From positions 62,001-126,000 of the forward strand of contig CALLIK010000006.1 in NCBI GenBank assembly GCA_938009235.1: DNA of 64,000 bases, written 5' to 3'. Below, one piece after another: positions 1 to 64,000 of the stretch (positions within the stretch are counted from its first letter, which is position 1; every line of letters starts with the position of its first letter). A program made the position numbers and the translations under genes. Source of the stretch: an uncultured Caulobacterales bacterium (GTDB lineage: Bacteria > Pseudomonadota > Alphaproteobacteria > Caulobacterales > Maricaulaceae). Below the pieces are notes generated by a model. It searched no databases. It had not been told where the DNA came from and saw only the letters and a program-made list of their open reading frames with translations.

Positions 1-1685
1 ACTTGCTCCGAAATATGGCTGACTTCTTATCCGTAGGCGCGCCAGAAACATTCAATAAGGTCCATAATCATGGGACATGGGCAACAGCGGCCGTTGGCCT
101 AACTGGCTATGCGATTGGTGATGATGAGTATGTTGAACAGGCTTTGTTGGGTTTAGATAAATCCGGAGATGCGGGCTTCATTAAGCAAATGGATGTTCTG
201 TTTTCCCCTGATGGGTATTACAATGAGGGACCATATTACCACCGTTTCGCACTCAAGCCATTTATTATATTCGCACAAGCCGTGCAGAAAAATAATCCAG
301 AACGTAAGATTTTTGAAAAACGTGACGGCATCCTAAAAACAGCGACATACTCTTTAGTTCATCAGAGTTACGGCGGTCTGTTCTTCCCGATCAATGATGC
401 CATCAAAGAAAAAGGCATTCGGACAGATGAACTTTTGAACGCTGTAGCCATTGTGTATGACCTAACGGGCGATACGGGATTGCTCTCAATTGCCGCCGAA
501 CAGGACACTTTTGTTCTGACACCGGAAAGCCGAAAATTAGCACGGGATTTAGCCGCAGGTAAGGCGACGCCATTTGAATATAAATCCATGCGGCTTGGTG
601 ACGGGCAACAAGGCACCGAAGGCGCACTTGATATTTTGCGGGCTTCTGCGGATCCAAAGGGATTGGCTGTTGTCGCAAAGAATACATCCCAAGGTCTTGG
701 ACATGGGCATTTCGATAAAATGGGCTTGATTGTCTATGATGCTGGCTATGAAATATTGCGAGATTATGGCGCAGCGCGTTTCTTGAATATTGAAGCCAAA
801 TATGGCGGACATTATCTGCCTGAAAACAACAGTTACGCAAAACAAACCGTCGCGCATAATGCGCTCGTCGTAGACGAGACGAGCCATTTCAATGGCAGTG
901 TGGCACTTGGCAATCAACATGCTCCTACGCTCGGTAGTTTCGTCAATGAAGACGGTTTGAAGATTACATCAGCAGAAATTTCGACAGCCTATAAGGATGT
1001 CAGAATTGGCCGTACGGTTGCTATGATCGAAGATGCGGCTTTCTCTGGACCTGTCATTATTGATCTCATGGAAGCGCATGCAGACGGCACGCATACGTAT
1101 GATTTGCCGTTCCATTATAATGGTCATTTGATTGAAACGAATTTCAAGGTTCAAGCCGATCCTTTAACCCGTGCTCCGCTCGGTGATAAGAATGGCTATC
1201 AGTATCTTTGGAATGTTGCAGAGGCCAAGCCAGTTGATGGTTTGTCGCAAGTGACATGGTTGCTCGATAGAAAATTCTATAGTGTCTCTTCCGCTGTTCC
1301 TGCGGGCACGAAAGTTGTGTTTACGCAAATTGGTGCGAATGATCCGAATTTCAATTTGAAACCTGAGCCTGGATTTATGCTCCGCGCGAAAACGAATGAT
1401 GGCGTATCTTTTGTGTCAGTCATCGAACCGCATGGGGATTATAACCCAACTGTCGAATATACGATTGGCAGCCATAGCGCGGTGAAATCTGTTTCGCATT
1501 TTGAGGCGGGCCGGGATGAGCTTGTCGTCATTGAGACGAAAGATGGCCAAACGGTCGCACTTGGTCTCGCGGGTGATGAAAATCCATCCTTGACGCACAG
1601 TGTTGATGTGAACGGAAAGACGATGAGTTGGACTGGGGCTTACAAGCTCTTTAATTCTGAAGCGCATCTTGCGGCTCAAGAATAA
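1..1685 (+). CDS. Oligoalginate lyase, polysaccharide lyase family 17 (5' truncated by window edge)
   Basis: Beta-elimination enzyme that releases unsaturated monouronate (which becomes DEH) from alginate oligomers, probably in the periplasm. The visible part covers about 560 residues; family members are roughly 700 or more, so some 150-200 N-terminal residues, including any signal peptide, lie outside the window. Seen: an NHGTW motif near visible residues 22-26 and an EGPYYHR stretch at about 75-81, spaced like the Asn/His and Tyr catalytic residues of PL17 (Alg17C type). A GHGHFDKMG stretch and TVAHNALVVDE follow in the heparinase II/III-like C-terminal region. The reading frame is open to the left edge, so the true start is not visible. 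It heads the alginate operon that continues 49 bp downstream with the transporter. Heparinase-type lyases of other specificity are the alternative, but the neighbours favour alginate. Confidence 0.88.
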   Translation, partial: LLRNMADFLSVGAPETFNKVHNHGTWATAAVGLTGYAIGDDEYVEQALLGLDKSGDAGFIKQMDVLFSPDGYYNEGPYYHRFALKPFIIFAQAVQKNNPERKIFEKRDGILKTATYSLVHQSYGGLFFPINDAIKEKGIRTDELLNAVAIVYDLTGDTGLLSIAAEQDTFVLTPESRKLARDLAAGKATPFEYKSMRLGDGQQGTEGALDILRASADPKGLAVVAKNTSQGLGHGHFDKMGLIVYDAGYEILRDYGAARFLNIEAKYGGHYLPENNSYAKQTVAHNALVVDETSHFNGSVALGNQHAPTLGSFVNEDGLKITSAEISTAYKDVRIGRTVAMIEDAAFSGPVIIDLMEAHADGTHTYDLPFHYNGHLIETNFKVQADPLTRAPLGDKNGYQYLWNVAEAKPVDGLSQVTWLLDRKFYSVSSAVPAGTKVVFTQIGANDPNFNLKPEPGFMLRAKTNDGVSFVSVIEPHGDYNPTVEYTIGSHSAVKSVSHFEAGRDELVVIETKDGQTVALGLAGDENPSLTHSVDVNGKTMSWTGAYKLFNSEAHLAAQE

Positions 1686-1734
1686 TGAAGTACATAGTCA
1701 TGGATTATAAGAAAAATAAAAAAGGGGAAGTGTA

Positions 1735-3090
1735 ATGAAAGTTGCAAATGACACGACAGACGGAGGAGGCAAAAAACGCTTCTTATCGGGAAAACTTCGT
1801 TGGGCCGTTGTTGGCCTGGTCGCACTCGCTACCGTAATCAATTACATTGACCGCCAAACACTAAGCGTGCTCTGGCCAACAGAGATCGCACCAGAGTTGT
1901 TCCCTGATATGGATGCAGATGGGCATAAAAGTATATATGCGACAATCTCAATTGTCTTCGTCTTTGCCTACGCTTTTGGCCAAGCAATTTTCGGTAAAAT
2001 ATTTGACCGTGTCGGAACCCGTTTAGGTTTCGTCTTATCTATTGGTGTTTGGTCACTCGCGACTATCGCACATGCATTTGCACGCGGTGTAATGTCGTTC
2101 AGTATTGCACGTGCGGTTTTGGGTGTCTCAGAGGCTGGTAACTGGCCGGGCGCTGCGAAGGCAAATGCCGAGTGGTTTCCTGTCAATGAACGTGCGCTTG
2201 CGCAGGGCATTTTCAACTCGGGCGCTGCCATCGGCGGTATTATCTCTATCCCACTAATCGGTTACTTGGCTATTTTCTTCAGCTGGAAGCTAATTTTTAT
2301 TGCTGTTGGTGTGTTGGGTCTGCTCTGGCTTATTCCTTGGTTGGTCATTGTGAAGGCTCCGCCAAAGTATCATTCTTGGATTTCTGATGACGAGCGCGCT
2401 TATATTCTAACGGGTCAACCGAATGAAGATTTGAATGATGACGGCAATATTGATGGTGGATATAATCCAAGCACTGCAGAGCTCTTATCTCGAAAGCAAA
2501 GCTGGGGCGTGATTATTGCCTCTGCAGCAATTGACCCAATTTGGTGGTTGTTCATTGTTTGGATTCCAACCTATTTATTTGAAGTCCATGGCTTTAATAT
2601 GAAGGATTTAGTTGCTAGCGGTTGGGTGCCATATGTCGGTGCAATGTTCGGCGCTTGGTTCGGTGGGCTTTTGGCTCAGAACCGAATTGAAGCTGGATGG
2701 ACTGTTAATAAAACACGTAAGTTCACGATTACGCTGGGCTGTTTAATTATGTTGCCTTGCCTTCTTGCATTGGCAGTGGCCGCTACACCAGGTTTGGCCC
2801 TAACATTGATGTTCTTAATCCTGTTTGGTTTCCAAACCGCCATTGGTAATGTTCAAACTTTGCCGAGTGACTTTTATGGTGCGGGCACTGTCGGTACGCT
2901 GGCTGGCTTCGCAGGAATGGCTGCGAAATTCGCAGGTGCAGGCATCATCGCTTTGGTTCCAATCATGACCGTAGGTGGGAATTATTTCTCAATCTTCGTA
3001 CTTGGTGCGGCTATGGCATTGACAGCAATCGCGGCAGTTTGGTTATTGTGCGGACACATTGCACCACTTAAGCCTCGCTCAGCGAAGTAA
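1735..3090 (+). CDS. MFS transporter, hexuronate (ExuT-like) type
   Basis: Inner-membrane secondary transporter of 451 residues with about 12 hydrophobic segments, expected to import uronate or DEH by proton symport. Seen: NYIDRQ at 36-41 in the first helix, the MFS loop motif FDRVGTR at 90-96, and EAGNWPG at 133-139 followed by a WFP..ERA segment, which is typical of the anion:cation symporter/ExuT branch. A ribosome-binding site (AAGGGGAAG) sits just before the ATG. Between the alginate lyase and the DEH-processing enzymes its likely cargo is DEH or another lyase product, but substrate choice is inferred from context only. Confidence 0.88.
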   Translation: MKVANDTTDGGGKKRFLSGKLRWAVVGLVALATVINYIDRQTLSVLWPTEIAPELFPDMDADGHKSIYATISIVFVFAYAFGQAIFGKIFDRVGTRLGFVLSIGVWSLATIAHAFARGVMSFSIARAVLGVSEAGNWPGAAKANAEWFPVNERALAQGIFNSGAAIGGIISIPLIGYLAIFFSWKLIFIAVGVLGLLWLIPWLVIVKAPPKYHSWISDDERAYILTGQPNEDLNDDGNIDGGYNPSTAELLSRKQSWGVIIASAAIDPIWWLFIVWIPTYLFEVHGFNMKDLVASGWVPYVGAMFGAWFGGLLAQNRIEAGWTVNKTRKFTITLGCLIMLPCLLALAVAATPGLALTLMFLILFGFQTAIGNVQTLPSDFYGAGTVGTLAGFAGMAAKFAGAGIIALVPIMTVGGNYFSIFVLGAAMALTAIAAVWLLCGHIAPLKPRSAK

Positions 3091-3131
3091 AAATCAACAA
3101 CACGAAAAATCTAAAACTGAAAGACTACATT

Positions 3132-3887
3132 ATGACTGATCTATCTGGTAAAATTGCAATCGTTACGGGCGGAACTCGTGACATTGGCCGTGCGTGTTCA
3201 ATTCAATTGGCTGAAGCTGGTGCCAAGGTTGTTGTGAACTATCACAGCAACAAAGCGGCTGGCGAAGAAACAATGGCTGCGATTAAAGCGGCTGGCGGAG
3301 AAGCTATCCTCGTCAAAGGCGACATGACTAAAAAGGCTGACGTCGATGCGTTGGTGGCTGAATCTGTCAAAGCCTTTGGCAAAGAAATTCATATCCTTGT
3401 CAACAATGTTGGCGGCTTGGTTGCACGTAAGAAGCTTGCTGAAATGGATGAAGAGTTCTTGAACACGGTCGTAAGCCTGAACATGAATTCAACATTCCTA
3501 GCGACGCAGGCTGTTGTTCCACACATGACTGCGGGTAGCTCAATCGTAAACTTGGCATCCTTGGCTGGACGCGACGGCGGCGGCGGCGGTTCTGCTGCAT
3601 ATGCACTTGCTAAAGGTGCTGTGATTACATTCTCTCGTGCAATGGCTAAAGAGCTTGGACCACAAGGCATTCGTTGTAATGCACTATGCCCAGGCATGAT
3701 CGATACAACATTCCATGACACATTCACGCCAGACGCTGTGCGTACACATGTTGAAAACACGGTTCCACTTCGTCGTCAGGGTAAATCTGAAGACTGTGCG
3801 GATATGGTTGTCTTCCTTGCCTCTGATAAATCTAGCTACGTCACGGGTGCGAATATCGACATCAATGGCGGCATGTTCTTCTCATAG
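3132..3887 (+). CDS. SDR oxidoreductase, probable DEH reductase
   Basis: Classical short-chain dehydrogenase of 251 residues. The nucleotide-binding motif TGGTRDIG is at 12-19, NNVGG near 91-95, and the catalytic triad is Ser143, Tyr157 and Lys161. A glycine-rich run lies just before the catalytic Tyr. In alginate pathways an SDR of this kind reduces 4-deoxy-L-erythro-5-hexoseulose uronate to 2-keto-3-deoxygluconate. Its place between the transporter and the KDG-processing genes supports that role; cofactor preference cannot be read with confidence. The stop is 9 bp before the KDPG aldolase start, so the two are cotranscribed. Confidence 0.85.
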   Translation: MTDLSGKIAIVTGGTRDIGRACSIQLAEAGAKVVVNYHSNKAAGEETMAAIKAAGGEAILVKGDMTKKADVDALVAESVKAFGKEIHILVNNVGGLVARKKLAEMDEEFLNTVVSLNMNSTFLATQAVVPHMTAGSSIVNLASLAGRDGGGGGSAAYALAKGAVITFSRAMAKELGPQGIRCNALCPGMIDTTFHDTFTPDAVRTHVENTVPLRRQGKSEDCADMVVFLASDKSSYVTGANIDINGGMFFS

Positions 3888-3896
3888 GCGACACTG

Positions 3897-4538
3897 ATGT
3901 CTGATACACTTATCTCAACCTTGCGGAACGCACCTGTCGTTCCGCTTGTTCAGTCGGATGACCCAAAGACAGCTCTGAAAGTATCAGAAGCTTTAATCGC
4001 GGGTGGATTGAACGTGCTTGAAGTTGTCTTGCGCACAGATGCTGCGCTTGATTGCCTTGAGGCCATCGCAAAAGAGTTCCCTGAGGCCCATGTAGGCGCA
4101 GGGACTGTTTTGAGTGCGGCTCAAAGCCAAGAAGTCATTCGACGCGGCGCGACATTTATCGTGGCTCCGGGACTAGATCCTGCGTCTGTGAAGGTTGCAA
4201 ATGAAGCTGGTCTTCCGATCTTACCCGGTATTTCTACAGCAACTGAATTGACGACAGCTTGGAACATGGGTCTGCGGACTGTGAAACTATTTCCTGCCGC
4301 CCTTTCAGGTGGTCCGAAAATGATCAAAGCACTTTCATCCGTTTTCCGTGACGTTGAATTTATGCCGACTGGCGGCGTGAGCGCAGCTAACTTGCCAGAC
4401 TATTTGGCGGTTCCATCTGTACTCGCCTGTGGCGGCTCTTGGCTTACGCCAAAAGCAGCAATCGACGCTGGCGACTTCGGCGCTATCACCACACTCGCAA
4501 AAGAGGCCTTGAGCATTGCAGCTCAAGCTCGCAATTAA
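3897..4538 (+). CDS. eda: 2-dehydro-3-deoxyphosphogluconate (KDPG) aldolase
   Basis: Class I aldolase that splits KDPG to pyruvate and glyceraldehyde-3-phosphate, the last dedicated step of the pathway. Length (213) is normal for the family. Seen: Glu42 and Arg46 in LEVVLRT, GAGTVLS at 68-73, PGISTATE at 110-117, and Schiff-base Lys130 in VKLFPA, then the phosphate-binding MPTGGV segment. It follows the SDR by 9 bp and precedes the kinase by 11 bp, so the three form a tight operon. A housekeeping Entner-Doudoroff copy may exist elsewhere; this one is dedicated to uronate by context. Confidence 0.95.
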   Translation: MSDTLISTLRNAPVVPLVQSDDPKTALKVSEALIAGGLNVLEVVLRTDAALDCLEAIAKEFPEAHVGAGTVLSAAQSQEVIRRGATFIVAPGLDPASVKVANEAGLPILPGISTATELTTAWNMGLRTVKLFPAALSGGPKMIKALSSVFRDVEFMPTGGVSAANLPDYLAVPSVLACGGSWLTPKAAIDAGDFGAITTLAKEALSIAAQARN

Positions 4539-4549
4539 GAGAATAAATA

Positions 4550-5587
4550 ATGACTGACTTTCTATCATTTGGCGAAATTATGCTTCGCTTGCGGACCAAC
4601 GGCTATGAGCGCTTTTTCCAAAGCCCAGCTTTCGAAGCTACTTTCGGCGGCGGCGAAGCTAACGTGGCTGTTTCCCTGTGTAACTACGGATTAGATGCAG
4701 GTTTCATTTCTGCTTTGCCTGACAATGACATCGGCCAAAGCGCCATTAACTCGCTCCGCGCTTTGGGCGTAAATACAGAACATGTTCGCCGCTCTGGTGA
4801 CCGTGTTGGTATCTACTACCTCGAAACAGGTGCAAATCAACGTGCGTCTAAAGTAATTTATGACCGCGCGGCGTCATCCATCTGCCAAGCTAAAGTCGGT
4901 GACTTTGATTGGCCGACAATCTTCAAAGGCACAAAGTGGTTGCACATCACGGGTATTACCCCAGCTTTGTCCCAAGACTCAGCTGACCTCAGCCTTGAGT
5001 GCGTCAAGGAAGCGCAAAAAGCGGGCGTCATCACGTCATGCGATTTCAACTTCCGTGGCAAGCTTTGGAACTACGGCAAGACCGCGCCTGAAGTTATGCA
5101 AGACCTCGTCAAGCATATCGATGTTGGTATCGCCAATGAAGAAGATTGCCAGAAGTCTCTCGGCATTTCTGTCGACGTTGATGTTGAAAGCGGCTCCGGC
5201 CATTTGGACCTCAGCAAATATGAAGAACTGTCCCAGAAAGTTCTCGATATTTATCCGGGCATGTCGACAATCGCAATTACACTTCGCGCGGCTGTTAACG
5301 CCAATATCAATGGCTGGTCTGCGTGTATGCGTGACCGCAAAAACGGATTCTTGTCTTCCAAGAAGTATGAGCTAACTGACATCGTTGACCGTGTTGGCGG
5401 CGGCGACAGTTTTGCCTCTGCCTTTATCGCGGGCATGAACTTGTATGAAGACCGTCAGCAAAGCCTCGAATTTGCTGTTGCCGGGTCTGCGTTGAAGCAT
5501 TCCGTCTTGGGTGATTTCAACCGCGTAAACCGTACAGAAGTTGAAGCTCTTATGGGCGGCGACGGATCTGGACGCGTACAAAGATAA
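4550..5587 (+). CDS. kdgK: 2-keto-3-deoxygluconate kinase, PfkB family
   Basis: Cytoplasmic kinase (345 residues) that phosphorylates KDG to KDPG for the adjacent aldolase. Seen: the N-terminal sugar-binding GGGEANVA at 33-40 and the C-terminal PfkB signature with GGGD at 283-286, Asp286 being the catalytic base. An insertion-like segment of moderate length (VDVDVESGSGHLDLS) lies in the middle and is common in bacterial KDG kinases. It is the last gene before the stem-loop and terminator structures at 5596-5714, so it probably closes the main operon transcript. Confidence 0.93.
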   Translation: MTDFLSFGEIMLRLRTNGYERFFQSPAFEATFGGGEANVAVSLCNYGLDAGFISALPDNDIGQSAINSLRALGVNTEHVRRSGDRVGIYYLETGANQRASKVIYDRAASSICQAKVGDFDWPTIFKGTKWLHITGITPALSQDSADLSLECVKEAQKAGVITSCDFNFRGKLWNYGKTAPEVMQDLVKHIDVGIANEEDCQKSLGISVDVDVESGSGHLDLSKYEELSQKVLDIYPGMSTIAITLRAAVNANINGWSACMRDRKNGFLSSKKYELTDIVDRVGGGDSFASAFIAGMNLYEDRQQSLEFAVAGSALKHSVLGDFNRVNRTEVEALMGGDGSGRVQR

Positions 5588-5595
5588 GGTTTCGA

Positions 5596-5655
5596 ATGCG
5601 CCGCAAGCTTATCCTTTCGATGAGTGCAAATGCAGCGTCTGCTGCAACGGCGCAT
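5596..5655 (+). promoter_or_regulatory. Bulged RNA stem-loop upstream of the hydratase gene
   Basis: A perfect 8-bp inverted repeat (ATGCGCCG at 5596-5603, CGGCGCAT at 5648-5655) encloses a second small perfect hairpin (GCAGC-GTCT-GCTGC, 5632-5645). It sits 8 bp after the kdgK stop and 17 bp before the terminator hairpin. No T-run follows, so it is not itself an intrinsic terminator. It could be a 3' processing structure of the kdgK mRNA or part of a leader controlling the hydratase gene. No known riboswitch class was recognised. Confidence 0.45.
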
Positions 5656-5672
5656 AGCCTTTAAGACTTCCG

Positions 5673-5714
5673 CCACCCTTTGAGACTTCAGGTCTCTCAG
5701 GGTGGTATTTTTTT
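5673..5714 (+). terminator. Rho-independent terminator between kdgK and the hydratase gene
   Basis: A near-perfect 14-bp stem (CCACCCTTTGAGAC paired with GTCTCTCAGGGTGG, small loop) is followed by a T-rich run at 5708-5714. It lies only 17 bp before the ATG of the next gene, so it either ends the alginate operon with partial read-through or acts as an attenuator. Confidence 0.85.
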
Positions 5715-5730
5715 GCATAGGACTCTCACA

Positions 5731-6546
5731 ATGACCTCTAAGTTTGACCCAACTGAAATTTCTGATCTTATCGTAAAGGCGCGTTTGGCGTGCACTTATG
5801 AGGGCGCATATTCTGGACATGTGCCTGAAACATCTGATCAGGCTTATGCCGCTCAAATTGCGGCTATCGCTAAATGGCCATCGCCTTTAGTGGGTTTCAA
5901 AGTCGGAGGTCTGCCGCCTCAGTTCCGCGAGCAATATACAGCGAATTGGATGGTGGGACCGATATTCCAAGATCAAACTTACACGGTTTCAAAAGGTGAC
6001 CACATAGATGTCACCGCCTTTGCCTGTGGCTTTGGCGCCTATGAAGCCGAGCTTGTTTTTGAGGTCGAGAATTTGGATAAGCTTCCGCCCGTCGTTGAAA
6101 CGCCTGAAGCGGCATTGGCCTTCGTTAAATCCATTTACCTCGGAGTTGAAATTGCAGGCTCTCCTAATCCGAAATTAACGACGCTCGGCCCGGGCTATGC
6201 GATTGCTGATTTTGGCGGAAATGCAGGCTTGGCCCTCGGCCCGAAACTGCCGCTATCCAGCTTAGACGCGCTAGCTGCGATGGAGGTGACTGTTCACATC
6301 GACGATGTGGAAACGGGCCGCGCATCGCCTACGCTCGCAGAGCAGGGCGCACTGGGGGCTCTACGTTACGCGCTGAACCATATGTCTACCCATCGCGGCG
6401 CAATGGCGCTCCCTGAAACGGTTTTGATCTCTAGTGGTGCGATTACGGGCGTTCACCCCGCTGGCGTTGGATCGACGGCCAAGGTGCAATTTGGCGATAT
6501 CACGTCCTTCGCCCTGACAATGACAGAACGGAAACCTAGCGCTTAA
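5731..6546 (+). CDS. 2-keto-4-pentenoate hydratase-like protein (fumarylacetoacetate hydrolase fold)
   Basis: Protein of about 271 residues of the MhpD/HpaH hydratase group, which adds water to or decarboxylates 2-keto acids using a divalent metal. Seen: VGFKVG near residue 54, an acidic AYEAELVFEVE stretch near 106-116 that supplies metal ligands, and a C-terminal GAITGVHPAGVGS segment. The ATG at 5731 was chosen because the in-frame TTG upstream (5680) lies inside the terminator stem and AGGA sits 9 bp before this ATG. Placement behind the KDG genes suggests action on a 2-keto acid from uronate or related sugar breakdown, but no step of the standard alginate route needs it. Substrate unknown. 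Confidence 0.82.
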   Translation: MTSKFDPTEISDLIVKARLACTYEGAYSGHVPETSDQAYAAQIAAIAKWPSPLVGFKVGGLPPQFREQYTANWMVGPIFQDQTYTVSKGDHIDVTAFACGFGAYEAELVFEVENLDKLPPVVETPEAALAFVKSIYLGVEIAGSPNPKLTTLGPGYAIADFGGNAGLALGPKLPLSSLDALAAMEVTVHIDDVETGRASPTLAEQGALGALRYALNHMSTHRGAMALPETVLISSGAITGVHPAGVGSTAKVQFGDITSFALTMTERKPSA

Positions 6547-7397
6547 TACCGCCACTCGTTCTATCTCCCGTATCCCCACATAAGGGCGTGAAATATGGCA
6601 AGGCTCTTTTAGGCAGGCTCCATTCTAATTGACGCAACTTCACCTGATCTAATCGGAGTTTGACCTGAAGAGGGTGACGCCGAAGCTCAAGGCGGGTTTG
6701 GGGGTCCGTATGTGTACGTCGCGGCATCGGTGACTCTCGCGCAAGGGGGAGTGGTGGCTGCCTGTCGAGAGGTCAGCAAGAATAGTCGGGACAGCCCGCG
6801 TGGTCGATATCCGCGACGGAATACCGAATGAAAAAGTTTGTTTTACGCGAAGATTGGCCACGCGGCAGTGGTTTATAATGTAACGGTTGGGGGTCCCGCA
6901 GTCCGACCTGCCGACGTCAAGTCAAAGCCGTAAGGCTTTCACGAGACCGGTTTAAGATCAGGCGGTCAACACTCATTACAAAAGGTCCGGCACACTCGGA
7001 TGTCTCACCACCCAACGCTCAACCCCACCGTCTCTCGAACCAGCCCATGCAAAATGCACAGGGCGTATTTTGTTGTCAGCAAACTACGCCAAGCGAGGCC
7101 CCGCCTGTCCCATGTCCGAAAGAACGCCCTTAGAATGACACAGCTTTTGAATGCGCGGATCATTCTCATGAGGTTTTATCTAGCGACTTGAAAACGCAAG
7201 AGACTTAAAATTCATAAGGGAGGATCATTCGCCTGAATGACGGCTTAGGGGGCAAAGCGGACGTTAGACGAGTGGCTTAAAACGTCCAAAATATGCCGCC
7301 AGCTCAATTCCGCTAACCCTCGGAAGAGAATGCCTCGAATATTTTTAGTCCGGCAAGTAAGCATAGACAAAGCACTGTTGCATCGTAGAATGCTAAG
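6547..7397 (+). other. 850-bp region without a convincing gene; possible structured RNA or decayed sequence
   Basis: Short open frames on both strands here (the longest about 70 codons) match no family I know and lack good ribosome-binding sites. The sequence is richer in G runs than its neighbours and carries small hairpins, for example AAAGCCGTAAGGCTTT near 6923-6938 and CGCC...GGCG near 6679-6694. Two similar G-rich words (GTTTGGGGGTCCG near 6696 and GTTGGGGGTCCCG near 6886) recur about 190 bp apart. The part beyond about 7200 is more AT-rich and should hold the promoter of the amidohydrolase gene. No tRNA, tmRNA, RNase P or SRP RNA signature was recognised. Confidence 0.4.
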
Positions 7398-9047
7398 ATG
7401 CGTTATATTCCTTTTTTGATTTCATCTCTTTTCCTTCTTGGATGCCAACCAGCCAAATCCAATATGGATGCCATTTATACAAATGGCTCTATCTGGACGG
7501 GGGTTGAGGAAGCCATTGATGCTACGGTTTTTGCGATTAAGGATGGGGAAGTTCAGTTCATTGGAACGGAATTGCCAAAACATATGCAAAGCGACAAGAA
7601 TATTGATCTGGCGGGGCAGTTTGTCATGTCAGGTTTTATGGATAATCATGTGCACTTTATGGAGGGGGGAGCCGCTCTTGCCAGTGTCGATTTACGTGAT
7701 GCTAAAACACCAGAAGAGTTTACAAAGCGCATTGTAGATTATGCCTACAACCGTCCTGCGGAACGTTGGGTTCTCAATGGAAATTGGGACCATACCCAAT
7801 GGGGCGGTGAACTCCCTCATAAAGATTGGATAGATGCGAGTACAGGTGACACGCCCGTCTATGTCATTCGAATTGATGGCCATATGGCGTTGGTCAATTC
7901 TGCGGCATTGAAAGCGGCCCAAATTTCCAGAAACACGCCTGACCCTGAAGGCGGTGTAATCATGCGCGACGAGTCGGGGGAGCCGACAGGTATTTTAAAA
8001 GGCAATGCGCTTAACCTCATTTTGACAGTCATTCCTGCGCCGTCGAATGATGAGTTAATGGAGCAATTCTCATTGGCCCAAGATCATGCACTTAGCCTTG
8101 GTCTTACCAAGGTTCACGCAGTGACAGCCTATCCATCCGAAACAACCATGCTCGATATTTTTCAAATGGCGAATGACCGTGGCCTCATGACAATTCGTGC
8201 GCAAGTATCAACACCAATTGAGACTTGGCAGGATATGAAACAGGAGGTCTTAGACGGTGGTCGTGGAGATGCGTTATTAAAATGGGGTGGAATTAAAGGG
8301 TTTATAGACGGTTCTCTCGGGGCAAGGACAGCATGGATGTATGCCCCATACGAAGACGACCCTGAAAATACAGGCCTGCCGTTAAACGCCCCTGAAACAC
8401 TCTCTAATTGGATGGAGGAAGCAGACGAAGCAGGTTTGGAATTATCTATTCATGCCTTGGGTGATCGCGGGATTGATACAGTCGCTTCGAAAATGAAAGA
8501 AATAGCGGGTAATGATATTCGTGATCGCCGTTATCGTATTGAACATTTCCAGCATCCTACATCTGAAGCAATCACTACCTTAGCTGAAACAGGAATTATC
8601 GCTTCAATGCAGCCATATCATGCCATTGATGATGGACGATGGGCCGAAGGCCGTATTGGCAAAGAACGCCTTAAAACGACCTATGCCTTTCGATCTATAT
8701 TAGAGGCGGGCGGCATTTTGACATTTGGGTCCGATTGGCCTGTGGCTCCATTATCCCCGATTGAGGGTGTCTACGCGGCGGTGACCCGTCAAACACTTGA
8801 CGGCGCTAACCCTAACGGATGGGTCCCTGAGCAAAAGATTTCGCCTGAGCAAGCTTTGACGGCCTATACTGCTACAAATGCTTACGCTTTTAGAGAAGAG
8901 GGCGTGGCTGGCACACTCGAAGTCGGGAAGCGTGCCGACTTCGTTATTCTGTCATCAGACCCGCGCAATATTGCTCCAGAAGACATCAGGAATATAGAGG
9001 TAATGAGGACGGTGATTGGCGGGACTTTGGTTTATCAAAGGCCGTAA
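7398..9047 (+). CDS. Amidohydrolase family lipoprotein (YtcJ-like)
   Basis: Metal-dependent hydrolase of 549 residues. The N-terminus is a lipoprotein signal peptide ending in LLGC (Cys near residue 16), so the enzyme is probably anchored in the envelope. Seen: the metal-binding HVHF in a GFMDNHVHF context near residue 85, EHFQHP near residue 390, a GSDWP motif near 450 that carries the conserved Asp, and the C-terminal GKRADFVIL typical of amidohydrolases. YtcJ-type proteins act on exocyclic amide or related bonds, but physiological substrates are rarely known. It stands alone, with about 300 bp to the next gene and its own promoter region upstream. Confidence 0.85.
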   Translation: MRYIPFLISSLFLLGCQPAKSNMDAIYTNGSIWTGVEEAIDATVFAIKDGEVQFIGTELPKHMQSDKNIDLAGQFVMSGFMDNHVHFMEGGAALASVDLRDAKTPEEFTKRIVDYAYNRPAERWVLNGNWDHTQWGGELPHKDWIDASTGDTPVYVIRIDGHMALVNSAALKAAQISRNTPDPEGGVIMRDESGEPTGILKGNALNLILTVIPAPSNDELMEQFSLAQDHALSLGLTKVHAVTAYPSETTMLDIFQMANDRGLMTIRAQVSTPIETWQDMKQEVLDGGRGDALLKWGGIKGFIDGSLGARTAWMYAPYEDDPENTGLPLNAPETLSNWMEEADEAGLELSIHALGDRGIDTVASKMKEIAGNDIRDRRYRIEHFQHPTSEAITTLAETGIIASMQPYHAIDDGRWAEGRIGKERLKTTYAFRSILEAGGILTFGSDWPVAPLSPIEGVYAAVTRQTLDGANPNGWVPEQKISPEQALTAYTATNAYAFREEGVAGTLEVGKRADFVILSSDPRNIAPEDIRNIEVMRTVIGGTLVYQRP

Positions 9048-9348
9048 TTTAAATAGACAGTTAACGCCTTTTACTGCCAAAACGAACATCCCGCGAGAGG
9101 CTTAAAATCGTTCCAAGTAAGACACTGGGCTAATGACCGCAATGGGGATGTTTTGACCTAAATTTCGAACATCTCATTCAACCTTGTTTACTCGCAAAGC
9201 TGAGAGGTCTTGACTATGCTGAGGGTGCAAATTGACGCTCGCGTCGCTCTGTGGCTCCACTGCTTCACATCACCCTAAAACCGCTCTCATACAGCCCCAA
9301 CAGCCCTTACGTCTTGCCTTTCGCGCGGACGGCCTTATCGGGACGCAC

Positions 9349-10932
9349 ATGTTAGCTATTTCCGATCTCGATTATGCTGTTCAGGGACGCCCCCTGTTTC
9401 GTAAAGCCAGCGCCTTTATTGCGGCGGGCTGGAAGGTCGGGCTGATTGGACGTAATGGGACAGGGAAATCGACCCTGCTACGGTTGATCCGTGAAGAGGT
9501 TGAAGAGGCATCGAATGATGCGTCTATCCGTATCAACAAAGGCGCACGTCTTGGGTGGGTTGCGCAGGAAGTCGAAGCCAATGACGACACCATTATGGAT
9601 GTTGTTTTGGCCGCCGATATAGAACGCGCCCGTTTGATGAAAGCCTCCGAGACGGAAACTGATCCTGATCTATTGGGCGAGATTTATGAGCGCCTGACCG
9701 ATATGGATGCGTGGAACGCCGATACACGCGCCGCGATTGTTCTGTCGGGTCTGGGCTTTAAAGCGGCAGATTTTCACCGCGCGACAAAAGAGTTTTCAGG
9801 TGGGTGGCGGATGCGCGCCGCGATTGCAGGCGTGCTCGTCAGTGAGCCAGATGTGTTGCTGCTCGATGAGCCGACAAACTATCTCGATCTCGAAGGCGCG
9901 GCGTGGCTGGAAGGCTACATCAAGAAATATCCGCACACTGTCATCATGGTGAGCCATGATCGCGAAATGCTGAACCGCTCTGTGACACATACATTGGCGC
10001 TAGAGCATCAAGAGCTGATGATCACGACGGGCGGGTATGATGATTGGATGAAGCTCCGCGCCATGAAGTCTGCGCAGCTCACCGCGCAAAAAGTCAAACA
10101 AGATAAAGACAAAGAACATCTCCAAGCCTTTGTGGATCGTTTTAAAGCCAAAGCATCCAAAGCGCGTCAGGCGCAGTCTCGCGTGAAGATGCTAGAGAAG
10201 ATGCAAGACATTGCGATCCCGATTGCGGAACGCACAACGCCGTTTCATTTCCCGCCGCCAAAAGGCAAACTTGCGCCGCCAATGCTAGAGCTAGAAAATG
10301 CTGATCTTGGCTATGGTGATGATGCGAAAATTCTGAGTAATGTTTCACTGCGTTTGGACCCAGATGATCGCGTTGCGATTGTGGGTGCGAACGGGCAGGG
10401 CAAGACGACGCTTGTTAAATCTATCGCTCAACGTTTGCCATTGATGACGGGGAACCGCAAAGCGTCTTCGAGTTTGAAGATCGGCTATTTCTCGCAGGAT
10501 CAACTCGATGAGCTGACCGAAGGTGAAACCGTCCTTGATCATGTCGCCAATGCTTTGCCAAAGGGCACAGCCTCTAGCCAAGCCCGAAGCAAAGCCGCGC
10601 AGATGGGTTTCTCTCACGAGAAGGTCGAAACGAATGTTGAGAAGCTTTCAGGCGGCGAGAAAGTGCGTTTGTTGCTCGGTCTTATGTCCATCGAAAAGCC
10701 GCATGTACTTATCCTCGATGAGCCAACATCTCATTTGGATATCGATAGCCGCGAAGCTTTGATCTATGCGCTGAATGACTTCCCTGGCGCTGTGCTGCTC
10801 ATTACGCATGATGTTTACCTCGCTGAAGCCACCGCTGATCAACTTTGGTTGGTCGATAAAGGCAGAGCGAAACGTTATGACGGCGATCTACGGGATTATA
10901 AGAAGTTGGTGATGCAGGCGGATCGCGCTTAG
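9349..10932 (+). CDS. ABC-F family ATPase (Uup/EttA-like, ribosome-associated)
   Basis: Soluble protein of about 527 residues with two ATP-binding cassettes and no membrane domain. Seen: first Walker A GRNGTGKST near 33-41, signature FSGGWRMR, Walker B VLLLDEPTNYLD; a charged helical linker rich in Lys, Gln and Ala between the cassettes; second Walker A GANGQGKTT, signature LSGGEKVR and LILDEPTSHLD. ABC-F proteins relieve stalled ribosomes or, in Uup, act near DNA and 50S subunits. The ATG at 9349 was chosen over an upstream in-frame TTG (9232) because the family begins with MLxIxDLxY and the upstream stretch is low in conserved features. Convergent with the tetR gene downstream. Confidence 0.88.
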   Translation: MLAISDLDYAVQGRPLFRKASAFIAAGWKVGLIGRNGTGKSTLLRLIREEVEEASNDASIRINKGARLGWVAQEVEANDDTIMDVVLAADIERARLMKASETETDPDLLGEIYERLTDMDAWNADTRAAIVLSGLGFKAADFHRATKEFSGGWRMRAAIAGVLVSEPDVLLLDEPTNYLDLEGAAWLEGYIKKYPHTVIMVSHDREMLNRSVTHTLALEHQELMITTGGYDDWMKLRAMKSAQLTAQKVKQDKDKEHLQAFVDRFKAKASKARQAQSRVKMLEKMQDIAIPIAERTTPFHFPPPKGKLAPPMLELENADLGYGDDAKILSNVSLRLDPDDRVAIVGANGQGKTTLVKSIAQRLPLMTGNRKASSSLKIGYFSQDQLDELTEGETVLDHVANALPKGTASSQARSKAAQMGFSHEKVETNVEKLSGGEKVRLLLGLMSIEKPHVLILDEPTSHLDIDSREALIYALNDFPGAVLLITHDVYLAEATADQLWLVDKGRAKRYDGDLRDYKKLVMQADRA

Positions 10933-10945
10933 CGATCTGAGGCTT

Positions 10946-11500
10946 TTATTTTAACAGACTTAGAGTCTGTGCTTTTAGGGTCTTCAAAGTCGCTTTAGGT
11001 GCGCCTGATTTAATAATCACGCGACCGCCAAAATAAAGCGTCCATATGAGGTCCACTTTGTCTGCGGCCTTGGTGTCTTTTAGGGCCTGCCTAAATCCAG
11101 ATTTCATGTGGTCCATACTTTGAAGGACGACCGTTTCAGTCTGTTTGTTGAACGGGGCTTGATCGACGGCGGCATTACATAAAAGGCAACCCCAACGCCC
11201 CTTTTTGGTTTGGGCCGCCTCGACCAAATTTTGCATCAAGGCGTCGATACGCTGCTCGCCTGTCATATTTTCATTGGACAACATGGCGACTGCGTCACGC
11301 ACATTCCCTTTATCATAACGGCTTAACGCCTCAAGATAGAGTGACCTTTTATCGCCAAAGGCGGAATACAGACTGCCTTTTTGAAGGCCTGTAGCCGCCA
11401 TTATATTGGCGTAAGATGTACCTTCGTAGCCATGTTCCCAAAACACGTCCCGCAAAGCCTCTAAGACTGTATCATTATCGAATTCACGGGGACGTGCCAT
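10946..11500 (-). CDS. TetR/AcrR family transcriptional regulator
   Basis: Repressor-type DNA-binding protein of 184 residues. The N-terminal helix-turn-helix reads TSYANIMAATGLQKGSLYSAFGDK at about 28-51; the rest is an all-helical ligand-binding and dimer domain with a CLLCNAAVD stretch near 105-113. Two cysteines at about 105 and 108 could sense oxidants or electrophiles, as in some TetR regulators of this group, but this is inference. The gene ends 14 bp from the convergent ABC-F gene and lies directly downstream of the DM13 lipoprotein gene on the same strand. It probably regulates that gene and itself; candidate operators are listed separately. Confidence 0.9.
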   Translation of the reverse strand: MARPREFDNDTVLEALRDVFWEHGYEGTSYANIMAATGLQKGSLYSAFGDKRSLYLEALSRYDKGNVRDAVAMLSNENMTGEQRIDALMQNLVEAAQTKKGRWGCLLCNAAVDQAPFNKQTETVVLQSMDHMKSGFRQALKDTKAADKVDLIWTLYFGGRVIIKSGAPKATLKTLKAQTLSLLK

Positions 11501-11523
11501 TTTAGGGCCTTAATTAAATTTCT

Positions 11524-11544
11524 GTCGACTTGATCAAGGTCGAC
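11524..11544. promoter_or_regulatory. Long palindrome between the DM13 gene and tetR
   Basis: The 21-bp sequence is an almost perfect inverted repeat: GTCGAC on each side of the palindromic core TTGATCAA, with one extra G on the right. It starts immediately after the DM13 stop codon and lies 24 bp upstream of the tetR start codon. It is a plausible autoregulatory operator. A transcript hairpin at the end of the DM13 gene is possible, though no T-run follows on that strand. Confidence 0.45.
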
Positions 11545-12006
11545 CTAATTTTGTGTAAGCTGAGCAATGCCAAGCGGCACTGAGAACTTTTCACACCAGA
11601 CATAAACTTCAGAGAATTGTCCAGGCGTAAAACCGGCGGGGAGTTGATAGATTTGAGGTCCAGACTTGTGTTGCAGCGCGCCGACTTTGTTCGCGGCGAG
11701 ATAAGTCTCGCCATTACCTAAGGCAACAATGGGGTCAGGCGCGCCGTCTAGAAAGAAGTCGGCAGCAAAATTCAATTGATAACCCGTTGCGGTTTTCTCT
11801 AGTGAAACTTGACCTGATGTAACGTGATCGGAACGGCCTGAAAACGTGCCTTGCGAAAGTAACTGGACAGTGCTGGTAACGGTTTCAACGGCAGCTGTAG
11901 GCGCTTTAACATGGCTGCTATCAGTTTCCGCATTGCCACAAGCACTTAATGTGAGGGCGATAACAGTGGTTCCGAGAAGCGTAAGAATAGAAGTTTTATT
12001 TAACAT
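11545..12006 (-). CDS. DM13-domain lipoprotein
   Basis: Lipoprotein of 153 residues: the signal peptide ends in LSAC, with Cys near 23. The mature part carries a DM13 domain: a GTFSGRSDHVTSGQV opening near 52-66, a DFFLDGAPDP motif near 82-91 and a closing VYVWCEKFSVPLGIAQL near 134-150 with the conserved Trp-Cys pair. DM13 is proposed to bind a redox cofactor or act in electron transfer, but bacterial roles are unproven. Two operator-like repeats lie in its promoter region and a TetR gene follows directly, suggesting that the lipoprotein is the regulated product of the pair. Confidence 0.8.
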   Translation of the reverse strand: MLNKTSILTLLGTTVIALTLSACGNAETDSSHVKAPTAAVETVTSTVQLLSQGTFSGRSDHVTSGQVSLEKTATGYQLNFAADFFLDGAPDPIVALGNGETYLAANKVGALQHKSGPQIYQLPAGFTPGQFSEVYVWCEKFSVPLGIAQLTQN

Positions 12007-12024
12007 TGCTGTAGTCCTTTGTTA

Positions 12025-12040
12025 TTAACTGAGTGGTCAA
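12025..12040. promoter_or_regulatory. Candidate TetR operator, proximal to the DM13 gene
   Basis: TTAACT-GAGT-GGTCAA, an imperfect inverted repeat with a 4-bp spacer, 19 bp upstream of the DM13 start codon. It shares its layout and its right half (GGTCAA) with the site at 12094-12109, which supports a common regulator, most simply the neighbouring TetR protein. Confidence 0.4.
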
Positions 12041-12093
12041 TAATGAGTTAAAAAATAAGAGGCATCTCTGCCGTGAGTGGGAGTTAGTAATTA

Positions 12094-12109
12094 TAAACCC
12101 ATTGGTCAA
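12094..12109. promoter_or_regulatory. Candidate TetR operator, distal to the DM13 gene
   Basis: TAAACC-CATT-GGTCAA, with the same N4 spacing and identical right half as the proximal site. The two sites are 69 bp apart. Seen in sequence; function inferred. Confidence 0.4.
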
Positions 12110-12216
12110 GAATATAGCTATCACATAGTTGTGAGGTGATATGTCAAGTCAAAACGAGGCTGTCTTTGGGCTTTGAGTTTATACCGCGAAGTTATGTTAG
12201 CCGAACTGGCTCACCT

Positions 12217-12747
12217 TCACTCTACCTCGTAAACCGCTTTATCCTTCCGCCGCACATAACGTTTCCAAACGCCATTATACGGATGGACAACATCTGTCTT
12301 GCCGTCTGAGTCCATCAGAGGGTGTTCGGCGTTGTGCCAGCCGAAAATCCCATTTTCTAGATTACTAACTTGCGTTGCTCCGTTTTCAATCAGGTCGCTT
12401 TGCAGACGTGCGGCGAAGCCTGAGGACCTGCGTCCGACGGAGCAATAGACGATGACGGGACGGCCTGTGGTGTCTCCAATTTTGGAGAGGGCAGTTTGCG
12501 TATCTGCATCAGGATTAATTTGTATCGCGCCCGCAAGGTGGCTAACGGCGAACTCATCAGGCTCTCGAATGTCTAGCAGGATTGGGTTCTCTAATTTTGA
12601 TAATTGCTCAGGCGAAATATGCGTGACGCTCGGGAGGTCCGAGACGATACCTTCGTGAATATCTTTTAGTCCCATATCCCCAGCAGCGCAGGCTGAGAGC
12701 AGCGTCGCCATAATGACGCTTAACCGTTTCATCCTCAGCCGTTTCAT
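12217..12747 (-). CDS. Rhodanese-domain lipoprotein
   Basis: Protein of 176 residues with a lipoprotein signal peptide (LLSAC, Cys near 19) and one rhodanese domain. Seen: [19 protein letters not shown] near 57-75 and the active-site loop CSVGRRS near 102-108, with the catalytic Cys present. Such proteins move sulfur or act in thiol chemistry in the envelope. The start codon overlaps the uvrB stop by 4 bp (ATGA), so it is translated with uvrB, an odd partner. A second Met five codons in is a possible alternative start. Confidence 0.85.
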
Positions 12748-14897
12748 CCTGCGGTGGCGGCTTGTTTCTTCAGCGCATTCATTTCGTCACGGAGTTTTGC
12801 GGCGACTTCGAACTCTAAGTTCTCTGCGGCTTCGAACATGCGTGTCTCAAGGTTCGCCATGGCGGCTTGCATATTGCCGCCCATATATGGCTCTGCGCTT
12901 TCAGCCATTTCCAGGGTGCGCTTCGCGACCTTTTTGCGGCCCGATGGTGTGTAGCTATTGGCTTCGTCTTTGATCTTCTGGCTGGCTGCGCTGTCGCCAA
13001 CAATATCTGCGACGCCGCGTAGGACGGACGTCGGGGTGATGCCGTGTTTTGTGTTATGCGCTTCTTGGCGGGCGCGGCGGCGTTTCGTTTCGTCCATCGC
13101 GCGTTCCATCGAGCCTGTAATTCTATCGGCATAAAGTACGACAGAGGCTTCGCTGTTTCGCGCGGCGCGGCCAATGGTTTGCACGAGTGCGGTTTCGGAA
13201 CGCAGGAAGCCTTCTTTGTCCGCATCCAAAATTCCGACGAAAGCACATTCAGGAATATCCAAACCCTCACGCAGCAAGTTAATCCCGATCAGCACGTCAA
13301 ATGTCCCTAGACGCAAATCGCGGATAATTTCGATCCGTTCCAGTGTATCGACATCACTGTGCATATAGCGAACCTTGATGCCTTGGTTGGTCATATATTC
13401 CGTTAAATCTTCGGACATCTTCTTTGTCAGAGTTGTAACGAGCGATCGATAGCCGCGGGCCGCAACTTTTTTAACTTCATCCACAACGTCATCAACTTGA
13501 TTATGCGTTTTGCCTGAGACAGGTCGCACTTCGACGGGCGGATCGAGTAGACCCGTAGGTCGAATGACTTGCTCTACGAACACGCCGCCTGTTTGCTCCA
13601 TTTCCCAATTGGCTGGCGTCGCGGACACATGCACCGTCTGGGGGCGCATGGCATTCCATTCTTCGAATTTCAGTGGGCGGTTATCCACGCAGGACGGCAG
13701 GCGGAAGCCATGGTTGGCAAGCGTCGATTTGCGGTTCATGTCGCCTTTGCTCATCGCGCCAATCTGCGGGATTGAGACATGACTCTCATCCATAAAGAGG
13801 AGTGCATTTTCAGGCAGGTATTCGAAGAGCGTTGGCGGTGGCTCGCCGGGTGCGCGGCCCGTGAGATAGCGTGAGTAGTTTTCAATGCCGTTACAAAATC
13901 CAGATGCGGCCATCATCTCTAAATCGAATTCTGTGCGTTGCGCGATGCGTTGCGCTTCGACGAGTTTGCCTTCACTCTCAAATAATTTCAGCGTCTGTTT
14001 TAATTCCGCTTTGATGCCCTTGATCGCAGATTGAACAGTTGGGCGCGGCGTTACGTGATGTGAGTTCGCATAGACGCGGACATTAGTTTTTTCTGCGGTA
14101 GAACGTCCCGTTAGTGGATCGAATTCTGTGATGCTCTCGATCTCATCGCCAAAAAATTCAACGCGCCACGCTGTATCGTCATAATGTGCGGGGAACAATT
14201 CGATGGTGTCGCCGCGTACGCGGAAGCTACCGCGTTGGAAGGCGAGGTCATTACGAATGTATTGTAGCTCCACGAGCTGCTGCATGAGGTCACGCGTTTC
14301 GATTTTCTGGCCTTGCGCTAAGTCGATTGTCATCGCGGAATAGGTCTCAACCGACCCGATACCGTAAATGCAGGAGACTGACGCGACGATAATGCAATCA
14401 TCACGCTCTAGGATCGCTCGTGTGGCCGCGTGGCGCATTCTATCGATTTGTTCGTTCACTGAGCTGTCTTTCTCAATGAATGTGTCAGTGCGCGCCACAT
14501 AGGCTTCTGGTTGATAGTAATCATAGTAGCTGACGAAATATTCGACGGCATTATCGGGGAAGAAACTTTTGAATTCAGAATAGAGCTGCGCCGCGAGTGT
14601 CTTATTCGGCGCCATGATAAGGGCAGGGCGCTGGGTTTGCTCGATGATCTTAGCCATCGTGAAGGTTTTACCGGAGCCTGTGACACCCAGCAGGACTTGA
14701 TCGCGCTCGATTGAATTTACGCCTGCAACCAGTTCAGGGATCGCTTTGACTTGATCGCCCTTGGGCTCAAACTCACTGACAAGGCGGAAAGGTCGCCCGC
14801 CGTCGATCTTCTCTGGGCGTTCAGGACGATGTGGTTGCCACATGGACATATTCGGATCGGAGGCAGATGCGGGGGATGGCGAAGATGGCTTTGGCAT
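12744..14897 (-). CDS. uvrB: Excinuclease ABC subunit B
   Basis: DNA-damage recognition helicase of nucleotide excision repair (717 residues, normal for the family plus an N-terminal extension rich in Ser and Pro). Seen: Walker A GVTGSGKT near 74-81, the beta-hairpin region around [11 protein letters not shown], helicase motifs including [10 protein letters not shown] and QTIGRAARN, and a C-terminal UVR domain ([20 protein letters not shown]) that contacts UvrC. It loads with UvrA at lesions and recruits UvrC. The N-terminal extension could be shorter if the Met near residue 17 is used. The rhodanese gene follows with a 4-bp overlap. Confidence 0.97.
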
Positions 14898-15133
14898 AGA
14901 CCTAAGATAAGCCTTTAGGCGCGATAGACAAGGCTAAGTCTCTCGTGTGAGAGGGTTCAAATGTGTTGGAGATTGCTTCAGTCGTTCACAATCTAAGGGT
15001 ATATATAAACCTTTTGTTAAGGCCGAACTCTCACGCGCCCTTAAAACCTCATCGTGTAATCAGTCATCAGGGCCGCGAATCTAAAACCGTGATTTGTGTA
15101 ATGTGAGTGTTTTAGATGAGTTAATGGGATTTA

Positions 15134-16444
15134 ATGATGAACAGTAAAATGATGAAATTATTAACGAAGTATCGAGATGAACAGGATGGCAGTATCGCGA
15201 TCATGTCAGCGATCTGCATGCTGTTCTTAATTTTAACGGTTGGCTTATCGTTAGACTATTCTCGTCTCTCGCAAGCTTCTGCACGTCTAAAGGCAACAAG
15301 TGACTTTGCCGCTCTCGCTGCGGCCAAAGAATCCGATCTCACACTCGAAGAACGCAAACAAATTTTCGAAGACGTCATGACCGCGAGCCTTGAATATAGT
15401 AGCGGGTTAGATGGCCTTGAATATAACATGAATGTGGTTGAGGATGATTTTACAGTCACCTTAAATGTGACCTCGACCTCAGAAACGGAATTGTTTTTTT
15501 ACGACAACCTCAACGAGGACGTTGCTGTTACAGTCAGTAGTGAAGTTCAAGTCGGCAAAGAAGGCGTTGAAGTTTCCTTAGTCTTAGACATTTCTTCCTC
15601 AATGAGTGGTCAGAGAGTTATTGAATTGCAAGAAGCTGCAAGACGTTTTGTGGACACTTTGCTTGATGATGACCAACTTGAAGGCCGTGTGTCGATTGCG
15701 CTGGTGCCTTATGGCGGAACGGTTAAATTGCCAGCTGAATTAGAGCACATGTTAAATCCGCCTGAGACCACAGATAATTGGGTGGATGGAACGTGGAATG
15801 GATGTTTGTCTTTGCCGCTTGATGGAACGCAGTCTGCACTTACACCTGAAGATGTTTACGATTACCTCCCTGACTTTACCTCTTATAGTAGGAGAGACCC
15901 TTGGTGTCCTGCCGAAGGCAATGAACTTGTAGGTTTGACTGATGATAAAGACCGCCTGAACGCAACAATTGATAGTTTCTCTCTGTCTGCTGGTACAGGT
16001 AGTGATGTGGGTGTGATGTGGGGACATGCAGTTTTGAACCCTGCTTGGCGCGGTGAGATTGATGATGTTCATGAAGATCTTCCTCGTGATTTCTCAGATA
16101 AAACTAAGAAAATCATGGTCCTTATGACCGATGGTGGCGTAACGGGTCAACGTCATCCGGGCGATTGGGAAATGGATGAAGCACATGAAACGCCTCCTTT
16201 TCACACGTCTACATCTAATGGGTATGGTGGGAATAGTGATTTTGTTCTGGCCTGTGACGCGGCTAAAGACGATGGGATCGAAATCTTCACTGTTGGTTTC
16301 TTGATGACTAAGTATTGGCAGATAACTCGTCTGGAAGCCTGTGCAACAATTGAAAGTAATCATACTATTGCGGATACTGGCGCTCTGGAAGATACATTCG
16401 AAAATCTAGCCAATTCAATATCGTCCCTACGGGTGAGCCGCTAA
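15134..16444 (+). CDS. TadG-like pilus-assembly protein with von Willebrand factor A domain
   Basis: Protein of 436 residues. Residues about 14-45 form a TadE/TadG-type N-terminal anchor (GSIAIMSAICMLFLILTVGLS then DYSR), followed by a vWA domain with the metal-ion site DISSSMSG near 153-160 and a MTDGGVTG stretch near 333-340. TadG-type proteins act in Flp/Tad pilus assembly and surface adhesion. No other tad, cpa or rcp gene is in the window, so this copy is an orphan here. Its own promoter should lie in the 236-bp gap after uvrB. A terminator follows at 16517-16558. Confidence 0.82.
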   Translation: MMNSKMMKLLTKYRDEQDGSIAIMSAICMLFLILTVGLSLDYSRLSQASARLKATSDFAALAAAKESDLTLEERKQIFEDVMTASLEYSSGLDGLEYNMNVVEDDFTVTLNVTSTSETELFFYDNLNEDVAVTVSSEVQVGKEGVEVSLVLDISSSMSGQRVIELQEAARRFVDTLLDDDQLEGRVSIALVPYGGTVKLPAELEHMLNPPETTDNWVDGTWNGCLSLPLDGTQSALTPEDVYDYLPDFTSYSRRDPWCPAEGNELVGLTDDKDRLNATIDSFSLSAGTGSDVGVMWGHAVLNPAWRGEIDDVHEDLPRDFSDKTKKIMVLMTDGGVTGQRHPGDWEMDEAHETPPFHTSTSNGYGGNSDFVLACDAAKDDGIEIFTVGFLMTKYWQITRLEACATIESNHTIADTGALEDTFENLANSISSLRVSR

Positions 16445-16516
16445 GGCCTTGTTTAGAAACAATTAACGCCTAATGATTTTGAAGCGGGCTGTAACGACTG
16501 CTTCGCTCTAATCTAG

Positions 16517-16558
16517 ATACCCAGATATACCAGATATGGTGTGTCTGGGTATTTTTTT
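16517..16558 (+). terminator. Rho-independent terminator of the TadG-like gene
   Basis: A 16-bp stem (ATACCCAGATATACCA paired with TGGTGTGTCTGGGTAT, two G-U pairs, GATA loop) followed by seven T. It is one of two terminators in the 319-bp gap between the tadG-like and ctrA genes; nothing else was seen there. Confidence 0.9.
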
Positions 16559-16667
16559 AACGAAAGCAGCAAAGATTCAGAGGCATAAAAACTCATTCGA
16601 ACCGATGATGAAATATCGAGAAGGGGTTTGAGGTGCACCATTCGCTATAAAAAAGCCTTGGCGCAAC

Positions 16668-16726
16668 AAAAAACCCCGCTTCGTGCAATTCGCGTTTCGC
16701 GAAATGCACCAGGCAGGGCTCTTTTT
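16668..16726 (-). terminator. Terminator downstream of ctrA (bidirectional-looking)
   Basis: A long stem (AGCCCTGC..TGGTGCA..TTTCGCG with its mirror through CGCGAA..TGCACGAAGCGGGGT) is flanked by T-runs on both strands. It ends ctrA transcription on the minus strand and may also stop read-through on the plus strand. Confidence 0.85.
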
Positions 16727-16763
16727 AAGACATGGGAGGATGTCCCGTATATTTAAGGTCAGC

Positions 16764-17459
16764 TTAAGCGGACATTTTCTCTTTGGCTGGATCACGGAGG
16801 ACATAACCTCGGCCCCAGACAGTTTCGATGTAGTGTTCGCCCATTGTGGCGGCTGCGAGTTTCTTGCGAAGCTTACAGATAAATACGTCGATAATTTTGA
16901 GTTCTGGCTCGTCCATGCCGCCGTATAGGTGGTTCAGGAACATTTCTTTCGTGAGGGTCGTGCCCTTACGTAAGGAAAGAAGTTCAAGCATTTGGTATTC
17001 TTTGCCCGTCAAGTGAACGCGATGATCGCCAACTTCGACAGTTTTTGCGTCGAGGTTCACTTTGATGTCGCCTGTCGTGATGATGGACTGGCTGTGGCCT
17101 TTGGAACGGCGAACAACGGCGTGGATACGCGCGACAAGTTCGTCTTTATGGAAAGGCTTGGTCATGAAGTCATCAGCACCTGTGCCGAGACCGCGAACTT
17201 TGCTGTCGATATCATTTGTACCAGACAGGATGAACACAGGCGTGTTGACCTTGGCCATACGCAATGTCTTTAGAACGTCAAATCCAGGCATATCTGGCAA
17301 ATTTAGGTCCAATAGGATAATATCATAGTCGTAGAGCTTGCCGAGATCGACACCCTCTTCGCCGAGGTCAGTTGTATAGACATTGAAGCCTTCAGACTTC
17401 AGCATCAGTTCGATGCCTTGTGCCGTGGCCATGTCGTCTTCGATTAGAAGAACTCGCAT
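16764..17459 (-). CDS. ctrA: Cell-cycle response regulator CtrA
   Basis: OmpR-type master regulator of alphaproteobacterial cell cycle, flagellum, pili and DNA replication. At 231 residues it is the usual length. The receiver domain has acidic residues near 8-9, phosphoacceptor Asp51 in [11 protein letters not shown], and a KPFHKDE segment near 104-110. The C-terminal winged helix is almost word for word the Caulobacter form ([19 protein letters not shown] and [14 protein letters not shown] stretches). The tail ends ...SA rather than the Caulobacter ...AA seen as a ClpXP signal, so proteolytic control may differ. Upstream DNA holds TTAAC words and a GANTC site. It is divergent from the FliJ-like gene. 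Confidence 0.97.
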
Positions 17460-17797
17460 TTTTGTCCCCTCCCAGGCAATTCAACACCCCGTGCATGCAC
17501 GAGACATAGTTAACAGACCTACTGAGTAGAGGCATTGCGTAAATCAAGTGTTAACAGGGGTGACACGGATTTAAGCTTGTAGCATTCGCCTATTTCAGAA
17601 TCGGGTCCGTAATGAAATTCTTTACGCGCTCTACTGCCCTTCATTTCTGCTTAACCACGCTCTTTCATCAGACCGTAAACCTAATTGTGTAAGAGTACTC
17701 AAGAATGGCGAAGGGGCGGACATGGGGACAACTCCCAGACGACTCTTCGAACAAGAAATATATTGGTATTAGGTGATACCCAAAGGTGGAGAATAGT
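17460..17797. promoter_or_regulatory. Divergent promoter region of ctrA and the FliJ-like gene
   Basis: The 338-bp gap has no gene. It contains TTAAC words at 17510, 17551 and 17651 (the first two within the palindrome GTTAAC), which resemble CtrA half-sites. One CcrM-type methylation site GAATC lies at 17598-17602. The spacing between TTAA words does not fit the classical TTAA-N7-TTAA full site. Autoregulation by CtrA and timing by methylation at this promoter are known in Caulobacter and are inferred here. Confidence 0.5.
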
Positions 17798-18172
17798 ATG
17801 GCGCATTCCAGTGAACGAAATCTCGTGAAGACCCGATTCCAAATTGAAGACCTTCAAAAGCGTATTTCAGTTCTAAGCGCCACGCGTGAAGACTTGGAAC
17901 GTCAAATTCGGAAGCTGAACGATAGTGTTCCTGAGGATGAGGTTGAAGCTAACGCGCACAAGGAAGGCTACGTTGCCTATGGTAGTTACGCGAAATCGGT
18001 GATTGCTCGCAAAGAAAACTTGCGGCGCACATTGGGCGATATTGGTGGACAAAGTGGTCAGCTCGCTGATCAATTGAAAGTGGCGCTTGATGCTCTGGAT
18101 AGCTTTGAGAGAATTAAGGCTCGCCGCCTTGCAGATAAAGCTGAACGCGCCCTGGCGCGTAAGTCGGCTTAA
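17798..18172 (+). CDS. FliJ-like coiled-coil protein (flagellar export)
   Basis: Protein of 124 residues, almost wholly alpha-helical and charged, with heptad-like Leu/Ile spacing in both halves (RFQIEDLQKRISVL and LADQLKVALDAL). Size and pattern fit FliJ, the stalk of the flagellar type III export ATPase. The match is by pattern, so other coiled-coil proteins cannot be excluded. ATG at 17798 was chosen because GGTGGAG lies seven bases before it; the GTG four codons upstream is part of that binding site. No fliI lies beside it. It is divergent from ctrA, which fits CtrA-controlled flagellar genes. Confidence 0.6.
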   Translation: MAHSSERNLVKTRFQIEDLQKRISVLSATREDLERQIRKLNDSVPEDEVEANAHKEGYVAYGSYAKSVIARKENLRRTLGDIGGQSGQLADQLKVALDALDSFERIKARRLADKAERALARKSA

Positions 18173-18200
18173 GTCCCGATTTAAAATATAAGCTTTAAAG

Positions 18201-18255
18201 CGGTTCCCGGTGCTATTCTCGTTAAAGGAGAAATGCACGGGGGCCGTTTTTTTTT
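18201..18255 (+). terminator. Terminator of the FliJ-like gene
   Basis: A long hairpin (CGGTTCCCGGTGC..ATTCTC paired with GAGAAAT..GCACGGGGGCCG) followed by nine T, 28 bp after the stop codon. Confidence 0.85.
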
Positions 18256-18269
18256 ACTTAAATTTAGAC

Positions 18270-18548
18270 TTAACTTTCATCGTCTTCGACCCACTCATAT
18301 AGTTCACTAAATCCGGATGCTTCAGCAATTTGGTTCCAGTCCGTTTCAATTTCGTCCGCAGGTTGAACCCAAAAAAGCGTGGCCGCCACAGCCATAGCTG
18401 CAACGCCTCCCATTGCCCACCAAGGTCGACGAGATTGACTGTCATTCGCTGGCGCTGATGATTCCGCTGCAGCCAAAATTCGTATCGATAGATCTGCGCG
18501 CGGCGCAGGAGGCGCGTTATTGGAGAGCATATGATTAAGGTCGGTCAT
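18270..18548 (-). CDS. Probable membrane anti-sigma factor, small
   Basis: Protein of 92 residues: a short cytoplasmic N-terminus (about 1-42, including APPAPRADLSIRILAAAES), one membrane helix near 43-64 (WWAMGGVAAMAVAATLFWV) and an acidic C-terminal tail rich in Glu and Asp. Its start overlaps the sigma factor stop by 4 bp, so it is co-translated, which is the usual arrangement for an anti-sigma partner. No zinc-binding HxxxCxxC motif is present. The role is inferred from membrane topology and operon position. Confidence 0.6.
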   Translation of the reverse strand: MTDLNHMLSNNAPPAPRADLSIRILAAAESSAPANDSQSRRPWWAMGGVAAMAVAATLFWVQPADEIETDWNQIAEASGFSELYEWVEDDES

Positions 18549-19102
18549 AGTGTGAGACTCGCTTTCTCATTCATCAGGTTGGATTTTAATTTTGAACGGG
18601 CCCGTGATAGAAGGCTTTCGTAGGCTTTTTCGCTGACACCTAAGGCGGATGCACCTTCGCTTTGGCTCGCATGTTGGTAATATGACAGTACCAACGCCGC
18701 ACGTTGGCGTTCTGGCAAGGTCAAAATAGCAGCTTGAACGCGCTGTGCTATTTCTGATCGCACAAGACTAATATCAGCACTCGGCGTGAGGTCTGGACGG
18801 TCCGGCACAGCGTCAGAGTAAATTGGTTTTTTACGTCTTCGCTCGTCGATACATAATCGTGTCGCAACGCGGCGCAACCACGTCAGAATGGTCGCTCCGC
18901 CATCATTGCTCCAGCGCGGTGCAGCTTGCCAAAACCTAAGAAAGGTTTCCTGAGAAATATCTTCCGCTTGCGTTCGGTCGCCTGTCATGTGCCAAGCCAA
19001 AGCATGCACTCGATTTAGATGTCTGTCCATTAAGGCCGCCAAAGCAGCGGACTCTCCTGCCCGCAATGAGGGCAGGAGGTCGATATCAGGATCTTGTTTC
19101 AT
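18545..19102 (-). CDS. ECF sigma factor (sigma-70 family)
   Basis: RNA polymerase sigma subunit of 185 residues with region 2 (HLNRVHALAWHMTGDRTQAEDISQETFLRFW near 28-58) and region 4 (LPERQRAALVLSYYQHASQSEGASALGVSEKAYESLLSRAR near 131-171), separated by a polar linker with no extra domain. It turns on an extracytoplasmic-stress regulon when freed from its anti-sigma partner. It is the second gene of an operon: an exported EF-hand protein lies 17 bp upstream and the membrane partner overlaps downstream. This points to a signal involving calcium or another divalent ion at the cell surface, which is inference. Confidence 0.9.
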   Translation of the reverse strand: MKQDPDIDLLPSLRAGESAALAALMDRHLNRVHALAWHMTGDRTQAEDISQETFLRFWQAAPRWSNDGGATILTWLRRVATRLCIDERRRKKPIYSDAVPDRPDLTPSADISLVRSEIAQRVQAAILTLPERQRAALVLSYYQHASQSEGASALGVSEKAYESLLSRARSKLKSNLMNEKASLTL

Positions 19103-19119
19103 AAGGTTTGATGGCAGGG

Positions 19120-19752
19120 TTATTGCTCGCCTTGCATTTTACGTCTGCCTTTTTGACCTTTGCGTTTGCCGCCTTCGCCTTTGACTAAGACGCCGTCGCC
19201 ATTTGCGTCCATGCGGACAAATAGCTGGTCAGATACGGCAATGTGCTCTTCGAGCGAAACGAAACCGTCTTCATTTGCATCAGGCTTTGGGCGATCTGCT
19301 CGACGTGATTTTTTGTCACCACGTTTTGCGTCTCGTCCTTTTTTGAATTCACCTTGCATGGCTGTGCGTTCAGTTTCGCTGAGTTGACCATCTAGGTTCG
19401 TGTCAAACTTTTCGAGTATTTCAGCGCGGCGTTCCGCTTTTCGAACGTCTTGTGCGTTTCTCTTTTCGTCCATTTCTGCGCGGGAAATACTGCCATCTTT
19501 GTCAGTATCTAAGCGTTCAAATTTACGACTTTCGCGCTTGTCGCGACGCGCTTGTTTCAAAGCTTTACGTTCGTCTTCGCTCAGTAAATTATCACCATTG
19601 GTGTCTGCGACTGTAAAGCGATCCACTGCGGTTTGCGTGAATTCAGCTCTTGTGACTTGGCCGTCTTGGTTCAAGTCGGCTTTTGGACTAGCTGCAATCA
19701 AAAGCGCCGCGCCTGAAGCCATCAATGCTGTGGTAAGTAGTGTGCGTTTCAT
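19120..19752 (-). CDS. Exported EF-hand protein with about six calcium-binding loops
   Basis: Protein of 210 residues with a signal peptide (MKRTLLTTALMASGAALLIAA). Six loops of EF-hand type follow: DLNQDGQVTRAEF, DTNGDNLLSEDE, DTDKDGSISRAEM, DTNLDGQLSETE, DANEDGFVSLEE and DANGDGVLVKGE, all with Asp/Asn/Gly at the expected metal-binding positions. The intervening helices and tail are rich in Lys, Arg and Glu. The start at 19752 was chosen over an upstream in-frame Met (19788) because AGGAG sits just before it and the signal peptide begins here. It leads the operon with the ECF sigma factor and its likely anti-sigma partner, so it may be a calcium sensor or a target of that sigma factor. Confidence 0.85.
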   Translation of the reverse strand: MKRTLLTTALMASGAALLIAASPKADLNQDGQVTRAEFTQTAVDRFTVADTNGDNLLSEDERKALKQARRDKRESRKFERLDTDKDGSISRAEMDEKRNAQDVRKAERRAEILEKFDTNLDGQLSETERTAMQGEFKKGRDAKRGDKKSRRADRPKPDANEDGFVSLEEHIAVSDQLFVRMDANGDGVLVKGEGGKRKGQKGRRKMQGEQ

Positions 19753-19875
19753 TTTCGTCTCCTGTATGAAGGTCTTACACACTAACACACGGACGAAAGC
19801 AGTAAATCCTTCGCGAAAACTGAAAATTATTTTTGAGACATTGCCTTAGCGCGAGCTAGACTTCCGCAACATCTA

Positions 19876-20586
19876 TTAGGCGACGACGGCTTGGCGTTCC
19901 ACGTGATCTCGCATTTGCTCCAGGAGCCGCATTTCTATGTGCATGTCATCAATATGCCCGCCATAGGGCATAGGCGCCCCTAAATGCTCTCGGACTGTAT
20001 CTGACAGCATCAATGCTGTTTCTACAGCATCACACCGATCTCCAGTCGAGAGAATGACGGGGTCGAAACCAGCATCACGACGACGGACAGCATCTACCAT
20101 CCAGAACGCGCGCATAAAGCTGTCCCCTTGCGTATCATAAGTCATAATGGACACATCGGATGCCGCCCCTAGACGTACATGCGCAGGCGTACAGCCAGCC
20201 TCTGGTACGACGAATACCCAGTCGTAGGACAGTGATAATGCGGCTAGAAGACCTAATGCGTCCTCGAGGCTTTGTGAGCCAACTGCGCCAGCAGTGAAAT
20301 GTTCATTCGATGTCACATAAAGGGCATCACGAGCCTGTGCTTCACCACGTGCCACGTCGTCCAAAGTTCGAGCATATACAATACCAGCGCTTTGAAGGAG
20401 TTTTCCGCCTATAGCATCCAAAACCAAAACAGTTTCGCCATAGCTTGCAGCTTCTCGACCTAGTTTCACCACGAGGTCAAAAGTCGCTTCAGCTTCGCCA
20501 CTGGCAGTGTACAGACTTACCAACCGGCAAGCTGGTTCATAGCGATCTTTTTGAGCCCTAATGGGCGTATGTTTTAATCGAGTCAT
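19876..20586 (-). CDS. MinD/ParA-like protein lacking the P-loop
   Basis: Protein of 236 residues with the fold pattern of deviant Walker A ATPases of the MinD/FlhG group but no ATP-binding loop. Where the family has KGGVGKT it reads TASGEAEATF near 27-36, followed by the strand ETVLVLDAIGG, where MinD has LLIDxDxG. The later strand YDWVFVVPEAG also has the wrong residues for hydrolysis. The C-terminal half (FMRAFWMVDAVRRR) keeps the helical pattern. It may be a non-catalytic partner of an ATPase, perhaps in cell polarity or flagellar placement; that is inference from the neighbouring ctrA and sciP genes. No relative was named with confidence. Confidence 0.5.
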   Translation of the reverse strand: MTRLKHTPIRAQKDRYEPACRLVSLYTASGEAEATFDLVVKLGREAASYGETVLVLDAIGGKLLQSAGIVYARTLDDVARGEAQARDALYVTSNEHFTAGAVGSQSLEDALGLLAALSLSYDWVFVVPEAGCTPAHVRLGAASDVSIMTYDTQGDSFMRAFWMVDAVRRRDAGFDPVILSTGDRCDAVETALMLSDTVREHLGAPMPYGGHIDDMHIEMRLLEQMRDHVERQAVVA

Positions 20587-20767
20587 ATCGCCCTTTCGCC
20601 TTCAAATAATATCAATTGGGTCTTTTCCCGTTCCACAATGTATAATCATTACGGGCTAAATATTGGCGAATAAGCTTGGTAAAATAAGAGTAACTTCACG
20701 ATTATGATGGCTAAAAAACTGTGAATTTAAGCCTTTGAAATGTAGGTTCTGAACGTGAGTCTCAGGC

Positions 20768-20801
20768 AAAAAAAAACCGTCCGGGGGGATGGACGGTTTT
20801 T
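20768..20801 (-). terminator. Terminator downstream of sciP
   Basis: A perfect 10-bp stem (AAAACCGTCC / GGACGGTTTT) with an A-run on one side and a T-run on the other, so it can work on both strands. It separates sciP from the MinD-like gene. The rest of the 237-bp gap before the MinD-like gene holds nothing recognised. Confidence 0.88.
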
Positions 20802-20823
20802 GAAATTGTAGTGTGAATTTAGT

Positions 20824-21096
20824 CTAGCGGTATTGTTGTACCCGAGTTGTCCGAAGCCCGGCAATGCCGTGGCTTTCGATAGAACGCTGCCAAGACATAA
20901 ATTCTTCTGCCGTAAGGCTGTAGCGCTCTAGCGCTCCATCTAAGGTTAGTAGTCCGCCTCTTACGGCTGCGACGACTTCAGCTTTACGTCGGATGACCCA
21001 CCGTACAGTATTAGGTTTCGGGAGATCAGCCAAAGTCAGAGGTGTGCCCTCTGGTCCAATGACCACATTCTCGCGCTTTATTTTGCGTTCTAGCAT
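20824..21096 (-). CDS. sciP: CtrA inhibitor SciP (DUF1153)
   Basis: Small regulator of 90 residues that binds CtrA and DNA and blocks CtrA-driven transcription in swarmer cells. Seen: IGPEGTPLTLADLPKPNT near 13-30, the hallmark RWVIRRKAEVVAAVRGGLL near 32-50, a helix-turn-helix-like ERYSLTAEEFMSWQ, and the C-terminal GLRTTRVQQYR. The start at 21096 was preferred because it gives the family length and is preceded by AGGAATGG; an in-frame ATG at 21153 would add 19 residues of no evident conservation. The upstream region carries four GANTC sites. Confidence 0.93.
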   Translation of the reverse strand: MLERKIKRENVVIGPEGTPLTLADLPKPNTVRWVIRRKAEVVAAVRGGLLTLDGALERYSLTAEEFMSWQRSIESHGIAGLRTTRVQQYR

Positions 21097-21231
21097 GTTT
21101 TGCCCATTCCTATGGTTCGCCCACTCTGAACCCGTTTTTGTTGTGTCATTCATGTAAGCGACAGGGTCTTAAAAACAGTTTAAGGAAATCTGGAAAAATC
21201 GTTTAGATACAATCGTTTACGAAGGTTAATG

Positions 21232-21293
21232 GAATCGGAATTATCGTTAACAGAGCCTTACTCGAATCGGCAGCGAATTGATTCTATTGAGTC
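21232..21293. promoter_or_regulatory. Cluster of four GANTC (CcrM) sites between sciP and mnmA
   Basis: GAATC at 21232, GAATC at 21264, GATTC at 21280 and GAGTC at 21289: four sites in 62 bp, where chance would give about one per 256 bp. A GTTAAC word at 21246 and TTAA words at 21226 and 21247 lie among them and may be CtrA half-sites. In Caulobacter the CcrM methyltransferase and GcrA act through such sites. Control of sciP, and possibly mnmA, by methylation state is inferred. Confidence 0.6.
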
Positions 21294-21384
21294 TTTTCTT
21301 CCGTCTTGGTGCCGCACCTGTATCGACTTGAGACAGAACGCCCTCTATATGCGCCTATGAAAAAGATTCATTTTTTTGGATAAA

Positions 21385-22539
21385 ATGTCAGAAACGTTGA
21401 AAATATCAAAAAACTCGCTTGGGTTTATGAAACCCGAGGTTGAAACTCGTGTTGTTGTCGCGATGAGTGGTGGTGTAGATAGCTCTGTTTGCGCGGCATT
21501 GCTCGCACGAGAGGGCTATGATGTCATCGGTGTGACGTTACAGCTCTATGATCATGGCGAAGCTATCAAGAAAGCGAAGTCATGTTGTGCAGGGCAAGAT
21601 ATCTATGATGCCAAGCGCGTTGCCGAAGATATGGGCTTCCCTCACTATGTCTTGGATTATGAATCCAACTTCCGTGAGCAAGTGATCGAGGATTTTGCAG
21701 ATACCTATCTCAAGGGTGCAACGCCTATTCCATGTGTGCGGTGCAATCAGACTGTGAAGTTCAAAGATCTCTTACAGGTTGCCAAAGACCTTGGAGCTGA
21801 TTGTATGGCGACGGGTCATTATATCAAACGTATCGAGGGAGAGAACGGAGCAGAATTGCATCGCGCTTATGATGGAGGCAAAGATCAGTCTTACTTCCTC
21901 TTTGCGACAACGCGCGCACAGTTGGATTTCCTACGCTTTCCGTTGGGGCATCTGGATAAGAGCGAGACACGTCGTTTAGCTGTCGAGTTAGGCCTCAACG
22001 TCGCAGCAAAACCAGACAGTCAGGATATCTGCTTTGTTCCAACGGGAAAATATACGGATGTCATTGAGAAAATCCGTCCTGAGGCAGCTAACCCTGGCGA
22101 TATGGTACATCAAGATGGAACTGTCTTGGGGCGTCATCGTGGGATTATGTATTATACAATCGGCCAGCGCCGTGGATTGGGCCTTAAAGATGGATCGGGG
22201 TCAGACCCGCTGTTCGTTGTCGCGATTGATGCAGAGAAGCATCAAGTGATTGTGGGACCGCGTTCCGCGTTGGACCGTGATACGCTTTGGATGGATGATG
22301 TGAACTGGTTGGGTGAAGGCGAATTTGGTGCGCATCTGGACGGGACGAAAATTCGTGTAAAAGTGCGATCAACGCGTCCGCCTGCTGGGGCTCGCTTAGA
22401 ATTACGCGGTAATCAGATGGTCGTCGTTCTGGATGAAGCCGATGTGGGGCTATCGCCGGGGCAAGCTTGCGTGTTTTATGAAGACCGTAACGACGCGGCG
22501 CGGACGCTGGGTGGCGGGTGGATTACGAAAACTGCCTAA
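21385..22539 (+). CDS. mnmA: tRNA-specific 2-thiouridylase MnmA
   Basis: Cytoplasmic enzyme (about 384 residues) that adds sulfur to the wobble uridine of tRNA-Glu, -Gln and -Lys. Seen: the ATP pyrophosphatase loop [10 protein letters not shown] near 26-35, the catalytic cysteine in PCVRCNQ near 118, [17 protein letters not shown] with the second cysteine near 213, and GQRRGLGL in the central domain. The ATG at 21385 was preferred to a TTG three codons upstream. The upstream region is shared with sciP on the opposite strand. Confidence 0.95.
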
Positions 22540-22633
22540 ATTATAAACGTCGTCAAATATCTCACGGCTCATTAACGAGTTCTCCATTAAATTATACTTT
22601 AAGTTGTTTTAATAACCAATTTAGGAGACACGC

Positions 22634-22837
22634 ATGGCTATCATGAAAACAATCGAAGTCCTTAGCGAAAGCAGCAAGAGCTTTGAAAACGCCATCGAGC
22701 ATGCCGTGGAGCGGACAAGTAAAACGGTCAAAAATATCCGATCCGCTTATGTGAATGAAATGTCTACTTCTATCAAGAGCAACAAAATTGACAAATATCG
22801 CGTGAATGTGAAGATCACTTTCGAAGTTGGCGATTAA
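22634..22837 (+). CDS. Dodecin family flavin-binding protein
   Basis: Small protein of 67 residues that fits dodecin, a twelve-subunit shell that stores or buffers flavin. Seen: IEVLSESSKSFENAIEHAVERTSKTVKNI near 6-34, VNEM near 40-43 and the closing strand YRVNVKITFEVGD, the usual pattern of one helix and three strands. A Gly-rich flavin contact cannot be judged from sequence alone. AGGAGAC precedes the start and a terminator follows. Confidence 0.88.
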   Translation: MAIMKTIEVLSESSKSFENAIEHAVERTSKTVKNIRSAYVNEMSTSIKSNKIDKYRVNVKITFEVGD

Positions 22838-22869
22838 TCTTTCCAACTTCTGACTTGAAAACGAATGCG

Positions 22870-22901
22870 GAGCTGTCACTTAATAAGGGCAGCTCTTTTT
22901 T
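22870..22901 (+). terminator. Terminator of the dodecin gene
   Basis: Stem GAGCTGTC / GGCAGCTC (one G-U pair) followed by six T, about 32 bp after the dodecin stop. Confidence 0.8.
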
Positions 22902-22915
22902 ATGGACATACTCTC

Positions 22916-23125
22916 ATGCTGGATTCTCTAAATTTCACTCCACGTGAAGTCATCGTCATTCTTGTGGCTTTCTCTATGGTCTTTGTATTGCTGCGTGTTT
23001 TCCGCCGCGACACGCTGGCTGACAAGAAGCGCCAAGACATTGAAATCAAGCGTGCAGCTTTGATCGCGAAACGTAAAGCTCAGGCTCAAGAGGCCGCGAA
23101 AGGCGGCGCTGAAGGGAAAGAATAA
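22916..23125 (+). CDS. Small single-pass membrane protein of unknown function
   Basis: Protein of 69 residues with a hydrophobic segment near 10-27 (REVIVILVAFSMVFVLL) and a Lys/Arg/Ala-rich tail (KKRQDIEIKRAALIAKRKAQAQEAAKGG) that would lie in the cytoplasm and form a helix. Start at ATG 22916 because the upstream in-frame stretch overlaps the dodecin terminator. No family recognised. Its 15-bp distance from the terminator T-run suggests its own weak promoter or read-through. Confidence 0.6.
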   Translation: MLDSLNFTPREVIVILVAFSMVFVLLRVFRRDTLADKKRQDIEIKRAALIAKRKAQAQEAAKGGAEGKE

Positions 23126-23260
23126 TTCTTCTAGCGGTCATTACTGCACTATAGTATGGCTTGGCCGCTCAGACGACTGAGAGCTAGACTCGCTTAAAGT
23201 TGGGATCGTTTGACGTCACGAGCCGTCTATTTGACCGTGACGCCGTTGAAGTTTTATCAA

Positions 23261-24145
23261 TTAAGCCAAAGCTGTTTCGAATACCGCCAACATCCGCGCC
23301 CACGCTTTATCGGCTGCGGTTTCATTATAGACTGCGCTGTCTGGTGGGCACCAACCGTGTTGCGTGCCTTCGTAGACTTCGATTTCCGCTTTATTCGCTG
23401 TTGCAGAGAAGGCGTTTTTTAAGACTGTCTTATTCTCTGTATCACGTGCGTCGTCATTGGCCGCAATCGCGATGAGGTAATCAGCGGTCATTGTCGGTAT
23501 AAGTAAGTGTGGGCTATTAGGTTTGTCTGTGGCTAATCCACCGCCGTGGAATGATGCGCCTGCGCCAATGCGGTCTGGCAGGGTTGAGGCCGTTATCATC
23601 GTCATAGGGCCGCCCATGCAATAGCCTGTCGTCCCGATCTGGCGGGATGTATCCACGGCTGGCTGCGCGTCTAACCATGCGACAAAGGCTTTGGCATCTG
23701 TTCCGTTCGTGTCTTGGCTGAGTGCGCGTGCATAGGGCACGATTTTTTCGCGAATACCTGGGTCGCGGAACGTCTGCCCGACTTCAACTAAGGGGGCTTT
23801 GACTTGCCGGTAATAGGGATTGACGACGAGGGCGGCATAGCCATCAGCCGCTAGTCGTTTTGCCATCATTTTAAAAGCAGGGCGCAGGCCAACAATATCA
23901 GGCCATATGAGGACAGCCGCATGTGCGCCCGTGGTTGGATGTGCGAAATACGCATCAGCGGTCCCGTCTGGCGTGTCGATCATGACATCGGACTCGGTGA
24001 TGCCTTCCGCGGCTTCACCTGGGGCGCAACCTGCAAAGGCGAGTGAAATGGCTGCTCCGCCTGCTAGTAGGTTGAAATCTCGTCGCGTTAGAAGTTTTTC
24101 GTAAAAGCCTTGGTTTTCTAGTTCGGTGATATCATCGCACATCAA
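23261..24145 (-). CDS. Dienelactone hydrolase family protein, Tat-exported lipoprotein
   Basis: Alpha/beta hydrolase of 294 residues. The N-terminus carries a twin-arginine signal (TRRDFNLL near 20-27) and a possible lipobox (FAGC, Cys40), so it is probably folded before export and membrane-anchored. The nucleophile is Cys176 in GYCMGG, as in dienelactone hydrolase, and the catalytic His lies in GTQHGWCP near the C-terminus. Substrate unknown; cyclic-ester or general esterase activity is likely. Stands alone in its transcription unit. Confidence 0.85.
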   Translation of the reverse strand: MMCDDITELENQGFYEKLLTRRDFNLLAGGAAISLAFAGCAPGEAAEGITESDVMIDTPDGTADAYFAHPTTGAHAAVLIWPDIVGLRPAFKMMAKRLAADGYAALVVNPYYRQVKAPLVEVGQTFRDPGIREKIVPYARALSQDTNGTDAKAFVAWLDAQPAVDTSRQIGTTGYCMGGPMTMITASTLPDRIGAGASFHGGGLATDKPNSPHLLIPTMTADYLIAIAANDDARDTENKTVLKNAFSATANKAEIEVYEGTQHGWCPPDSAVYNETAADKAWARMLAVFETALA

Positions 24146-24205
24146 ATCTCTCCTCAGGTGGAGAGACTAGGCTATGACAAATACAATGTGTCTGGCAAGT
24201 GCGAC

Positions 24206-25849
24206 TTAGTGCCCGCCGCCAAACACGCCTGTACGTACGCGGTAATCTGATGCGATTTCATATTCTGGATCATCATCTGAATCGATCATGAGCTGACCTG
24301 CGCGGTTCAGCAACTTGTGACAATCACGGGTTAAGTGACGCAGACGAATGGCTTTACCGGCTTGTGTATATTTGGCAGCAAGACCTTCAATGGCTTGAAG
24401 TGCGGATTGGTCAACAACACGAGAATTCGCAAAATCTACGATGACCTCATCTGGGTCATTCTTCACGTCGAATAATTCGTTGAATCCTTCAATGGAGCCA
24501 AAGAATAACGGGCCTTCAATTTTGTAGACTTTTGCTTCGCCTTCGCTCTCTGTGTTGGCGTCGATGCGGCGGGCCGCATTCCAAGCATAAGCTAGCGCCG
24601 AGACAATGACGCCGACGACAACGGCAACGGCAAGATCGTGATACACAGTGACGACAGTCACGAGTACAATGACGAGCGCGTCAATCAAAGGGATGCGCCG
24701 CATGATCGTCAGGGACTGCCATGCGAATGTGCCGATCACGACCATGAACATAACGCCGACCAACGCTGCGAGCGGGATCATGCCGATAAATTTTGAACCA
24801 AAGAGGATAAAGGCAAGGAGAAAGAGAGAGGCACTGATACCTGACAGGCGCGTACGGCCACCAGATTTCACGTTGATCATGGATTGCCCGATCATCGCGC
24901 AGCCGCCCATGCCGCCGAAGAAGCCTGTGACTGTATTCGCAAGACCTTGAGCGACACATTCTTTTGACGCGCCGCCGCGCTCTTCTTTAATCTCGCCGAC
25001 GAGGTTCAGTGTCAGCAAGCTCTCAATGAGGCCAATCGCAGCAAGGATAAGGGCGTAAGGGAAAATGATCTGCAGCGTTTCCAGATTGAATGGAACCGCT
25101 GGGATGTGGACAGACGGCAAACCGCCTTTGATAGACGCAAGGTTACTGACGGTCTGAACATCAAGATTAAATCCGATGACAAGCGCGGTGACGATACCAA
25201 TGCCGACAAGCGGAGCAGGTACGGCTTTCGTGACTTTAGGTGTAACCCAAATGAGAAACATCGTCAGGACGACAAGGCCGAGCATGAGTAGCATTGGCGT
25301 ACCCGTCAGCCATGTGCCTTCTAATATATGGAAAGGGCCATAATGCTCACCCGGAATACGGACGGGCGGGGCAGACTGGAACTGCGAAAGCTGCGCCATG
25401 CCAATGACAATGGCGAGACCGTTTACAAAGCCAAGCATAACAGGATGCGGTACCAGTCTGATGAATTTTCCGAGCTTAAAAAGGCCTGCTCCAATTTGCA
25501 TAATGCCCATTAATACAACTGTCGCGAACAAATACTCAACGCCGTGATCTGCCACAAGCGCAACCATAACCACAGCCAACGCACCCGTTGCGCCAGAAAT
25601 CATGCCAGGGCGTCCGCCAATTAATGCGGTGATCAGCCCAACAATAAAGGCAGCATAGAGTCCAACAAGAGGCTCAACCCCTGCAACAAAGGCAAAGGCC
25701 ACAGCTTCGGGAACCAACGCTAAGGCAACGGTCAATCCTGCGAGGAGTTCGACCTTGATGCGGTTAGGCGTAAAGGTCAGCTGCCCAGAGCGATTAGGCG
25801 CTGGAACAGAGATAGAGTTTGCGAAGGCCGCGAGTGTTGAACGGATCAT
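24206..25849 (-). CDS. SulP family anion transporter with STAS domain
   Basis: Inner-membrane anion transporter of 547 residues with about 10-12 helices, followed by a C-terminal STAS domain (about residues 435-540, with VIVDFANSRVVDQSALQAI). SulP proteins carry sulfate, bicarbonate or other anions, often with sodium or protons. The signature DxxxFGGMGGCAMIGQS stretch typical of this group is visible near 310-320. It lies 120 bp from phoB, but a shared role in phosphate response is not indicated by the sequence. Confidence 0.9.
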   Translation of the reverse strand: MIRSTLAAFANSISVPAPNRSGQLTFTPNRIKVELLAGLTVALALVPEAVAFAFVAGVEPLVGLYAAFIVGLITALIGGRPGMISGATGALAVVMVALVADHGVEYLFATVVLMGIMQIGAGLFKLGKFIRLVPHPVMLGFVNGLAIVIGMAQLSQFQSAPPVRIPGEHYGPFHILEGTWLTGTPMLLMLGLVVLTMFLIWVTPKVTKAVPAPLVGIGIVTALVIGFNLDVQTVSNLASIKGGLPSVHIPAVPFNLETLQIIFPYALILAAIGLIESLLTLNLVGEIKEERGGASKECVAQGLANTVTGFFGGMGGCAMIGQSMINVKSGGRTRLSGISASLFLLAFILFGSKFIGMIPLAALVGVMFMVVIGTFAWQSLTIMRRIPLIDALVIVLVTVVTVYHDLAVAVVVGVIVSALAYAWNAARRIDANTESEGEAKVYKIEGPLFFGSIEGFNELFDVKNDPDEVIVDFANSRVVDQSALQAIEGLAAKYTQAGKAIRLRHLTRDCHKLLNRAGQLMIDSDDDPEYEIASDYRVRTGVFGGGH

Positions 25850-25969
25850 GTATTTTTACCGAGTGATGGATTTTGCGCGGCTTAGGCCCGCAGTCCCATC
25901 AGGGCAAGCGTTCGGTCTGCTTTCTCTGCTTAGAGGTGTGAGGGCTTGCGGCTGTTTAGCGGTTTGAGG

Positions 25970-26659
25970 TCAGCCTTCTGGGCGAAGGGCGTAACCCGCC
26001 GAGCGCACAGTACGGATCGGGTCTTTACGGTCGATGATTTTCAAAGCTTTACGTAAGCGTCCAATATGAACGTCGACAGTTCTGACTTCAACATAGACGT
26101 CGTGCCCCCAAACTGCATCCAATAATTGTTCACGCGAGAACACTTGTTCAGGGCGGCGCATGAAATGTTCGAGTAAACGAAATTCCGTTGGACCTAAGTG
26201 AATGTCGCTCCCAGCGCGGGCAACACGATGTGTTTTTGTATAAATCTGCAAATCTCCGACACGGATTACGTCAGACAAGACATTTGACTGTGTTCGTCGA
26301 AGTAAGGCGCGGATGCGTGCGAATAATTCAGGTATGGAAAAGGGTTTAACCAGATAATCATCTGCCCCAAAGTCTAGCCCTGTCACGCGGTCATCTTCTT
26401 CCCCTCTGGCTGAGAGCATGATGATCGGCACTGTGGTTGTCGCGTCTTTGAGTCTGAGGCGGCGACAAACTTCAACGCCTGAAAGTTTAGGCAGCATCCA
26501 GTCCAAAAGGATCAGATCTGGCACACGCTCTTTCACCATCAGTAATGCCATGTCTCCATCTTCAGCCAAAGCCGTCTCAAAACCTTCACGTTGGAGGTTG
26601 TACTCCAATAAAGTTGAAATGGCAGTCTCGTCTTCGACGATGAGAACATAGGGTGTCAT
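25970..26659 (-). CDS. phoB: Phosphate regulon response regulator PhoB
   Basis: OmpR-type regulator of 229 residues. Receiver domain with Asp53 in LLDWMLPKLSG and Lys in KPFSIPEL, then a winged-helix domain with LGPTEFRLLEHFMRRPEQVFSREQLL near 151-176. It lies 17 bp downstream of phoR and is cotranscribed with it, so the pair is assigned as PhoR-PhoB rather than another OmpR system. No pst or phoU gene is in the window. Confidence 0.88.
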   Translation of the reverse strand: MTPYVLIVEDETAISTLLEYNLQREGFETALAEDGDMALLMVKERVPDLILLDWMLPKLSGVEVCRRLRLKDATTTVPIIMLSARGEEDDRVTGLDFGADDYLVKPFSIPELFARIRALLRRTQSNVLSDVIRVGDLQIYTKTHRVARAGSDIHLGPTEFRLLEHFMRRPEQVFSREQLLDAVWGHDVYVEVRTVDVHIGRLRKALKIIDRKDPIRTVRSAGYALRPEG

Positions 26660-26676
26660 AAATATATCTACTTAAT

Positions 26677-28041
26677 TTATGGAGTTGGGTTAGTGGCTGA
26701 GAATACAACCGAGAAGGATGTGCCTGACGGCGTGTTCTCATTGCGGTCTGCATGAGTTGTCTTAACAAACAATCCCGCGCGATTCCGCACAGCAATATGT
26801 TTGACGATGGCGAGGCCTAGTCCTGTTCCTTTTTCCTGAGCAGGAAGGTCGCCAGCAATTCTATAAAATCGTTCGCCAATTCTAGGTAAATGTTCGCGCG
26901 CCAGTCCTGGTCCTTCGTCAGAAATCACAACGCGCCAAACTGGAGACGAGGACGAAGATCGGTGAACAATGCAGCGAAATTCAGCATCATTAAGGGTTGG
27001 TTCTGGGAAGGCTTCGCCAGACCAGCTTGGCAAGTGCTCCAGAGTTATTCGCACGAATGAGCCTTTGGGGGAGAGTTTGATCGCATTCTCCATCAAGTTT
27101 AGAAATAGCTGTACGCATTCATCTGTTTTTCCTGATGTTGTTGCAGACGCAGTATCAGGAAGGGTGATGAGGAGTTGAATGTCTCTCGTTGCAGCGAGCA
27201 GGTTAAGGGCGTCTTGAGCGGCTACAATGGCTTTTCTGAGGTCAGCGGTTTCTGAGGGGGCAATATGTTCAATGCTTTCAATGCGCCGAAGCGAAAGTAG
27301 ATCCGTCACAAGGCGTTCCATACGGTCTGCTTGCTCTGCCATAATGCCGAGGAATTTCTCGCGAGCTATGGGGTCGTCCTTGGCGTGGCCTCTTAGGGTC
27401 TCGATATACCCCTTTATGGAGGCAATTGGCGTTTTTAACTCGTGGCTAGCATTGGCTAGGAAGTCCGCGCGCAACTCTCTTTCTTTTTCTGCCAATGTGC
27501 GGTCCGCTAGAACGGCAAAGACAACAGCCTTGCCTGAACTGTCGGATTGAACGGAAATTGATTGAGAGAAATCAACGTCTAGATAAAGTTCAGCCGGGTG
27601 CGAAATATGTTCGGACAAGGTGGGCGGAATCTCGCCTTCAAAAATCTGATCCATGATTGGGTCGATGGGCGAGGCTGGTAAATATGCACTCAGAGGACGC
27701 CCAAGCATGTCAGGAGAGAGTAATTTTTGTGCTGCAGAATTAGCGTGAACGATTTTTGCATCTCGGTCCAAAATTGCAATGGCGCGAGGGAGGGCGTCTG
27801 CAATTTCTTCAAAAATTTTTCCCCTTAAAGCTTCTTCATTCTGTTCGATGGTTCCAGGTTGATTAGATCGAAGGACTCGAAAATAAAGCCACAAGACAGC
27901 GATTGTGAGACCGAATGCACATAAGGACAGCCAAAGAGACATCTTTGCTAAACTTGATAGGATTAACATGGCGGCACCTGCGATGCAGCCAGCCGTAAAC
28001 CCATTTGGGGTTTTGGTATTTTTCTGCGGTGATGACGTCAC
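26677..28041 (-). CDS. phoR: Phosphate regulon sensor histidine kinase PhoR
   Basis: Membrane histidine kinase of 454 residues. Two hydrophobic stretches near 13-55 (membrane anchor), a PAS domain near 75-140 (AIAILDRDAKIVHANSAAQ), the H-box FLANASHELKTPIASIKGY near 195-213 and ATP-binding boxes (ISDEGPGLAREHLPRIGERFYR and GTGLGLAIVKHI). It lies just upstream of phoB. The N-terminal layout, with helices close together and a PAS domain, is that of PhoR. A generic sensor kinase remains possible. Confidence 0.85.
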   Translation of the reverse strand: MTSSPQKNTKTPNGFTAGCIAGAAMLILSSLAKMSLWLSLCAFGLTIAVLWLYFRVLRSNQPGTIEQNEEALRGKIFEEIADALPRAIAILDRDAKIVHANSAAQKLLSPDMLGRPLSAYLPASPIDPIMDQIFEGEIPPTLSEHISHPAELYLDVDFSQSISVQSDSSGKAVVFAVLADRTLAEKERELRADFLANASHELKTPIASIKGYIETLRGHAKDDPIAREKFLGIMAEQADRMERLVTDLLSLRRIESIEHIAPSETADLRKAIVAAQDALNLLAATRDIQLLITLPDTASATTSGKTDECVQLFLNLMENAIKLSPKGSFVRITLEHLPSWSGEAFPEPTLNDAEFRCIVHRSSSSSPVWRVVISDEGPGLAREHLPRIGERFYRIAGDLPAQEKGTGLGLAIVKHIAVRNRAGLFVKTTHADRNENTPSGTSFSVVFSATNPTP

Positions 28042-28252
28042 GTGCGTTAATATTCCTAATACTGATAAATTGTCCAGATTTCGCCTATCTGAAGTCTAAG
28101 AGGTAAGACAAGTAAGAAACGAAGCTAGCTATATTTATGCAAGCCTTTCCTGTTTTCGAAACGTATACTTTATAACCTGTGCAGGTTTTCACGAGACATA
28201 GTCATTTTTAGGCTTACTTCTGCTGAATCTTATGTAAATTTATTATCGTTAT

Positions 28253-28266
28253 TCAATAATTATTGA
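28253..28266. promoter_or_regulatory. Perfect AT-rich palindrome upstream of the RND efflux operon
   Basis: TCAATAATTATTGA is a perfect 14-bp palindrome, 34 bp upstream of the ATG of the outer-membrane factor gene, in the 259-bp gap shared with phoR on the other strand. It may be an operator for an efflux regulator encoded elsewhere. No regulator gene is adjacent. Confidence 0.4.
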
Positions 28267-28300
28267 TTGACTCTCGGTACATGAAACCTAGAAGCAATAT

Positions 28301-29767
28301 ATGCGAACTAAGTGCAAAATTCTGAACAAAATACGTTTCACGGCCTCAAGTGCTGCGGTTCTGGCTGTTTTGGGTGGGTGTGCCTCAATCAACCTAAAGC
28401 CTGACGCCACAGTTGTTGCACCGCAAGCCGAATTAAACGCTGAGGTTCCACCCCAACAGGATTGGGTTGTGCCGGCACCTGATGCATTGCCAACAACGGA
28501 CTGGGTGCGTAATTTTCCTGATCCGATACTTATCTCTTTGGTGGATGAAGCTTTGCGGGAAAACACAGATATTGGTGTGGCTTATGCGCGCTTGAATGCG
28601 GCTGTTGCGCGAGAGAAAATAAGTCAAGCGGATCGTTTGCCGACGGTGTCCGGAAGTGGAGGGTTGTCGCGAACTGAGCGTGTGAATGAACTCATTTCTG
28701 ATAGTACAGCTATTAGCCTTGGTGTGAACGCAAGCTGGGAGCCAAATTTGTGGGGTAGGATATCTGACCAAATTGGCGCGACAGAGCTTGAATCCGAGGC
28801 GTCCGCCAGTGATGTAGCTGGTGCGCGCTTGTCCATCACGGGGCAGGTGGTGCAAACGTGGTTTGGCTTAATTGAGGCGCGGCTTCTCGCGGGCTTGTCG
28901 GAACGCGACATTGATACACAGAGGCGATCGTTACGCCTAACGCAGCGCCGATTTGAATCTGGCGTGTCTGAAGGTACAGATGTGCGTCTTGCAAGGTCCG
29001 CTGTGGCGCAAGCCGAGGCGGTACAGGCCTCTCGGAAGCAACAACTTGCTGCTTTGTCTCGTCAATTAGAGGTTCTATTGAAGAGGTATCCTGCGGGTGC
29101 TTTAGAGGGGGCGGTTGATTTACCTGATTTGCCTTCGTTATCAGGTGCGGGAGCGCCCACTTATATTTTAACGCAACGTCCGGATTTGATTGCAGCGGAA
29201 CGGCGTTTATCAGCGCAAGGTATTCAGATTGACCTTGCGCGTAAAGCGCTTCTTCCTAGTCTATCTCTTTCGGGATCTACCACGGCTGCGGGCACTGGGC
29301 TTGGTAGTTTTTTTGATATTGACGCTCTCGTGGCAAGCTTGGCTTCAAGCTTAACTGCGCCGATTTTCCAAGGTGGCCGCCTGCGTGCAAATATCGAGGT
29401 TCAGGAAGCTGTATTGACTCAACAGCTACAGTCCTATGTTGGGACTGTTCTGAATGCTTATCTGGACGTTGAAAATGCTTTGGATGCCGAAGATCGGTTG
29501 GAGGAGCGCGAAGTGGCGTTGCGCATCTCTGTTGAGGAAGCTTTAGGGGCTGAAGAGCGTCTTGAGCTTCGTTACACTGAAGGCCTTGCGACAATCCTAC
29601 AGTTGCTGGATGCGCAAACGCGCCGTATATCCGCCGAAGGGCAGTTAATTTCTGCGCGGGCTGAACGCCTGCAAAACCGAGTGCGTCTACATGTTGCTTT
29701 GGGCGGTGGTGCCTATGGGGATGTGCCTCCAGATGCGTTACCTGCCTTTCTGAGAACTCAAAGATAA
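28301..29767 (+). CDS. RND efflux outer-membrane factor, NodT-type lipoprotein
   Basis: Outer-membrane channel subunit of 488 residues. The signal peptide ends in LGGC (Cys near 28), as in the NodT/OprM branch of TolC-like proteins. Two repeats of the outer-membrane efflux domain are seen (LVDEALRENTDIGVAYARLNAAVAREKI near 75-102 and a second around ILTQRPDLIAAERRLSAQGIQI near 286-307). Forms a tunnel that joins the adaptor and pump encoded 4 bp downstream. First gene of the three-gene efflux operon. Confidence 0.92.
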   Translation: MRTKCKILNKIRFTASSAAVLAVLGGCASINLKPDATVVAPQAELNAEVPPQQDWVVPAPDALPTTDWVRNFPDPILISLVDEALRENTDIGVAYARLNAAVAREKISQADRLPTVSGSGGLSRTERVNELISDSTAISLGVNASWEPNLWGRISDQIGATELESEASASDVAGARLSITGQVVQTWFGLIEARLLAGLSERDIDTQRRSLRLTQRRFESGVSEGTDVRLARSAVAQAEAVQASRKQQLAALSRQLEVLLKRYPAGALEGAVDLPDLPSLSGAGAPTYILTQRPDLIAAERRLSAQGIQIDLARKALLPSLSLSGSTTAAGTGLGSFFDIDALVASLASSLTAPIFQGGRLRANIEVQEAVLTQQLQSYVGTVLNAYLDVENALDAEDRLEEREVALRISVEEALGAEERLELRYTEGLATILQLLDAQTRRISAEGQLISARAERLQNRVRLHVALGGGAYGDVPPDALPAFLRTQR

Positions 29768-29771
29768 TTCC

Positions 29772-31385
29772 ATGGCTAATACTAATACATCCGACTACTC
29801 CATTGATAAGCCGCGAGGTGGAAGGCTACGCAAAACACTTATAATTGTTTTGCCTGTTTTATTGCTATTGGGTCTATTTATAGGTTTGGGTGCTGTCTTC
29901 ACAACAAAGTCAGTACCTGACGGTGAGGCTAGTGCCGCTGTTCCAATTTTAAAGCTTTACCTCTTCCTAGCTGTCGTAATGATTGGATTAGCGATTTGGT
30001 TTGTTTTTGATAATCCGCCATCTTGGGTAAAGTATCTCCAAGGTATTGTGTCAGGGCTGCTCATAATCTTGGTGTTTGTGATGGTCGGATTGGTGGCGAT
30101 CAATGTGCTCAAAAAACCGAAAGAAAAAAAGCGTAGCTTTAATACTTTGGCCGTGGTCGCAGATTATGCCAAGCTTGAGGATATTCAATTGGCTGTGCGG
30201 ACGCAGGGTGAAGCGAGACCGCAGATCGAAATTGACCTTGTTCCCCAAGTTGGCGGATTGATCGTTTATGTGTCTCCTAATTTTGTTGAAGGCGGGATTT
30301 TCCGCAAAGGTGAAACCCTTCTTCGTGTTGAAGACGCCGATTTCAAAGTTGCTGTGATACGGGCTGAGGCGAATGTGGCTCAAGCTGAACAAGTCCTCGT
30401 GCGAGAGCAAGCCGAAGGCGAGATTGCGCGCCAAGACTATGAAGAACTTGGCCGCGGTGAACCTAGTCCATTGGCCTTACGGGAACCGCAAAAAGCTCAA
30501 GCGCGAGCCTCTTTGCAGGCTGCTAAGGCTGATCTTGAATCAACAAAATTAAATTTGTCACGGACATCTGTGAAAGCGCCTTTCTCTGGCCGCGTTCGGA
30601 CTAAAGCGTCTGACATTGGCCAATTCGTGACGCCGGGAAGCCGTTTGGCTCGAGTTTTCTCTACAGATGTTGTCGAGGTTCGCTTGGCCCTCTCTGATGA
30701 TCAGCTATCTAAGCTAGACTTACCTTTGGCTTTCTTTGCGAAAGATCGCGCGAGTGCGCCAAAAGTAGATTTAAGTGCACGGGTTGCTGGCAAAACACGC
30801 CATTGGAATGGCCGCATCATGCGAACAGATTCCACATATGACACGCAAACACGCGCGCTCTTCGCGATCGCCGAAGTCTTTGATCCTTATAATAAAGGTG
30901 CCTCTGAAGATGGTGTGCCACTCGCGCCGGGCTTGTTCGTTGATGCCGATATTGCGGGTAAGTCATTTGAGGGCGTCATTGTAATTCCGCGTGATGGCCT
31001 AAGGCCACAAGATGAAGTCTACATTGTTGATGATCAAGGTAAGGCTGAAGTTCGTAAGGTTACGGTTCTGGACACTAGCCCTGAACGCGCCCTTTTAACG
31101 GGCGGTGTTGAAGTTGGAGAGTTGGTGGTCTTGTCACCGATGGAAAGATCTCGAGTGGAGATGACTTTAAAGGTCCTAGACGTAAATAACCCTGAAACTG
31201 TTCTTGTGGACCCGCCTAAACCTGATTGGATGAAAAAAGAAAAATCTGAAGAGACTGAGGGCGATAAAGATAAAAAACGCCGCAGAGGCAAAAAGTCTAA
31301 AGAAGATGCTGAAACAGAAACTACCTCTGATGATCCTGACACTCAAGACCCAGCCTCTCAAGACCCAGAAGCTGCGGAGAAGTAA
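29772..31385 (+). CDS. RND efflux periplasmic adaptor with three N-terminal membrane helices
   Basis: Adaptor of 537 residues. The usual MFP parts are present: a lipoyl half near residues 150-200, a coiled hairpin with alternating Ala/Glu/Arg, an AP..SGRV motif near 275-281, and a beta-barrel region. Unusually, the N-terminus has three hydrophobic helices (about 22-43, 57-79 and 89-113), where typical adaptors have one anchor or a lipid. The C-terminus is a long charged tail (KKRRRGKKSKE followed by acidic and polar repeats). Both additions are unexplained. The rest supports the role of linking the pump to the outer-membrane factor. Confidence 0.88.
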   Translation: MANTNTSDYSIDKPRGGRLRKTLIIVLPVLLLLGLFIGLGAVFTTKSVPDGEASAAVPILKLYLFLAVVMIGLAIWFVFDNPPSWVKYLQGIVSGLLIILVFVMVGLVAINVLKKPKEKKRSFNTLAVVADYAKLEDIQLAVRTQGEARPQIEIDLVPQVGGLIVYVSPNFVEGGIFRKGETLLRVEDADFKVAVIRAEANVAQAEQVLVREQAEGEIARQDYEELGRGEPSPLALREPQKAQARASLQAAKADLESTKLNLSRTSVKAPFSGRVRTKASDIGQFVTPGSRLARVFSTDVVEVRLALSDDQLSKLDLPLAFFAKDRASAPKVDLSARVAGKTRHWNGRIMRTDSTYDTQTRALFAIAEVFDPYNKGASEDGVPLAPGLFVDADIAGKSFEGVIVIPRDGLRPQDEVYIVDDQGKAEVRKVTVLDTSPERALLTGGVEVGELVVLSPMERSRVEMTLKVLDVNNPETVLVDPPKPDWMKKEKSEETEGDKDKKRRRGKKSKEDAETETTSDDPDTQDPASQDPEAAEK

Positions 31386-31388
31386 GCC

Positions 31389-34300
31389 ATGAAATCTCTT
31401 ATCGCATGGTTTGTTAAAAATCCCGTCGCGTCGAACCTGTTGATGGTTGCGATGTTTGTTGCGGGTATCTTTGGGTATTTAAATTTAGAGCGCGAATTTC
31501 TCCCGGGGGTCACGGCCAATGGCATGACGGTCAGTGTGAGCTGGAACGGCGCATCTCCACGCGATGTAAACGAACAAATTGTGACGCGCGTTGAAGAGGC
31601 CGTCGATGGTCTAGATGGTATTGATTACATCGAAGCGATTGCGCGCGAGGGTGGGGCGACAATAAGTATCCGAACGAAACTTGGCATTGATTACGAAAAA
31701 ATGTTGGACCAAGTTAAGAGTAGGGTTGATGGGATACAAAATCTCCCACCTGACTCTTTTCGGCCGATTGTCACGCGTTGGGATGTTCCCGTCGATATCA
31801 TGTACCTCGCGCTTTATGGTCAGGTTGACCGTTTAACCCTTCAGCGTGCTGGTAATGACCTTCGTTTGAAGTTGACGCAGTTGCCAGGACTGCAGCTCAC
31901 AGAACAAGTGTCTAAAGTCTCTGAACAGGTGACGATAGAAATTTCTGAAGAGGCGCTGCTGCGTTATAATTTGACGTTTAACGAGATCAGCCAAGCGATC
32001 TCTGGCAGCTCCGTAAATCTTTCAGCAGGTACCGTCGAAACAACAGGTGGCAACCTTCAGCTACGTGCACGAAATCTTGCGGATACCCAAGCTGAGTTTG
32101 AGGCCATTATTGTCCGTCAAAGCTCTAATGGCGGAATTGTTCGTATTGGTGATGTTGCGAATGTTATTGACGGATTCGATGACGATAAGTTTTCGGCTTA
32201 TTACCGTGGTCAGCCAGCAGCTATATTTCAAGTTATCTCGCCTGTGACGTCAAATATCACTGAAGCGGGTGTTAATATTCGAAAATTTGAAAAAGAAATT
32301 CAAGAAACTTTGCCTACTGGACTTACATTTAGTATTTGGACAGATGGCTCCGAAGTTTTTGACAGTCGGATGTCCCTCATTTCAGGTAATGCATTGTCTG
32401 GTATGGTTCTCGTTCTAATTGTCCTCATGCTATTCCTTCGTCCGAAGGTCGCGATTTGGGTGACGTTCGGTATCGCCGCCGCTTTTGCTGGGGCGCTAGC
32501 TGTCGCGCCAATGATTGGCATTACTCTAAATATGATTTCCCTCTTTGCGTTTTTGCTCGTGATCGGGATTGTCGTAGATGATGCAATTGTTGTGGGAGAA
32601 AGTATTCATTTCCACGTTGAGAACGGCATAGACGGCGAACGCGGCGCTGTGGCTGGCGCGAACATGGTTGTGAAGCCTGTTTATTTTGCGGTTATCACAA
32701 CGATTATGATGTTTGTCCCGATGATGTTGTTGACGGGTCCTATCAGATCTATGTTTGAGCAAATCAGTTTTGTTGTCATTGCTGTTTTGATTTTTTCCCT
32801 GATCGAAGCCTTCTTTATTTTGCCGGCTCATTTACGGCACCTAAAGCCTGTTGATCCAAAAGAAGTGCGCGGCTTGATGAAATTTCAGCATAACCTCGCT
32901 GAAAGCCTCAATACATTTGCGCGGGTGGTGTTTCGCCCACTCGTCGCGACACTCTTGCACTTCCGATACATTACGGTTTCAGTCTTCGTTGGCTTGATGG
33001 CTATGGCGATTATGTTGTTGGCATCGGGTATCGCTCCGTCATCCTTCTTACCAGAAGTTGAAGGCGATATGATTTCGGTAAATATTCGCTTCCCAGAAGG
33101 CACAACTTTTGAACGTAAGGAACAAGTCCGTGAGCAATTAGAGGCAGGGATTGATCGCCTGAATGCTAATTCTAAAGAACTGTTCGGAACGGATGAAGGT
33201 ATGATCGCTAATCCAGGAACATTTAATCAAGGACGTAGTGTTGAAGGCTATCTGGGTCTAATGGACAGCGACAAAAGGAATAATATTTCGACCCGAGAGG
33301 TCGCCGACAAATTAGAAGAATATGTAGGTCCAGTGAGTGATGCATATCGCGTTAATTACGGGTTTACAGAAGGTGGTTTCGGCGGCGGCGGTGGTCTCCG
33401 TTTTGCGGTTGGATCAACAGATGAAGATGATTTGCGCGCTGCAATTTTAGACTTGAAAGAAGAAATAGGGTCGTATCCAGGCGTAGTTGGCACTTGGGAT
33501 AATATGGAAAGCTCAGCGTCCGAAATTCGTTTCAACATGAAACCAGGGGCAGAAAGCCTAGGTATAACGCTTCAAGATGTCACGCGTCAGGTACGTCAGG
33601 CATTCTTTGGCCAAGAAGTTCAACGGTTGCCACGTAATGGTGAAGATGTACGCGTGATGGTCAGATACCCGTTGGCGGCACGTGAAAGTATCGACAGCTT
33701 GAATGACCTGAGAATTCGAAGTGCAAATGGTGTGGAAGTTCCTCTGTATTCTGTTGCAGATGTGAGTTTCGCTGAAGGGGTTTCCCGTATTCAGCGTCGT
33801 GACCGGAAACAGGTGGCGTATACGGGCGCACGAATTCGAGGCAGCCAAGAGATAAAAGGTGAGATCAGTTCAGAGCTAGAGACTGACTTCTTTCCTCAAT
33901 GGAAACTTAGGCATCCAAATGTCGAGAAAATTGAGGTTGGCGATGATGAAGTACAGACGACCTTTTTTAGAGAACTAAGGGTTAGTGGCATCGCAATCCT
34001 CTTTATGATGTATGGTTTGTTGGCGATTGCCTTTAAATCTTACTCGCAGCCTTTATTGATTATGGTTGCTATCCCATTCGCATTTATCGGAATGGTTTTC
34101 GGTAATTTGATCACGAATGTTCCATTTGGTATTATGAGCATGTTTGGGTTCTTCGCGGCTTCGGGTGTTGCGGTGAATGATAACTTAGTCTTGATCGATT
34201 ATGTGAACAGACTCCGTGACAAAGGTGTCGGGGCTTACCAAGCTATGCTTGATGCTTGTGTTGCGCGTTTCAGACCAATCTTACTGACCTCGGTGACGAC

Positions 34301-34589
34301 ATTTATTGGTATTACGCCCATTTTATTCGAAAGTTCGACTCAGGCTCAATTCTTGAAGCCAATGGTTGTTGCGTTAGCCTTTGGAGTCTTGTTCGACTTC
34401 TTCCTAACCTTGATGTTAGTGCCAGCTTTGTACGGTATTGGTGTCGATATTTACCGAACATTTAAGGGCCTATGGACAGGCGTGAAGCAAGAACCGCTTG
34501 GCTCACAATATGACCCTGACATGATCTTAGCCTTAGAGGGCATGGATATTGAAGAAGATGTCGCCTCAATCGATGATGAAGCAGGTTAA
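31389..34589 (+). CDS. RND family multidrug efflux permease
   Basis: Inner-membrane proton-driven pump of 1066 residues. Two repeats of one helix, a large periplasmic loop and a helix cluster are visible; a central hydrophobic stretch with FLLVIGIVVDDAIVVGESI near 380-400 carries the Asp residues of the proton path. The later half shows FGFFAASGVAVNDNLVLIDYV. It belongs to the hydrophobe/amphiphile efflux group by pattern; substrate not readable. It overlaps nothing and starts 4 bp after the adaptor stop. Confidence 0.95.
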   Translation: MKSLIAWFVKNPVASNLLMVAMFVAGIFGYLNLEREFLPGVTANGMTVSVSWNGASPRDVNEQIVTRVEEAVDGLDGIDYIEAIAREGGATISIRTKLGIDYEKMLDQVKSRVDGIQNLPPDSFRPIVTRWDVPVDIMYLALYGQVDRLTLQRAGNDLRLKLTQLPGLQLTEQVSKVSEQVTIEISEEALLRYNLTFNEISQAISGSSVNLSAGTVETTGGNLQLRARNLADTQAEFEAIIVRQSSNGGIVRIGDVANVIDGFDDDKFSAYYRGQPAAIFQVISPVTSNITEAGVNIRKFEKEIQETLPTGLTFSIWTDGSEVFDSRMSLISGNALSGMVLVLIVLMLFLRPKVAIWVTFGIAAAFAGALAVAPMIGITLNMISLFAFLLVIGIVVDDAIVVGESIHFHVENGIDGERGAVAGANMVVKPVYFAVITTIMMFVPMMLLTGPIRSMFEQISFVVIAVLIFSLIEAFFILPAHLRHLKPVDPKEVRGLMKFQHNLAESLNTFARVVFRPLVATLLHFRYITVSVFVGLMAMAIMLLASGIAPSSFLPEVEGDMISVNIRFPEGTTFERKEQVREQLEAGIDRLNANSKELFGTDEGMIANPGTFNQGRSVEGYLGLMDSDKRNNISTREVADKLEEYVGPVSDAYRVNYGFTEGGFGGGGGLRFAVGSTDEDDLRAAILDLKEEIGSYPGVVGTWDNMESSASEIRFNMKPGAESLGITLQDVTRQVRQAFFGQEVQRLPRNGEDVRVMVRYPLAARESIDSLNDLRIRSANGVEVPLYSVADVSFAEGVSRIQRRDRKQVAYTGARIRGSQEIKGEISSELETDFFPQWKLRHPNVEKIEVGDDEVQTTFFRELRVSGIAILFMMYGLLAIAFKSYSQPLLIMVAIPFAFIGMVFGNLITNVPFGIMSMFGFFAASGVAVNDNLVLIDYVNRLRDKGVGAYQAMLDACVARFRPILLTSVTTFIGITPILFESSTQAQFLKPMVVALAFGVLFDFFLTLMLVPALYGIGVDIYRTFKGLWTGVKQEPLGSQYDPDMILALEGMDIEEDVASIDDEAG

Positions 34590-34645
34590 GTTCCTGCACC
34601 TGCGGAATATAAGTATAATAATATAAGACAGTCTGGAGGCCAAAT

Positions 34646-36727
34646 ATGGCATTTAAATATACACTAGGCGCTAGCATAGCAGCGCTCGCACTTTCTTTGG
34701 CCGCCTGTAGTGATAGCGGCGTAAATACAAAAGTGGACGGCGCTGTTGAGGCTATAAAAGTTGAAGCTAAGGCTCCAGTCCGTGGTACATTTGGTGTTGA
34801 AACCAAAAACATGAACAAAGCCGTCGCCCCAGGTGATAACTTCTATGAATATGTAAACGGTGGCTGGTTGGAGACGATGGTAATTCCATCTGACCGCTCA
34901 CGATATGGCGCCTTTAGCCTTCTGAGTGATCAGGCTGAAAAACGCGTACGTATGATTATTGAAACGGCAGCTAGTAAAACAAAGCCAAGTGCAGATGAAA
35001 AACGCATAGGTGATTTTTATAATGCCTATCTTAATACGAAAACAGTCGAAGAAAAAGGTTTGGCCCCGATAGAGGCTGATCTAACGCGCATCCGCGCAGC
35101 CAAAACGCATGACGATATACTGGCTCTGATGGCTGATACGAAGATGGGGCTGGATGCGCCTGTGTCTCCCTATGTCTATATCGACGCTAAGAAAAATGAC
35201 GAATATATCGTTTATCTGACACAATCAGGTCTGTCGTTACCAAACCGCGATTATTATTTTGATGAGAGCGAAAAGGGTCAGGGCATTTTGACTGGCTATT
35301 ATGAGCTTGCCTCGATCATGCTGAGCGAAGCGGGTGAGGACAATCCAGTCGAACGTGCCAAGACTGTTTTAGCGTTTGAAACCGCTTTGGCAGAGGGGCA
35401 CTGGGACCGTGTTAAACAGCGTGATCGTGAACTCACGTATAATAAAATGAGCACAAAAGAATTGTCTGAAATGGCGCCCGGTGTTAATTGGGATATGATG
35501 CTAACAGCCTTGAATTTGGGCGGACAAGACACTGTCATCGTACGCGAAAAATCGGCGGTTGTTAATGCGGCGAAGGTGTTTGCGGAGACGCCTGTTTCCG
35601 TATTGAAAGATTATCTCATCGTAAGTTTGATGAACGGTCATTCGGCGTATTTGCCAGCGCGCATCGATACTGCGAACTTTAATTTTTACGGTAAGACATT
35701 GCGCGGTCAGGAAGAACAACGTCCTCGCTGGAAGCGCGCAGTATCTGCTGTAAACGGAACGCTCGGCGAAGTCGTTGGCAAGGTTTACGTTAAAGAACAT
35801 TTTCCTGAAAGCTCCAAGAAACAGATGGGCGTTCTTGTTGAAAACCTGCGGGCTGCGTTCAAAGATGGTATCGATGGTTTGGAATGGATGGGCGATGACA
35901 CTAAGGAACAAGCGCAATATAAACTCTCTAAATTTAATCCAAAAATTGGCTACCCAGATAAATGGGAAACTTATAAAGGTCTAAAGGTCGACAGTGATGA
36001 CTTGATCGGGACCATTCAATCCGCACGCAAATGGTCATGGGAAGATAGCATTAGTCAGCTAGGTCAACCGATTGATCGCGGCGAATGGGGTATGACGCCA
36101 CAAACTGTGAACGCTTATTATAACTCAATTTTGAATGAGATCGTGTTCCCAGCGGCAATTCTCGATGCGCCTTTCTTTGATCCAAACGCTGACGCGGCTG
36201 TGAATTATGGCGGTATTGGCGCTGTGATCGGCCATGAAATGGGTCATGGGTTTGATGATCAAGGCCGTAAATCTGATGGCGACGGCCTCCAACGTGATTG
36301 GTGGACCGAGTCTGACGCCGAAGCCTATGAGCTTCGCGCTAAATTATTGGCCGAACAATATAGTGAGTTTGAGCCACTACCAGGTGAAAACCTGAATGGT
36401 CGTCTTGGCCTCGGCGAAAACATTGGCGATTTAACGGGCGTCACAATGGCCTACAAAGCCTATAAACGCTCGCTCAATGGTAAAGAGGCTCCTATCATTG
36501 ATGGTTATACTGGTGATCAACGTTTCTTCATGGCGTGGGCGCAGGTTTGGGCGATTAAATGGACAGACAAAGCCTTGTCGGCTCAAATTAAAAACGGCCC
36601 TCATAGTCCTGGTGAATTCCGAGCTAATGGTATGGTTCGTAATTTCCAACCTTGGTATGATGCGTTTAATATTACATCAGATGACGCCATGTATATTGCG
36701 CCAGAAAATCGTGTAAAAATTTGGTAA
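34646..36727 (+). CDS. M13 family zinc metallopeptidase, lipoprotein
   Basis: Endopeptidase-like lipoprotein of 693 residues with lipobox SLAAC (Cys21). Seen: zinc motif HEMGH near 531-535, NAYYN near 489-493 (substrate binding) and a downstream ENIGDLTG segment near 592-599 with the third zinc ligand Glu. The M13 fold cuts peptides of up to about 40 residues. It is probably in the envelope, where it may degrade signal or antimicrobial peptides. A promoter-like AT-rich stretch lies in the 56-bp gap after the pump gene, so it may be expressed separately. Terminator downstream. Confidence 0.92.
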   Translation: MAFKYTLGASIAALALSLAACSDSGVNTKVDGAVEAIKVEAKAPVRGTFGVETKNMNKAVAPGDNFYEYVNGGWLETMVIPSDRSRYGAFSLLSDQAEKRVRMIIETAASKTKPSADEKRIGDFYNAYLNTKTVEEKGLAPIEADLTRIRAAKTHDDILALMADTKMGLDAPVSPYVYIDAKKNDEYIVYLTQSGLSLPNRDYYFDESEKGQGILTGYYELASIMLSEAGEDNPVERAKTVLAFETALAEGHWDRVKQRDRELTYNKMSTKELSEMAPGVNWDMMLTALNLGGQDTVIVREKSAVVNAAKVFAETPVSVLKDYLIVSLMNGHSAYLPARIDTANFNFYGKTLRGQEEQRPRWKRAVSAVNGTLGEVVGKVYVKEHFPESSKKQMGVLVENLRAAFKDGIDGLEWMGDDTKEQAQYKLSKFNPKIGYPDKWETYKGLKVDSDDLIGTIQSARKWSWEDSISQLGQPIDRGEWGMTPQTVNAYYNSILNEIVFPAAILDAPFFDPNADAAVNYGGIGAVIGHEMGHGFDDQGRKSDGDGLQRDWWTESDAEAYELRAKLLAEQYSEFEPLPGENLNGRLGLGENIGDLTGVTMAYKAYKRSLNGKEAPIIDGYTGDQRFFMAWAQVWAIKWTDKALSAQIKNGPHSPGEFRANGMVRNFQPWYDAFNITSDDAMYIAPENRVKIW

Positions 36728-36751
36728 CTACAACCTGAATTTATAATATTT

Positions 36752-36786
36752 AGACCCGTTATGTTTTACATAATGGGTCTTTTTTT
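36752..36786 (+). terminator. Terminator after the M13 peptidase gene
   Basis: 12-bp stem AGACCCGTTATG / CATAATGGGTCT (one G-U pair, loop TTTTA) followed by a T-run of eight. Confidence 0.92.
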
Positions 36787-36855
36787 GCGCGCTTGCAGGA
36801 CGTCCAGTTTTATCTATTCTCTGGTAGGAATGTTTGAATTTAGGAGGTCCGCCCA

Positions 36856-37587
36856 GTGTCTAAAGTTGGTACAGCACTCATTATTGGGGCAGGGGATGAT
36901 ACGGGGTCCGCTATTGCGAAAGCCTTCGCACGTGAAAATTTAACCGTCTGCGTCACGCGCCGGCTGCGCCATTTAGAAAAATTAGACACCCTCGTGAGAG
37001 ATATTCAGGCAGAGGGTGGTCAAGCGCATGCCAAGCCTTGCGATGCACGCGACGAAGCTGCGATGATGACCTTGTTTGAAGAGGTGGAAGCCATTGGACC
37101 TCTGGAGGTTGTCGTGTTTAATATTGGCGCGAATGTACGCTTTGGCATCACGGATACAACAGAACGGGTTTTCCGTAAGGTTTGGAAAATGGCGTGTTTG
37201 TCTGGGTTTTTAACAGGCAGAGAAGCCGCCAAACATATGCGGCCACGCGGACGCGGTACGATTATTTTCACAGGCGCGACTGCGAGCCTTCGCGGGGCTG
37301 CAGGTTTCTCTGCGTTCTCTTCCGCCAAACATGGCCTGCGGGCTCTGGCCCAATCTATGGCGCGTGAATTAGGGCCTGAAGGTATTCACGTCGGACATAC
37401 AGTGATTGACGGCATGATCGACTCTAACTTTATTCGCGAAATGGTTCCAGATGTAGACGACCGCCGCGAGCGGGATGCGATTTTAAATCCAGACCATATC
37501 GCGCAAGCGTATGTGGATTTGCACAAACAACCTCGAACGGCTTGGACGTTCGAGATGGACCTCAGACCTTATTGCGAGACTTGGTAA
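36856..37587 (+). CDS. Short-chain dehydrogenase/reductase with catalytic Tyr replaced by Phe
   Basis: SDR-fold protein of 243 residues. The nucleotide loop GAGDDTGSAI is at 11-20 and the catalytic Ser is Ser144, but the usual Tyr-x-x-x-Lys reads Phe154-Ser-Ser-Ala-Lys158, so the acid/base Tyr is missing. Some SDR families keep this change and lack reductase activity or act on unusual substrates. The start is GTG with a strong AGGAGG upstream (36842). Its stop overlaps the start of the isomerase-like gene by one base (TAATG). Confidence 0.75.
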   Translation: MSKVGTALIIGAGDDTGSAIAKAFARENLTVCVTRRLRHLEKLDTLVRDIQAEGGQAHAKPCDARDEAAMMTLFEEVEAIGPLEVVVFNIGANVRFGITDTTERVFRKVWKMACLSGFLTGREAAKHMRPRGRGTIIFTGATASLRGAAGFSAFSSAKHGLRALAQSMARELGPEGIHVGHTVIDGMIDSNFIREMVPDVDDRRERDAILNPDHIAQAYVDLHKQPRTAWTFEMDLRPYCETW

Positions 37588-38174
37588 TGACACAGACGAT
37601 AGATTTTATTTTCGATTTCGGTAGCCCCAACGCTTATTTGGCGTGGAAGACCTTGCCTGAAATGGCTGCTGAAAAAGGCGTAAGCATCAATTATGTACCT
37701 TGCTTATTGGGCGGCATATTTAAGTCGACGAATAACCAACCACCAATGATGGCTTATGGGGCGGTGCGCGGTAAATTAGATTATGAGCGGGTCGAGATGA
37801 ACCGCTTTATCTCTAAACATGGGCTTACGAAATTTCGTTTCAATCCTCATTTTCCTGTGAACACGCTTCTGCTGATGCGTGGGGCATGTGCTGTTGATGA
37901 TCTAGGTGCTTACATAACGGCGGGCATGACAGCGATGTGGGAAGAGGGGGTGAATATGTCGGACCCTGAGGTGTTTGCATCTACGATGAACGCTGCAGGG
38001 TTGAATGGGTCTGAGATATTAGCCTCCACACAAGACCCGAGTGTGAAAGCGAAGTTGTTAGAAAATACAAACGCCGCGGTTGAACGCGGCGTCTTTGGTA
38101 TCCCGAGTTATTTCATCGGAGATGATATGTGGTTTGGCAAAGACCGTATTCGAGACATGCTCGAGATGCTCTAG
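37587..38174 (+). CDS. 2-hydroxychromene-2-carboxylate isomerase/DsbA-family protein
   Basis: Protein of 195 residues with a DsbA-like fold of the GST-kappa/HCCA isomerase group. Seen: DFGSPNAYLAW near 10-20, with the Ser that binds glutathione in this group, and NPHFPVNTLLLMRGA near 92-106. The family isomerises chromene carboxylates in aromatic breakdown with glutathione. The start at 37587 overlaps the SDR stop by one base; an upstream in-frame Met (37542) would lie inside the SDR gene. Function in this organism is inferred from family membership. Confidence 0.82.
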   Translation: MTQTIDFIFDFGSPNAYLAWKTLPEMAAEKGVSINYVPCLLGGIFKSTNNQPPMMAYGAVRGKLDYERVEMNRFISKHGLTKFRFNPHFPVNTLLLMRGACAVDDLGAYITAGMTAMWEEGVNMSDPEVFASTMNAAGLNGSEILASTQDPSVKAKLLENTNAAVERGVFGIPSYFIGDDMWFGKDRIRDMLEML

Positions 38175-38187
38175 CCCTTTAACCTAA

Positions 38188-39825
38188 TTATTCAGCCGCC
38201 TTGGCCACGTTAGAGGCCCAATACGCTTTGATCATATCTGCGGCTTTTTCCGCAATCATAATTGTTGGCGCATTCGTATTTCCAGACACGACTTGCGGCA
38301 TGATCGACGCATCGATAACGCGCAGTCCGTCTAGGCCATGTACTTTGAGCTGGGGGTCGACCACTGACATTGGGTCCGCGGTTAATGACGGGCCCATTTT
38401 GCACGTTCCGACGGGATGATAGACTGTATCTGAGCGTGCTGTGATATCTGCGCGCAGGTCAGCTTCATCAACAGCATCTGATCCGTATAGAGCTTTTCCT
38501 CGTGCATCATCTAAAGCAGGTGACTGCATGATCTGCTGAGTCACGCGTGCGGCGCGGTATAGCTTCTCTACATCATCAGGATGCGTTAGGAACGCAGGGT
38601 CGATAGCCGGCGCGTCAGATGGATTGGCGGAGTTCAAGGTTACTGTACCGCGGCTCTTAGGGCGCAAGAGGCACACATGGGTCGAAAAGCCGTGTCCCCA
38701 ATGTAGTTTCCGTCCGTGATCATCAACAATAGCCACGACGAAATGGAGTTGAACATCAGGCGAAGCCTCATTGCGATCAATGTAAAGGAACGCTCCGCTT
38801 TCAGCGAGGTTAGACGAGAGTAGTCCTGTGCCTTCCTTACGGTAGTTCGAAAACTCCTTGATCATGTTCAATGATCCACCCAGTGAAAATCCGACCGTCT
38901 CTTTTGATAGATTTCGCTTACCTTTATAGGCCGCAAGCCAATCAATGTGGTCTTGTAAGTTTTCACCTACGCCCGGCAATTCGTGGACTAGGTCAATACC
39001 ATGTGGCGTCAGGTTTTTCTCGGCCCCAATCCCAGAGAGTAGTAAGAGTTGCGGGGAGCCAAATGCGCCGCATGAGACGATAACTTCGCGCTTTGCAGAT
39101 ATCTCGATAGACTGCTTTTTCTGGCGTAACTTTACACCTGTTGCGCGCCCATTTTCGACAAGAACCTTCTCAGCCATGACATTTGTCATGACGTGGAGGT
39201 TCGGCCGTTCCATCGCCGTTTCCAGATAGGCTTTAGCGGTTGACCAACGCACGCCCTTTTTGTGGGTTACATCATAATAGCCGAAGCCCTCTTGGGACGC
39301 GCCATTAAAGTCATCATTGGCTGGAATTTGTAAGGTCTTGCAGGCGTCCAAAAATTCTTCGTTCAGGGGTGAGCATTTACGGCTCTCAACGCGCAAAGGT
39401 CCGCCCGATCCATGAAAGTCATCTCCGCCTTTTTCGTGGTCTTCCGCTTTTTTGAAATAAGGAAGCACGTCATCATAAGACCAGCCTGAGTTCCCAAGTG
39501 ACGCCCAATTATCATAATCCGCTTTGTGACCGCGAATATAAATCATAGCATTCGTACTGGATGACCCGCCCAGAGCTTTGCCGCGTGGTTGATAACCCTT
39601 GCGACCACCAAGGCCTTTCTGCGGAACAGTCTCGAAGGCCCAATTTCGTTTTTTGGTGATCATATTGACGATCGTTAAGCCTGGGGTCGAAATACTCCAA
39701 TGCTTATGCGACGAGCCAGCTTCGATCAGGCAAACCGAAACATTTGGATCTTCAGAGAGACGTGCTGCGAGGGTGCAACCTGCACTACCTGCGCCTACGA
39801 TGACAAAATCAAATACGGTTTCCAT
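38188..39825 (-). CDS. GMC family FAD-dependent alcohol dehydrogenase (choline dehydrogenase-like)
   Basis: Flavoprotein of 545 residues that oxidises primary alcohols to aldehydes. Seen: the FAD-binding [15 protein letters not shown] near 11-25, [18 protein letters not shown] near 83-100, and the C-terminal catalytic region with [10 protein letters not shown]. It starts with a one-base overlap after the aldehyde dehydrogenase stop (TAATG), so the two are co-translated: the alcohol dehydrogenase product is handed to the aldehyde dehydrogenase. Substrate unknown; PEG- or aliphatic-alcohol-like compounds are candidates by context. Confidence 0.9.
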
Positions 39826-41279
39826 TAAAGAATCTTCTTCATCAGGCCGAGCATTTTACGCGATTTGTCGGTGTAGGGAGGGAATAGGTTCTTACCTTGG
39901 CTAAACTTCGATTGGATGAAGACACCTTTCATATGAGAGAAACTCTGAAAGCCTGCTTCGCCGTGATAGGCTCCCATGCCAGAAGGTCCAACACCGCCAA
40001 ATGGGATGTCTTCTTGGACAACATGCCACGCCGTTTCATTGATGGATACGCCGCCAGAAATGGACTCGCGTAGAACTTTGTCACGCTTGGCTTTGTTTTC
40101 ACCAAACCAATAAAGCGCAAGTGGACGTTCACCTTGCTGCACAGTTTTGAGTGCGTCATCCAATGTTTCTGAGGCGACAACTGGCAGCAGTGGTCCGAAA
40201 ATTTCTTCCTGCATGATTTTCATATCAGGCGTGGTGCCTGTTACAACTGTTAGAGGTACGCGGCGTTCTTTGGCCAATTGTTGTTTGTCATCATCGCCAG
40301 CCGTTCGGATGGTCGCGCCTTTGTTTTCTGCATCTTCTAGCAAATCTTGAAGGCGCGCATAATGAGAGTCCGCAATGATGGTGGTGTAATCTGGATTGCC
40401 AGCTATCGTCGGATAAAACGCTTCTGCCTTAGCGATCATGGCATCAGAGAAAGCGTTGATCTTGGCTTCAGGCATCAAGACATAATCCGGCGCAACACAG
40501 GTTTGTCCTGCATTGAGAAGCTTGCCATTTGTAATACGCCCGATGGCCATATCCATTTTGACGCTGTCATCAATGATAACAGGTGATTTCCCGCCAAGCT
40601 CGAGCGTGACAGGGACGAGGTTTGCACCTGCGGCTTTGCCGACAATGCGGCCAACACTTGTGGACCCTGTGAAGACAAGGTGATCGAAGGTGAGGCCAGA
40701 GAAAGCAGAGGCCACATCAACGCCGCCGGTAGCGACATAGATTTCTTCGTCGGTGAATCCTTTAGCCAAAACCTCTTTCAGAAGCTGGCTCATGCGCGGC
40801 GTATATTCACTAGGTTTGATCATGGCACGGTTGCCAGCGCCTAAGGCACCAATTAACGGCATGACAGCGAGTTGAAGTGGGTAGTTCCACGGACTGATAA
40901 TACCGATAACGCCGAGAGGCTGCGGGATAATGACATTTTTAGCGGGTTTATATTGCAAGGCCGTCGGTGCTTTGCGGGTCTTCATCCATTTTGGCGTATG
41001 TTTAATCGCATGGGAAATGCCGCCTTGGATGACGAGGAATTCAGCCATCAAGGTTTCTTCAACCGCGCGGTGACCAAAATCGTCACTGATGGCTTTAACG
41101 AATTCGGCTTCATGATTTTGAATTAAATCTCGAAGGGTTTTCAGCTTGGCCTTGCGTGAAGCCCAATCCGGATTTGGGTTGGCGTTAAATGCGGCGCGTT
41201 GCGCGTTCAGGACTGCGCTTAATTCGTCAGGCTTTGTAGTGCCTGTGTTGGCGGGCTTATCTGGATTGATACGGACCAT
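39825..41279 (-). CDS. Coniferyl-aldehyde-dehydrogenase-type aldehyde dehydrogenase
   Basis: NAD(P)-dependent aldehyde dehydrogenase of 484 residues. Seen: the catalytic cysteine in NAGQTCVAPDY, the general base in ELGGKSPVII, the cofactor segment FTGSTSVGR and a C-terminal GVGPSGMGAYHGEAG. Sequence features match the coniferyl aldehyde/fatty aldehyde branch. The start at 41279 was chosen because AGGGGAACG lies just before it; an upstream in-frame ATG (41309) has no such site. It lies between the GMC enzyme and a TonB receptor and is likely induced with them. Confidence 0.9.
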   Translation of the reverse strand: MVRINPDKPANTGTTKPDELSAVLNAQRAAFNANPNPDWASRKAKLKTLRDLIQNHEAEFVKAISDDFGHRAVEETLMAEFLVIQGGISHAIKHTPKWMKTRKAPTALQYKPAKNVIIPQPLGVIGIISPWNYPLQLAVMPLIGALGAGNRAMIKPSEYTPRMSQLLKEVLAKGFTDEEIYVATGGVDVASAFSGLTFDHLVFTGSTSVGRIVGKAAGANLVPVTLELGGKSPVIIDDSVKMDMAIGRITNGKLLNAGQTCVAPDYVLMPEAKINAFSDAMIAKAEAFYPTIAGNPDYTTIIADSHYARLQDLLEDAENKGATIRTAGDDDKQQLAKERRVPLTVVTGTTPDMKIMQEEIFGPLLPVVASETLDDALKTVQQGERPLALYWFGENKAKRDKVLRESISGGVSINETAWHVVQEDIPFGGVGPSGMGAYHGEAGFQSFSHMKGVFIQSKFSQGKNLFPPYTDKSRKMLGLMKKIL

Positions 41280-41315
41280 GTTCGTTCCCCTAATTATATT
41301 TTTTATCACCTATAT

Positions 41316-41348
41316 ACTAAAAAGGGCGCGACCCGAAGGTCGCACCCT
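41316..41348 (-). terminator. Terminator of the TonB receptor gene
   Basis: 11-bp stem AGGGCGCGACC / GGTCGCACCCT with a CGAA loop; on the minus strand it is followed by a short T-run. It separates the receptor from the aldehyde dehydrogenase gene downstream. Confidence 0.75.
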
Positions 41349-41371
41349 GAATTTGTTGCATGCTGTATCGA

Positions 41372-43864
41372 CTAGAAGTTCTTGCGAACTGTCGCGCCGT
41401 ACATACGTGGCTCTTGGATAAAGGCCGAACGAGACCCACTCCGGAAGACCGTGTTGAATGTGACGCCTCGTGTGCGTTCATTCGTCAAGTTAGTCGCCCA
41501 AAGCTCAAATGCGTAGGAATCGTCTGCATCTGTAACGCCGACACGTGCGTTCACTTTTGTGTTTGCCTCTTGTATGTCGAACGGATTGTCCTCTTGCGTT
41601 GCAAGTACAACAGCTTGCGTAGATGTCCGTCTATCGCTTTCATAACGTACTTGAGCATTTAGGAAGTAGTTCAGATTATCTGTAAGGCTACCTTCATAAT
41701 TTGCACCAAGGATAGCTACAGCATCTGGAGCATTTGTAAGAGAGTTCCCACAGAGTGATGTGACGTTCAATGTTGTGTCATCACCAGCACAGTCATCTGG
41801 ATAACTCGCATCCAGAAGTGTCAGTGCGCCATTGACAGTTAAGCCATCAATTGGACGTGCGACAGCTTCGATTTCAACACCTTTTGATTCCGCTTTAGGA
41901 ACGTTGAAGGTTGTGAACTGTGCACCTGTGAACTCAAGAACTTGGAAGTTTTCGAAGTTTTCGATGAAAGCTGCGACATTCAATGTGAGCCTATTGTCCA
42001 ATAGTTTAGACTTAAGGCCAATTTCATAGGCATCGACTTCTTCTGAAAGGAAGCTTGGGTCTGCGCCGCCAGAGGCCGCTGTAGAATCAAGATTGAACCC
42101 ACCAGATTTATAGCCATGCGTGAAGCTAGCATATGTAGAAACCGATGGTACGATTTCATACCCGACTTTGGCCGTGTAAATTAGCTCGTCATCATTAAAC
42201 GATTCGTCAAATGTACGTGGAAGCGGATAGACAGCGGAGGCTGCAAGGTCTGCAGGCGCCAAGAAGGCCAAGCAGCCCAAACCAAAGATGGTGCTCGTCA
42301 GCGCCGCAGGAACATTACCTGCACCGATTGAAGCCAGTGTGGCAGGGCAGATATCGTTATTGATATTGGATTGTGAAAAGCTACCTTGTTTGCTTTCATC
42401 CGAATAACGCAAACCTAGCGTTAGGGATAACTTATCCGTCACGTCGAAAATGTTATGCGTAAACACAGAGAAACTTTCACTGTCTTGAGCGTAGTTTTGA
42501 GTTATTGAAGTCCCTGCTGGATCGACACCTGTGAAGACAGTCAACGGGTTTGCACCTAATGCGCCAGCTGTAGGGCCATATAAGAGCGCACCCACAAGTT
42601 CGCCGTAATCTTCACCTAACTCAAAATTGACATTTTGTTTAATGTCTTCGGTTGAGTAATAGGCGCCAGCTAACCAGCTCAAACGATCATCGAATGCGCT
42701 ACCTTGAAGGCGAAGTTCATGTGTCTCTGTTTCGATCGTCACAGGGCTATTTCTGACGTTAAACACGTCTAGTGCTGAGAAGTCAGAGTCATAATCTTCT
42801 GTCGCGGTATAATCTCGATATGAGCCTGTATAGACTAGGTCTATATTGTCGGTGAGTGGGTATTCCATTTCTAAGGTTAGACCTGTTTGATCACTACTTC
42901 CGCCTGGTTCGAAGGACGTAGCGGCGTCGAGATTATCGACAGCGTCTTGTGCTAGGCCCGTGTCGTCGTCATTAATTGCAACGTCTGAACCAATCATACC
43001 ACCTCGAGCGCCAAGGCCTACGGCAGTAAATAATCCAGCGGTTTCGACAGGGGATTGTTGCACTTCAAGCGCTGCGCCTACAGGCGCATCGCTTTCAGAG
43101 TGATCAACGATGAAGCGGCCTTTAAAGCCATTCTCAATTTCCCACCCTAATTGTCCGCGAAGCATGAATTGATCGATACCATTGGATTCGCCAACTCTAT
43201 TTCCGTCGCCGTCAAATAATTCGATATAGCCTTCTCGGTCACGATAAGCGCCTGTAACGCGCAAGGCCAACTGGTCTTCTACGAGTGGAACGTTGATCGC
43301 ACCTTGGACGCTTTGGTGATTATAATTTCCGTATGTTGCGTTCACGAAGCCGCCAAATTCCGAAAGGTCAGGACGTTCGTTTACAATTTTGAGTGCACCG
43401 GCAGATGTGTTGCGTCCGAAGAGTGTGCCTTGTGGACCGCGAAGAACTTCAACACGCTCAACATCAACAAATTCACCAAGCGCGATACCTGGGCGTGACT
43501 GATATGCGCCATCAATGAAGACACCGACCGCAGATTCGAAACCAATGTTGTTGGATGTTGTACCAACGCCTCGAATACGAAGAACGACTGTTCCTGATGC
43601 GGTTTGTGCCTGAGAGGCGGCAAAGCTAGGAGCAACAATTGATAAATTTTGAACGTTAACGACGCCTTGTTTCTCCAAAACTTCCGGTGAGAGAACGGTG
43701 ACGGCGATCGGCACATCCTGCAGAGCTTCTGGACGACGTGTCGCTGTTGAAACAATAACATCTTCTCCAAATGATTCATCACTTGATTGCGCGAACGCTG
43801 TAGATGCAGACATCAATGCTGTTGTTGACAATAGCGCAAGACCTGCGCTGGCTAGCTTATTCAT
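41372..43864 (-). CDS. TonB-dependent outer-membrane receptor
   Basis: Gated beta-barrel receptor of 830 residues with a signal peptide (cleavage after TAFA, near 25). The TonB-box region reads DVIVSTATR near 35-43, the plug follows with GVVNVQNLSIVAPSF and VLRGPQGTLFGRNTSAG near 137-153, and the protein ends in the usual aromatic residue (VRKNF). TonB receptors of this group carry sugars, siderophores or hydrophobic substrates. Its neighbours, alcohol and aldehyde dehydrogenases on the same strand, suggest uptake of an alcohol-containing polymer or a lignin-like substrate. Confidence 0.92.
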   Translation of the reverse strand: MNKLASAGLALLSTTALMSASTAFAQSSDESFGEDVIVSTATRRPEALQDVPIAVTVLSPEVLEKQGVVNVQNLSIVAPSFAASQAQTASGTVVLRIRGVGTTSNNIGFESAVGVFIDGAYQSRPGIALGEFVDVERVEVLRGPQGTLFGRNTSAGALKIVNERPDLSEFGGFVNATYGNYNHQSVQGAINVPLVEDQLALRVTGAYRDREGYIELFDGDGNRVGESNGIDQFMLRGQLGWEIENGFKGRFIVDHSESDAPVGAALEVQQSPVETAGLFTAVGLGARGGMIGSDVAINDDDTGLAQDAVDNLDAATSFEPGGSSDQTGLTLEMEYPLTDNIDLVYTGSYRDYTATEDYDSDFSALDVFNVRNSPVTIETETHELRLQGSAFDDRLSWLAGAYYSTEDIKQNVNFELGEDYGELVGALLYGPTAGALGANPLTVFTGVDPAGTSITQNYAQDSESFSVFTHNIFDVTDKLSLTLGLRYSDESKQGSFSQSNINNDICPATLASIGAGNVPAALTSTIFGLGCLAFLAPADLAASAVYPLPRTFDESFNDDELIYTAKVGYEIVPSVSTYASFTHGYKSGGFNLDSTAASGGADPSFLSEEVDAYEIGLKSKLLDNRLTLNVAAFIENFENFQVLEFTGAQFTTFNVPKAESKGVEIEAVARPIDGLTVNGALTLLDASYPDDCAGDDTTLNVTSLCGNSLTNAPDAVAILGANYEGSLTDNLNYFLNAQVRYESDRRTSTQAVVLATQEDNPFDIQEANTKVNARVGVTDADDSYAFELWATNLTNERTRGVTFNTVFRSGSRSAFIQEPRMYGATVRKNF

Positions 43865-44018
43865 ATAACTCTCCCCGAGCGGATAAAATACATCCCGGAT
43901 TTTTCCGGTGATGATTGAGTCATTGATTGCTGATTTTTTTAGAGTTGCAAGATGTCTTTACGGTAAAATAGCCCCATTGTTGCTAAAATGACACGCTTAT
44001 TGGTGATAAAAGACTAAT

Positions 44019-45218
44019 TTATACAGATTTTTTTAAAATGGCTGCAAGCATGTGACGTGTACGCCCACTAAAATCATCTTCACACGCCGCAATTTGAGAA
44101 TAACGCCGACGTAATTTCCCTGGCGCATCTTTTAATCGGCCTACACCCCAACGTTCAGTCGCAGCATATATGCGAGATAAACGTCCCGCTGCACCTGTGA
44201 GGGGTACAAAACCAGACACAACATCACAAGATGCACTGGCGTAGTGACGCTTATAGCCGTCTAAGCCTTCGCCCATATCTATCCGTTTGTAACCCGTCTC
44301 TTCGGTCGCATTGATAAGACCTTCTAAGAGTTGAATGCCTGGACCATATTCTGACAGCTCATCATTATAGGCGACCATCCAACTGTGGAAAATTTTTCCA
44401 TCTGAAAGCCCTAGGTCAATAGCGGCCAAACTGTCACCGAAATAGAGCGCATGCATATCGCAGCGTAAATCAGAGGTTTGTCCTCGCTCCCAAAGGTTTT
44501 GGATTAACGCTTGTGTCCACTCAGCAGACAGCACGTCATATTTACCTGTTTCAGAAAATTTCTTACGTTTCCACTCAATGAGAGTGCGATAAACATCAAT
44601 ATCACGTGAGAAAAGCTCAACCCTTGGCGTTCCAACGGCGTCTTCGGCTTTACGGGTACGGCGACGATTAGATTTTAAATGACGGCGATAAGATCCATCG
44701 CGCTCCGCCCGCCACGCGTCTGGCGTGATGTCTATATCAATCGCTGATGTCACGGACTTTGTAAGAATTTCGGGCGCGCGCAAGCGGCTAGGGTCTATTG
44801 CGCAACTATAATGGAAGGCGCCAACCCCTGCGTCGGCAAGCAGGTCATCATAAGTTAGAGTGTCATCACGCGTAATAATGCCGTGGTAATCGCTCATTGG
44901 AGCGCCGACTGGACGTGCAAAGCGTTGTCCTTGTATTGGTAAGAACGCAACAGGGGTGCCGTCTTCATCATATCGACATATAACGCTGACATCTGGCCGA
45001 AGTTCCGCAAGCAATTTCGTGTACTCTGGATGTAAATAAGGGGACTTTAGCGCCGTATTGTCTGCGCGTATTTGCGCCCAGGCGGCCCAATCTGTCTCGC
45101 TCATCTCGGAAATACGCAGTAACAAGTTGCGTGGTAATTTATGTTTAGCAGAATGTTTCACAGCATGCGTATAACGCACGAACGCTAAAGACGGATTAAA
45201 GCCATTGACGTTTGTCAT
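44019..45218 (-). CDS. GNAT-fold acyltransferase (BioF2-like/Acetyltransf_6)
   Basis: Protein of about 399 residues with two GNAT-like halves as in FemAB/CelD-type acyltransferases. Seen: a C-terminal FHSWMVAYNDELSEYGPGIQLLEGLINAT segment near 298-326 and a following YKRIDMGEGLDGYKRHYA. These proteins transfer acyl or amino-acyl groups in envelope polysaccharide or peptidoglycan-like pathways; the acceptor is unknown. The start at 45218 leaves a 21-bp gap to the divergent transporter; longer in-frame upstream sequence runs across the neighbouring CDF gene and is not used. Confidence 0.75.
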   Translation of the reverse strand: MTNVNGFNPSLAFVRYTHAVKHSAKHKLPRNLLLRISEMSETDWAAWAQIRADNTALKSPYLHPEYTKLLAELRPDVSVICRYDEDGTPVAFLPIQGQRFARPVGAPMSDYHGIITRDDTLTYDDLLADAGVGAFHYSCAIDPSRLRAPEILTKSVTSAIDIDITPDAWRAERDGSYRRHLKSNRRRTRKAEDAVGTPRVELFSRDIDVYRTLIEWKRKKFSETGKYDVLSAEWTQALIQNLWERGQTSDLRCDMHALYFGDSLAAIDLGLSDGKIFHSWMVAYNDELSEYGPGIQLLEGLINATEETGYKRIDMGEGLDGYKRHYASASCDVVSGFVPLTGAAGRLSRIYAATERWGVGRLKDAPGKLRRRYSQIAACEDDFSGRTRHMLAAILKKSV

Positions 45219-45239
45219 GTTTTTATCTGATGAAGGTTT

Positions 45240-46160
45240 ATGGCTGGACATTCGCATTCTCACCACGATCACGATCATCATCATGGCCACGGGGGGCATA
45301 GTCATGCGCCAAAGGTAGATGAGAACAACCGCTGGCGTGTCGGCATAGCAGCTCTGCTGACAGGTGTCTTTATGTTCGCCGAAATTGCGGGAGGCCTGAT
45401 TTCTGGTTCGCTCGCGCTTTTGGCAGATGCGGGGCATATGTTCACGGATTTTGCAGCGCTTTCTATGGCGTGGGGCGCGTTTAAGATCGCACAGCGTCCT
45501 GCGAATTGGCGGCATACATTTGGCTATGATCGCTTTTCTATACTTGTCGCCTTTGTGAATGGTTTGACTTTATTCGGTGTAGCCGTTTGGATTGTCTGGG
45601 AGGCGTTCCATCGTTTCCAAGACCCAGGTGAAGTTCTCGCAGGCCCGATGCTCTGGGTCGCAATAGCTGGGTTGGTTATTAATGTGAGTGTCTTTGCCAT
45701 TTTAATGGGTGCCGATCAGGAAAATTTGAATATTCGCGGGGCTGTCTTGCATGTGCTTGGAGATTTATTGGGGTCTGTTGCTGCGATTGCAGCGGCTCTG
45801 ATTATTCTCACGACAGGTTGGATGTTAGCTGATCCGATCCTCTCTATATTGGTCGCGTTTTTGATCTTGCGGTCAGCTTGGGGGCTAGTGCGCGAATCCG
45901 GACACATCCTCCTTCAAGGCGCGCCTGACAGCCTTGATCGGCGTGAGATAGAAAAAGACTTACTCGCCAATGTGCCAAAATTACGCCGTGTCGATCATGT
46001 CCATGCTTGGGCTGTGACGCCTGAACGTCCAATCATTACACTTAATGCCTATATTGACCCAGCGGCGCGCGTCGAACCCGTCGCGCAAGCCATAAAAGCG
46101 CGTTTAGCGCAGCAGTTTCACATCGATCACGCCACAGTAGATGTGATGCGGGATAGCTAG
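45240..46160 (+). CDS. Cation diffusion facilitator transporter (CzcD/ZitB-like)
   Basis: Metal/proton antiporter of 306 residues with six helices, exporting zinc or similar divalent metals. Seen: a His-rich N-terminus (eleven His within residues 4-22), the metal site HMFTD in ALLADAGHMFTD, a second site HVLGD, and the C-terminal HVHAW motif. It is divergent from the acyltransferase and its stop overlaps the convergent TerB-like gene by 4 bp. Metal choice (Zn most likely) is inferred. Confidence 0.92.
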   Translation: MAGHSHSHHDHDHHHGHGGHSHAPKVDENNRWRVGIAALLTGVFMFAEIAGGLISGSLALLADAGHMFTDFAALSMAWGAFKIAQRPANWRHTFGYDRFSILVAFVNGLTLFGVAVWIVWEAFHRFQDPGEVLAGPMLWVAIAGLVINVSVFAILMGADQENLNIRGAVLHVLGDLLGSVAAIAAALIILTTGWMLADPILSILVAFLILRSAWGLVRESGHILLQGAPDSLDRREIEKDLLANVPKLRRVDHVHAWAVTPERPIITLNAYIDPAARVEPVAQAIKARLAQQFHIDHATVDVMRDS

Positions 46161-46702
46161 TTGAGATCAAAGCCTTCACGAAAGTTTCGTATGAACTCTT
46201 TTTGATTTACCGTTGGCGCATTGTCCGCGCTTGAGACTTGAACTAACATATTTGCAAGATCGCGTGCGTTATCTTTTGAGACGAAGTCCCTCAGAACTTT
46301 GGACATTGGGGTGATGGATGTTTCGGGCAACACAATATCATGGGTCAAACTGTCCATTTGTCGGATCAATCCGTCCGCTTCATCGTTGGATAAATCCATA
46401 TTCGCGGAGAGCTGAGCTTCGATGACTAACCTTGCACTGTCGTCAATACGGCGACTGTCGCCAGCTCGCGCTATCATGATCATCAGAACCGTTGCGGCTT
46501 CGCGAGGCGTCTCTATGAGGTCGAGCCCGCGCTTATTATAGGCTTTGCGAAATTTCCTCTGGCGCGGCATGTTTTTAACTTGAATGGCTGCGCCGTGAAC
46601 CATGTTCGCCGCATCACCTATATTTTTACGATTAGCAGATAAGCGAATGGCCCAGTAAAGGGCGGTGCCAACGAGCGCGAAGAATCCGAGTACTATATGC
46701 AT
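46157..46702 (-). CDS. TerB-like protein with an N-terminal membrane helix
   Basis: Protein of 181 residues. It begins with a hydrophobic segment near 2-21 (HIVLGFFALVGTALYWAI), then a mainly helical domain with EAATVLMIMIARAG near 68-81 and regularly spaced acidic residues. The pattern resembles TerB, a helical domain tied to tellurite and envelope stress. It lies 49 bp downstream of the extensin-like gene on the same strand. The assignment is by pattern only. Confidence 0.55.
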   Translation of the reverse strand: MHIVLGFFALVGTALYWAIRLSANRKNIGDAANMVHGAAIQVKNMPRQRKFRKAYNKRGLDLIETPREAATVLMIMIARAGDSRRIDDSARLVIEAQLSANMDLSNDEADGLIRQMDSLTHDIVLPETSITPMSKVLRDFVSKDNARDLANMLVQVSSADNAPTVNQKEFIRNFREGFDLN

Positions 46703-46751
46703 ACTGCAGCTTTAGCGCGTAAATATTAAAAAAATCCAGTCAAATTTTTGT

Positions 46752-47507
46752 TCAACGGCAACTGCGTGTCGGGCCCATATCCAAATGGAAATGATCAGCG
46801 TGAGCAGCATTGTAATCAGGCGAGAGTGTGACTTGAAACAGGCCACATGCGGCGGTACGGGCTTCACGTAGAAAGTTGGCTTTCTTTCTCGCGCCGTTCC
46901 AATCGCTTACAATTTTGATCAAGCTTCCATCTTGTAGCTCAAAAGCTGTTACATCCCACGCATTTGCAAAGGCATGTTCAGACCACTTTCCAGACCCGTT
47001 CCCGCGCTGACGACGGCAAGAATATGTACCGAAATGATGAATTTTAGCGAGAGGTTGACCGAAGTGTTTGCGGGCCAAAATATCGACTTCGCGTTGCCAG
47101 AGATAGACTGCGATAGAGAGCGGGCATTGCATATTACTTTCACCGGGGGCGAAAAGTGTTTGCTCTGTACCGTAAACGACACGTGCAACATCCCACCCGC
47201 AAACATTTTTCCCAGCTCCGCTTGTGAGGCGTTTGGGGTCCGCAGGTATGGATTTGAAACCAAGGCTATCTCGGGCCAAATCCATACAAATATTAGAAGG
47301 CTTTAGATTGAGGGCAAAGAGCTGATTTTGTGTTGCAAAACCTAATGGACGTGAGGTGTCTAGCGATTTCCAGAAAAGATGTTGCGAGGGTATGAAACGA
47401 TCGGCTGCCCAAACCCCACAGCCAATAATCACGGAGAATAGAAGCATCATGATATTTGGTAAAGTCCATGTGACACGTATTCGTTTTGGTTTCAGTCGGT
47501 CAAACAT
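46752..47507 (-). CDS. Extensin-like C-terminal domain protein
   Basis: Protein of 251 residues with one membrane anchor near 13-35 (WTLPNIMMLLFSVIIGCGVWA) and a periplasmic extensin-like C domain. Seen: the CPLSIAVYLW segment, SEHAFANAWDVTAF near 185-198 with conserved His, Asn and Asp, and HADHFHLD near 237-244, the cluster shared with D,D-peptidase-like folds. Such proteins may act on peptidoglycan or wall-like polymers. It is 6 bp from the serine protease gene upstream, so it belongs to one operon. Confidence 0.82.
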   Translation of the reverse strand: MFDRLKPKRIRVTWTLPNIMMLLFSVIIGCGVWAADRFIPSQHLFWKSLDTSRPLGFATQNQLFALNLKPSNICMDLARDSLGFKSIPADPKRLTSGAGKNVCGWDVARVVYGTEQTLFAPGESNMQCPLSIAVYLWQREVDILARKHFGQPLAKIHHFGTYSCRRQRGNGSGKWSEHAFANAWDVTAFELQDGSLIKIVSDWNGARKKANFLREARTAACGLFQVTLSPDYNAAHADHFHLDMGPTRSCR

Positions 47508-47513
47508 TCTGTC

Positions 47514-48347
47514 TTAATCGACCAAACAAACGACCTGTGCAACACGTCGGTCTCGACGTAATTTATCAGCGCCGACACCATACGACTCCAAAGACAGGGG
47601 TTCGATGCCTGTTCCAGGTTCTGTTATAAGTAAACGTAAATACCGGGGCGCGACTGAATATATACGGCCGCGACGGGGTGATTCTGCACTGACAACGCCA
47701 ATGATTTCGCCGTCTTTATCTAGAACAGGGGAACCTGATAGCCCGCCCAATGATCCACTGAGGTTGCGTGATCGTCCCAGTTCCGACCACGCCAGAACAG
47801 CTTCATCATTAGTGTACCGTCCCCGAACTTTCATACGGTTACGTGCGATTAAACTTCCAACGACTTCGCCAGGTTTACCTTGAGGGTATCCAATAAAATA
47901 GCCAATTTCACCCACCTGTCTTTGATCTTCCAAGTCGGCAGGCAAGGGCTTACGCGTCCACTCAGACCGTAAGACTGCTAGGTCAGCATTCTCTAAAATT
48001 TGCGTTTCAACGGGGACGATTTTCCCCATCCCAATGCGTAATCCTACCTCATTGCAGCTATCTACGACATGACGTGCTGTTAGCCATAATCCATCTTTGT
48101 TGATGGCAAAGGCGGTTCCAGTCCCAGATTGACGCGGCGCTACATCGACTAAGACGATTTCATCACGCGGGGAATCTGACGGTAGCATAGGCCCAAGTTC
48201 AGGGTTTTCAGGCGAGTCAAGAATGACCACATCTTGTTCAACCCCATAGGCCGTATAAACAAAGGCGAACAAGACAGCGCCGTAAATGATCCAATCAGGA
48301 AAGCGCTTTCGCACTATGGCTCTGTATCCGCTGGGACGCCGCGCCAT
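47514..48347 (-). CDS. Trypsin-like serine protease, membrane-anchored
   Basis: Protein of 277 residues with an N-terminal helix near 18-35 (DWIIYGAVLFAFVYTAYG) and a periplasmic protease domain. Catalytic triad: His93 in TARHVVD, Asp122 in ADLAVLR, Ser204 in GLSGSP. No PDZ domain follows, so it is smaller than DegP-type proteases. Its place beside a DUF350 protein and an extensin-like protein suggests envelope quality control or signalling. Confidence 0.85.
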   Translation of the reverse strand: MARRPSGYRAIVRKRFPDWIIYGAVLFAFVYTAYGVEQDVVILDSPENPELGPMLPSDSPRDEIVLVDVAPRQSGTGTAFAINKDGLWLTARHVVDSCNEVGLRIGMGKIVPVETQILENADLAVLRSEWTRKPLPADLEDQRQVGEIGYFIGYPQGKPGEVVGSLIARNRMKVRGRYTNDEAVLAWSELGRSRNLSGSLGGLSGSPVLDKDGEIIGVVSAESPRRGRIYSVAPRYLRLLITEPGTGIEPLSLESYGVGADKLRRDRRVAQVVCLVD

Positions 48348-48351
48348 AAAC

Positions 48352-48768
48352 TTAGCCTGCGATGGCGAAAGCGAGAATAAGGGAGCCTGCGATTTTGAAT
48401 GACGCTAACACTAGCGCGGGGCCAACTTCACCTTGTTCAATGCGTTCAGACATACCACGAAACACAATATAATCCGTCACTCGGAATAAAAGGAGCTGCA
48501 ATAGCAAAGAGAAAATCGCCCAGATCCCAACATCGAAGAGCGAGAACTTATTAATAAGGCAAGCGGCTACCGGCAGAGCCATACTAATTACGAGGGCTGA
48601 AAAGTGAATGGCTGCGGCTATATTGCCCTCTTGTACCAATTCAATTTCTTTGTGCGGAGTCAATCTAACATAAATGGCGATGGCCGACATGTAGATCACA
48701 GTGACCATGAGCAGATAGAAAATAAGATGCGGGAAGCCTGCTGCGAGGCTCTCAAATGCTGACTGCAT
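48352..48768 (-). CDS. DUF350 membrane protein
   Basis: Protein of 138 residues with four hydrophobic helices (near 13-31, 50-70, 79-97 and 117-136). Features of the DUF350 group: QEGNIAAAIHFSALVI near 46-61 and MALPVAAC near 63-70. The function of the family is not known; such genes often occur with stress or envelope operons. First gene of the operon that runs through the protease and extensin-like genes. Confidence 0.85.
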   Translation of the reverse strand: MQSAFESLAAGFPHLIFYLLMVTVIYMSAIAIYVRLTPHKEIELVQEGNIAAAIHFSALVISMALPVAACLINKFSLFDVGIWAIFSLLLQLLLFRVTDYIVFRGMSERIEQGEVGPALVLASFKIAGSLILAFAIAG

Positions 48769-48894
48769 TACGGGGTCCGTTCACTTTAATTATGCACCCG
48801 ATACAAGCTCCACACCAAGCAAATATCTCAATTAGTTTGTCCAGCGTTTCGGACTTGGGTGCAAGGTGTTTGTCCCGTTTTTGTTAGTTTCATC

Positions 48895-50058
48895 TTATTT
48901 TTGCGACGCTTTTGTTTCTTTTCGTAAGGTCGATGCACGTTTCTTTTCGCTATCGCTTTTTAATTGCCCGCATGCCGCGAATATGTCTTGACCACGCGTT
49001 TTACGTATAGGGCTGGCGTAACCTGCAGCATTGACCATGTCAGAGAAAGACTTGATGGTTTCTGCGTCTGAACAGACGTAATCTGTACCCGGCCATGGGT
49101 TGAACGGGATGAGATTTACCTTGGCAGGAATACCGCGCAGGAGTTTGATCAACTGCTTTGCGTGCCAAGGCTGATCATTGATCCCTTTTAGCATGACATA
49201 TTCAAATGTGATGCGACGCGAATTGGAAAGCCCGGGGTAATCGCGGCAAGCCTGCATCAACTCTTTGAGGGGGTATTTCTTATTAATAGGCATGATCTGC
49301 GAGCGAAGCTCATCATTCGCCGCATGAAGTGAAATCGCGAGTTGGGCTTTGGTGCGTGCACCCATAGGGACAATATCTGGGACCACGCCTGATGTGGACA
49401 CTGTGATGCGACGGCGGCCAATGCCGAGGCCTTCGGGGTCACAAATTGTGTCCAGTGCATCCCCGACTTTTTCGGTGTTATAAAGCGGTTCACCCATGCC
49501 CATGAAAACAATATTTGTAAGTCGGCGGTTTTCTTGTGTCGTCGGCCATTCGCCTAAATCATCGCGCGCAATGATGACTTGCAGGACGATCTCGCGAGCT
49601 GTGAGGTTTCGCACCAAACGTTGCGTACCCGTATGGCAAAATGTGCAGGTTAATGTGCAGCCGACTTGCGAGCTAACGCAGAGCGCGCCAGTTTTCGACA
49701 CGTCGGGAATAAAGACGCTTTCGACTTCTATGCCGGGGGCCATGCGGATGAGATATTTGCGTGTGCCGTCAACAGAGATCAGGCGCTCGACGATTTCTGG
49801 ACGATCAAGTGTAAAGGCCGCTTCTAATTTTTCGCGCAAAGGCTTGGCGATATTCGTCATTTGATCAAAGGAGGTGACGCCGTAATTATAGATCCAATGG
49901 AACACCTGTTTCGTGCGCATACGTACTTTTTTTGGCGGTATTCCGATGCGCTCTAATTCGGTCGCAATATCATCGCGGCCCATGCCGACGAGATGCACTT
50001 TTGCATCCGTTAAGTCGGGGGCGATTGGGGCGTTGTCGATGAGCGTAGTTGAGGACAT
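48895..50058 (-). CDS. rlmN: 23S rRNA (adenine2503-C2)-methyltransferase RlmN
   Basis: Radical-SAM enzyme of 387 residues that methylates A2503 of 23S rRNA and A37 of some tRNAs. Seen: the iron-sulfur cluster motif CTLTCTFC near 134-141, a [11 protein letters not shown] loop for SAM near 182-192, and the C-terminal AACGQL near 362-367, with the Cys that takes the methyl group. Size matches family. It is divergent from xseA. Confidence 0.96.
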
Positions 50059-50144
50059 GGCGCGCCTCTATCATGCTGTTCTAAAAGCGCAAAGCCCGCA
50101 TAAGCAGCGATGACTTCATAGCGCGAATCCGATAGGCGGATCAT

Positions 50145-51557
50145 ATGACAACCAATACGCCCGAATATTCCGTCAGCGAACTCGCAAACTCGCTCAAACG
50201 CACCGTCGAAGATACATATGGACATGTCCGTGTACGCGGCGAGTTGGGGCGTACGACGATTGCGAAATCAGGTCATTGTTATCTGGATATCAAAGACGAC
50301 CGCGCGGTGATCAATTCCATCATTTGGAAGGGCGTCATGAATCGCCTGTCCATGCGTCCCGAAGAGGGCATGGAAGTCATCTGCGAAGGCAAGCTCTCAA
50401 CTTATCCCGGTCGCTCGAACTATCAGTTGATTATCGACAAGATGGAACTCGCGGGTGCAGGCGCGTTGATGGCATTATTCGAGAAGCGCAAGAAAATGCT
50501 CGAGACTGAGGGCTTGTTCTCGCCAGACCGCAAAGTTGAATTGCCGTTCCTGCCAAAGACCATCGGTGTTGTGACATCTCCAACAGGGTCAGTTATTCGA
50601 GATATTTTGCACCGCATCACGGACCGTTTTCCTAGTCACGTGCTTGTCTGGCCAGTTCTGGTACAGGGCGACAAAGCCGCGGAACAAATCGCTGAAGCGA
50701 TCAATGGCTTCAACACGGCGGATGGTTTCCCGCGTCCAGACGTTTTGATTGTCGCGCGCGGCGGTGGGTCGATGGAAGACCTCTGGTGCTTTAATGAAGA
50801 AGTTGTGGCGCGTGCCGCTGCCAATTCGAAAATTCCGCTGATCTCTGCCGTGGGACATGAAACTGATTGGACATTGATTGATTTTGTCGCGGATTACCGA
50901 GCACCTACGCCAACGGGCGCGGCCGAAGTCGCTGTGCCTGTGCGGGCCGATTGGGTGGAAACAGTTGAAGATTATGGTCTGCGCCTCTTGCGGGCGTTGC
51001 GCCGCACCACATCTGAACGCGCGACGACATTACGCGCCGCGCGCCTGCCGCGGATTGACGCGGTCTTGGCCCCTGCGCGGCAACGCTTGGATAGTGCGCG
51101 CGCGACATTGCCGCCTATTTCGCGATTGCTAGAGCCCAAGCAAAATCGCCTCACGCGCCAAGGCCAAGCCCTGCACTCTGCGATGCGCTTTACAAAACAA
51201 CGTCAGCTTACGAAACTCTCTAGCCAATCCGAAACCCTAATCCGTCATGGCCGCAATGCTGAAACGGCGCTAAAACGTCAGTTGGAAACGCAATCCCGCC
51301 GCCTTGATCGCGCAGGAAAGCTACTCGACGCCTATTCCTATCAAGGCGTGTTGGATCGTGGCTATGCTTTGGTGAGGGACGCAGACGGCAAAGTCATTCG
51401 CTCTAAATCTGCAACGACATCAGGGCAGGGCGTAAGCTTGACCTTTACGGACGGCGATGTCGGGGCTGTCATTGCGGGCACCGCGAAGCCAACGCCAAAG
51501 CTTAAGCGCAAATCGGCAACACAGACGCCTGATAAAAAGCAGACGAGCCTGTTTTAA
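50145..51557 (+). CDS. xseA: Exodeoxyribonuclease VII large subunit
   Basis: Protein of 470 residues that degrades single-stranded DNA with the small subunit XseB. Seen: an N-terminal OB fold with VRGELG near 31-36, the catalytic-domain segments GVVTSPTGSVIRDILHR near 134-150 and ARGGGSMEDLWCFNEE near 202-217, and SAVGHETDW near 230-238. The C-terminal half is coiled and rich in Arg. The small subunit gene is not in the window. DUF2093, M23 and chorismate mutase genes follow on the same strand. Confidence 0.94.
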   Translation: MTTNTPEYSVSELANSLKRTVEDTYGHVRVRGELGRTTIAKSGHCYLDIKDDRAVINSIIWKGVMNRLSMRPEEGMEVICEGKLSTYPGRSNYQLIIDKMELAGAGALMALFEKRKKMLETEGLFSPDRKVELPFLPKTIGVVTSPTGSVIRDILHRITDRFPSHVLVWPVLVQGDKAAEQIAEAINGFNTADGFPRPDVLIVARGGGSMEDLWCFNEEVVARAAANSKIPLISAVGHETDWTLIDFVADYRAPTPTGAAEVAVPVRADWVETVEDYGLRLLRALRRTTSERATTLRAARLPRIDAVLAPARQRLDSARATLPPISRLLEPKQNRLTRQGQALHSAMRFTKQRQLTKLSSQSETLIRHGRNAETALKRQLETQSRRLDRAGKLLDAYSYQGVLDRGYALVRDADGKVIRSKSATTSGQGVSLTFTDGDVGAVIAGTAKPTPKLKRKSATQTPDKKQTSLF

Positions 51558-51586
51558 TCCTACTGCTTTCAGCCTAAGTATGACGC

Positions 51587-51799
51587 ATGACAGGTTTCTT
51601 TAAAAATCAGGGCGAAGCTAAAATACATTTTGGCGCGTCAGACTTCACAATCATGGAAACAGGTAGCTATATCCTGTGCGCCGTCACGGGCGATAAAATC
51701 CCGTTGGAAATGCTCCGTTATTGGAATGAAGATCGCCAAGAAGCCTATAAAGACGCCGCCGCCAGCCTCGAAGGTTTCAAACGCGCAGGCGCGATTTAG
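51587..51799 (+). CDS. DUF2093 family protein
   Basis: Small cytoplasmic protein of 70 residues of a family found in alphaproteobacteria, often near xseA and lipid A genes. Seen: a GEAKIHFGASDFTIMETGSYILCAVTG core near 9-35 and IPLEMLRYWN near 38-47. No function is known. The stop codon directly abuts the M23 gene ATG (TAGATG), so translation is coupled. Confidence 0.88.
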   Translation: MTGFFKNQGEAKIHFGASDFTIMETGSYILCAVTGDKIPLEMLRYWNEDRQEAYKDAAASLEGFKRAGAI

Positions 51800-52867
51800 A
51801 TGCGGGCGTTTCTCGCGACATTGGCGTTGGGCCTAGCGGCCTGTTCGGCTGAGCCCGAAGCTGAGGCACAGGTTGAAACAAATCTAGAAATTGAAGCATT
51901 ACTTCAGGATGTTAAAGACTCTCCTCCTCCTATGCCGGAAAACCATCAAGTCTTGCGTGATAGAATGGTTGCGGAACAGGCGACATTGAAGGCTGATGCG
52001 CAGATAAACTCTGTAGATGAACTTCTTACTGAAATTCGCAAAGACTCAGAACGGGTTGGAAACAACGCACGCATTGCTGACCATTCCAATTGGAAAGCGA
52101 TTGAATACCAACTCGACTGCCACGGTATCGCGAAACAAGGCGGCCTAGTCGTTTGCCAGACCACGCCGAACGCCAAGGTCGAAGTGGGTCGTTCTGAAAA
52201 AGATACTTACACGCAAACCGCAGATGCTAACGGTATTATCATTGTTGGTTTTGACCGTGATGAACCTGCGGCCTTTGTCCGTGTCGGCGAAGCGCGCGTG
52301 GATTTCGATATTAAGCCTCGTGAATATGACACATCCCGCATTGACGGATTACCGAAGAAATTCGTGAGCGAATATACAGCTGATCAACTCAAACAAATCC
52401 GAGCGGCGAGCGCGCTCAAGAAAATTGGCTTTGCATCAAAGGTTGACGAAGTTGGGTTTAAAAACGGCTTTATTTATCCTGTCACAACACACACCAAGAC
52501 TACGAATTTCGGTGCGCAGCGTATCTTGAACGGTGACCCGAAACGTCCGCATTTCGGCGTCGACCTAGCTGCGCCTAAAGGCACGCCTATTCTTGCGCCT
52601 GCCGATGGTATCGTCAGCCTCGCGAGTGAAGAGATGTATTTCGAAGGCTCCTTGATTATGATTGATCACGGACAAGGCCTGATCTCATATTACCTGCATA
52701 ATGAAGATGTGATGGTCGAAGAGGGCCAACGTGTCGTACAAGGTGAGCAAATCGGAACCGTGGGTTCGCGTGGACGTTCAACAGGACCGCATCTGTGCTG
52801 GCGTCTTAAATGGCGCGGACGCAACCTTGACCCAGAATTACTGACGGAGTGGCCGCATCGTGGTTAA
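51800..52867 (+). CDS. M23 family metallopeptidase lipoprotein with Cys in place of a zinc-ligand His
   Basis: LytM/M23-type endopeptidase-like protein of 355 residues. Lipobox LAAC, Cys15; an Ala/Glu-rich linker follows. The peptidase domain starts near 249: HxxxD is His251 and Asp255, the conserved YYLH gives His300, and the final motif reads His331-Leu-Cys333 where the family has His-x-His. So the third zinc ligand is Cys333; activity could be kept with a Cys ligand or lost, as in LytM-like activators. Upstream overlap with DUF2093 and downstream 8-bp overlap with the chorismate mutase gene. Confidence 0.88.
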   Translation: MRAFLATLALGLAACSAEPEAEAQVETNLEIEALLQDVKDSPPPMPENHQVLRDRMVAEQATLKADAQINSVDELLTEIRKDSERVGNNARIADHSNWKAIEYQLDCHGIAKQGGLVVCQTTPNAKVEVGRSEKDTYTQTADANGIIIVGFDRDEPAAFVRVGEARVDFDIKPREYDTSRIDGLPKKFVSEYTADQLKQIRAASALKKIGFASKVDEVGFKNGFIYPVTTHTKTTNFGAQRILNGDPKRPHFGVDLAAPKGTPILAPADGIVSLASEEMYFEGSLIMIDHGQGLISYYLHNEDVMVEEGQRVVQGEQIGTVGSRGRSTGPHLCWRLKWRGRNLDPELLTEWPHRG

Positions 52868-53162
52868 ACAACCAGACGACTGCCAGACTATGCTCGACGT
52901 TCGCGCAGGTGTGGACGCGCTTGACCGTGAACTCGTCCGCTTGCTCGTGACACGCCAAGGCTACATGCACGCCGCCGCACGTATTAAACCGAACCGCGAT
53001 GCCGTCTATGACTCCCCGCGCATCGAAGACGTTGTGGCGAAAGTTTTGGTTGAGGCCAAAGACAAAGGCTTGTCCGCTGATATTGCGGAGCCTGTCTGGC
53101 GCAAACTCATCGAGCGCTGCATCGCGCATGAGTTTGGCGTCTATGACGATACGCGGACCTAG
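52860..53162 (+). CDS. Chorismate mutase (AroQ-type)
   Basis: Small all-helical enzyme of 100 residues that makes prephenate for Phe and Tyr. Seen: LDVRAGVDALDRELVRLLVTRQGYM near 12-36, the Lys of AARIKPNRDAV near 39-49, SPRIEDVV near 52-59 with the conserved Arg, and WRKLIERCIAHEF near 81-93. Starts with GTG and overlaps the M23 gene by 8 bp. Isochorismate-pyruvate-lyase-like proteins are close relatives, so a secondary role is possible. Confidence 0.88.
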   Translation: MVKQPDDCQTMLDVRAGVDALDRELVRLLVTRQGYMHAAARIKPNRDAVYDSPRIEDVVAKVLVEAKDKGLSADIAEPVWRKLIERCIAHEFGVYDDTRT

Positions 53163-53165
53163 GCT

Positions 53166-53594
53166 TTAATCTACCGCTGGATAATACCAAACGCGGCGAA
53201 TGAGGTTGCCCTTTAGTTGATAGACCGTGAGCGAGCTTTGCGATTTCGCTGTGCCGTCTTTGGCTTTCCAACTCGCAGTTTCCGTGACCGCCACATAGTT
53301 TCCATTGACGCTCCAATCCCGCAAAGTTCCTGTGACCTTTGTTGGGGATTTGAAATAGTCGGTCATGTTTTCAGCAAGCGCGTCGCGCCCTGAAACTTTG
53401 ACTGAAATCTGTGACCCTGTGACGCTCAACCATTCAATGTCTGGGTGCTGTACCTTGCTCATGGCGGCAACATTGCCGAGATTAAACGCGCGCGCATGTT
53501 CCGCAACGATAGTCTTCGCGATATCCGACGTCGGCACTTCAGTTTGAACGCAGGCCGTCAAGAGACATATGATGAATAGGGAAATGGCTCTCAT
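53166..53594 (-). CDS. NTF2/SnoaL-like fold lipoprotein
   Basis: Protein of 142 residues with a signal peptide (lipobox LTAC, Cys near 15). The rest is a cone-shaped SnoaL/NTF2-like domain with one long helix (VAEHARAFNLGNVAAMSK type) and strands ending in WYYPAVD. No catalytic residues are obvious. Overlaps the lpxL stop by 4 bp, so it closes the lipid A operon. Confidence 0.65.
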   Translation of the reverse strand: MRAISLFIICLLTACVQTEVPTSDIAKTIVAEHARAFNLGNVAAMSKVQHPDIEWLSVTGSQISVKVSGRDALAENMTDYFKSPTKVTGTLRDWSVNGNYVAVTETASWKAKDGTAKSQSSLTVYQLKGNLIRRVWYYPAVD

Positions 53595-54478
53595 TTCTGT
53601 CTCCTATACAACGCTTTCGGCCAGCGACGGTGAACCCAAAACCACTGCGCAGGGTTTTCGCGAATGCGGTCTTCGGTAAAGGCGACAACGCGCTTCACGC
53701 CAGATAAAACATCCGCGTCACGCTGTCCTGTTTTCGACAGTTCAATTGGCGGATAAAATGTGACCGTAAAACGCGATTTATCTCGCGTCACGATCATAGG
53801 CAAAAGCGGATGCCCCGTTTTCAACGCGAGCCTCACCGCGCCAGGGGCGGTCATCGCAGGCTCTCCGAAAAACGGAACTTCTATGCCTGTGTTGAATTTT
53901 TGATCATTCAGAATAGCGATGCTTTCGCCTGACCGTAACGCTTCAAATAATTCCCGCCCGCCTGCATGACTGGACTTTTTGACGAGAAACTTGGTGCCGT
54001 AAGCTTCACGTTGTTTGCGAACGCGCGCATCGATGAGCGGGTTATTGATCTTGCGATATGTGATGCGAACCGTGTGATCCGATTGGGTTAAAACCGTCGC
54101 CATGATTTCCCAATTCGCAAAGTGACCCGAGATCAGAATGGCAGGTTGATTGGCTCTGAAATGTTCAAGGCCGACTATGGTAATACGAGAGTTTTTCTCA
54201 AACGGTTTAAGTCGATCCGTGACGGGGAACTCTGCGAATGTACGGCCCAAATTATCCCATTGCGCGCGGACCAACGCTTTAATTTCTGTGTCAGATTTTT
54301 CGGGAAATGCAGTCCGCAACCCCGTCTCAACGATATGCCGTTTCGAGCTCAGGGGCCCGATGAGTTTAACAACAGCCGCGCCTAAGCCAGAGACAAAGGC
54401 GAAAGGCAGACAGCGCATAATACCTGTGACGACATCATAGGCGAGGGCCTCAACGCGGTGACTAAAACTCACACTCAT
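53591..54478 (-). CDS. Lipid A biosynthesis late acyltransferase (LpxL/HtrB family)
   Basis: Inner-membrane acyltransferase of 295 residues that adds a secondary acyl chain to Kdo-lipid A. Seen: an N-terminal hydrophobic stretch, the HxxxxE motif in GHFANWE near 118-124, an ILNDQKF segment near 190, and the C-terminal WFWVHRRWP near 281-289. LpxL versus LpxM cannot be separated from sequence here. Part of a run of overlapping genes from DUF374 through waaA, lpxK and lpxL. Confidence 0.9.
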   Translation of the reverse strand: MSVSFSHRVEALAYDVVTGIMRCLPFAFVSGLGAAVVKLIGPLSSKRHIVETGLRTAFPEKSDTEIKALVRAQWDNLGRTFAEFPVTDRLKPFEKNSRITIVGLEHFRANQPAILISGHFANWEIMATVLTQSDHTVRITYRKINNPLIDARVRKQREAYGTKFLVKKSSHAGGRELFEALRSGESIAILNDQKFNTGIEVPFFGEPAMTAPGAVRLALKTGHPLLPMIVTRDKSRFTVTFYPPIELSKTGQRDADVLSGVKRVVAFTEDRIRENPAQWFWVHRRWPKALYRRQK

Positions 54479-55470
54479 TTGGCGGCCTCGATAATAGGAT
54501 GTAGCAAACGGCGGAGCGTCAGTTCATCTTCAAACACGACGGACACAGGCCAGACTTGTACGCCTTTACGGTAGCCCTTGGGCAGGCGAACATAATCTTT
54601 TTCCGTTGTGATGAGGCCCGCTTCCATTTCAGACGCGAGCACGAACAAGCTCTCAATATCTGCATCTTTATATTTATAATGATCTGCGAAACCTTCTGTT
54701 TCTACGACATTCGCGCCCGCACGTTTGAGGCTGTCGAAAAACTTAGCGGGACGTCCGATGCCTGCAAACGCATAAAGAGGGCCTTTGGGCGCAGCTATGC
54801 GCGGCGCGAGATAGGCGGGAATAACGACAGCGCCTTTGAGTTGCTCTCGCAAGGTTTTAGATATTTTATAGTCTGGTGTTGGTTTCATCAGAATAACGGC
54901 ATCTGTGCGATCCAATGCTGCTGTCAAATTTTCGCGCAATGGCCCTGCTGGAAAGACGCATCCATTTCCGAAGCCAACCTCTGCGTCGACAACCAATAAT
55001 GAGAGTGTTTTTGTCAGGCTTGGGTTTTGATGTCCGTCATCCATGATGATGACTTTTGCGCCGTTGACGACAGCGGTACGCGCGCCTTCGTCTCGGCCTG
55101 CGGCAACCCACACGGGACCGTAACGCCGCAGCAACAATGGTTCATCACCTACGTCTGCAGCCGTATGGTCAGGCTCGACGGCGGTGGGGCCTTTGTCTCG
55201 GCCGCCATAACCACGCGACAATCCATGCGCTTCCACGCCCAAACGCTGCATGGATTGTAGAAGATAAGAGACGACAGGGGTTTTCCCTGTTCCGCCCATC
55301 GTCGCATTCCCCACACAAATAATCGGGACGCCGGGGTCTAAAGGCTCAGTTGTTTCTAAACGATGCGCTGCGGCCTTGGCGTAAATCCAACCAAGTGGAC
55401 GCAGCACTGTGCGCAGGGCGGTCTTGGCTTCGGGGCCAGATCTGTGATTCCAGAAGTCGGGCGCTTTCAC
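54475..55470 (-). CDS. lpxK: Tetraacyldisaccharide 4'-kinase
   Basis: Membrane-associated kinase of 331 residues that phosphorylates the 4' position of lipid A precursor. Seen: P-loop GNATMGGTGKTPVV near 58-71, SRGYGG near 85-90, IMDDGHQNP near 144-152 and ITTEKDYVRLP near 289-299. The start overlaps the waaA stop by 4 bp and its stop overlaps the lpxL start by 4 bp. Confidence 0.95.
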   Translation of the reverse strand: MKAPDFWNHRSGPEAKTALRTVLRPLGWIYAKAAAHRLETTEPLDPGVPIICVGNATMGGTGKTPVVSYLLQSMQRLGVEAHGLSRGYGGRDKGPTAVEPDHTAADVGDEPLLLRRYGPVWVAAGRDEGARTAVVNGAKVIIMDDGHQNPSLTKTLSLLVVDAEVGFGNGCVFPAGPLRENLTAALDRTDAVILMKPTPDYKISKTLREQLKGAVVIPAYLAPRIAAPKGPLYAFAGIGRPAKFFDSLKRAGANVVETEGFADHYKYKDADIESLFVLASEMEAGLITTEKDYVRLPKGYRKGVQVWPVSVVFEDELTLRRLLHPIIEAAK

Positions 55471-56741
55471 GATGAGGCATCCTCATTCAAGAGGGTGTCT
55501 AGGGCTGAAGCCGTTTGGTCCAATACACTGTCGTTTTCTTGCGAGAGTGCGCGTGCGCGGGCGCGCATCTGTCCTGACGCTATGCCATCCCCGCATAATG
55601 CGATGACCGACTTTGCTAGAGATTTAGCATGTGTCACCCGCATGGCGGCGTTGGATTTGAGGAACTGCGCATAGATGTCTGTAAAGCTGGCAAAGTGCGG
55701 TCCTGTCAAGATTGGGACGCCTGCGCGGGCAGGCTCTAGGGGGTTATGCCCCGTGAGGCTTGGATGTAATGAGCCGCCGACAAAAGCGACCTTCGTAAGC
55801 TCGAGTGCCAATCCCATCTCGCCGAGTGTGTCCATGATATAGATAGAGGTTTCAACGGTCGGCGTTTCGTCTTTAGACCGCACTGCTATATGATGTTCTG
55901 CGCAGAGGGACGCGACTTCCCCGCCGCGTTCAGGATGACGCGGAACGCAGATCAAGAGTGCGTCTGGATGTGTGGTGCGTATGAGAGTGTGCGCCGCCAG
56001 AATTTCTGCCTCTTCAGCTTCATGCGTACTGGCCGCGAGCCAAATATGGCGCTCTCCGATAGCTGTTGTTAAACGCAACGCTTCATCTTTATCCCAAGTG
56101 AGGGCGGGGGCAGAGCTTTTCAAATTACCGATTTCATTGACTGTGTTTCCGCCTAAAAATGTGAGAGCATTATGCGTGAGCGTATCTGCGGGCAGGATGA
56201 TGTCAAAGCTGCTAAAAATCTGCCGCGCAAATTTACGTTTATTGCGCCAGCGATCAATGGAGTCTTGATTCATTCGCGCATTTATCAACGCCATTTTTGC
56301 GCCACTGGATTTGGTTTGTAAAACAAGGTTAGGCCAAATTTCGCTCTCGGCCCAAATTGCCAAATCAGGTGTCCAGTGCTCCAAAAATCGCGACACAAAT
56401 GTAGGTCCGTCCAAAGGTACCATTTGATGTATTGCACGCTCTGGCAATCTGTCCGCCATGACTTGCGCCGATGTCATGGTGCCGCTCGTGACGAGGATAT
56501 TTAACGCGGGGTCATCCTTTAACATGCGCTGAATGAGGGGAAGCAACATAGAGGTCTCGCCGACACTCGCGCCATGCATCCAAATCAACGTGCCATCAGG
56601 GCGCGGCCGTGACGCGATACCTTTGCGTTCGTCGATGCGGGTGATGTCTTCTTTGCCCGACTTTAAACGGCGTTGAAGGATGAGACCCGCAAAGGGTTCG
56701 AGCCCGCGCATGAGCCCGCGATATACGCCTGCCCAGCTCAT
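55467..56741 (-). CDS. waaA: 3-deoxy-D-manno-octulosonic acid transferase
   Basis: Inner-membrane glycosyltransferase of 424 residues that adds Kdo to lipid A. Seen: WMHGASVGETSMLLPLI near 54-70, ILVTSGTMTSAQV, EIWPNLV and the nucleotide-binding part VGGSLHPSLTGHNPLEPA. It overlaps the DUF374 stop upstream and lpxK downstream by 4 bp each, forming one translational run. Confidence 0.94.
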   Translation of the reverse strand: MSWAGVYRGLMRGLEPFAGLILQRRLKSGKEDITRIDERKGIASRPRPDGTLIWMHGASVGETSMLLPLIQRMLKDDPALNILVTSGTMTSAQVMADRLPERAIHQMVPLDGPTFVSRFLEHWTPDLAIWAESEIWPNLVLQTKSSGAKMALINARMNQDSIDRWRNKRKFARQIFSSFDIILPADTLTHNALTFLGGNTVNEIGNLKSSAPALTWDKDEALRLTTAIGERHIWLAASTHEAEEAEILAAHTLIRTTHPDALLICVPRHPERGGEVASLCAEHHIAVRSKDETPTVETSIYIMDTLGEMGLALELTKVAFVGGSLHPSLTGHNPLEPARAGVPILTGPHFASFTDIYAQFLKSNAAMRVTHAKSLAKSVIALCGDGIASGQMRARARALSQENDSVLDQTASALDTLLNEDASS

Positions 56742-57472
56742 TGAGTTGTTACCGCGTCTGGCAAAATAGGCGTGTGTCCTAGCGCCGTGTCGGCTTCTGC
56801 GAGTAAATCATTCATGTCGGTTTCTATCGAGAGCCGTAAGGCGTCTAATTGGCTATCTGTCGTATCGGCAGGAATGCTCACAGGTGTTCCCCATATAATG
56901 AGTCCTGTCCCGAATAGCTTAGGCAAGATGAACCTATCCCAGCTATCTATTTCTTTGCGGCGCGCGACGGCAAAGGTGCAGGGCATAAGTGGCGCTCCCG
57001 TTGCACGCGCAAGGCGTAAGGGGCCGTCGCCTAAGCGTTGCCTTGGTCCGCGCGGTCCGTCGGGCGTGATCACAACGCAGCCGCCCGCTCTGATGGCAGT
57101 CATGGCTGCCGCGGCCGCAGCATCGCCGCCTTTTGATTTTTGTGAGGGGGCTTTTCCTGCTTTTTTGGCGCTACCGCGCAAAGCCGTGATACCTAGACTT
57201 TTGCACGCGGCAGATACAATATCGCCGTCACGAGATCGCGAAATCATGACATGTGGTTTTTGCAGATTTGTATCCCACGCAGAGATCAGCATCATGAATC
57301 GTGAATGCCATGTCAGGGCGATGATTCCTTTATCCTGACCAATGAGGTGCTCTACACGTTCAAAATTGCGTATTTCCCACCGCGTGGTCCGTTTAATCAG
57401 GCGCATATATTGCGCAACGGACCATCCGAGTGTGTTTTGAACTGCGGGGCGCCGCAAAAGACGTTTGAACAC
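56738..57472 (-). CDS. Lysophospholipid acyltransferase-like protein (DUF374)
   Basis: Protein of 244 residues of the DUF374 group. Seen: the ALTWHSRFMMLISAW segment near 53-67 with a His suited to acyl transfer, and a later TPDGPRGPRQRLG segment near 137-149. Often found with waaA in alphaproteobacteria and thought to act on lipid A or phospholipid. It is the first gene of the run with waaA, lpxK and lpxL. The substrate is not shown by the sequence. Confidence 0.88.
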   Translation of the reverse strand: MFKRLLRRPAVQNTLGWSVAQYMRLIKRTTRWEIRNFERVEHLIGQDKGIIALTWHSRFMMLISAWDTNLQKPHVMISRSRDGDIVSAACKSLGITALRGSAKKAGKAPSQKSKGGDAAAAAAMTAIRAGGCVVITPDGPRGPRQRLGDGPLRLARATGAPLMPCTFAVARRKEIDSWDRFILPKLFGTGLIIWGTPVSIPADTTDSQLDALRLSIETDMNDLLAEADTALGHTPILPDAVTTQ

Positions 57473-57501
57473 GTGAGGCCTCCCTGTTAGCCAACCAATA
57501 T

Positions 57502-58179
57502 ATGACTGACCTAAGCGACAAACCTCTAGACCTCAACATCCCGCGTGACAGGAAACAAGCTCGACGTGACCTTGTTTGGGGCGATCACGGGTTCTTGCGC
57601 ACACGTTTTCCTAATCGGCATGATATGGGCGGGGACATGGTGCGTGAAAACCAGCCGTCACCCGAACGGATTGCCGTGCTTGCCGAGGAGGGGATTAAGA
57701 CGATCCTGAACCTACGCGGTCCTAGTCCGAAAGGGTTTTACCTCTTGGAATGTGAAGCTTGCGAAGCGCATGGAATCGAGTTGATCGACTTTCGCGTTTA
57801 TTCGCGGGATGTGCATACGGTTGAGAAAATCCGCGCAGCAAAGGACTTGTTCGAGGCGATCGAATATCCCGCGATGATGCATTGTAAATCAGGCGCAGAC
57901 CGCACGGGTTTTATGGGCGTGTTGTACCGCCATTTCCATATGGGCGACACGATAGAACAGGCTCTGGCGAGTGAACTCACGCTCAAGAAACTTCACGTGA
58001 AGCAAGGCAAGACAGGGATGCTCGATTTCTTCTTTGCAGATTACCTTAAATATGCCGAGGACCATGACATCAGCTTTATGGACTGGGTCGAAACGATCTA
58101 TGTACCCGCAGATGTGAAAGCACGCTTCATGGAACATTGGACGGGCAATCCGATTAGTGAGCTGCTACGGCGGGAGTAG
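57502..58179 (+). CDS. Tyrosine/dual-specificity phosphatase-like protein, possible CtpA-type lipid A phosphatase
   Basis: Protein of 225 residues with the PTP active site H127-C128-KSGAD-R134-TG. The loop is intact, with the nucleophilic Cys and the Arg. It has no signal peptide. It is divergent, by 29 bp, from the lipid A gene run, and the MsbA-like exporter follows. In Caulobacter the phosphatase-like CtpA is needed for normal lipid A phosphate state, so a lipid A or lipid phosphate substrate is a reasonable inference; protein phosphotyrosine is the alternative. Confidence 0.8.
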   Translation: MTDLSDKPLDLNIPRDRKQARRDLVWGDHGFLRTRFPNRHDMGGDMVRENQPSPERIAVLAEEGIKTILNLRGPSPKGFYLLECEACEAHGIELIDFRVYSRDVHTVEKIRAAKDLFEAIEYPAMMHCKSGADRTGFMGVLYRHFHMGDTIEQALASELTLKKLHVKQGKTGMLDFFFADYLKYAEDHDISFMDWVETIYVPADVKARFMEHWTGNPISELLRRE

Positions 58180-58248
58180 GAAAAGCCAGAATTTAGAATT
58201 TTTGACTTTGCTAGTGTATCTTAAAAAAATCAGGAGGGTATTGGTATT

Positions 58249-58476
58249 ATGGGCGATAAATTAGCTTTTCAGGAATTGAAAGATTGGTGCATTCGAGAGC
58301 GTGAAGACAACTTGAAGTCTATTGAACGATACGAAAGTGGTAACTTTAGAATGCGTGTACAGCAAGGTGGGAATGATTGGGTAGATATTTCTGCTCAACA
58401 AGAAGCCGATTGTCGTAGAACTGTTGCTGAGATGGACACACTAATATTAAAAATTGAAGCCGAACACGGGTTATAG
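58249..58476 (+). CDS. Small protein of unknown function
   Basis: Protein of 75 residues, charged and helical (ELKDWCIREREDNLKSIERYE near 9-29; QQEADCRRTVAEMDTLILKIEAEH near 50-73), with two Cys at about 14 and 55. No family recognised. A strong AGGAGG precedes the start and the coding frame is clean, so it is probably real. The local base composition looks more AT-rich than the flanking genes, which hints at recent gain, though this is only a visual impression. Convergent with the exporter gene; no good terminator between them. Confidence 0.6.
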   Translation: MGDKLAFQELKDWCIREREDNLKSIERYESGNFRMRVQQGGNDWVDISAQQEADCRRTVAEMDTLILKIEAEHGL

Positions 58477-58507
58477 TTCTCAACTTGGGAACTCATAATA
58501 TGCAAGT

Positions 58508-60271
58508 TTAGCGGGTTAGCCCCGCATAAACGCCGCCACGCTTTCGTAGCTCTGCATCAGTTCCTGTTTCCACAACACGTCCGCCCTCGACGACACAAAT
58601 TTTATCGGCATTGCGAATGGTCTCTAGCCTATGGGCGATGACGAGAGTTGTTCGGCCTTCGCTTAGACGCGTGAGCGCCGCTTGGACTTTGGATTCCGAT
58701 TCCGTGTCGAGCGCAGAGGTGGCCTCATCTAACAGCAATATTGGCGCGTCGCGTAGGATCGCGCGGGCAATGGAGAGACGTTGCTTTTGTCCGCCCGAAA
58801 GACCTGCGCCGTCTTCGCCCAACACCGTGTGATATCCACCAGGTAAGCGCGTGATGAACCCGTGAGCGTCTGCCGCTTTTGCCGCGTGAATAATGGCATC
58901 TCGATCTGCGTCTAAATCACCAAGGGCGATATTCGCGGCGATGGAGGTGTTGAATAAAACCGCGTCTTGCGAGACGACAGCAATATGACGTCGGAGACTG
59001 GATTGCGTGATCTCTTTCACATTCTGCCCGTCAATTATCACTGCGCCGTCTTGGACATCATAGAGACGCGGGATGAGGTGCATGACCGTTGATTTACCAC
59101 CGCCTGATGGACCGACAAGTGCGGTGGTTTGTCCTGCCTCTGCAGTGAGGGTGAAATCATTGAGGGCGGCCGTTCCGTCGGGATAAGTGAAATTTACATT
59201 GATAAGCTCTAGGCGGCCGTCTGTGACGTCTAGGTCAGAGGTAATGATAGCGTCTTCTAGGGTTGGCTGCGTATCAATCACGTCGAAGATACGTCCAACT
59301 GAACTGAGGCTTTCTTGGATGACATTGTTGAGGGTACCGAGCGCGCGAAGACGCGGCGCGAGAATTAATAGCCCGCCTAAGACGCTTGCAATTTTCCCGC
59401 CTGTTGCTGCGCCTGTTCCATATTGCCAGACGCCGAATATGACGACTACGGCGATGACTAAACCGCCGACGACTTCTAGGATTGGGTCAACCCGCGCTTG
59501 TTGCGTCACAAGCTTCAAATAGAGACGGATACGTTCGGAAAAACTGTGATCGAGGCGGGCTTGCTCATGCTCTTCAAGGCCATAGGTTTTGACGAGTTGC
59601 GCCGCGCCGAGGCTTTCTTTTAATTCCGCTGTCATGCGGCCGATATGCTCTTGGACCTCACGCGCATTGCCGCGCATCCGTTTGGAAATTTCAATGATGG
59701 GCCAAAGAGCCAGTCCGAAAATGACCATGAAAACCGAAAGCTGCCAGTTGAGTATCAACATGGCGGCGATGGTGAAAACTACAGTCAAAACATCTTTGAC
59801 CAAATTGCCAAGCACCCGCACTAATCCGGCGGACACAACACTGACATCATTGGTGAATTTCGCAATTAACTCGCCAGACGCTTCGGATTGGCTATCTGCG
59901 AAATCGCGAGCCTGCGCCGCGCGCAACATTTGTGTCTGCATTTTGCCGACAGTGTTCAACGCGATGCTGTTGGTGAGGATGCGTTGGATGTAGCCGCCGA
60001 TACCTACCGTAAAAGTCAAAGCTAATATGACAGGTAAGACGATGGCGGCGTAGCGTTTGGCTTGAGCGACGCTTTCGCCTGACGCAGCATTGGCATCTAA
60101 TCCGTTGGCGGCGTCAATAATAAGGCTGATGAGATAGACATAGCCTGCCGTTGCGGCGGCAAAGAGAGTCATGAAAAAGACGGCTAATAAGAGCCGTCCT
60201 TTTTGAGGCCAAATGTAGTCACGCCACAGGCGTGCAATGCGAGCGCGGTCGGTCTGTTTAGTGTTGGACAC
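58508..60271 (-). CDS. MsbA-like ABC transporter (lipid exporter)
   Basis: Fused half-transporter of 587 residues: six helices in the first 320 residues, then an ATPase with Walker A GPSGGGKST near 391-399, signature LSGGQKQR near 491-498 and Walker B ILLLDEATS near 511-519. Family members flip lipid A or other lipids across the inner membrane. Context beside the CysQ/DUF4170 protein, the phosphatase and the lipid A genes favours lipid A or lipooligosaccharide export. MsbA itself cannot be told from other homologues by sequence reading alone. Confidence 0.87.
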   Translation of the reverse strand: MSNTKQTDRARIARLWRDYIWPQKGRLLLAVFFMTLFAAATAGYVYLISLIIDAANGLDANAASGESVAQAKRYAAIVLPVILALTFTVGIGGYIQRILTNSIALNTVGKMQTQMLRAAQARDFADSQSEASGELIAKFTNDVSVVSAGLVRVLGNLVKDVLTVVFTIAAMLILNWQLSVFMVIFGLALWPIIEISKRMRGNAREVQEHIGRMTAELKESLGAAQLVKTYGLEEHEQARLDHSFSERIRLYLKLVTQQARVDPILEVVGGLVIAVVVIFGVWQYGTGAATGGKIASVLGGLLILAPRLRALGTLNNVIQESLSSVGRIFDVIDTQPTLEDAIITSDLDVTDGRLELINVNFTYPDGTAALNDFTLTAEAGQTTALVGPSGGGKSTVMHLIPRLYDVQDGAVIIDGQNVKEITQSSLRRHIAVVSQDAVLFNTSIAANIALGDLDADRDAIIHAAKAADAHGFITRLPGGYHTVLGEDGAGLSGGQKQRLSIARAILRDAPILLLDEATSALDTESESKVQAALTRLSEGRTTLVIAHRLETIRNADKICVVEGGRVVETGTDAELRKRGGVYAGLTR

Positions 60272-60288
60272 GGCTCGCCGCTTGGGTC

Positions 60289-61404
60289 TTACCCAATAAT
60301 GCCGTCCCCATCTGGATCGATGAGGTCATGGGCGTGAAGAATGAAGTAGCGCATGTGAGCGTTATCAACAGTCCGCTGCGCCGCAGATTTCCACGCTTTT
60401 TGAGCGTCGGCTTGATTGGCAAATGCCCCGACAAAATCAACGGCTTTAAGGTCTTTGAACTCAGTGCGGTTTGGATCAATCAGCTCACCACCGATAACGA
60501 GGTGAAGCAGTTGGACAGATTTCATTCCAGCAGTCTCTTTTTTACGATCAGACATTTGAGTCCCCAAAAATTTGTAATCTCGACCTTTAGTAAACTGCTC
60601 GAGATGTGGTTTCACCTTTGCCAATAACAAAGGGTGTAGTGTCGGGCCAGCACAAATGACGCCTAGCCCTGATGTGGTTTCAGTGTCGAAATGCGGGGTA
60701 GTCCCGCGAATGTCTGTAATGACTGCGCCGGCTTCTGTTGCGATGATGGCGGCTGCCGCGACATCCCAATCAGATTTAGGCGTAAAAGCGATGGTGGCAT
60801 CGGCCTGCCCGCTGACGGCGAGGCAAATACGATACGCCATAGAGTTTGAGATACTGACAGTCATTTCAGGGAACTCTAAGCGCCGAAATTTCCGAGGGTA
60901 GCCAATCATTTTGATGCCCGCGATTTGCGCAGGGTCATTGGCCGTCAGTCGCGTTCCGTTCAAGAATGCGCCGCCGCCCAGATGTGCCTCATAAAGCTCA
61001 TCTGTGAGGGGATTGAACACGACGCCCGCAATGGCGCGGCCTTTTTCAATGATCGCAACAGAGACAGCGAAATTTGGCGTGCGTTCGATAAAGGCGCGTG
61101 TGCCATCAATCGGATCGACCACGAAACTGCGCGGGCAAGCATGACGGGAATGATCGTCTTTGGTTTCTTCGGACAGCCAGCCATAGGTTGGGCGTGCGGC
61201 GCGCAATGTTTCGTCGAGGAAATTATTGACGGCTATATCGGCATCCGTGACGGGGGAGCTATCGGATTTGCTCCACGTCTTGGAATCATTGGCCTCAAAA
61301 GCCGCTTTGGCAATCGCGCCAGCCTGTCGGACGACTTTGTGCAAGAGCGCAAGATCCGCTTTGGGGTCGACGCAGCTAGGGTCGAGCGTGTTATGATCCG
61401 GCAA
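60289..61404 (-). CDS. Inositol-monophosphatase/CysQ-like phosphatase fused to a DUF4170 domain
   Basis: Protein of 371 residues with two parts. Residues about 1-280 form an IMPase-fold phosphatase: SSPVTDADIAVN near 49-60, Glu79-Glu80, the metal-binding DPIDGTRAF at 97-105 and SDWDVAAAAII near 213-223. This is the pattern of 3'(2'),5'-bisphosphate nucleotidase (CysQ). Residues about 294-371 match DUF4170, which relatives usually carry as a separate short gene. An in-frame ATG at 60555 follows GGGGACTC, so the DUF4170 part may also be translated on its own. Overlaps pmbA by 14 bp. Confidence 0.85.
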   Translation of the reverse strand: MPDHNTLDPSCVDPKADLALLHKVVRQAGAIAKAAFEANDSKTWSKSDSSPVTDADIAVNNFLDETLRAARPTYGWLSEETKDDHSRHACPRSFVVDPIDGTRAFIERTPNFAVSVAIIEKGRAIAGVVFNPLTDELYEAHLGGGAFLNGTRLTANDPAQIAGIKMIGYPRKFRRLEFPEMTVSISNSMAYRICLAVSGQADATIAFTPKSDWDVAAAAIIATEAGAVITDIRGTTPHFDTETTSGLGVICAGPTLHPLLLAKVKPHLEQFTKGRDYKFLGTQMSDRKKETAGMKSVQLLHLVIGGELIDPNRTEFKDLKAVDFVGAFANQADAQKAWKSAAQRTVDNAHMRYFILHAHDLIDPDGDGIIG

Positions 61405-62755
61405 GGGTTAAGCCTTCGCAGAGGATGGACGGAGCATTCGTGGTACTGTCCATTTTTAAATCATTCGCAGGGATCATGGTTTTGAACATCTCGCGCAAGT
61501 TACCCGCAATCGTCACTTCGGAGACAGGGAAAGCGCGCAGTCCATTTTCGATTTTGTATCCTGATACACCAACGGAATAATCGCCCGTATTCGAGTTTAA
61601 ACTTGGTCCAAACATTTCGGAAATCAAAAAGCCTTCACCGATTTCGGTCATGAGTTGCTGCGGTGATTTATCACCTGGCGCGAGCCATGTATTTGTCGCC
61701 GATACGCCAGGAGGTGAGCCAAGGCCGCGTGTTGCGTGACCGGTGGGCGCGACACCCAATTGGCGCGCGCTCGACATATTCAAAAGCCATGTTTTCAAAA
61801 CGCCATTCTCGACGATATGTTGTTTTCTAACTTGCAAGCCTTCGCCGTCCCAAGGGCGAGACCCATCGCCACGTAATAAAAATGGGTCGTCGATAATTTG
61901 GATATGCGGGGCGAAAATAGCTTCATTTAAGTGATCTTTTAAGAACGACACGCCGCGCGTTATCGCGGGGCCAGATATCGCGCCCAAGAGACCTGCGATT
62001 AAACTGGCGGCGACGCGTTCGTCAAAGATGATGGGTAAACTCGCGGAGGGTATTTGGCGACTGCCAAGCCGCGCGACGGCGCGTTCGCCCGCGTGCCGTC
62101 CGATGGAGGCAGGGTCAGGTAGGCTGTTGAGGTAGCGCGCGCTTTCATAATCATAATCACGTTCCATCGCGCCGTCTTGGCTGGTGATGGCAGATACGGA
62201 GAGACCGTGGCGTGATGCCCGCCAACCATCGCAAAAGCCTTGCGATGTGGCATAGGCAAAGGCGCTGGTTGACCAACTTGCATTTGCGCCTTCGGCTTGG
62301 TCAACGCCTTTGATTGAGAGGGCTGCGGCTTCTAATTCATGTGCGCGTTGTTTGAGGGCGGCAGGGTCGATTTCTGCATCGTCCCAAACATCCAAGGCGG
62401 ATGCACCGCCGCCTGCTGCAATTAAGTCTGTCTCTGGTAATCCGCAATATGGATCTTCTGGCGCAAGTTTGGCCATAGCCACGGCGCGTTCTGCGAGGGC
62501 CTGCATACTGGCCGTTGAGAGGTCAGATGATGAGACACAAGCTTGTCGTTTTCCAATTATAACGCGAAGGCCAATGTCTCGGCCTTCGCTGCTGTCGATG
62601 TCTTCAAGCTCATTTTCCCTCACGGCAATCCCAAGGCTTCGGCCATGCGTCGAAACGGCGTCCGCATGATCGGCACCTGCCGCTTTGGCCGCCTTTAAAA
62701 GGGCGTCCAATGTTGGGTATAGCGCCTCAGCGCGAATGGGCTCTGATGTCGACAT
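61391..62755 (-). CDS. pmbA: TldD/PmbA family metalloprotease subunit PmbA (TldE)
   Basis: Protein of 454 residues of the TldE subunit type. The TldD/TldE pair cuts peptides, including microcin precursors and unstable antitoxins. Seen: SSEGRDIGLRVIIGKRQ near 55-71, and the C-terminal segments NTNTGDYSVGVSGYKIENG near 391 and EVTIAGNLREMF near 415 that mark the family. As in other TldE subunits no zinc-binding HExxH is visible. Its TldD partner is not in the window. Overlaps the phosphatase start by 14 bp. Confidence 0.9.
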   Translation of the reverse strand: MSTSEPIRAEALYPTLDALLKAAKAAGADHADAVSTHGRSLGIAVRENELEDIDSSEGRDIGLRVIIGKRQACVSSSDLSTASMQALAERAVAMAKLAPEDPYCGLPETDLIAAGGGASALDVWDDAEIDPAALKQRAHELEAAALSIKGVDQAEGANASWSTSAFAYATSQGFCDGWRASRHGLSVSAITSQDGAMERDYDYESARYLNSLPDPASIGRHAGERAVARLGSRQIPSASLPIIFDERVAASLIAGLLGAISGPAITRGVSFLKDHLNEAIFAPHIQIIDDPFLLRGDGSRPWDGEGLQVRKQHIVENGVLKTWLLNMSSARQLGVAPTGHATRGLGSPPGVSATNTWLAPGDKSPQQLMTEIGEGFLISEMFGPSLNSNTGDYSVGVSGYKIENGLRAFPVSEVTIAGNLREMFKTMIPANDLKMDSTTNAPSILCEGLTLAGS

Positions 62756-62764
62756 AAATGTGAG

Positions 62765-63163
62765 CTAGGCTCCAGTAGAAGTGAAGATAAGGACAAGGAG
62801 ATAAATCGCTTGGCCTAAGAATGTTATAAGTGTCAGGAGTGTACCGACAAGACGACCTTGCCCAAAGACGTTTGCCATGCCCATCGCGTGCAAGATGCGT
62901 CCGATCAAGAAGGCTGCGCCAAAGATGTGCAAGGCAATTGGGTGTGCGCTTAGCATAGCTAGACCTATGAGGCCGAGTAGCGCGAGCGGTGCATTTTCAG
63001 TGAAATTGCCATGTGCCCGAATGCGAGACAACATCAGCTCATCGCCGCCATCGCCCAAATTGATTTTCTTACCCAGACGGACTTGCCCGACGCGGTACAT
63101 AAGAATTGGCGCTAAGATCATATTTAGCGCGATGTAGAGTGCTACGATTTGAAAGAGTGTCAT
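62765..63163 (-). CDS. MAPEG family membrane protein
   Basis: Membrane protein of 132 residues with four helices (near 3-25, 55-75, 75-95 and 110-130). Seen: the motif SRIRAHGNFTENAPLALL near 46-63 with the conserved His-Gly-Asn-Phe-xx-Asn. The family includes glutathione-dependent peroxidase and leukotriene synthase types. It lies 21 bp downstream of the FrnE-like gene on the same strand and 9 bp upstream of pmbA, so it is probably cotranscribed; the role is unknown. Confidence 0.85.
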   Translation of the reverse strand: MTLFQIVALYIALNMILAPILMYRVGQVRLGKKINLGDGGDELMLSRIRAHGNFTENAPLALLGLIGLAMLSAHPIALHIFGAAFLIGRILHAMGMANVFGQGRLVGTLLTLITFLGQAIYLLVLIFTSTGA

Positions 63164-63184
63164 GTGTTTCCCCAGTTGGTTTTT

Positions 63185-63868
63185 TTAGCTGTCTTGCGGT
63201 TCTAATTTTGCGGCATCAGCCAAGACTTTCCGATGCGTCTGAGGTGGCTGTGCGCCTGTTACAGCCATTTGCCCAGCATAAATAAATGTAGGAACGCCAG
63301 TCACGCCTAAACCTCGGAAAAAGAGGATTTCGTTTTGAATATCCACTTTGTCTTTGTCGCTGTTCAAAAGCTCTCTGACGAGCTCTGCGTCCATTCCGAT
63401 TTTATCTGCGATTGCGCAGAGCACATCGACATCACCAATGTCTTCGCCATTTTCCATATAGGCGCGGAATAGGTTTTCAGCGCAGGCTGCGCCTAAGTCT
63501 TGGCCTTGCGCCCAGCGCATCAATCTGTGCGCCTTGAGTGTATTTGGACGGCGGGTAATGGCTTTGAAATCAAATGCGATGCCTGCGTCAGGGCCAGCGG
63601 CTTCGAGTTGTTCCTTCATCGCTGTAAAACGCGAGTCTGGTTTTTCGCCAAACTTTGCATTCATATATTCATGGTAATCTGCGCCATCTTCAGGGACAGA
63701 TGCGTCTAGCATATAGGGCCTGAAGGCGAGGTTTGGACGCGGCTTTGTTTTATCAGCGGCTTCTAAGAATTGCTTGTAACCCAACCAACACCACGGGCAG
63801 ACGAAATCAGAGATGATGTCGACTTCGACGGGTAAGTTGGAGGGTTTGGAAGTTTTACGTTTGGCCAT
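63185..63868 (-). CDS. DsbA-family (FrnE-like) oxidoreductase
   Basis: Thioredoxin-fold protein of 227 residues with a CPWC motif at 24-27 in SDFVCPWCWLG, as in FrnE and related cytosolic disulfide isomerases. The helical insertion of the family is present (RPNTLKAHRLMRWAQGQ near 117-133) and the C-terminal cis-Pro loop reads GVTGVPTFI near 192-200. No signal peptide is seen, so it may act in the cytoplasm on oxidative stress substrates. The start at 63868 was chosen because the in-frame region beyond it (to the right edge) lacks family features; nothing else is called in the last 130 bp. Confidence 0.87.
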   Translation of the reverse strand: MAKRKTSKPSNLPVEVDIISDFVCPWCWLGYKQFLEAADKTKPRPNLAFRPYMLDASVPEDGADYHEYMNAKFGEKPDSRFTAMKEQLEAAGPDAGIAFDFKAITRRPNTLKAHRLMRWAQGQDLGAACAENLFRAYMENGEDIGDVDVLCAIADKIGMDAELVRELLNSDKDKVDIQNEILFFRGLGVTGVPTFIYAGQMAVTGAQPPQTHRKVLADAAKLEPQDS

Positions 63869-64000
63869 CTCCCGTGCTTTACATTGGGGGGACTCGCAAG
63901 TCCAATGACCAACGCTTTTGATTTGGGGGAACCTTGGTGAACTGAAGCGACCTGCCTCTAATCGCTCTATTGTTTGTAATAGGCTTTGGCATTTGCGCAA

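Follow-up and report, generated by a model that had tools for sequence, protein, structure and literature searches.

The closest described system is the cabp-sigV pair of Caulobacter vibrioides, and the available part of PMC13171946 (2026) describes CaBP as an exported protein of 133 aa with three EF-hand loops, whose gene adjoins the ECF gene sigV (CCNA_02838/CCNA_02837). Both genes were induced by EGTA and by acid, in C. vibrioides only, both were SigT-dependent, and SigV was named as the main sigma factor for cabp (PMC13171946). The cabp promoter was mapped by 5'-RACE and consists of GGAAA, a 13-nt spacer and CGTTCA; it stayed low in the delta-sigV strain and was raised approximately 3-fold by overexpression of SigV (PMC13171946). 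CaBP gave a gel shift with Ca and none with Mg or EGTA, and the two genes were transcribed as separate monocistronic transcripts, with an internal promoter for sigV (PMC13171946). In the sections available, the dependence on CaBP of the EGTA induction of cabp is given in two conflicting ways: the cabp-promoter profiles under EGTA were similar with and without CaBP in one experiment, and the induction was weaker without CaBP in another section (PMC13171946). In the CnrYXH system of Cupriavidus metallidurans, as far as the consulted text describes it, metal binding by CnrX in the periplasm is thought to switch CnrY, which frees the sigma factor CnrH (PMC4598750). The two helices of CnrY wrap the sigma factor, and the class to which CnrY is assigned has domains shorter than about 50 residues (PMC7406223, consulted in part). 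The authors of the work on EfhP of Pseudomonas aeruginosa named anti-sigma factors as possible partners of this protein (PMC11559002, consulted in part).

The window, which is the whole stretch of 64,000 nucleotides analysed here, carries a module that is taken as orthologous to cabp-sigV on the basis of sequence comparison. The best match of the window's sigma factor in a Caulobacter-like genome was the cabp-sigV locus, and in a near-relative locus (L038) four of the eight published primers aligned with 0-1 mismatches (Procabp5 with 0; sigV-5, sigV-3 and sigV-del with 1 each) and the other four with 3-6. CaBP-SigV was the sole EF-hand/ECF pair found described in the literature searched; it has been in print since 2026, so the kind of system seen here is already known. 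The same literature gave no description of the anti-sigma candidate, of a fourth gene or its loss, of a conserved promoter together with a first regulon member, or of the tail motif. We lean towards an autoregulated ECF sigma/anti-sigma switch in which the exported EF-hand protein would be the periplasmic partner. A response to calcium or a divalent metal had already been proposed for this locus in the original prediction, and the published experiments on the orthologous pair in C. vibrioides, as far as available, support a calcium response.

Table 1. Features of the module (positions are those of the window)
Feature	Position	Strand	Description
Predicted ECF-type promoter	19787..19812	-	GAAGGATT-N13-CGTGT, from 19812 down to 19787
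Exported EF-hand protein	19120..19752	-	210 aa; six 12-residue loops; mature pI 8.8
ECF sigma factor	18545..19102	-	185 aa; Sigma70_r2 4.3e-19; Sigma70_r4_2 1.5e-14
Candidate anti-sigma factor	18270..18548	-	92 aa; overlaps the sigma gene by 4 bp
Clade-specific tail motif	18285..18338	-	WNQIAEASGFSELYEWVE; residues 71-88 of the anti-sigma candidate
Convergent unrelated ORF	17801..18172	+	directly beyond the module; this slot holds the PF13801 gene in many relatives

The module reads, 5' to 3' on the minus strand, as a promoter-like site, the EF-hand gene, the ECF sigma gene and the gene of a 92-aa one-helix protein (Table 1). The EF-hand protein begins with MKRTLLTTALMASGAALLIAASPKA, which is signal-peptide-like as judged by eye from the sequence, and it has no Cys and therefore no lipobox. 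Its loops start at residues 26, 50, 82, 117, 158 and 182, and Pfam EF-hand_5 matched five stretches (E 2.6e-19). Mean column identity in 15 orthologues was 0.95 at the loop ligand positions 1, 3, 5 and 12, and 0.56 in the rest of the mature protein. The nearest solved sequence is that of an EF-hand calcium-binding protein (E 3.8e-5), and the AlphaFold structure, which was computed from a single sequence, was too poor to use (pLDDT 62.7). Between the end of the EF-hand stop codon at 19120 and the sigma ATG at 19102 there is a gap of 17 bp. The sigma protein contains only regions 2 and 4 according to Pfam, as an ECF sigma factor does, and its nearest NCBIfam model is NF004113/PRK05602 with 188.8 bits, under the cut-off of 208. 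The layout in the original prediction was confirmed, namely a signal-peptide-like start with six EF-hand loops 17 bp before an ECF sigma gene and, overlapping the latter by 4 bp, a small membrane protein with one hydrophobic segment and an acidic end. Upstream of the module, a 236-aa ORF at 19876-20586 (-) matched neither Pfam nor NCBIfam models at E<=1, and the CtrA inhibitor SciP is encoded nearby at 20824-21153 (-) (NF051866, E 6.2e-41). A response regulator, presumably CtrA-like, is encoded at 16764-17459 (-) on the module's other side from SciP, and a regulator ORF of like kind lies beyond the module in several loci of the family (L011, L015, L017 and L021).

The original prediction had named, as a result that would speak against it, a sigma factor whose relatives are not accompanied by the EF-hand gene. 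A search with the sigma protein covered 100 genomes, one of them the window's, and gave some match in 99; the 89 best-hit loci that were fetched form the order sample, the other 11 genomes having a match too weak or none, and one locus of this sample (L120) encodes a sigma factor with just 30% identity, probably no orthologue. In a Caulobacter-like genus 41 genomes were searched and the loci of 30 fetched, the other 11 having weaker matches, and outside the order 94 genomes passed E 1e-20 for the sigma factor and 67 of their loci were examined. A gene with at least two loops, upstream of the sigma gene and on the same strand, was counted as an EF-hand neighbour. Such a gene was found within 300 nt in 84 of the 89 order loci and within 350 nt in 85, in 28/30 Caulobacter-like loci and in 33/67 loci of the class outside the order. 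It was found in none of the 20 loci of other ECF genes from the same genomes, a control set that includes one locus (L139) placed by a separate check. The EF-hand/sigma pairing is thus beyond chance (85/89 against 0/20), and the overall interpretation first given to the locus is supported. The sigma factor stands without an EF-hand gene in 34 of the 67 loci outside the order, which counts against the switch model.

The CGT of the predicted promoter starts 39 nt ahead of the EF-hand ATG. The form GAAGGAWW or GAAGGATTG, followed by 13 nt and CGTGT, is common to the window and eight close relatives before the EF-hand gene, and GCGACGGAAT-N13-CGT occurs in four Caulobacter-like loci; the motif was defined from these nine genus and four Caulobacter-like sites and the published one, so they are not independent tests. 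A loose motif, GGA[AT][ATC]-N13-CGT (GGAWH-N13-CGT), was sought in the 160 nt upstream of the EF-hand gene, and loci without a signal-like start were left out of the tallies. It was found in 14/16 genus loci, 43/67 other loci of the order, 25/27 Caulobacter-like loci and 9/29 loci of the class, with shuffle means of 0.2, 1.0, 0.4 and 0.4, respectively. A further group has the form with a 14-nt spacer (13 order and 7 class loci), and spacers of 9-12 and 15-17 nt were found in 0-2 loci. With either 13 or 14 nt, the motif is present in 70/83 loci of the order sample, 24/26 Caulobacter-like loci and 16/29 class loci. Directly upstream of the sigma gene it was found in only 5 of 147 loci, duplicates included, and it occurred at 1 of 19 control loci. 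A scan for sigma-70 promoters gave 4 sites, where shuffled sequence averaged 3.8.

The strict motif matched 16 times in nine genomes, against one match for the reversed pattern, and nine of the 16 are the modules that defined it. Of the seven remaining matches, three lie ahead of YHYH or YHYH-fusion genes, one ahead of an ORF resembling a glycosyltransferase by look only, one ahead of a doubtful 86-aa ORF, and two fall inside ORFs. In the window's genome the strict motif occurs only at the EF-hand promoter and at one other site, which precedes a gene of a YHYH lipoprotein (PF14240, E 6.6e-38). In two relatives it also stands before a long ORF that carries a YHYH part at its C-terminus; the ORF is a sulfatase by Pfam in G005 and by likeness only in G016. 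A looser motif lies at -50 and -51 of the YHYH genes in G006 and G018, and the motif was absent upstream of three other YHYH genes (L238, L239 and L241). The last of these, L241 (G000:C3:174300-179200), is a 1024-aa ORF of the window's genome whose YHYH part lies towards the end and which has no sigma motif ahead of it, and two relatives have similar ORFs but with the motif. Allowing one mismatch in the window's own genome gave 10 matches against 5 for the control, which was too noisy to extend the regulon. The conserved promoter and the strict copy at the YHYH gene suggest autoregulation and a small regulon; autoregulation had been put forward before and is supported by the motif before the EF-hand gene. 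The promoter and the YHYH protein, as first regulon member, provide ready reporters.

The third gene encodes about 40 residues, one transmembrane helix (about residues 43-61 by hydropathy) and an acidic tail with the end EWVEDDES. The RR before the helix and the acidic residues after it point to an N-inside topology, so that the protein has the layout of a membrane anti-sigma factor, adjoining an ECF gene, with one helix and a predicted cytoplasmic N-terminus. The match to the NCBIfam model NF052375 'anti-sigma factor' was weak and below cut-off (E 1.6e-5, 25 of 100 bits); among 73 third-gene members, 35 matched this model at E<=0.01 (best 5.9e-9), and any one Pfam family fitted at most one. 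A transmembrane ORF lies directly downstream of the sigma gene in 76 of the 89 order loci and in 3 of 20 control loci under the length limit used later (2/20 at first). In the 13 loci without it there is mostly a long overlapping or weakly hydrophobic ORF instead; one is at a contig end and two have nothing. An N-terminal segment of YG..RWP type was found by a loose pattern in 104 of 150 downstream transmembrane proteins, and the window's genus has a short form without this segment. A search of the anti-sigma alignment against PDB sequences gave nothing below E 0.25, and the matches at E<=1 were at chance level. The AlphaFold structure, computed from two sequences, had a pLDDT of 53.6 and was too poor to use. 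The third gene is thus a conserved gene for a candidate anti-sigma factor.

According to an ORF rule, a further gene follows the anti-sigma candidate in 98 of 144 rows, and the fuller layout consists of the EF-hand gene, the sigma gene, the anti-sigma candidate and a CnrX-type gene. The last of these is not mentioned in the original prediction. The tables for the fourth gene and the tail motif omit rows with a sigma match below 80 bits, no transmembrane ORF, a candidate above 215 aa or less than 450 nt of downstream sequence, as well as the duplicates L032, L048 and L149, and 145 and 144 rows were kept. The fourth-gene product is an N-terminally anchored periplasmic protein, and it matched PF13801 (Metal_resist), which we take to be the family including CnrX, above cut-off in all 20 loci tested, ten without and ten with the EF-hand gene. 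The ORF rule was checked by Pfam in these 20 loci and genome-wide in 40 genomes. PF13801 was found beside the sigma gene in 7/7 genomes whose loci carry the fourth gene. It was found in 0 of 18 genomes of the window's genus, where the control search was positive in C. vibrioides, and in 0 of 8 further genomes of the family and 0 of 7 of the f4 family whose loci lack the fourth gene. By these genome-wide absences, at least two lineages lack the fourth gene, the window's among them. Both lineages, the window's and f4, have EF-hand proteins with 5-7 loops; such proteins also stand beside a fourth gene in 10 loci, which counts against the switch model. In the raw table, proteins with at least five loops are without the fourth gene in 33 rows and with it in 10, and those with 2-4 loops are without it in 13 and with it in 63. 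A class-wide trade-off between loop number and the fourth gene was tried and rejected, as only three supported independent pairs exist and the result was not significant. Two loci of one genus, L014 (G056:C344) and L022 (G034:C3), are neighbours in the sigma tree with opposite retention: L014 kept the PF13801 gene and has no upstream EF-hand gene, and L022 kept the EF-hand gene in a genome without PF13801.

The tail motif was found in 22 of the 23 rows of the window's family without the fourth gene against 0 of 23 with it, and in 0 of 98 rows outside the family. Because the 22 tails were selected by the pattern [LIVM][YF].W[VI], conservation at those positions is by choice; ahead of the pattern, and not by selection, an A and a G are invariant in the 22 tails and a W is present in 20. 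In a tree of 59 sigma proteins the motif falls on one branch (support 99/98), indicating one origin. L022, although of the window's family, lost the fourth gene without gaining the motif. The changes within the family, motif and gene loss, lie on nearly one branch and therefore amount to about one event, not replicated tests. Outside the family, 23 rows lack both the fourth gene by the ORF rule and the motif, 7 of them f4 rows with the fourth gene absent genome-wide and 16 others, which counts against a general rule. In the group with the motif, net charge has a median of +7.5 for the basic EF-hand proteins (range -2 to 15) and of -10 for the acidic tails; where family members carry the fourth gene, the EF-hand proteins have a median of -3 (range -21 to 22) and the tails one of -7. 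This charge difference is one of medians, and its wide overlap counts against the switch model.

The module is read as a CnrYXH-like switch with the EF-hand protein as the only periplasmic partner left. By analogy with CnrY, the 92-aa membrane protein, with its N-terminus inside, would hold the sigma factor at the membrane. The calcium-loaded, basic EF-hand protein would dock on the acidic, aromatic tail in the periplasm and so keep the anti-sigma factor bound to its sigma factor. If calcium were lost, or acid protonated the loop carboxylates, the contact between EF-hand protein and tail would change and the sigma factor would be freed to transcribe the operon that encodes it and a small regulon of envelope genes, that of the YHYH protein among them. 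Activation by calcium loss, as the direction of the signal, is borrowed from the partly available experiments in C. vibrioides (PMC13171946), and the anti-sigma activity, the docking and the signalling through the tail are likewise inferred. In the window's lineage an older metal sensor, anchored in the membrane, may have been replaced by the EF-hand protein; with this protein in the place of CnrX, both a genus without PF13801 and the conserved tail would be explained. We regard as tentative the full form of this idea, in which the anchored CnrX-type sensor was discarded and a soluble calmodulin-like EF-hand protein became the sole sensor through a new acidic, aromatic-anchored tail peptide. 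If true, such a swap would mirror the recognition of targets by calmodulin, with the charges reversed and outside the cytoplasm. With no fourth gene and a new tail, the window's lineage offers a naturally reduced form of the system, free of a second sensor, in which to test EF-hand input, and a simple setting for testing how bacteria read extracellular calcium.

The EF-hand protein could also be output only, a sigma-induced calcium buffer or envelope protector, with the sensing done by the anti-sigma factor or a protease that cleaves it. This is rather unlikely in our judgement, even though the promoter motif marks the EF-hand gene as a target, 14 loci have an RWP-type anti-sigma candidate and a fourth gene without an EF-hand gene of at least two loops, and the f4 lineage has neither PF13801 nor the tail motif. 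Against it stands the window's clade, where PF13801 is gone from the whole genome and the anti-sigma tail acquired a conserved motif. The two accounts of EGTA induction in the available sections of PMC13171946 divide here, the similar profiles favouring output only and the weaker induction without CaBP opposing it. Sensor, buffer and output had all been offered as roles in the original prediction: output is probably right, and input, which the switch model requires, is also favoured but not settled.

It is improbable that the system senses another divalent metal or a lanthanide, as CnrYXH senses Co/Ni, with the EF-hand protein binding that metal. The 'heavy-metal resistance' gene PF13801 is common to the relatives and the EF-hand protein weakly matched the LanM and XopAW models, but the scores were below cut-off (NF053806 LanM 33.8 of 135 bits, XopAW 60 of 120 bits) and neither likeness was accepted. 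Lanmodulin loops have a proline at position 2, and the window's loops have canonical calcium ligands and no proline there. The gel shift of CaBP, seen with Ca and not with Mg or EGTA, argues for calcium as well (PMC13171946, available part). A further reading places the module under the general stress response, with SigT/EcfG driving the promoter and the neighbouring sigma factor adding little. It would fit the reported SigT dependence of cabp and sigV, but is very improbable given the low cabp promoter in delta-sigV (PMC13171946, available part), the recurrence of the 13-14 nt spacing before the EF-hand gene across the order and, against it too, the longer spacers of EcfG promoters.

As compared to the known systems, the switch model resembles CnrYXH, as far as described in the texts consulted, in having an ECF sigma factor, a small membrane protein that here is a candidate anti-sigma factor and a periplasmic metal-binding partner, in the length of about 40 residues before the transmembrane helix against under about 50 in the CnrY class, and in the PF13801 gene carried by the window's relatives. 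It differs in that an extra EF-hand gene, whose product is not membrane-anchored, comes first in the operon, that neither the window nor any of the 18 genus genomes has a CnrX-type (PF13801) sensor, and that no solved structure matched the anti-sigma alignment above chance level. EfhP is likewise a bacterial EF-hand calcium sensor that affects ECF-controlled genes; a neighbouring ECF/anti-sigma pair is not described for it in the available part of PMC11559002. The likeness to cabp-sigV is closest: an exported EF-hand protein adjoins an orthologous ECF sigma factor, with the EF-hand gene directly upstream in the window, and the promoter elements, a -35 GGA and a -10 CGT with a 13-nt spacer, precede both EF-hand genes. 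The window's EF-hand protein is the positional counterpart of CaBP (CCNA_02838), with 210 aa and six loops against 133 aa and three. The monocistronic transcripts reported for C. vibrioides differ from the one-operon picture of the window and count against the switch model. L038 and L033 encode an anti-sigma candidate of 150 aa and retain the PF13801 gene next to the sigma gene; in the window the candidate has 92 aa and carries the new tail, and PF13801 is absent. The membrane component missing from the published CaBP-SigV scheme could be supplied by the third gene and the PF13801 fourth gene, which are concrete candidates also in the near relatives of the model organism.
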